Origin: a virus
Strand: one strand, 5' to 3'
DNA length: 22,675 nucleotides
Virus record (IMG/VR): IMGVR_UViG_3300034374_001491
Coordinates: 1-22,675 of that record
Below, piece by piece: positions 1 through 22,675 of this stretch. The position numbers were made by a program, and so were the translations under genes. Every line of letters begins with the position of its first letter. Positions within the stretch are counted from its first letter, which is position 1. The notes under the pieces were generated by a model. The model saw only the letters and a program-made list of their open reading frames with translations, was not told the origin of the DNA and ran no database searches.

Positions 1-165
1 AAGGAACAAGCATACTATGGAAGCGATACTTATAAAGAAGCTATTCAGGAATTATTTAATGCAGAGGTTAAAGCAAGTACGCTTGAAAACAAAAGAGATA
101 AAGAAGGACTTATCATTGATCTCTTTAGAACGTTAGAAGCAAGTAGACGTAAAAATAATATATGA
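1..165 (+). CDS. C-terminal part of an unknown protein (5' end outside window)
   Basis: Reading frame 1 is open from the first base to a TGA at 163-165 and encodes the last 54 residues of a protein. The fragment is charged and helix-like, ends in a basic tail (SRRKNNI), and has no motif I recognise. Its stop overlaps the next start as ATGA (162-165), so it is translationally coupled to the following gene and belongs to the same + strand operon. Given its position ahead of a gp1.7-like gene it is probably part of the early/replication module, but that is inference from context only. Confidence 0.75.
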   Translation, partial: KEQAYYGSDTYKEAIQELFNAEVKASTLENKRDKEGLIIDLFRTLEASRRKNNI

Positions 166-350
166 TTTATAAGTTTAAAAATTGGGTCTATGTTCCTGCA
201 GTATCTGAAATATATATTGAAGCTGACTCAGATGAAAAAGCTTTACAGATATTAAAAGGACTAGATCCAAAGACTTTTAATTGGGAAGAATGTCAATTAC
301 ATCCTATAAAAACTTTTTACGAAGTAATTAAAAAGGATGAAAAGTCCTGA
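162..350 (+). CDS. Small hypothetical phage protein (62 aa)
   Basis: This is a 62-residue acidic/aromatic protein that I cannot assign to a family. It has a short alternating hydrophobic start (YKFKNWVYVPAV) followed by a helix rich in D, E and K and a WEEC segment, which suggests a small soluble alpha/beta fold. There is no signal peptide or membrane segment. The ATG at 162 overlaps the previous stop as ATGA, and the gene's own end overlaps the next gene by 14 bases (337-350), so it sits inside a tightly packed operon. Confidence 0.7.
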   Translation: MIYKFKNWVYVPAVSEIYIEADSDEKALQILKGLDPKTFNWEECQLHPIKTFYEVIKKDEKS

Positions 351-645
351 AAGAAAGCTCTTTAGGGCTATCATAACACAAGCAATAGAAGATGCTATGT
401 ATGATGGTTTAAATAAATATGAGATTATTGCTAAAAGAGAAGCTATACATTGGCTTACTTCTAGCTCTCATGATTTTAAATTGATATGTCATTATGCAGA
501 TATTGATTATGAATATGCTTCTATGAAGTTTGCTAAAGCTATGAAACTAGATATGTATCAACTTAAAGATAAACAAATTAATGTAATACAAAAAAAACCA
601 GCACGTTCTGTTAAAACGTCTGGTCAATTTAGATTAAATTTTTAA
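337..645 (+). CDS. Small phage protein, possibly a helical DNA-associated factor
   Basis: The 102-residue protein begins KSPERKLFRAIITQAIEDA and contains an EAIHWL segment followed about ten residues later by DFKLICHYADID. This pattern resembles a small conserved protein seen in many alphaproteobacterial phages and prophages, whose function I do not know. It is mainly helical with a basic C-terminal tail (KKPARSVKTSG), which would be compatible with nucleic-acid binding; that is inference. The start ATG follows an AAAAAGG run directly, so ribosome spacing is poor and translation probably depends on the upstream overlapping gene. Its stop overlaps the next ATG as TAATG. Confidence 0.72.
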   Translation: MKSPERKLFRAIITQAIEDAMYDGLNKYEIIAKREAIHWLTSSSHDFKLICHYADIDYEYASMKFAKAMKLDMYQLKDKQINVIQKKPARSVKTSGQFRLNF

Positions 646-884
646 TGACTCACAAGGATATATTTAAAGATATGACTTATAATACACTTAATAAACAGGT
701 TGATGGGAATCACTATAAAGATATGAAAGTTGAACCTGCTTATTTTATTAATGAAAATAATTTACCATATGCCGAAGGTAATGCCATTAAGTATATATGC
801 AGACACAAGAAAAAAGGTAAACGTAAGGATATAGAAAAAGCTATCCATTATTTAGAAATGATATTAGAAAGAGATTATAGTTAA
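645..884 (+). CDS. DUF3310 protein, T7 gp1.7-like (nucleotide kinase family)
   Basis: The 79-residue protein carries the DUF3310 signature: QVDGNHYKDMKVEPAYFI, then LPYAEGNAIKYICRHKKKGK, then a helix with DIEKAIHYLEM. In phage T7 the related gene 1.7 protein is reported to phosphorylate dTMP/dGMP, so a role in nucleotide supply for phage DNA synthesis is likely. T7 gp1.7 is considerably longer; this short form contains only the conserved core, so the enzymatic activity is uncertain. The start is chosen at 645 because TAATG links it to the previous stop; an internal Met10 is the alternative. It is the last gene of the + strand operon, and its stop shares bases 882-883 with the stop of the opposing operon. 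Confidence 0.85.
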   Translation: MTHKDIFKDMTYNTLNKQVDGNHYKDMKVEPAYFINENNLPYAEGNAIKYICRHKKKGKRKDIEKAIHYLEMILERDYS

Positions 885-1093
885 TCCAATATAAGTTTTT
901 TAATACTTTTACTACCATCTATATTTGACTCAAGCTCAGCCATTGATTTTATGCATTGGTATTGAATATTATTATTTTTGTTAGTACGCATTGCAATTCT
1001 TTTACCTTTGAGACAATCAGACATAGATACTTGTATTCTATGTTCTTTAATTTCTCCATTAACAATCATAAGTAAAGCAACAATTAATTCCAT
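881..1093 (-). CDS. Small hypothetical protein (70 aa), last gene of late operon
   Basis: The protein starts with a short hydrophobic stretch (ELIVALLMIVNG) followed by a hydrophilic part with a conserved-looking MSDCLKGKRIAMR segment, a QCIKSMAELE segment and a C-terminal GSKSIKKLIL. Two cysteines (about residues 27 and 47) could form a disulfide if the N-terminus exports the protein, but no clean signal cleavage site is visible. It looks like a small conserved protein of marine podoviruses; function unknown. Its ATG overlaps the preceding stop as TAATG, and it terminates the - strand operon, tail to tail with the gp1.7-like gene. Confidence 0.72.
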   Translation of the reverse strand: MELIVALLMIVNGEIKEHRIQVSMSDCLKGKRIAMRTNKNNNIQYQCIKSMAELESNIDGSKSIKKLILD

Positions 1094-1458
1094 TAATGAG
1101 CTCCATTACCATTAGCTCTCACTTTATCTTTTAAATGTTCAATATCATTTAATGCTTTATCTAACTGTGTTTTAAGAAATTCTATATTAACTTTATTAGT
1201 CATATTCATTTCTTGAGTAGATTGTAGCTTCTCTACAGTTTTATAAAGATCTTCTAATAAAAAATGTTGCTCCTGGTCAGTGGGTACTTGCTCAGATTTT
1301 TTTAATAAATCATTTTCAAATAGTTCTCTTGAAGTTTCTAATGATGTTAATCTACCTGTAAGTTCAGTATAAGCAATTACACCTGCTACTACACCAAAAA
1401 TTATCATAGCCATATTACGTAATGGCATACTTACAGATGTATTTTCACTAATTTTCAT
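1093..1458 (-). CDS. Membrane-anchored coiled-coil protein
   Basis: The 121-residue protein has one membrane segment near residues 14-31 (MAMIIFGVVAGVIAYTEL) followed by a long, heptad-like helical region (roughly 35-115) rich in L, E and K and ending in NGNGAH. This is an N-terminal anchor plus coiled coil. Its place in a block of small membrane proteins beside a muralytic-like gene suggests a spanin-like or lysis-accessory role, but there is no lipobox or Pro-rich spanin signature, so this is only a possibility. The start forms ATGA with the stop of the 54-residue gene upstream. Confidence 0.75.
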   Translation of the reverse strand: MKISENTSVSMPLRNMAMIIFGVVAGVIAYTELTGRLTSLETSRELFENDLLKKSEQVPTDQEQHFLLEDLYKTVEKLQSTQEMNMTNKVNIEFLKTQLDKALNDIEHLKDKVRANGNGAH

Positions 1459-1619
1459 TTAGCAATTTTTCCTTTATTAATACCTTTTTTAATAACGTAT
1501 TCTCTAGTACCATAACCATTAGTTTCTACTTCTTTTTTAAGCTGCTTAAACAGCTGCATTTCTTTATCTTTATGTTCTATTTTTTTTTTGTGTTCTTCTA
1601 ATGATTTTGTGTCTCTCAT
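1455..1619 (-). CDS. Very small Lys/Glu-rich protein (54 aa)
   Basis: Reading the - strand from ATG 1619 gives 54 codons beginning MRDTKSLEEHKKKIEHKDKE and ending KGINKGKIAK, then TGA at 1455-1457. The stop overlaps the next gene's ATG as ATGA, the same junction used throughout this operon, which is the best evidence that it is real. It overlaps the end of the zinc-ribbon gene by 50 bases (1570-1619); a shorter start at Met21 (about 1559) would remove the overlap. The first part is a highly charged helix and the second half is basic with Gly turns. There is no known family. Without this gene, about 110 bases would be unexplained noncoding sequence. Confidence 0.6.
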   Translation of the reverse strand: MRDTKSLEEHKKKIEHKDKEMQLFKQLKKEVETNGYGTREYVIKKGINKGKIAK

Positions 1620-1776
1620 CTTTAAACCTATTATTTTTTTCCCAAAAAGGTAACATGTGTCCTGATTTTTTATAGCATTTAAGGCAAGAATATTCGTTAT
1701 CTTTTAATGATATAAATGCTTCAGTCATGGCAATATCTTTATTGCACCATTTACACTGACCTCTTACTTCGGTCAC
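1570..1776 (-). CDS. Small zinc-ribbon protein (68 aa), GTG start
   Basis: The protein has two Cys pairs, C8-x2-C11 (QCKWCNKD) and C31-x2-C34 (SCLKCYKK), spaced as in a treble-clef or zinc-ribbon knuckle, followed by a strongly basic tail (RHKIIRRTQKKNR). Metal-supported nucleic-acid binding is plausible but unproven. The start codon is GTG at 1776; the first in-frame ATG (Met17) would delete the first Cys pair, and GTG overlaps the upstream stop as GTGA, so GTG is the better choice. The C-terminal coding region overlaps the 54-residue gene by 50 bases. Confidence 0.72.
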   Translation of the reverse strand: MTEVRGQCKWCNKDIAMTEAFISLKDNEYSCLKCYKKSGHMLPFWEKNNRFKDERHKIIRRTQKKNRT

Positions 1777-2153
1777 TTTGGTTTACGCATAATGTCTGCA
1801 CCTTTAAGACCATAAATAGCACTAACGACTCCTATAAATATAGCTTGATACCAGTAGGGCAGTTGTTTAAAATATTCAAAAAAAACATCTAATCTATTGC
1901 GAATCTCAGGATCGTCAGTGAACACAGAATACCCCAATATAAGGATAGGAACAGAAATAAGAATAAGGACAAACTCGTCTTTGTAACCTTGATCATTACT
2001 CTCAATAACTTTCGCTTTATATTCAATCTCACCTGTACTCATTTTCTCAGCATGTCTCATTTGAGCATCTGACATTAATTGTTTAGTTTTTTGTTTGTTT
2101 TGGTATATATGACTAGCTGTCTTTATACCCATAGATAATAAATTAAACCACAT
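1773..2153 (-). CDS. Probable holin-like protein with two membrane segments
   Basis: The 126-residue protein has an N-terminal amphipathic/charged helix (about 10-60, rich in Q, K and E), then a membrane segment near 61-78 (FVLILISVPILILGYSVF), a short polar loop, and a second segment near 101-117 (WYQAIFIGVVSAIYGLK), ending in a basic RKPK tail. This matches the layout of proteins annotated as holins in marine phages, and it lies directly after the lysozyme-like gene, the usual partner. A GAGG ribosome site stands upstream of the ATG at 2153. The alternative is another inner-membrane phage protein; the 66-residue protein at 3606-3806 competes for the holin role. Confidence 0.7.
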   Translation of the reverse strand: MWFNLLSMGIKTASHIYQNKQKTKQLMSDAQMRHAEKMSTGEIEYKAKVIESNDQGYKDEFVLILISVPILILGYSVFTDDPEIRNRLDVFFEYFKQLPYWYQAIFIGVVSAIYGLKGADIMRKPK

Positions 2154-2171
2154 TATTTAATACCTCTTTGT

Positions 2172-2618
2172 TTAAGAAGCAGAAGAATTTGTAGGTAAAC
2201 CTTCCCAAGCTTTATACATTCCTTCTACTAAAAGTTCATCGTCATATGGTTGTTGACCATTTTCCATTTGGATAATTGATTTAACTAAAGGTAGATAATG
2301 TTCAATACTATTATCTAATTTATCCAAAGGATTAACGTTCATTCTTTTACACACAAAGTCTATATATGCTTCTGTATTATTTTCAGAGGGTGGAGCCCAT
2401 CTGCTAATAATTTCATCAACGTTAGCTTTTTTATGTGTAAATCTGTAAGTTAAAAGTATTCTCATTAAAGCTCTAATACCCATTACAGCTTCATCAAAAA
2501 TACAAAATATTGGATCAGTTTGTTCTGATGCTAATCCATCCCAGTCAGTACCAAGTTTGATATTGCCTGGATTTTTGTTTCTTATACCTCTAGGTAATTT
2601 TTCCTGTCCATCTGCCAT
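2172..2618 (-). CDS. Lysozyme-like virion protein / putative endolysin
   Basis: The 148-residue protein carries the signature RGIRNKNPGNIKLGTDWDGL (about 10-29), then QTDPIFCIFDEAVMGIRAL, then IISRWAPPSENNTEAYI. Phage proteins with this pattern are annotated as 'structural protein P5'-like or as peptidoglycan-acting proteins with a lysozyme-like fold; the NPGNI...W.G block and the WAPP.EN.T block are the most conserved parts. I infer that it attacks the cell wall, at exit as endolysin or at entry as a virion protein. No signal peptide is seen, so release would need a holin, which would fit the downstream membrane protein. Its 5' end overlaps the phosphoesterase gene by 29 bases. Confidence 0.78.
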   Translation of the reverse strand: MADGQEKLPRGIRNKNPGNIKLGTDWDGLASEQTDPIFCIFDEAVMGIRALMRILLTYRFTHKKANVDEIISRWAPPSENNTEAYIDFVCKRMNVNPLDKLDNSIEHYLPLVKSIIQMENGQQPYDDELLVEGMYKAWEGLPTNSSAS

Positions 2619-3294
2619 TGTTTTTTAAAACCATTGGGATTAATTTAGGTAACCCATCAATGATAACTCCTGTTCCTATTACTGGTCTAGACTTCTGAAG
2701 TTTGTTATATTCAAAAGCTAAACTTTTCATGTTAATTAAACACCCAACTTGCATTCCCCAAAGTAGTTCATTTGGATTACTCCAATAGTCTATTTTGAAA
2801 GATGTATGATAGTGTCCTTGAACAGTACACATACCATATTGTTGAGCAACCTTTAAAACGTCTTTGTATTTACCATGGCAGAAGTAAATCTTTTGACCAT
2901 TAGATGCCTTTAATATTAGATCTTCATGCCATGTCCAACCTTTACCAACTCCAAGCATACTATTGTAAGATTTAAATATCTCGTGTGGTAAACCATAGCG
3001 TGTTGCTTTTCTAAATACTAAACTACCATGATTACTATCCATGATATATTGTTTAGGAAATAGTTTTTCTAATTGTAGAAAAAACCTTCTTGCAACTTCT
3101 AGTTCATGACTAGCAGAGTATAATCCAGGATGTGAGTCATGGAATGATATACTATGCCAATCCATTTCATCACCTATATTAACTACTGTATCTGGTTTGT
3201 ATTTAGCTTTTATAGCAGCTAAAAAATCCAGAGTGTCAATATGATGATAAGGAGCATGTTGATCACTTATTACTAATATTGATTTGCTCGGCAT
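2590..3294 (-). CDS. Calcineurin-like metallophosphoesterase
   Basis: The 234-residue protein (start at ATG 3294) has the full set of metallophosphoesterase motifs: D11-x-H13 (VISDQHAPYHH), G41-D42 (NIGDEMDWHS), N88-H89 (DSNHG), H140 (YFCHGKY) and G160-H161-x-H163 (QGHYHTS). Such enzymes bind two metal ions and hydrolyse phosphomonoesters or phosphodiesters, sometimes as nucleases; the substrate here is unknown. The open frame extends upstream to a TTG at 3309, adding five residues, but family members begin just before the KSILVISD strand, so ATG 3294 is preferred. No clear ribosome site is visible and a hairpin lies at 3316-3344 in the leader. It sits among lysis-type genes and the next gene overlaps its end by 29 bases. 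Confidence 0.88.
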   Translation of the reverse strand: MPSKSILVISDQHAPYHHIDTLDFLAAIKAKYKPDTVVNIGDEMDWHSISFHDSHPGLYSASHELEVARRFFLQLEKLFPKQYIMDSNHGSLVFRKATRYGLPHEIFKSYNSMLGVGKGWTWHEDLILKASNGQKIYFCHGKYKDVLKVAQQYGMCTVQGHYHTSFKIDYWSNPNELLWGMQVGCLINMKSLAFEYNKLQKSRPVIGTGVIIDGLPKLIPMVLKNNGRWTGKIT

Positions 3295-3315
3295 ACATAA
3301 GATATACAATTATGT

Positions 3316-3344
3316 GTTGTATCTGTCTAGCAGATAAGTACAAC
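3316..3344 (-). promoter_or_regulatory. Hairpin between two late genes
   Basis: In the gap before the phosphoesterase gene the + strand reads GTTGT, ATCTG, loop TCTAG, CAGAT, a four-base bulge AAGT, then ACAAC. This gives a ten-pair stem interrupted by one bulge, in transcribed leader sequence. There is no U-run after it in the transcription direction, so it is not a classical terminator. It could be an RNA-processing or translation-control structure. Confidence 0.45.
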
Positions 3345-3345
3345 T

Positions 3346-3609
3346 TTATGCTGGTGTCTTAGGTTTAGGTTTTGGTATAGTAATTGTTATAGGTCTGCAT
3401 TCAAATCTAACAATTAATCTACTTTCTTCTATAAAATATTTATCGTATTCTTCTAGTTCTTCTAATCCTTTAAATGTTTTTTGTGCAACTCCATATCCAA
3501 AATTTACACAATCAGAATGATTGTTAAATTGATAACCTGAAACACTACTAGATGGGCATTGACCAGTAGCCATACTACACATCCATAGAACTAAAATAAA
3601 CTTTGTCAT
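3346..3609 (-). CDS. Small exported protein (87 aa) with signal peptide
   Basis: The N-terminus MTKFILVLWMCSMATGQC is a short basic n-region plus hydrophobic core, a probable signal peptide with a cut near residues 15-16. The mature part holds three cysteines (C18, C34 and C72), a segment rich in E, L and Y (GLEELEEYDKYFIEES) and a Lys/Pro tail (PKPKPKTPA), suggesting a small disulfide-bonded periplasmic protein. I recognise the pattern as a recurrent unassigned protein of marine podoviruses. The residue before C18 is Q, so it does not fit a lipobox. Its start forms ATGA with the upstream stop. A lysis or superinfection role is possible but unsupported. Confidence 0.72.
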   Translation of the reverse strand: MTKFILVLWMCSMATGQCPSSSVSGYQFNNHSDCVNFGYGVAQKTFKGLEELEEYDKYFIEESRLIVRFECRPITITIPKPKPKTPA

Positions 3610-3806
3610 ATAACTTTATTTAATAACACAAACAGCTCACCTAGTACAGCTATTCCTACTGCTCCTAGAACATATAAAATACGATCTATATCTTTTTTTA
3701 TATGTGCTAAATGGTTATTTTCTAAAGTATCTAACTGTTGTTTAATAAGGTTAATTTCACCATGAACTTTTACAAGTTCTTCTTTATTTTCAGTATGTCT
3801 ACTCAT
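3606..3806 (-). CDS. Small coiled-coil protein with C-terminal membrane helix (holin-like)
   Basis: The 66-residue protein has a charged helical N-terminal part (about 8-42, EINLIKQQLDTLENNHL) followed by one membrane segment near 44-63 (LYVLGAVGIAVLGELFVLLN) and a very short tail. This is the layout of haemolysin XhlA-like and other single-pass holin-type phage proteins. It directly follows the giant internal protein with only two bases between, and couples to the next gene as ATGA. It is a candidate holin or holin partner; the two-segment protein at 1773-2153 is the other. Confidence 0.7.
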   Translation of the reverse strand: MSRHTENKEELVKVHGEINLIKQQLDTLENNHLAHIKKDIDRILYVLGAVGIAVLGELFVLLNKVI

Positions 3807-3808
3807 AG

Positions 3809-6800
3809 TTAGAACAATGTCTCATAAGGTGACCTTACGAGTCCTTTCGTTTTGTATTGTGTATAACGTGGCCCTTGGTATCTAGGATGACCACTTTGTC
3901 CTAGTACAAAATCAACTGCTACATCAGAAGCAAGATCTAAGCTTAACCCATCTCTCTCTAACCCTTCTGCAATATCCCTTGAAGCTGATTGTAGCCATAT
4001 AGGTAAGAATCTCATACCAACATGACCACCTATTTTTAAACCTTTTTCAATAGCTTCATCATCTTTTTTAGTGATGTTTGGACTCCATTTAGTAGTCAAG
4101 TATTGTTTATTAGTTAATACTTCTATTGTTGTTCTTGGTAATGATCCAATCTTTTTAAGACCTGTAGATTGTGGATCTGTTATCCAGTGAAAAGGTTCCA
4201 TTAATTGTTTAGAGAAAGTAAGTACTTGTCCATTCCCTAAATTAATTCTAGTTGGATCTGTATTCTCTAAAAGAGATTGTCCACTAAAAGCATAGTTTAG
4301 TGCAGTTCCTGCTGCAGCATATATTAAAGCTGCTCTTAAAAAATAATATTGATATAGTCTACGTAAGTTTGGATCTGACTCAAACGCAGGTAATGACTTA
4401 GCAATAATTCTTACATTAGATATAGTCCAGTCTGGTGCAAACATAAGTAGTTGCATGTATCCTCTTGAACCAGGATTAAATGTAGTTTGCATCATGCTTT
4501 TTAACCATGGTGTTTGTATTGAGTTGGAAACTCTAGCCCAATCTTGACCACCAAAAGCATCATTAGAAAACTGAGCTGCAGCTTGAGCTTTTCTATATAT
4601 TACAGCTTTGCTGTCGCCTGGCTGTACTGTTTTATCTAATGCTTGTAAGAATGTTGTTAGTTTAGCATGAGTAAATACTCTATCCCATGTAATCTTATCA
4701 AACCATCTAAATACTTTTTCTACCTTTTCAGAAGGTGATATACCAAAATGTCTTTTCCACATTTGGTCTATATTAGTTTTTTGTAATCCTCTAAGGTTAA
4801 AATAAAACCTATCAAAGCCTACATCTTCAGGTGTACTAATTTGTAAACCAGATCCTCTAGCAAATTGTATTACATCTCTAAAACCATTTTGTTCTAGTTG
4901 ATTTACAGCATGTGGAAAATCTTCTATATATTTTGCAGGATTATCTATAAGGTCTTGTAATTCTTTTTTAGAATTAGGTTTAATTATCTTACCTATTGTT
5001 TTCATTTTATGACCAGCAAAGATCATACTTTCTACTAATGCACCAGCATGAAAGAAAGAAAAACCAACAGCTAATCTTTTCATCATAAGGTTAGTAGTAA
5101 AGATAGCACCTAATAAAGCATTTTCATCTCTAGCATCAAATACCATTTTTAATGATTTTTCCATACCTCTATGTATGTATGGTGTGCCTAGTTTAGAATC
5201 TTCAAAATAAGGATGTTTAAATTGAGTATAGTTTTCATCTAATGGTGTAAGTTTTGCACTTCTAACAAGTAAAGGTTTGCCACCAATATCTGCTCTTTCA
5301 AGATTAGTTATTAATGCTCTAGTAGCCATAGCTTTACCAGCAGCATGAGTATATATTTTAATTAGTTCTACTGGATCATCATATCCAGGTTTAATTTTAT
5401 ATTGTTTTTGTAGACCAGCATTTATATCTCCAAATACACCACGTCTAGAAAATTGGAACTTACCTGAAGGCCCAGTTACAGCAGTATCAAAATCTTTTAC
5501 AAATTTAAAAGGTTGTTGCTGTGGGTTATAATGATCCCATAATAAAGGTAGATAGTTAGATCTTTTATTATTAAATAAAGCACTACCTTCTCTACCAAAA
5601 ATTTGTTCAAATTCATTAAATGATTTTTGTATTACTTTAGCAGCATTTTGTTCTGCATCTGTAAGCTCAGATAATGTTATAGGTTTAGCTTTAGGATCGT
5701 ATAGAAATGTTTTTCTATCTACTTTAGCTTGAGTAAGATGATAAAAAATTTTACGTCTAGAATCTATAGCATCTGGAACCATCATTTTAACTTTATTAGC
5801 TAATTCATAACCTGCTGAGTTTAATTTAACTTGACTCATAGTCATGGTATCTAAACCAGCTTCACCAGCTAATGCTGCTTCATCATATTCTTTAGATGTT
5901 TTTTTAAATGTTTTGCCTAATAGTTTTGCTGCAGCATAAACACCAACACCAGCAGCAGCTCCTTTAGCAGTCGCTAATAGCTTTTCATCATCAGCTGTAA
6001 GAAATTGTGCTGTACCACCTATAGCTGCTAATGATCCTGCAACTTTAAGAGAGTTAGCTATAGCCATATCTTTGGCGTTTTCATTAACAGATCTAATAGC
6101 AGCAGTTATGTCTGCTTTCATTACTTCAAATTTTTCTGGATCTGCTATTTCTTTTGTAGATGCTTTAATTTCATCTATGATCTCATCAACAGTACGATAT
6201 ATACCTTTATCGTTTGTTTCTAATATTCTTTCAGGTTTAACTTTATATTTTTCGTAAATTTTGTTTTGTATATTATGTATATTAGCTTTAGGTAAGTTAG
6301 TAGCTTTTTGTAATAAATGACTTGTTCCTGCAAAACCTACAGATATTAAAGCTCCAGCAGAAGCTCCAATTGTAGTTTCTATAGTAGTTCTTTTGGGATC
6401 TAATGTTCTATCTTCTGATAGTTGCCATAAAGAAGAAAATGTAAATGGCGTAGCAAGAGTAGCAAATGCACCTACCTTAATATCTGACATTGCTTTAGCT
6501 TTTGATTTAGATACTTTAGATAGAGTGAGTACTTTTTGATTTCTTAATTTAATAGCATTAACAACACCTCTACCTAATTTGTGCCAACCAAGTGGCATAA
6601 ATAATAAATAAGGATCTGCCATAAGCATATTAACAAGCTCTGCACCAAATAGACCAGGATTGGATTTAACCATATTTCCAACCTCTTTCATGTCTATAGT
6701 TTGTGGCCCATCTTCTAATAGATAGCCAAACCTTTGTAGCTTACGTTCTGCTGTTTTATATAGTGATGTTCCTTGCTGATCAGGATTATTACGTAAATAC

Positions 6801-7015
6801 GCAAGAGCTTCTTCAGCTTGTTTCTTTTTAGTATTACCTGTGATCCATTGATAGAATGATGCTGGTAAAGATTCTTCCAGCATAAGATGATAAGGATTTC
6901 TTAAAGATTGAAAGAACCCAGGAGTTTTATCTTCTATAGGTTCTTGTAAACCATCTGGTATTTGTCTAACTGGATCTTTAAGTTTTGGTTCATTAAGATC
7001 AAAATCGTTAGCCAT
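3809..7015 (-). CDS. Large internal virion protein, probable DNA-ejection protein (1068 aa)
   Basis: This is the largest gene of the window. The 1068-residue product has scattered Ala/Gly-rich hydrophobic stretches in its first half (near residues 215-235 and 325-365, e.g. GAAAGVGVYAAAKLLG), a long soluble middle, and more hydrophobic segments further on (FTTNLMMKRLAVGFSFFHAG, RAALIYAAAGTALNYAFSG). The C-terminal third has a LMFAPDWTISNVR motif found in very large phage structural proteins. Size, position after the other internal-protein genes and the amphipathic stretches suit the T7 gp16 role, a protein ejected into the cell envelope to carry DNA, but there is no visible transglycosylase motif at the N-terminus. 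Its ATG follows the preceding TAG with no gap. Confidence 0.75.
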   Translation of the reverse strand: MANDFDLNEPKLKDPVRQIPDGLQEPIEDKTPGFFQSLRNPYHLMLEESLPASFYQWITGNTKKKQAEEALAYLRNNPDQQGTSLYKTAERKLQRFGYLLEDGPQTIDMKEVGNMVKSNPGLFGAELVNMLMADPYLLFMPLGWHKLGRGVVNAIKLRNQKVLTLSKVSKSKAKAMSDIKVGAFATLATPFTFSSLWQLSEDRTLDPKRTTIETTIGASAGALISVGFAGTSHLLQKATNLPKANIHNIQNKIYEKYKVKPERILETNDKGIYRTVDEIIDEIKASTKEIADPEKFEVMKADITAAIRSVNENAKDMAIANSLKVAGSLAAIGGTAQFLTADDEKLLATAKGAAAGVGVYAAAKLLGKTFKKTSKEYDEAALAGEAGLDTMTMSQVKLNSAGYELANKVKMMVPDAIDSRRKIFYHLTQAKVDRKTFLYDPKAKPITLSELTDAEQNAAKVIQKSFNEFEQIFGREGSALFNNKRSNYLPLLWDHYNPQQQPFKFVKDFDTAVTGPSGKFQFSRRGVFGDINAGLQKQYKIKPGYDDPVELIKIYTHAAGKAMATRALITNLERADIGGKPLLVRSAKLTPLDENYTQFKHPYFEDSKLGTPYIHRGMEKSLKMVFDARDENALLGAIFTTNLMMKRLAVGFSFFHAGALVESMIFAGHKMKTIGKIIKPNSKKELQDLIDNPAKYIEDFPHAVNQLEQNGFRDVIQFARGSGLQISTPEDVGFDRFYFNLRGLQKTNIDQMWKRHFGISPSEKVEKVFRWFDKITWDRVFTHAKLTTFLQALDKTVQPGDSKAVIYRKAQAAAQFSNDAFGGQDWARVSNSIQTPWLKSMMQTTFNPGSRGYMQLLMFAPDWTISNVRIIAKSLPAFESDPNLRRLYQYYFLRAALIYAAAGTALNYAFSGQSLLENTDPTRINLGNGQVLTFSKQLMEPFHWITDPQSTGLKKIGSLPRTTIEVLTNKQYLTTKWSPNITKKDDEAIEKGLKIGGHVGMRFLPIWLQSASRDIAEGLERDGLSLDLASDVAVDFVLGQSGHPRYQGPRYTQYKTKGLVRSPYETLF

Positions 7016-7618
7016 CTATCTTTTCTTTTTTTTATATATATTAAATTTAGGTGTTTCTGTGTATGTTTTATAAGTTCTACCTTGCATAGCACTTACTTCT
7101 CTTACATCTAATCCCATTGTTTTTAATGAATCATTATCAAATGTAGATTTTTTAACTTTAGATGATTTCATAAGCATTGGATCTGACTTACTTCTACCAG
7201 TAAGTTTTTCCATACTTTTTCTAAATACGTCTGCAGATTTTACATTAGCAGCTGTATATGCTTTCATAGCACCTTTAGATTTAGCTTTGAATACTGCAAT
7301 TTTAGGTACTTTTTTAGTTTGTCTAATAGTTTTAATACCAGTAGCTGTTCTAGCTCTAGATCTTTTAAGACCTTTTTGTAATGAACTAAAGAATTTTTTA
7401 TTAGCTGTTTTAATAGCAAGACTTTCTGCAGCCATATCACCTAAAGCTCTAGATGACATTCCCATATATTCAGGTACATCTCCAAGTATAGCTCTTTGTG
7501 ATGCTTTAACTTTTTCAGCATCTAATACTTTTACAAAGCTACCAGGTGATTTTTGTGCAGGTAATTTTTTAATACCTTTAAACTTAGGACTTTTTCTAAT
7601 AATAAATTTTTTAATCAT
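7016..7618 (-). CDS. Strongly basic structural protein (200 aa)
   Basis: By my count the 200-residue protein has 39 Lys and 12 Arg, about a quarter of all residues, against roughly 14 acidic ones, so it is extremely basic. Basic patches occur at both ends (IKKFIIRKSPKFKGIKK; NIYKKKKR) and in the middle (LQKGLKRSRARTATGIK). No family is recognised. Its place between the internal-virion genes suggests a packaged DNA-binding or ejected protein. A stop-overlapping AGGAA ribosome site precedes its ATG, and its own TAG abuts the next ATG. Confidence 0.7.
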   Translation of the reverse strand: MIKKFIIRKSPKFKGIKKLPAQKSPGSFVKVLDAEKVKASQRAILGDVPEYMGMSSRALGDMAAESLAIKTANKKFFSSLQKGLKRSRARTATGIKTIRQTKKVPKIAVFKAKSKGAMKAYTAANVKSADVFRKSMEKLTGRSKSDPMLMKSSKVKKSTFDNDSLKTMGLDVREVSAMQGRTYKTYTETPKFNIYKKKKR

Positions 7619-7626
7619 TGTATTTC

Positions 7627-8748
7627 CTATTCAAAATATTCAGGGAATCTAGCTCTAAGTATTTTTTCAGCTCTTTGCTTAGATACCTTTTGTAATTGTG
7701 GGTTAGATGCTAATAGCATATTAAATATTTGTGAGTCATCATTAGATAATACATTACCATCTGAAGTAGGTATAATTATTTCAGGGCCAACTTCACCTAC
7801 AACATAAGGTTTACCAGCTTGTACTGGGCCACCATGTTCTCTTGTAGGAACATTAACATCTGATTCTAATGTAGCAGAAGTAACAAATGGTATTCCACCT
7901 TTTTTCTTAAATTTGTTTTCTTTAATTAATCTTTCTATAATTTGTAATTTACGTCTAGTATCAAATACAAGTGGTTTATCTGTTTTATTTGCACTTTGAA
8001 GTCTTTGCATTTCTTTTTGTAATTCAATTGCAATATCTTCAGCTGCTATATCAAACATAGCACTTACATTTTTACCTTTAACTTTACCTACAATTCTTTC
8101 TATTACATTAGGTTTTTCTATATTCATTGTTTCTAACAATGATTTAACTTCAGCAATATCTGTAGATGTAGCTTGTATAGGAGCTTGTTTTCTGTCAGCT
8201 ATAATTTTTTTATAGTTTTGTGATATAGCTCCTGCTTTCAATACATTATCTAATGCACCTTGACCTAAACTTTTACCTTCAGCTCCTGCTTGCATAAATG
8301 CTAAACCAATAGTAAATGCAGGATTAGCCATTAATCCTTCAAAGCCACCTTTATCTTTCCAAGTAGCCATAGCTTTATCCATATCTACACCTGCCATATT
8401 AGACAATCTTTGTAAAAATCCCATGTCAGCTTGTTGTGTACCTTGTCCACCAGTTACTATTGGATCTGATGGTTCTTTCATAGGCATAGGTGCTTTATTA
8501 GTTTTATCTTTATTTAATACATTTTGAGGAACTATAGATGTAGGAAACATTTGTCCACCTGGTTGTGTTAATGGTGATCCACCTTTTCTTTCTCTTAGCA
8601 AAGGAGAAATACTAGGTTTACCTCCAGCAGTTTCTAATGAACCACTTCCTTGTGTTTCAGTATAATCTTGAAAACCATCCATTCCTTGTGATTGTTTTCT
8701 CCAATCATCAAATATACTTCCAAGATATGTATTGTCTAATAATCCCAT
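7627..8748 (-). CDS. Internal virion protein with tape-measure-like C-terminal motif
   Basis: The 373-residue protein has a low-complexity N-terminal 105 residues rich in G, S, P and Q, a helical hydrophobic block near 135-180 (GLMANPAFTIGLAFMQAGAE), a charged helical middle, and at 304-334 the motif EHGGPVQAGKPYVVGEVGPE followed by IIIPTSDGNVL. This G-G-x-V-x-A-G-x-P-Y-x-V-G-E-x-G-P-E pattern is typical of the C-terminal part of tape-measure proteins in long-tailed phages. In this short-tail context I infer an ejected internal protein, comparable in position to T7 gp15. It begins in a TAATG overlap with the preceding gene. Confidence 0.7.
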   Translation of the reverse strand: MGLLDNTYLGSIFDDWRKQSQGMDGFQDYTETQGSGSLETAGGKPSISPLLRERKGGSPLTQPGGQMFPTSIVPQNVLNKDKTNKAPMPMKEPSDPIVTGGQGTQQADMGFLQRLSNMAGVDMDKAMATWKDKGGFEGLMANPAFTIGLAFMQAGAEGKSLGQGALDNVLKAGAISQNYKKIIADRKQAPIQATSTDIAEVKSLLETMNIEKPNVIERIVGKVKGKNVSAMFDIAAEDIAIELQKEMQRLQSANKTDKPLVFDTRRKLQIIERLIKENKFKKKGGIPFVTSATLESDVNVPTREHGGPVQAGKPYVVGEVGPEIIIPTSDGNVLSNDDSQIFNMLLASNPQLQKVSKQRAEKILRARFPEYFE

Positions 8749-9701
8749 TATAATATTCCTTTATCTAAATTGTTTTTCTTTAACCATCCATAAAATGGAC
8801 TCTCACTTATAGCTAAATAACGCATAGGACTTGGAGATCCAAGTATACCTTGCATTTTAGCTTTAGCAGAATCATATTGATCTTGAAAAAACAATTCGTT
8901 TTTATTTTTATTTATTTTAGCAAAAAAATCTGCAGCAGGTGAGCTATCTGGTTTATCTAATCCAGAGACAATATAAGGTGCATCAGGTGCTACATTGCTC
9001 ATAAGTTGTCTCTCAGTTTGTTGTTGAGTTCTTTTACCACTACCTAACAAACCACCAGAGTCTGTACCTGGCCCTGCATATTTATAAGTACCATAATCAC
9101 TTGTTAAATACTCATTTACATTTCTACCTGCAGCAGTTAAAAATGCAAGAGTTGGTGAAAATTTTAATGCAGGATTTTGTGTAATAACATTATTGTAATG
9201 TTCATTAAATGAAAGATTTACAGTTCCTTTTCCTGCTCTACCATATGGTTCATATTTAACATTTTTGGTACCATAGTATTCATTAAGATTTTTGTTAAAT
9301 AAATCATATTGTTCTTTAGACATTTTAATGTCTGTTTGATCATTTTTAGCTAATTCTTTATTAATAGTTGCTATATCTTTTTGTGTTTGTCTGTAATGAT
9401 CTTTATCAGGTACATCATATTCGTCATCTGAACTTACTTGTATTGGTTTTTTTTTAGGAACTATTACTTTTGGTTTAGCTCCTGAATCTCTACCTCCACC
9501 AGGCGAAGTTACATATGTTTTTGTAGCTTTTGGTTTAGATACATATTTAGTAGGTGAACTAGAAGTACCACCTCCCATAGCTATATCTCTAGCTGTTGGT
9601 TGTGTTCTACTAGCTTTTGTGGAGTACATTCCTTTATCTCCTCCACCTGGAGGCCCTCCTCCACCACCTGAATCTGAAGATGATCCTCCTCCTCCTGACA
9701 T
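8748..9701 (-). CDS. Gly-rich virion protein, probable internal/ejection protein (317 aa)
   Basis: The 317-residue product opens with an extreme Gly/Ser/Pro stretch (SGGGGSSSDSGGGGGPPGGG) and a basic, disordered region to about residue 90. A more structured part follows, with the pattern NPALKFSPTLAFLTAAGRN and a Tyr-rich stretch, and it ends with SPSPMRYLAIS and FYGWLKKNNLDKGIL. No enzyme motif is present. It lies in the internal-protein block. The start has a strong ribosome site, AGGAG, embedded in the stop of the 31-codon gene just upstream, which supports ATG 9701. Confidence 0.7.
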   Translation of the reverse strand: MSGGGGSSSDSGGGGGPPGGGDKGMYSTKASRTQPTARDIAMGGGTSSSPTKYVSKPKATKTYVTSPGGGRDSGAKPKVIVPKKKPIQVSSDDEYDVPDKDHYRQTQKDIATINKELAKNDQTDIKMSKEQYDLFNKNLNEYYGTKNVKYEPYGRAGKGTVNLSFNEHYNNVITQNPALKFSPTLAFLTAAGRNVNEYLTSDYGTYKYAGPGTDSGGLLGSGKRTQQQTERQLMSNVAPDAPYIVSGLDKPDSSPAADFFAKINKNKNELFFQDQYDSAKAKMQGILGSPSPMRYLAISESPFYGWLKKNNLDKGIL

Positions 9702-9709
9702 TTAAACTC

Positions 9710-9805
9710 CTATAATATAGCTAAAACAATAATGATAACAGCTACTACTGTACAAGTTGTTTTATGTTCTTTAATAATATGTGGTATATGTTCTTTTAAT
9801 TTCAT
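9710..9805 (-). CDS. Tiny single-pass membrane protein (31 aa)
   Basis: From ATG 9805 the - strand reads 31 codons to a TAG at 9710-9712. The product begins MKLKEHIPHIIKEHKTT, a basic amphipathic stretch with three His, and continues CTVVAVIIIVLAIL, a membrane helix ending at the C-terminus. The ATG overlaps the stop of the preceding gene as TAATG, and its own TAG lies in TATAGGAG, the ribosome site of the following gene. These two junctions make it likely to be real. The function is unknown; a membrane-active peptide delivered with or made beside the ejection proteins, or a small lysis factor, are possibilities. Confidence 0.65.
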   Translation of the reverse strand: MKLKEHIPHIIKEHKTTCTVVAVIIIVLAIL

Positions 9806-10527
9806 TATAATAGTCCTCCTAATAATCCAAATCCAGCTCCTATTGCTGCTCCATAAGGCCCTGCAGCTCCTAACATTGGTGCTAAACTTGCACCTGTCAA
9901 AGCTCCACCTGCAGCCATTGTTATAGGATTGGCTTTGGGTGCTGTCATTGTTTGTTGTTGTGTTGGCAAACCAAATGCAATTGGTGCAGCAAGATTATAA
10001 TATTGCTGTAATGATTGCATAGGTGCCATTTGTTGTTCTCTTTGTATATCTTCTAAAGCTCCACCAACTGCTGTTAAGCTAGGTACTTGTTGAGCTGTAG
10101 ATAATTGTCTTGCTCTTTCTCTTTCTAACTGTCCAAATGCAAATGGTAATGCTTTGTCTGCAACTTGACCAACTACTTGGCTTTGCATTAATGGTGATCC
10201 TGGTGTTCTACCAGCTCCTGAAAATTGTCCAGCAACATTAGAATATATATCAGTAGCAGCTTGACTAATCAAAGGAGATAAGAAAGGGTTAGTATACTGT
10301 CCTTGTATAGTTCCTAATATTTGTTGGTTAGCAGCTTGAGCCATTTGCTCTTGTGCAGCTAAGCCTTGTGTAGTTTGTGTACTAGGTGGTACATATCCTG
10401 CAGCACCTGGCCCTTGACCATAAATGGTTCCTGCTTCAGATAATATTTGTTGTATTGCAGGTTCTGCTGGTGCATATGGTTGTGCAGTACTTATTGAAGT
10501 TCCAGAACCTCCTCCTCCAGATGACAT
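9805..10527 (-). CDS. Ala/Gln/Gly-rich internal virion (DNA transfer-type) protein
   Basis: The 240-residue protein starts SSGGGGSGTS, then PYAPAEPAIQQILSEAGTIY, a Pro/Gly segment (QGPGAAGYVPPSTQT), NPFLSPLISQAATDIYSNVA, then a GQFSGAGRTPGSPLM segment and an ER-rich helix. It ends with a hydrophobic Ala/Gly tail (MLGAAGPYGAAIGAGFGLLGGLL) that looks membrane-active. This order (aromatic start, NP block, aGR.gS block, Gly/Ala tail) is familiar from internal or ejection proteins of marine and SU10-like podoviruses. The position corresponds to T7 gp14, the internal protein that goes to the outer membrane. An AGGAG site precedes its ATG. Confidence 0.72.
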   Translation of the reverse strand: MSSGGGGSGTSISTAQPYAPAEPAIQQILSEAGTIYGQGPGAAGYVPPSTQTTQGLAAQEQMAQAANQQILGTIQGQYTNPFLSPLISQAATDIYSNVAGQFSGAGRTPGSPLMQSQVVGQVADKALPFAFGQLERERARQLSTAQQVPSLTAVGGALEDIQREQQMAPMQSLQQYYNLAAPIAFGLPTQQQTMTAPKANPITMAAGGALTGASLAPMLGAAGPYGAAIGAGFGLLGGLL

Positions 10528-10530
10528 ATG

Positions 10531-10965
10531 TTATTTCTCCTTTTTATGTTTTTCTAATAATACATGGCTTTCTTTGTAACCATATGGTTTTAGCACACGC
10601 TTCCAACCAGGTCTAGCAACAAGCTCTAATAAATCACATTTATTATTCCATGCAAATTCTTCTATTTGTTTTATTAAATGCTGCCATTTATCACGATGTT
10701 TACCTGTCATAATTTTAATATTAAGACATCGTTGTAATGGTCTTTGTATAACTTCAGTAACAACTACACCATACATTCTATCTTGAATATCTAGTTCGCT
10801 ATCCCAAAGAAACCAAAGTTGCATTTTATCATCTTTAATCCATTGTTTAAAATGAGTTTCAGATGCATATCCATTTGATCTTGCTAAAGCATTAGCTATT
10901 AAACCTTTGCAATGTAACCAAACAGAATCAATATTTTCTTTTGGTATTTTAACCAATTCAATCAT
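10531..10965 (-). CDS. GNAT-fold protein, T7 gp13-like internal virion protein
   Basis: The 144-residue protein shows a GNAT-like strand order: MQLWFLWDSE (48-57), YGVVVTEVI (65-73), a helix around 90-108, and a closing ARPGWKRVLKPYGYKESHVL (117-136), the usual acetyltransferase C-terminal turn. The canonical acetyl-CoA loop (Q/R-x-x-G-x-G/A) is not evident, so catalysis is doubtful. T7-group phages carry a GNAT-fold gp13 needed for virion internal-protein assembly, at the same relative place, just before the gp14-like gene, so that role is preferred. The start overlaps the upstream stop as ATGA. Confidence 0.72.
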   Translation of the reverse strand: MIELVKIPKENIDSVWLHCKGLIANALARSNGYASETHFKQWIKDDKMQLWFLWDSELDIQDRMYGVVVTEVIQRPLQRCLNIKIMTGKHRDKWQHLIKQIEEFAWNNKCDLLELVARPGWKRVLKPYGYKESHVLLEKHKKEK

Positions 10966-11300
10966 GCAGACTTTTCGTCAAATATTTCTAAATAACTTAC
11001 AATACCTGCTACAGCATTTGCAGTTGCAGCTTCTAATCTTAATATATCACCAGATTCTAATACTAATGTTCCTTCAATAAAATTAATAGAATCTTTAGCA
11101 TTTAATGTATGGTGAGCTATTTCATATTCTGTCGTAGCACTACTATCATAAACATATCCAATAGTATCAACATTAGAAGTCGTAGTATTAGTTGATTGAA
11201 TAGTTTTTACTATAGTAGTTCTATTAGCAGGTACTGTATAGACATCTGTTTTAGAAGTTGTCGTTAAATCAAAACCTGCGTTTTTATATATATTAGCCAT
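10962..11300 (-). CDS. Small beta-rich virion protein (112 aa)
   Basis: The 112-residue protein is predicted to be mostly beta: VYTVPANRTTIVKTIQSTNT, a polar loop, then TLVLESGDILRLEAATANAV, typical of small jelly-roll-like decoration or fibre-tip proteins in marine phages. It resembles in style the 108-residue protein at 15739-16065 (both have an exposed loop followed by a SGD.L strand), possibly a distant paralogue. Its first eight bases overlap the preceding gene. It is the last gene of the fibre block before the internal proteins. Exact function unknown. Confidence 0.65.
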   Translation of the reverse strand: MANIYKNAGFDLTTTSKTDVYTVPANRTTIVKTIQSTNTTTSNVDTIGYVYDSSATTEYEIAHHTLNAKDSINFIEGTLVLESGDILRLEAATANAVAGIVSYLEIFDEKSA

Positions 11301-11643
11301 TTTTAGGATGTTTTATTTTAACAGATTTAATAGCCTGATAAAAGTTAAAATACTTAGTTTTTAATTCTTCATCTTGATCTATAGAATGCCATAACATATC
11401 TAGTTGATCTCCAATTTCAGGATAACTATTTCTTCTTTGTTTTATATAATCAGGTTGTTCAGGCTCATTATCTCTTTGATATTGTTTAGCGTCATACTCT
11501 GCTTGTAGTTCTGTCATCTTAGCTTCTATGTCAGCTACTGGTATAGGTGTTGTTCCATTTAACCAAGTTATTTGATTAATGTCATCTGCATTAATTGTAA
11601 AGTTTGCATTTGGATTTATTTTTAATATTGCTTTATCAATCAT
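11293..11643 (-). CDS. XkdW-like small tail-associated protein
   Basis: The 116-residue protein has a beta N-terminal part (AILKINPNANFTINADDINQ, ITWLNGTTPI), then an acidic helix with a conserved look (EAKMTELQAEYDAKQYQR), then RRNSYPEIGDQLDMLWHSID and KTKYFNFYQAIKSVKIKHP. The YPxIGDQLDMLWH block is frequent in small phage proteins located beside tail fibres and sometimes labelled XkdW-like or fibre-associated. It may help assemble or cap a fibre. An AAGGA site precedes the ATG, and its stop lies inside the next gene (overlap 11293-11300). Confidence 0.72.
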   Translation of the reverse strand: MIDKAILKINPNANFTINADDINQITWLNGTTPIPVADIEAKMTELQAEYDAKQYQRDNEPEQPDYIKQRRNSYPEIGDQLDMLWHSIDQDEELKTKYFNFYQAIKSVKIKHPKNG

Positions 11644-11647
11644 AATT

Positions 11648-12157
11648 TTATCCTTGAATTTCGTATGCTGTTATTGTTGATATTGTTCTTACATAACTTG
11701 CTAAATCACTATCTGTCGATGACCTATTTATAAAGTGTGTGTTTGTACTTTCAGTTTGATAACCTTGAATTTTATATGTTAAGGATGATGTAGATGAAGG
11801 CGTATCAAGAAAATTAATACTGGTTGGCTCAATAGGTCTGCCAGATGTACCACCATATAAAGGATTAGTTGTTAATCTTGCTCTGTTTCCTGCTTCATCA
11901 CCAATTCCTATTGCTGTACTATCTCTCATTAATCTAAAACCTAATCTTGAAGAAGATGGAGAGCCATTTCCCATTATGGTAGCTAATATTAAAATTTTAT
12001 TTGATGTAGAAGATGGAGTAATAGAAAGACTTAATCCTGTAATATCAAAAAAAGTTTGCAATCCAGCATTGGCTGCATAAGTATCGCTTTTAGTTGCACT
12101 GACAACTTGCAAAACTTTTCCTTTACCAGAGTTTGCTCCTAATGTAATTAATGCCAT
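11648..12157 (-). CDS. Small fibre-like/adhesin protein (169 aa)
   Basis: The 169-residue product begins ALITLGANSGKGKVLQVVSA and continues with strands such as FFDITGLSLSITPSSTSNKI, ILILATIMGN, a segment GFRLMRDSTAIGIGDEAGNR, and a Ser/Thr-rich C-terminal half ending TISTITAYEIQG. This is a beta-sandwich pattern known from short fibre or receptor-binding proteins of marine phages; there is no S74 domain. It sits between an S74 fibre and the XkdW-like gene. Host-contact function is inferred from position. Confidence 0.68.
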   Translation of the reverse strand: MALITLGANSGKGKVLQVVSATKSDTYAANAGLQTFFDITGLSLSITPSSTSNKILILATIMGNGSPSSSRLGFRLMRDSTAIGIGDEAGNRARLTTNPLYGGTSGRPIEPTSINFLDTPSSTSSLTYKIQGYQTESTNTHFINRSSTDSDLASYVRTISTITAYEIQG

Positions 12158-12172
12158 ATTGTTATACTCCTA

Positions 12173-13288
12173 TTATTCACTTTCTAATGCTGTTATTCTT
12201 GCTTCTAATTCTTGAATTGTTTTGACCAATAAAGGTACTAATTTAGATTGGTCGATACCTTGATATTCTGGATTACCATTTTCATCTACTGCATCTTTTT
12301 CTCCAGAGATTGCTTCTGGTACTATGCTTGAAACTTCATGTGCAATAAAACCATCTACTGTTGTATTTGCGTCTGCAATAAAATTAAATCTTGCAGGTTT
12401 TAATTGTTTTAATCTTGTTGTTGCATCAAAGTCATAATTTACATTTTCTTTTAATCTATAATCTGAACTAGTATTATAAGCAGTTGTAGTTCCACTTGTT
12501 TGAATATTACCAACTTCACCATTTGGATTATAAAATACTATTTGTCTTGCTCCTCCAGTGAGATTTCTTTGAGTAGCAAGAACTGTTCCAGACGAAGCAC
12601 CCATATAAAGATTTAGTTTTGCATTAGAATGAATAACTGATTCAGTTCCCATCATAGCTTGACCAACACTATTAATACGCATACGTTCTGCACCACCTGT
12701 ATAAATTCTAAGATTAGAACTACTATCTTCTCCTATTAATACAGCACTAGAAGCTGATGAATGTTCTATTTTGAATTGTGTAGTGGCATCTGAACCAACA
12801 ATATGAAGTTTAGAACTTGGAGAAGTTTCTCCAATACCAACTCTTTCTGAACTATCTATTGTAATAGCTGTTGCATCTGCATTGTCATCAATACCAGTAG
12901 AACTAAATGTTGTTAGAGGATAACTAAGTTTAGCACTTGTAACATTAGCATCAGTAATCTTAGCAGTAGTAACTGCACTATCTCCAAGTTTAGCAGTAGT
13001 TACAGAGCCATCACTAGGTACTGTCATAACTCCTGTTCCATAATGTAAAAAGAAATTACAAGTTGAAGTGCTTGGTACTGCAACGCCAAAGTCTATTGTA
13101 GAACTTGAAACTGTAAAATTAGTAGCTTGAACCACACCATCAATACTAATCAAGCATGATTGAGCAGAGTTTGGTGTAAATGCTACTGAACCTTTTGTAA
13201 TAGAATAAGAACTAGAACCATCAAAGGTAATATTATCTAGTACCTCTATGTTTGATATTTTATCTAATCCTCTGCCAAGATAAGCCAT
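12173..13288 (-). CDS. Tail fibre with C-terminal S74 chaperone domain (371 aa)
   Basis: The N-terminal ~90 residues are a beta adhesin-type domain (CLISIDGVVQATNFTVSSST). Three copies of a decapeptide repeat follow at about 93-120 (DGSVTTAKLG, DSAVTTAKIT, DANVTSAKLS), then RVGIGETSPSSKLHIV and a beta-helix-like shaft. The C-terminal part from S275 (NTSSDYRLKENVNYDFD, then DGFIAHEVSSIVPEAISG) is a peptidase S74/intramolecular chaperone domain that folds the trimer and normally cuts itself off just before the conserved Ser. A Leu/Glu coiled coil (LEARITALES) ends it. The ATG overlaps the preceding stop as TAATG. One of two S74 fibres in this block. Confidence 0.88.
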   Translation of the reverse strand: MAYLGRGLDKISNIEVLDNITFDGSSSYSITKGSVAFTPNSAQSCLISIDGVVQATNFTVSSSTIDFGVAVPSTSTCNFFLHYGTGVMTVPSDGSVTTAKLGDSAVTTAKITDANVTSAKLSYPLTTFSSTGIDDNADATAITIDSSERVGIGETSPSSKLHIVGSDATTQFKIEHSSASSAVLIGEDSSSNLRIYTGGAERMRINSVGQAMMGTESVIHSNAKLNLYMGASSGTVLATQRNLTGGARQIVFYNPNGEVGNIQTSGTTTAYNTSSDYRLKENVNYDFDATTRLKQLKPARFNFIADANTTVDGFIAHEVSSIVPEAISGEKDAVDENGNPEYQGIDQSKLVPLLVKTIQELEARITALESE

Positions 13289-13476
13289 TACTCTGTACCT
13301 CCATTATCTATTATTTCGTTACCTTCTATTGCAGACCATTCTTGTATTGCTTGGTAATCTGAGTTTGCTTCGTCTAGTGGTACATGAAAAGTAATTCCAT
13401 TTTCTACTACATTATAAGAATTAAACTCACCATCTGAATTGTAATATTTTGTAACTGACGTAAAATTTCTATCCAT
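13288..13476 (-). CDS. Small fibre-associated protein (62 aa)
   Basis: The protein, from ATG 13476, is MDRNFTSVTKYYNSDGEFNS, then a strand segment ITFHVPLDEANSDYQAIQEW and an acidic end (EGNEIIDNGGTE). The VPLD.AN.DYQAIQ.W block is frequent in very short genes next to phage fibres, where it may help fibre assembly. A longer open frame reaching back to 13530 exists, but ATG 13476 is preceded by GGAG with eight bases of spacing and lies two bases after the upstream stop, so the longer version is rejected. TAATG links it to the next fibre. Confidence 0.75.
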   Translation of the reverse strand: MDRNFTSVTKYYNSDGEFNSYNVVENGITFHVPLDEANSDYQAIQEWSAIEGNEIIDNGGTE

Positions 13477-13478
13477 AA

Positions 13479-14582
13479 TTATAACTCCGCATTTGCTGTG
13501 TAATGTCCGTAAAATTGTGCAACTACCCAATTTGCACCTATTGCAGACTCAATTCTAAAAGATTTTTCTCCTTGACCAGAAATACCTGTACTTACACCGC
13601 CACTTGCACCATTCCTATCATAATTCCATTGTCCAGAAGTGTTAGCGTTACTATGGTCATAAGAAGTTACAGTTGGTATTGCTCTCATTCTAGTTTCTAA
13701 ATTAATTGTACTTCCAATATACTGACCAGCTTGAGTGCTACCTCTTTGTATTTGTATTCCTGTTCCTGTTGCTGTTCCAGGTGTTGTAGCTAATTCATAA
13801 CTTTTTTGAAAATATCTTGCACATCTTTGATAGTTTACATCAACAGGCAAGAACTCAAAATCAGATGCAGTTGTTCCAGCTTCTAATTGTACGCCTGTAA
13901 TGTACCATTCGTTTGATGTGCTATCTGCAAGGTTGACTTGACCTACTGCTCTGTTTGAAGATGTTAATGAACCCCAGTCTGTTTGTAAAGTACCAGAAGT
14001 ATAATCAGTTCCACCTGCTAACCAAAAAGTTAAAAGTAAAGAAGTATTATTATCATTATCTAAAGCACCAGTAGTATCAGCAGGAATATTTATAATTTTC
14101 TTTTCCCAAGTATTAGCTGAATTAATTGTATAAGATTTTGAAATTGACCTTGAATTATCGTTATCAAATATTTCACAAATGTAAGTTCCTGTTTTGTTAG
14201 ATTTTACCCAAAATGAAACTGCCATACTTTCTGCATTTGCAGTTCCTTTTTTTAAATACTGTAAGTTTTGACCTTCTATATATTGGCTAACTTTAAGATA
14301 ATCTCCAGTAGATAAAGATGCGTCAGCAGTAGTACAATCCATTTTTAATGATTTAGCAAAACCTTGACCAGTTGGTACATCAGTTGATTGTGATTGTGTC
14401 CAAGTTCCTGCATTAGACCTATTAAATATCCATCTATCGCAAGTGTCATAAGAATTAGCTACACCTGAAAGACTTGAAGCTGAAGTTCCTCTTTGTGCTA
14501 TGCTCATGTCACCATTGATGATGATGTTTCTGAACTTAACATTGTCTTGAAATCCAGCACTTGGTATTTTTGATATTGCCAT
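13479..14582 (-). CDS. Tail fibre/adhesin with jelly-roll, carbohydrate-binding-type domain
   Basis: The 367-residue protein has near its start NGDMSIAQRGTS (23-34) and YDTCDRWIF, and then alternating strands up to NEWYITGVQLEAGTTASDFE (about 224-243), followed by VDVNYQRCARYFQKSY (247-262). This NGD.xI.QRGT ... DRW ... VQLE.G..AS.FE ... RC.RYF order is a frequent carbohydrate-binding-like module of phage fibres and tail spikes, here without S74. The C-terminal about 100 residues are Gly/Ser/Thr-rich and probably form the variable tip (SGISGQGEKSFRIES, NWVVAQFYGHYTAN). The ATG overlaps the preceding stop as TAATG. Glycan binding at the host surface is inferred. Confidence 0.8.
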   Translation of the reverse strand: MAISKIPSAGFQDNVKFRNIIINGDMSIAQRGTSASSLSGVANSYDTCDRWIFNRSNAGTWTQSQSTDVPTGQGFAKSLKMDCTTADASLSTGDYLKVSQYIEGQNLQYLKKGTANAESMAVSFWVKSNKTGTYICEIFDNDNSRSISKSYTINSANTWEKKIINIPADTTGALDNDNNTSLLLTFWLAGGTDYTSGTLQTDWGSLTSSNRAVGQVNLADSTSNEWYITGVQLEAGTTASDFEFLPVDVNYQRCARYFQKSYELATTPGTATGTGIQIQRGSTQAGQYIGSTINLETRMRAIPTVTSYDHSNANTSGQWNYDRNGASGGVSTGISGQGEKSFRIESAIGANWVVAQFYGHYTANAEL

Positions 14583-15727
14583 TATTTATTCTCCAACTCT
14601 GTTATTCTTGTTTCTAATTCTTCAATTTTAGTAATCGCTTCTTGTAATGCTTTTGTTAAAACTGGAATTAATACTGTTGTTTTAAGTTTTTTATGTCCAT
14701 TTGGGTCTATTGTTCCATCTTCTAAAGTTGGAGTATCTACAATATTAGGAAATACTTGCTCTATTTCTTGTGCAATAAAACCAATTTGTTTTAAATCATC
14801 ACCAATAAGATTAAAGTTTCTTACTCTTAGTTGTTTAACTTCATCTAATTTTGATGTTGCATCAGTAATATTTTCTTTTAATGTTTGGTCAGAAATTGTA
14901 CCCCAAGTTCCTGTTCTATTATATGCATAACCATCAGTATTTAACTGATGTTGTAATGTGCTTGTACCACCAGCATTAGAGTATAATGCTAAAAGTTTTC
15001 TACCACCAACAGATGTTCCCATATATCCAGAAATTGTAGCATTTGCCGAAGCACCTCTTGTTACTAATAATCCTGGTACTTCTCCACCTACATCTGTTGC
15101 AGAATTAGCACCACAAACTACAGTTGTTCCAGTAAAATTTCTGTTTAAATATAAGTGTCCATCATTATCAGTTGCAAATTTATTACTTCCTTTATGCTTT
15201 AAAATAATTCCACCAGTTCCTTCACTATTTACATCTGCATCAATTATAAAACTTCCAGCAGTAGAATTGTTGCCAATAATATGGTCTGCGTTTGTATCTG
15301 TGTCTGTTAAAGTTATTGCTGGATTAGTTGAATTTAGATGTAATTGTGTTGATGGAGAACTTGTACCAATACCAACTCTATTATTTGTGTCATCTAAATA
15401 TAAAGTTCCACTATCGTAGTTAAATGGTTTTGAAAGCATATCGCCTGTAACTGAATTATTTGCAGGTGTTACAGTTTGAATTGCCTTTCCTAGAAAAATT
15501 GCATACATGTCATCTGATGCAGATGTGGCTTCTGTTAGTGTTAAACTTGTACCAGATGCAGAATATGCAGTTGTAGGTTCTTGTCTAACATTGTTAATAA
15601 ATAATGCTAACTCATTTGCATTAGCAACTGGATTATCCAATGTGTAAGATGTAGTCGCACTTGTAGTAAAGTCTTGCTTAGCAAAACTTGTATAACTTAA
15701 TGCTGGTTGATTACCAATAAAAGGCAT
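14582..15727 (-). CDS. Tail fibre with C-terminal S74 chaperone domain (381 aa)
   Basis: Residues 1-85 form an adhesin-type beta domain (SYTLDNPVANANELALFINN, VRQEPTTAYSASGTSLTLTE). A linker and shaft region follows (NRVGIGTSSPSTQLHL), then several beta repeats, and from S279 the S74 domain (GTISDQTLKENITDATSKLD, then KQIGFIAQEIEQVFPNIV), closing with a Leu-rich coiled coil (ITKIEELETRITELENK). S74 domains trimerise the fibre and cut themselves off before the conserved Ser. It is encoded beside the other S74 fibre but is clearly different upstream of the shared C-terminal family. AGGAGA precedes the ATG. Confidence 0.88.
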   Translation of the reverse strand: MPFIGNQPALSYTSFAKQDFTTSATTSYTLDNPVANANELALFINNVRQEPTTAYSASGTSLTLTEATSASDDMYAIFLGKAIQTVTPANNSVTGDMLSKPFNYDSGTLYLDDTNNRVGIGTSSPSTQLHLNSTNPAITLTDTDTNADHIIGNNSTAGSFIIDADVNSEGTGGIILKHKGSNKFATDNDGHLYLNRNFTGTTVVCGANSATDVGGEVPGLLVTRGASANATISGYMGTSVGGRKLLALYSNAGGTSTLQHQLNTDGYAYNRTGTWGTISDQTLKENITDATSKLDEVKQLRVRNFNLIGDDLKQIGFIAQEIEQVFPNIVDTPTLEDGTIDPNGHKKLKTTVLIPVLTKALQEAITKIEELETRITELENK

Positions 15728-15738
15728 TGATTATTCTC

Positions 15739-16065
15739 CTATGAACTGATTGCGTCTACTGTTGATACCCAAACATCTAAAGATGAAGCTGTGTCTGATA
15801 TTACTTTTAAAGCATCACCAGATTGAACTACAAATTTAGCTCCACCATCTAATACTTGTAATGATGAACCAGTTGGTATTGGTGCATCTTTAACAAGATA
15901 GATGTCATTTGAACCATCATTGATATATACAGATGCTACAACAGCTGATGTTGTTACATTTGAAACTGATATACCAACTACTGTATCATAACTGTCTGCA
16001 GTAAATAAAGTTGCTGCAGATGTTCCTACATCGTTGCTTGTGTATCTTCTAAAGTTTTGTGCCAT
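15739..16065 (-). CDS. Small beta-rich virion protein (108 aa)
   Basis: The 108-residue protein is beta-rich: TVVGISVSNVTTSAVVASVY, then DIYLVKDAPIPTGSSLQVLD, then FVVQSGDALKVISDTASSLD and a short end. This small sandwich is common in marine-phage virion gene sets next to fibres and head-completion genes, usually annotated only as structural. The SGDAL-type strand resembles the 112-residue protein at 10962-11300. It is encoded just after the long repeat-bearing fibre and just before the S74 fibre. Fibre joint, collar or decoration are all possible. Confidence 0.7.
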   Translation of the reverse strand: MAQNFRRYTSNDVGTSAATLFTADSYDTVVGISVSNVTTSAVVASVYINDGSNDIYLVKDAPIPTGSSLQVLDGGAKFVVQSGDALKVISDTASSLDVWVSTVDAISS

Positions 16066-16074
16066 GTTTTCTCC

Positions 16075-17856
16075 TTATAAAGCAATCGCCATTGCAATTG
16101 CAAATCCATTTGTTGCTGCGTTTAAATTTGTTAATTGACTACCATCTACAGCAGGTAATTGTGCAGAACCATTTAATTGTACTACATTATTTGCAGAAGT
16201 TCCAACATCTAATGTAGATGAAGTTCCTAATCCTGTAATCTTAGTATTAGCAATTGAATTAACTGCTAATGTAATATTTCCTGATGAAGTAATTGGTGAG
16301 TTTGCTACTGTAAATTCTGATGAACCTGCATCAGCTACTCCTACTGAAGTTACTGTTCCAACATTAGCAGGTGTAATAACTGTAAATGTTATTGTATCAG
16401 ATCCTAATGTAGCTGTATTATTTGTAGTACATAAAAAGATTTTATTGTCATTTGTTGTACCTTGATTAATAACAACCATTTGACCAGATAACTCAGCAAT
16501 AGTATCGTATTCAGTATCTCTACTTGCAGTACCACTAGCTACTACTGTATATAATCCATTTTGTGATCCTGTTGATTGATCTTTAACTAAAACTCTATCT
16601 CCAGTAGCAAGAGTTACTCCATCAATAGTATCACCATTTTGTAAATCTGCTGTTAAATCTATATTAGCTGTAGTAGCACATTCTGCTACAATTCTAGTTC
16701 TTAGTCCAGCAACAGCTTGGTCTACATAATTTTTAGTTGCAGCATCAGAAGTTCCTGAAGGTGCTCCAAGACCTGTAACACTACCACCAGATATAGTAAC
16801 ATTATTTGCATCTTGAGTTGCAATAGTTCCTAAACCTAAATTAGTTCTAGCTGTTGATGCAGCTCCTAAATCTGATAAGTTATTTGATGCTGTAAGTTTA
16901 GCATCTAATTGAGTTTGTATTGCAGATGATACACCATTCAAATAACCAAATTCTGTATTAGAAATTGTACCATCATGTATTTTAGTTGCATCAATTGCTG
17001 CACTAGAATTAATATCTGCATTTACAATAGAATCATCTACAATTTTAGATGAGTTTACTGAGCTTGCAGCAAGTTTAGCAAGTGTAACATTAGCATCAGC
17101 TATATGTGCAGTATCAATAGATCCATCTGTATAGTGTTCACTATTAATAGCATCATCAGCTATTTTAGCTCCAGTAATTGCATCTGCTGCAATTTTAGCT
17201 GTAGTAACATTTGCATCTGTAATTTTTGCTGTAGTAATTGCTGTATCAGCAATCTTTGCTGTAGTAATTTGTGAGTCTGCAACATGAGCTGTGTCTATAG
17301 ATCCATCAACATAATGTTCTGAGTCTATGCTGTCATCTGCAATTTTAGCATTTGTTACAGCATCAGCTGCTAATTTAACAGTAGTTACAGATCCATCTGC
17401 AAGAGTTGCAGTTGAAATAACACCAGAAGGTATTGAATTATTAGTTGCAGATAAAGCAGCAATATAAACATTAGAAATAGCTTCATTAGATAATGAGCCT
17501 GAATCCCATGTTACATTGACTGTTGTGTTTGTAGAAAATGATGTACTAGCAATAGTACCATAGATAGTTCCTGGAGTAGAAGCAGTTAATTTAATTCTTC
17601 TTCCAGCATGATAAATAGCAGTTACATCTACACCATTAATAGTAAAAGACGTACCACTAGCATATGCTGCTGTGTATGCTCCATCACCATCTCCATATTC
17701 TACCCATTGTGAATCATTAAACCATTCTCTAGTATTTTTCATCAATGCTCTAATAGCATTATTAATATTAGAAGGTAACATACCTTCTGCAACAGAGATA
17801 CTATTTAATGATGTATTACTAGCTTGTGTTGTTGAATAATCTTTTATTCCTGCCAT
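16075..17856 (-). CDS. Long tail fibre with decapeptide repeat shaft (593 aa)
   Basis: The N-terminal ~145 residues look like the virion-attachment domain (MLPSNINNAIRALMKNTREW, residues 26-45, a well-known fibre start, then a Gly/Tyr-rich beta part). From about residue 151 to 290 there are fourteen in-register decapeptides of type x-x-A-D-x-x-[IV]-T-T-A (e.g. KIADTAITTA). Then come LNGVSSAIQTQLDAKLTASN, the frequent DAATKNYVDQAVAGLR, a beta domain, and a short tail ending GFAIAMAIAL. No S74 or peptidase motif is present. The repeat probably forms a trimeric beta or triple-helix rod. It is the first gene of the fibre block and the likely anchor fibre. Confidence 0.85.
   Translation of the reverse strand: MAGIKDYSTTQASNTSLNSISVAEGMLPSNINNAIRALMKNTREWFNDSQWVEYGDGDGAYTAAYASGTSFTINGVDVTAIYHAGRRIKLTASTPGTIYGTIASTSFSTNTTVNVTWDSGSLSNEAISNVYIAALSATNNSIPSGVISTATLADGSVTTVKLAADAVTNAKIADDSIDSEHYVDGSIDTAHVADSQITTAKIADTAITTAKITDANVTTAKIAADAITGAKIADDAINSEHYTDGSIDTAHIADANVTLAKLAASSVNSSKIVDDSIVNADINSSAAIDATKIHDGTISNTEFGYLNGVSSAIQTQLDAKLTASNNLSDLGAASTARTNLGLGTIATQDANNVTISGGSVTGLGAPSGTSDAATKNYVDQAVAGLRTRIVAECATTANIDLTADLQNGDTIDGVTLATGDRVLVKDQSTGSQNGLYTVVASGTASRDTEYDTIAELSGQMVVINQGTTNDNKIFLCTTNNTATLGSDTITFTVITPANVGTVTSVGVADAGSSEFTVANSPITSSGNITLAVNSIANTKITGLGTSSTLDVGTSANNVVQLNGSAQLPAVDGSQLTNLNAATNGFAIAMAIAL
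16987..17406 (-). repeat. Decapeptide repeat array in fibre shaft
   Basis: Fourteen successive ten-codon units cover residues 151-290 of the long fibre without an insertion or deletion. Two-unit blocks at residues 171-190 (KIADDSIDSE HYVDGSIDTA) and 231-250 (KIADDAINSE HYTDGSIDTA) are near copies exactly 60 residues apart, so there is a six-unit superperiod. This is a protein-coding repeat, not a CRISPR or plain tandem DNA repeat, because bases vary at third positions. Confidence 0.85.
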
Positions 17857-17857
17857 T

Positions 17858-18007
17858 TTAATCTCCTATAAACCAAGCATATGCTTTTTGGTTTTCTTTA
17901 TTCTTTTCATTTATCAAAGTGTTAATTGCTTCTTCAATTTGTCTTTGAAAAAATTCTTGTGTTTCAAAACTATATCTAACATTATCTATATCAGTTTTGT
18001 CTGTCAT
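17858..18007 (-). CDS. Small acidic protein (49 aa) between nozzle and fibre genes
   Basis: From ATG 18007 the product is MTDKTDIDNVRYSFETQEFF, then a helix rich in E and N (EEAINTLINEKNKENQ) and AYAWFIGD. A longer frame reaching 18058 exists inside the nozzle gene, but ATG 18007 overlaps the nozzle stop as ATGA (18004-18007), the standard junction here, so 49 residues is the better call. It looks like a small soluble helical protein, with no known family. A fibre-attachment or assembly-helper role is suggested only by its place between nozzle and anchor fibre. Confidence 0.68.
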   Translation of the reverse strand: MTDKTDIDNVRYSFETQEFFQRQIEEAINTLINEKNKENQKAYAWFIGD

Positions 18008-19464
18008 CTTAATCCTGCTTTTGATGCAATAAGATCTATACCTTGTGCATGACTCCAAGGAGTTCCACTCGGAGTTTTAACATTAATTTTTACGTATCTA
18101 CCAGATTGTCTTACTGGATTAATACCTGTTCCATTCATAGAAACAGAAGAAGATTCATTTATATTATCAGTTAATCTATCTCTAGTTTTAATAGTAACTG
18201 TTGCTTCTGCATCTACTATAGGTCTAATACTTTGAACATTACTTCTTAAACCTGGAAATAATTCTACTTCAGATGTTTCTATTTCACCTTCATTATCTGT
18301 TCCAGAAAAAATAGCTGCTTTGTAACTACTATCAATTGCACCTAAATATCTTTGTCCACCATTCCAAAAGTCAGTATCTAATGCAATATTAATTTGATCT
18401 AAGTTTCCTGAAATAATATCCATTAATTCTACAGTATAAGCTCCTACAAATTGGCTAAAAATTGTACTTGCGTTAGCTTCTGCAAGAGACCATTTTTTTG
18501 TAGCATAATTATAGATTATAATTCTATCGCAAATTCCAGTTGTATTGGAAGTATTATTTACGCTAGGGTACAACCATAATGCTAGTTGATTAAATGGATC
18601 TACAGCTGCACAAATTCTATCTGTAAATGCTTTATTTAAATTTAAATCAAAAAATCTATTAACTTTTTCTGCACCAATAGATATTACATTGTCTCCATTA
18701 AGCTCAAAAAATCCATCATCTGCATAGAAAAATACACGTCTATTATCTTGAGCTACAGTTCTGCCATATACTGCACCTCTATTAGGTGAGATTACTGATA
18801 GTCGGAATACTGTAGCTCCTCCGACATAGTCCATACGAATTATCTGGTTTTGTCTAAAGACATATGAAATTTCTCCAGATGTTATATGGGTAATTTCTCC
18901 TCCTGATCCAGGAAGGTCTTGTAAGTCTGCTTGTTTACCTGACCAAGTAGTAATATCATTAATACCTGACCATTGTATTCTATTTTGATTTGAGCTTTGG
19001 TTACCTGTAACTAAAAAGTCTCGAATAACTCCTGATACTTTAAAGCTAGGTGTTGTTCCTGCAGTTTGTATTGCACTAAGATTTGCAAAGTTAGTTGAAG
19101 TACCCATTAGATAATACTGAGGAACATCAACTCCATTACTAGCAATAATATAATTTCCAAATTGTGTAAATGTCCAAAAATCTGTATTTCCACCTGTTAA
19201 AGATCCTTTTCTTGATGTAAATGTACCACCATCTAATTGATAAATATCTGTGTTAGTTGCAACAAAATTATATACATTACCTGCATTATCTCTAAAAGAT
19301 CCTGCACCTCTAGAATCTTTAGTAATATTATTAGAAGAATAATCTACCAAAGAAGGAAATCTCTTATAAGAATTAAGAGCATAATATACATTAGTTGCTA
19401 CGTTAGCTCCTGGATTCAAATGTTCAGGTTGATCAGGTAGCCATTCTCCAAAAGGTATCTGCAT
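18004..19464 (-). CDS. Tail nozzle / P22 gp10-like DNA-stabilising protein (486 aa)
   Basis: The 486-residue protein starts MQIPFGEWLPDQPEHLNPGA and continues with a typical order: NVYYALNSYKRFPSLVDYSS, repeated beta blades (NVYNFVATNTDIYQLDGGTF; FRQNQIIRMDYVGG), RGAVYGRTVAQDNRRVFFYA, and IIIYNYATKKWSLAEAN near two-thirds. These are hallmarks of the beta-propeller-like tail nozzle or hub (P22 gp10, SU10 nozzle). It closes the tail channel after packaging. It follows the adaptor gene in a TAATG overlap, as expected for sequential connector proteins. The C-terminal beta domain (AEATVTIKTRDRLTDNINES) is less conserved in appearance. Confidence 0.85.
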   Translation of the reverse strand: MQIPFGEWLPDQPEHLNPGANVATNVYYALNSYKRFPSLVDYSSNNITKDSRGAGSFRDNAGNVYNFVATNTDIYQLDGGTFTSRKGSLTGGNTDFWTFTQFGNYIIASNGVDVPQYYLMGTSTNFANLSAIQTAGTTPSFKVSGVIRDFLVTGNQSSNQNRIQWSGINDITTWSGKQADLQDLPGSGGEITHITSGEISYVFRQNQIIRMDYVGGATVFRLSVISPNRGAVYGRTVAQDNRRVFFYADDGFFELNGDNVISIGAEKVNRFFDLNLNKAFTDRICAAVDPFNQLALWLYPSVNNTSNTTGICDRIIIYNYATKKWSLAEANASTIFSQFVGAYTVELMDIISGNLDQINIALDTDFWNGGQRYLGAIDSSYKAAIFSGTDNEGEIETSEVELFPGLRSNVQSIRPIVDAEATVTIKTRDRLTDNINESSSVSMNGTGINPVRQSGRYVKINVKTPSGTPWSHAQGIDLIASKAGLR

Positions 19465-20126
19465 TATCTTTGCCTATAAAATGATAAGTCTGTTTGTACG
19501 TCTGTTCTTTGAACAACTGGTGCATTGCCATATGTATCTTGTTTGTCATTGTTCTCACATCTTTCAAGAGCTGACACATACATTGCTAACCATTGTTGTG
19601 CTTGATTTGGTTCTACACCACCAAGAAAATTAGCAGCATGATATAATGAACCATATAAATAAATAGCTGGATGTTTTGCTAAAATATAATTTGATGTATT
19701 AGTATCACTAAGCTCTGATATAGCTTTGTAATATGATAACTTGCCAGTATAAGAAACATCAGGGCTAGGAGCAAATCTAAATTTTTCAACTTCATTATCG
19801 CTTTCTATTGTGTAAGCTCTAGGTCTACCAGTTCTAGAACCACCTTTTATTTCAAACATATTAGCTGGTGTTATATATTCTAAAGGATATTTTACACCTG
19901 AATCTATATAAAATGATCTAACAGCTATAAATCCTGTAGGTACTGTTACTTGTTCAGCATCAATTGTAACATCATCTTGCTGTTCCATTTGTCTTATTCT
20001 AAGTTTAGCATTAAAGTCTGCTTCACATAGTTTTATAAAATCATCACTAATTTCTGAAGTTAAATCACTACGATTTAACCAGTTTGCAATAGATGTTTTA
20101 AGTTGTGCATATGTTGATATAGCCAT
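19464..20126 (-). CDS. Head-to-tail adaptor protein, P22 gp4/SU10-like (220 aa)
   Basis: The 220-residue protein starts MAISTYAQLKTSIANWLNRS and continues with a helical part carrying LCEADFNAKLRIRQMEQQ, a beta part (FIAVRSFYIDSGVKYPLEYI) and a C-terminal helix (LYGSLYHAANFLGGVEPNQA). This order (Tyr.LK..IA.WLNR, E..FN..LR.R.ME, P.F...R, LY.AL..AA.FL) is the classic adaptor of short-tailed phages that sits under the portal. It connects portal to nozzle. The ATG overlaps the preceding stop as TAATG and its stop overlaps the nozzle start as TAATG. Confidence 0.85.
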   Translation of the reverse strand: MAISTYAQLKTSIANWLNRSDLTSEISDDFIKLCEADFNAKLRIRQMEQQDDVTIDAEQVTVPTGFIAVRSFYIDSGVKYPLEYITPANMFEIKGGSRTGRPRAYTIESDNEVEKFRFAPSPDVSYTGKLSYYKAISELSDTNTSNYILAKHPAIYLYGSLYHAANFLGGVEPNQAQQWLAMYVSALERCENNDKQDTYGNAPVVQRTDVQTDLSFYRQR

Positions 20127-20467
20127 TATAAATTTCCTGACGCTGTTCTAAAATATCTAAACTCATTACTATTAAGCTTAGTTTTCATTATTTTTCTTTG
20201 TATGTCTTTTGGTAAAGCAAACCAATTGTTGCTTCCATTATATTCTTTAGCCCAGATCTGTAGAACAAGAGGTGGAACACTAGCTACTCGTTTCATTTCT
20301 TTTGCTTTAGAAACCCATCCTTGATCAGTATCATTATATAGCTTTTTATTTCTATCTAATAAACCATTAACATTTTGTTCATTATTAATAGTTAGTTTAC
20401 CATCTGATTCTTGGATATACTTAGTCTTTATTCCATTATCGTAGTCTACAGCTCTGACTTTTCCCAT
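20126..20467 (-). CDS. Small head-tail region protein (113 aa), function unknown
   Basis: The 113-residue protein has a charged N-terminal half and a C-terminal part with RVASVPPLVLQIWAKEYNGS, then ALPKDIQRKIMKTKLNSNEF and RYFRTASGNL. Small proteins with the VASVP..V...W.KE....W......RK....L....Y.YFRT..G pattern recur beside coat and adaptor genes in marine and enterobacterial podoviruses, where their role is not clear to me. It may be a head-completion or assembly factor. It couples to the adaptor through TAATG and starts one base after the preceding TAG. Confidence 0.68.
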   Translation of the reverse strand: MGKVRAVDYDNGIKTKYIQESDGKLTINNEQNVNGLLDRNKKLYNDTDQGWVSKAKEMKRVASVPPLVLQIWAKEYNGSNNWFALPKDIQRKIMKTKLNSNEFRYFRTASGNL

Positions 20468-20468
20468 A

Positions 20469-20744
20469 CTATTCTGATAGTTCTGTTACGTATAAATTTA
20501 CTGATCCTATTACAGCTACTTTTTCGCCAGGCGAAACTTTAAAACATTCAGAAGTTTTAGATTCTAAAAATATTTTAGATGTTGTTGCTGTTGGATTTAC
20601 TCCAAATTCTATATGACAATCAGCATCTGGTATAATTCTAATATATTCAATATTATCACTAAATGCAGAAGATTGTGCAGACGAACCAGAAGATGTAACT
20701 TTTTGTGTAGTTAGAGGTCTCATTGCGTAATTACTCCCGTACAT
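20469..20744 (-). CDS. Small beta-rich head-associated protein (91 aa)
   Basis: The 91-residue protein has a short N-terminal tail (GSNYAMRPLTTQKV), a Ser-rich turn, then strands IEYIRIIPDADCHIEFGVNP, TATTSKIFLESKT, and ECFKVSPGEKVAVIGSVNLY. This is a small beta-sandwich with a frequent marine-phage pattern (HIEFG.NPTA...I.L...E.FKVSPG.K.AVIG). Capsid decoration or head completion is inferred from its place after the coat region. An AAGGAG site eight bases before the ATG supports 20744 over Met8. Confidence 0.7.
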   Translation of the reverse strand: MYGSNYAMRPLTTQKVTSSGSSAQSSAFSDNIEYIRIIPDADCHIEFGVNPTATTSKIFLESKTSECFKVSPGEKVAVIGSVNLYVTELSE

Positions 20745-20763
20745 ATTTTGTTCTCCTTTTGTT

Positions 20764-20783
20764 TGGGGATGTTGCCACCCCCA
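20764..20783 (-). promoter_or_regulatory. G/C-rich hairpin with GCAA tetraloop after decoration-type gene
   Basis: In the transcribed strand the gap reads U-GGGGGUG, loop GCAA, CAUCCCC-A: eight pairs including one G-U wobble, closed by a GNRA-type tetraloop. It stands directly between the stop of the 115-residue gene and the AAGGAG site of the next. No U-run follows, so it is more likely an RNA-stability or processing element, or a weak terminator, than a classical intrinsic terminator. Confidence 0.6.
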
Positions 20784-20790
20784 GAATTAA

Positions 20791-21138
20791 TTATCTTCTA
20801 ATAACAAATGTTACTACTAATTTTTTAGCACCAGTAGATGCACCATCTGTAATCATTTCGATAGTTCCACCTTCTTCTACGTTATTAGCTGCTGTAGGTT
20901 CTGCTGTGTCTACATCACCTGCTGCTGAACCAGAGTGTGCAACAGTTATGCCACCACCAGTTACTGCAGTTCCACCAATTTCAAAAGATATTCCTGCATT
21001 TGCTCCAGAAATAGCTCCTTGTAAAGCTGTAAGAATTTTAATAATTTTTCCACCATCAGGTACTGCAACAAAAGTTGAAGATGCTGTGCTGATGTCTGCG
21101 ATAGTTGAAGTTATAAAATAGTCGTTTAATGTTCTCAT
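20791..21138 (-). CDS. Probable capsid decoration/head protein (115 aa)
   Basis: The 115-residue protein begins RTLNDYFITSTIADIS and is made of short strands and Gly/Ala loops (VPDGGKIIKILTALQGAISG, FEIGGTAVTGGGITVAHSGS, then EGGTIEMITDGASTGAKKLV and a basic VTFVIRR end). The size, composition and place straight after the coat gene match head-decoration or small virion proteins of marine podoviruses. It is flanked on both sides by noncoding gaps with G/C-rich hairpins, unlike other genes here, which suggests its expression is set separately. AAGGAAC precedes its ATG. Confidence 0.7.
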   Translation of the reverse strand: MRTLNDYFITSTIADISTASSTFVAVPDGGKIIKILTALQGAISGANAGISFEIGGTAVTGGGITVAHSGSAAGDVDTAEPTAANNVEEGGTIEMITDGASTGAKKLVVTFVIRR

Positions 21139-21244
21139 TGTGTTCCTTAATTGTTCCGATCCTAACCCTCTCTCAGATCTTCAATTGTTTAGAATCTGCT
21201 GGGGGAGCAGATTGAAAGGTTACTCCCCCAAACAGTTATAATTA
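21139..21244 (-). promoter_or_regulatory. Noncoding gap after capsid gene with hairpin/possible pseudoknot
   Basis: This 106-base gap is the longest noncoding stretch of the window. On the + strand an eight-base perfect inverted repeat AATCTGCT / AGCAGATT (21193-21213) encloses the loop GGGGG; on the transcribed strand the loop is CCCCC. Just 5' of it in the transcript lies UGGGGGAG (complement of 21223-21230), which can pair with the loop and its neighbours, giving either a pseudoknot or an alternative stem. No start codon or U-run is present. It may end, protect or process the capsid mRNA. Confidence 0.6.
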
Positions 21245-22186
21245 TTATGAAGTAGTTAAGTCTGCAACCATTCCAGATGCAGCTTCATTTCTTGACTCAA
21301 GAGTAGCTTCTACTAAAAGCTGTCTTTTCTCTGTGTCACCTGTTTTAGCAAGTTCATGCATAGAGAAATCTCTTAAGAATGCAATACCCCAGTAGTTCAT
21401 GTCTAGTACATAAGCGTCTCTATCTCTAGAGAATCTGTTAGGTACTACTTGTAACTGACCGAAGTCTGAAGCGTAAACGTCTACAGAAGTGTATAATGTA
21501 GCGTCTGCACCTGCATCAAATCTAGTAGAATTACCAGTAAAGCCTGATAATTTTTGTTTGTTGAATGGGCCCACCATAACCATTGAAGGGTCACCACCAG
21601 CATTCCATACTGATTTGATAACTGATTTTAATTGAGCTTCTGTGAAGGCTCTTTGAGTACCATCAGTTCTTGCTGTGTTACCAGCTCCACCTGATGAACC
21701 AGAAGCACCTAGATCATCATTTGATGCAACCCATGCACCAAGAGATCCAAATTTTCTAGCTGTTGTACTGTTACCAGCAACTTCTGCTTGGTTACCAGTC
21801 AAAGTAGCTTCCATGTCTCTTTTTAACTCTTTAGCTCTTTTAGCAATTTGATAAGCGATTTCAGATGCTCTACCTGCTTTATCTACTGCTTCTTGAGTAC
21901 CAGTAATTACCACAGTCTTGTCCATGATTTGGCAAGAGTTAGATAATCTGCTAGTTGCAGTTGATGCGTCTAGAGTTGCTTCATCACCTTCAATTACAGC
22001 ATTTGAAGTAGATGCTGCTGCTAGTGAGTCGGTTTGCCATTCGTGTAAAACTGCAGTAGCTTGAGTTTTTGCTGCTGAGCTTAAGAATGGCGTATCTGTA
22101 GGAGAGATGCTATAGATAACATCTGAAAGATCTTCTCTTTCCCCTACTGAATCGTACGTGTCAAACGTATTAGTTGGTTGTGCCAT
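21245..22186 (-). CDS. Major capsid protein, SU10-type (DUF5309 family; 313 aa)
   Basis: The 313-residue protein starts MAQPTNTFDTYDSVGEREDL, then SDVIYSISPTDTPFLSSAAK and TAVLHEWQTDSLAAAS. This opening, including the E.W..D.LA segment, is the hallmark of the SU10/DUF5309 major capsid family with HK97 fold. A long helix carries EIAYQIAKRAKELKRDMEAT, followed by the GSLGAWV segment and QLKSVIKSVWNAGGDPSMVM, and near the end VLDMNYWGIAFLRDFSMHEL. It forms the icosahedral shell. It follows the scaffold gene by three bases and is followed by the window's longest noncoding gap with hairpins, consistent with very high, separately tuned expression. Confidence 0.92.
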   Translation of the reverse strand: MAQPTNTFDTYDSVGEREDLSDVIYSISPTDTPFLSSAAKTQATAVLHEWQTDSLAAASTSNAVIEGDEATLDASTATSRLSNSCQIMDKTVVITGTQEAVDKAGRASEIAYQIAKRAKELKRDMEATLTGNQAEVAGNSTTARKFGSLGAWVASNDDLGASGSSGGAGNTARTDGTQRAFTEAQLKSVIKSVWNAGGDPSMVMVGPFNKQKLSGFTGNSTRFDAGADATLYTSVDVYASDFGQLQVVPNRFSRDRDAYVLDMNYWGIAFLRDFSMHELAKTGDTEKRQLLVEATLESRNEAASGMVADLTTS

Positions 22187-22189
22187 TGT

Positions 22190-22675
22190 TTATTTCCTTT
22201 GTTGAGATTTAAGATTAATAATGTCAAGAATCGCAGAAGAAGCATCATTAATGTTTCCTGTCTTACGAACCTTGCCAATTTTATTTCTTATTAACTCTCT
22301 ACCAGAACTTGTTGACGACTTAGCTGTACCTGCTTTTACTACTTTAGGTGCATTAGCTACTTTCTTTTGTATGATAGGTTTTCTATCTTTTAAAGATTGA
22401 TAGCTCATAGCATCTTTTGCAACCATTAAAAATCTATGATCTGCAAGTGTTCCAATTTCTTGATCATTAAAACCATAGTCTCGTAATGAATTACGTAGGT
22501 TAGTTTTAAATGAATCAGATTTTTTAGGATCTGCAAACTCAGGTATTTTTTGTGCTGCTAACTCTTTCTGTGTATCAAGGAACTCTTGGTATTGTTTTTG
22601 TTGAGCTTCTTTTGCTTTACTTTGTATTTCACTTAGCTGCTCTTGTTGTTGTCTTAACTGGTAGTCCAGTCGGGC
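22190..22675 (-). CDS. Capsid scaffolding protein (partial; N-terminus outside window)
   Basis: The - strand frame is open from the right edge to the TAA at 22190-22192, giving the last 161 residues. It does not begin at the internal Met at 22426. The visible part opens with a Gln/Glu/Lys-rich coiled coil (YQLRQQQEQLSEIQSKAKEA), then IPEFADPKKSDSFKTNLRN, then a characteristic DYGFNDQEIGTLADHRFLMV, and a basic tail with APKVVKAGTAKSSTSS and ILDIINLKSQQRK. Coiled coil followed by an YGF..QE...L.DHR.L..A.DA segment and a basic C-terminus, directly before the coat gene, is typical of podovirus scaffolds, whose C-terminus binds the coat protein. Confidence 0.85.
   Translation of the reverse strand, partial: ARLDYQLRQQQEQLSEIQSKAKEAQQKQYQEFLDTQKELAAQKIPEFADPKKSDSFKTNLRNSLRDYGFNDQEIGTLADHRFLMVAKDAMSYQSLKDRKPIIQKKVANAPKVVKAGTAKSSTSSGRELIRNKIGKVRKTGNINDASSAILDIINLKSQQRK

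Follow-up and report, generated by a model that had tools for sequence, protein, structure and literature searches.

Between the major capsid gene of this virus and the gene that follows it lies a gap of 106 nt, and the question it raises is whether the RNA transcribed from it folds into a structure that selection has kept and, if so, what that structure does for the messages on either side. Pelagiphages are among the most abundant ocean viruses, and how they balance their structural proteins with a host polymerase and short genomes is little understood. The window, by which we mean the whole stretch of DNA analyzed, is a 22,675-base virus record whose nearest annotated relative is Pelagibacter phage HTVC106P, a phage of Candidatus Pelagibacter sp. 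HTCC7211. Its structural genes are carried on the minus strand, which is also the sense strand for the gap (21139..21244, from the capsid stop to the start of the next gene). The gap had been described as the longest noncoding one in the window, but by the ORF table positions 1459-1569 form a longer one of 111 nt.

The two cistrons that border the gap are both likely to encode parts of the phage head. Upstream is a 313-aa SU10-type major capsid protein (21245..22186, minus strand), which matches Pfam family PF17236 (E = 1.3e-102) and the PHROG family phrog_1328, major head protein (E = 6e-109). The downstream cistron (20791..21138, minus strand) encodes a 115-aa protein with no match in Pfam or PHROG. 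Its AlphaFold2 model consists entirely of strands arranged as a beta-sandwich (pLDDT 92.8), the nearest viral fold match is an uncharacterized phage protein (TM 0.92 by query), and the PDB gave weak matches that include tail fibre, capsid, and protrusion proteins. Because of these weak fold matches and the place of the gene after that of the capsid, the model suggests a decoration or fibre-like head protein, and we refer to it as a probable head decoration protein. Its first eight residues, MRTLNDYF, are invariant among relatives down to about 53% overall identity, and the codons vary.

The original prediction for the gap was an 8-bp hairpin with a C5 loop that could pair with an upstream G5 run, as an H-type pseudoknot or as two exclusive folds, the two pairings overlapping at the loop edge only. 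Both pairings are present. Stem A is formed in the minus-strand RNA by AAUCUGCU-CCCCC-AGCAGAUU (21193..21213, minus strand; the plus strand at 21193-21213 reads aatctgctgggggagcagatt), and stem B is formed across the C5 loop by the G-rich strand UGGGGGAG (21230-21223), which is complementary to CUCCCCCA (21207-21200). However, the stems have 3 nt in common and B takes the entire C5 loop, so the overlap goes beyond the loop edge and A and B are mutually exclusive. In an H-type pseudoknot, the connectors flanking the loop would both have zero length, a sterically unreasonable arrangement, and the fold would rely on a stem A that is not conserved. In the window, the predicted energy of stem A is -8.6 kcal/mol versus -14.5 for the 8 bp of B and -20.4 for the full hairpin to which the G5/C5 pairing belongs (P1, described below); B is predicted to pair with a probability of 0.9999 and A with one of about 2e-5. 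The hairpin with a free C5 loop also does poorly as a working structure among 42 relatives, at least 7 of its 8 pairs being possible in only 19 and at most 4 in 16, and in the same alignment 74.1% of cells are paired for stem A versus 95% for P1. Relatives lacking either arm, or with non-compensated changes in the stems, had been named in advance as evidence against the proposal; stem A fails on this count, whereas stem B passes the covariation check strongly, with the G5 and C5 runs paired. B dominates, the pairing of G5 with C5 is the real stem, and A is a minor alternative.

The exclusivity of the two stems still allows a switch between them, in which the 3′ arm GCAG would pair either with CUGU in the lower part of P1 or with CUGC in the loop. 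The loop does repeat the 5′ arm of the lower stem (CUGU/CUGC), and stem A is possible in the closest relatives, those 19 of 42, but it fails in the 16 others just mentioned and lies about 12 kcal/mol above P1, and such excess pairing as it has is expected since A and P1 have strands in common. We therefore find no support for two states and consider a switch very unlikely. The G5 and C5 runs had also been taken as a sign of selection in their own right. They are few, three in the window and all of them in intergenic hairpins, but a first-order Markov model expects about 4.7, and there is no excess to explain.

What the gap contains instead is a pair of hairpins. P1 (21196..21235, minus strand) stands 9 nt past the capsid stop; its lower stem, CUGU/GCAG (21235-21232 with 21199-21196), is followed by a 1-nt bulge and then by the upper stem, UGGGGGAGU/GCUCCCCCA (21230-21222 with 21208-21200). 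The second hairpin, P2 (21149..21186, minus strand), had been missed. Its outer stem, AAUUG/CAAUU (21186-21182 with 21153-21149), and its inner stem, GAUC/GAUC (21179-21176 with 21161-21158), are separated by a conserved internal loop in which AA (21181-21180) stands opposite GGAA (21157-21154), in the context UG-AA-G / C-RGAA-CR (21154..21181, minus strand). Immediately 3′ of P2 is AAGGA (21144..21148, minus strand), a probable Shine–Dalgarno sequence, and in 64 class-I gaps the 3′ end of the P2 module lies 14-19 nt from the AUG. The minimum-free-energy fold of the window pairs this AAGGA with UUCU in the linker 5′ of P2. Relatives have a weak equivalent or none, and sequestration of the Shine–Dalgarno sequence by that UUCU looked inconsistent by reading and was set aside.

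Folded by itself, the gap is mildly unusual (z -1.69, with 10 of 200 shuffles equally stable), and the case therefore rests on comparison among relatives. A capsid search of IMG/VR provided 80 loci and searches with the 115-aa family about 160 more. A covariance model, R1, comprising P1 and P2, was built from 42 class-I copies including that of the window, which scores 107.5 bits, and a search of 69 class-I loci with it returned 69 copies (E <= 4e-12). Across 42 related gaps, the pairs of P1, P2, and the loop–loop contact described below form in 93.4% of cells, compared to 38-50% when the strands are slid. In the alignment of 69 copies, which was fitted to the structure and so favors it, 96.4% of cells are paired versus at most 45% in slid controls. 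Double-sided changes occur there in 17 of 22 pairs and amount to 259 doubly changed cells versus at most 31 slid, these being counts of cells rather than events, since relatives partly share their changes. For P1, 96.4% of cells are paired and 11 of 13 pairs have double-sided changes (68 distinct relatives); for P2, the corresponding figures are 93.8% in the outer stem, 99.6% in the inner stem, and 6 of 9 pairs. One alignment, A1, was made with MAFFT and is blind to structure. RNAalifold, given alignment A4, finds both hairpins without guidance, and double changes preserve 19 of 24 pairs. Because the inner stem was misaligned by MAFFT from one class to another, P2 was anchored across classes by regular expressions in place of a covariance model of its own. 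Taken as a whole, we have very little doubt that the structure is real and selected. To that extent the original prediction of a selected RNA structure between the capsid and the next gene stands, and the effect it proposed on the mRNA is plausible, but its folding was partly wrong.

The comparison also indicates which molecule is under selection. On the coding strand there are 121 G-U cells versus 11 A-C cells, and the selected molecule is therefore RNA, with the mRNA as the sense strand. P1 is an inverted repeat in DNA, as would be expected of a cruciform, of an inverted-repeat site for a DNA-binding protein, or of a packaging signal. However, an element acting at the DNA level is the least credible of the readings we weighed, because G-U is accepted in one strand only and because covariation between loops and an internal loop with exchanged strands, to both of which we now turn, make sense only for RNA.

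A tertiary pairing had been proposed for this gap and one does appear to exist, but it joins the loop of P1 to the loop of P2. The P1 loop strand UAACCUU (21216..21222, minus strand) is complementary to the P2 loop strand AGGGUUA (21163..21169, minus strand), and the two covary. Complementarity of 5-8 bp is found in all 44 distinct class-I loop pairs, and in divergent lineages both loops have changed together: UAAUCUAA x UUAGAUUA in L418, UACCCUA x UAGGGUA in L046, and UCUCC x GGAGA in L043. Loops paired with their own partners average -7.43 kcal/mol versus -6.27 when partners are permuted, with 0 of 5000 permutations as good; for 11 divergent representatives, the values are -7.73 and -5.38 (p ~1.5e-4). 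Individual sequences compared with shuffled loops are often not significant, and the strength of the result lies in the whole set. Judging from these sequence comparisons, the P1 and P2 loops appear to form a kissing interaction in the window's lineage, which would place the element among kissing-loop RNAs. Class III relatives, including the cultured HTVC106P, carry small loops on P1 and P2 and lack the kissing pairing, which is therefore dispensable or replaceable. Upstream of the 115-aa gene in class IV (L353-L398), the P2 apical loop GGUAUC is, in several copies, complementary to GAUACC just 5′ of P2; this match, which comes without covariation, is a suggestion of a possible pseudoknot in place of the kissing pairing.

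The most constant part of the element is the internal loop of P2. Its consensus, YG-AA-G / C-RGAA-CR, is near-invariant: among 62 distinct copies in the normal orientation, 58 have AA/GGAA and 4 have AA/AGAA, those letters being also the search pattern. Both closing G-C pairs are present in 121 of 121 cases. Of 235 starts of the 115-aa gene, 217 are preceded by the module, and 17 of the remaining 18 have a strand-swapped version in which CRGAACR comes first. To some extent the search pattern guarantees that the four- and six-base strands look invariant; it does not guarantee that the module turns up almost every time at exactly this place. Swapped modules were located at L402-L413, L477, L487, L489, and L490, and further swapped copies occur in metagenome-assembled genomes (MAGs) of Rhodobacterales and other alphaproteobacteria. 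One of them, L404, has GACG where the others have GAAG, and several may use their GAAGG strand as a Shine–Dalgarno sequence as well. At a single locus, L056, most of the element is missing, about 70 nt being absent between two GGA-containing stretches; this could be a real deletion or an artefact of amplification or assembly.

The module also keeps close company with one gene. It was not seen in more distant homologues that lack the MRTLNDYF protein start, and there are no other copies of the motif within the window or HTVC106P. When IMG/VR DNA was scanned with the pattern TGAAGTC...GACGGAAC, convincing intergenic outer stems were found only before the MRTLNDYF gene; the other matches fall in coding sequence and appear accidental. 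Scanning for the strand-swapped form recovered the known locus and, beyond it, almost nothing but chance matches in coding DNA. On the capsid tree, classes I and III are intermingled and take 7 changes each, 2 changes account for the swapped class, and class IV forms a single clade. The architecture has therefore been rearranged repeatedly, by mutation or recombination, with the P2 module retained throughout.

Is this RNA already known? At the gathering threshold, Rfam 15 had no matches in the whole window, and with E up to 5 the best match in the gap was blv_FSE (E = 0.7, 16 of 34 bits), which did not fall on the sense strand; whalefall-1 (E = 2.8, 10.8 of 37 bits) was treated as a chance match. 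A literature search, which was not exhaustive, found no description of it. This is therefore a genuine cis-acting RNA of SAR11 and related phages, apparently undescribed in Rfam 15 and the literature searched. Intercistronic cis-acting structured RNAs are a known kind; what is new here is that one of them has loops that kiss and an internal loop whose strands can be exchanged, and we know of no described example that has these. The Mu-gpT-DE motif (RF03012), whose name suggests a structured RNA located after the major head gene of a phage, would resemble our element in that position but does not match the gap at E up to 5. The manA, wcaG, and PhotoRC-II RNAs are likewise covarying phage RNAs, conserved in structure and found by covariation in marine metagenomes and phages, but they sit near metabolic and photosynthesis genes (PMC2864571). 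None of them matches the gap in Rfam.

A hairpin right after a capsid gene also recalls a transcription terminator. In phage T7, the terminator hairpin T-phi lies directly after capsid gene 10 in the late operon. The window P1, however, has no U-run, being followed by AUUCUAAAC or similar; HTVC106P, unlike T7 in this comparison, has no annotated RNA polymerase; and we know of no counterpart of P2 at T-phi. A transcription attenuator, in which P1 would be a partial terminator that lowers downstream transcription and P2 and the kissing helix would modulate read-through, would nevertheless suit the location after the capsid gene. In the strand-swapped relatives L063, L064, L066, and L403, a GC stem is followed by U-runs, and P1 there resembles an intrinsic terminator. 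We still think attenuation unlikely, given the missing U-run, a terminator scan of 18000-22675 that returned nothing, the rarity of UUUU after the stem (4 of 64 class-I gaps, alongside 2 of 50 in class III, 3 of 12 swapped, and 1 of 7 in class IV), and a conservation that peaks in P2, beyond any terminator.

The reading that we favor, with a probability of roughly 45%, is that the gap RNA partitions the late mRNA between the capsid and probable decoration cistrons through segmental control of stability and translation. It best accommodates the hairpin anatomy and the location between two shell-protein genes, and P2 lies directly against the downstream gene's ribosome-binding site. E. coli operons offer a precedent: a stable hairpin that follows a stop codon and lacks a U tract protects the upstream mRNA, and an RNase E cut just upstream of a hairpin protects the downstream mRNA, for example that of papA (PMC5927463). 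In the puf operon, segmental stability sets protein stoichiometry (PMC6238624). The anatomy of such operon-internal stability or processing elements, namely a hairpin after the stop without a U tract, an A/U-rich linker, and a structured downstream leader, is found in the window and its relatives, and the likeness would extend to protein ratios set from one mRNA. The hairpins of those operons are generic in sequence, whereas the element described here, which belongs to a phage head operon, combines a conserved loop–loop pairing with an internal loop that hardly varies. As we picture it, P1, a strong hairpin past the capsid stop, would cap and protect the 3′ end of the capsid message, and the A/U-rich single-stranded linker between P1 and P2 would be either cut or left intact. 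P2 would become, or stay, a structured leader at the 5′ end of the decoration message, whose stability and translation would be set by a factor reading the P2 internal loop. The kissing helix would brace the pair of hairpins and might also shield the linker between them. In this way, capsid and decoration protein levels would be set independently from one transcript. Against segmental control stand the class III relatives without the kissing pairing, L056 without most of the element, and the terminator-like P1 of some swapped relatives.

A purely stabilizing role is harder to reconcile with P2. Generic 5′ and 3′ stabilizers can do without invariant unpaired bases, which means that P2 must have a more specific task, and the constancy of its internal loop points to a bound factor. 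The main rival to segmental control starts from the same point: P2 would be a translational operator, where a phage structural protein, a host RNA-binding protein, or a ribosomal protein binds the internal loop beside the Shine–Dalgarno sequence to turn translation of the 115-aa gene down or up, with the stability of P2 adjusted by the kissing helix. Such putative binding would account for the near-invariant loop bases and closing pairs, for the fact that P2 always adjoins the ribosome-binding site, and for the exclusive link to MRTLNDYF genes; in the strand-swapped relatives, the YGAAGG strand could itself act as the Shine–Dalgarno sequence. However, the beta-sandwich model of the 115-aa protein is closer to capsid and fibre proteins than to an RNA-binding fold, which makes simple autoregulation less likely, and mimicry of rRNA was rejected since the 16S, 23S, and 5S rRNAs of E. 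coli contain no CRGAACR/YGAAG module. We regard the operator as possible but doubtful.

Returning to segmental control and the factor that it calls for, we would propose, with somewhat less than even confidence, that the P2 internal loop is a new three-dimensional RNA module read by a specific protein in either strand order. Together with P1 and the kissing helix, it would regulate capsid and decoration levels across SAR11 and related marine phages, and the loop contact would have been gained, lost, and rewritten repeatedly (kissing in the window's lineage, absent from class III, and perhaps replaced by a pseudoknot in class IV). A conserved RNA before a head-protein gene, together with a cultured pair (HTVC106P on Pelagibacter HTCC7211), makes it possible to test directly whether RNA controls capsid assembly. 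Work on RNA structure gains useful material too, in the form of two kissing loops that covary well and an internal-loop module for which nature provides versions with the strands exchanged.

The next gap of the window (20745-20790), which follows the stop of the 115-aa gene, also has a hairpin. It is G-rich, GGGGGUG-GCAA-CAUCCCC, with neither a U-run nor a P2. In relatives, this hairpin is replaced either by a palindromic AUGUUCCUGGAACGUUCUGGGAACAU or by GGGGGAUCUUACCUAGCGGUACUUCCCCC, which has an internal loop of its own.
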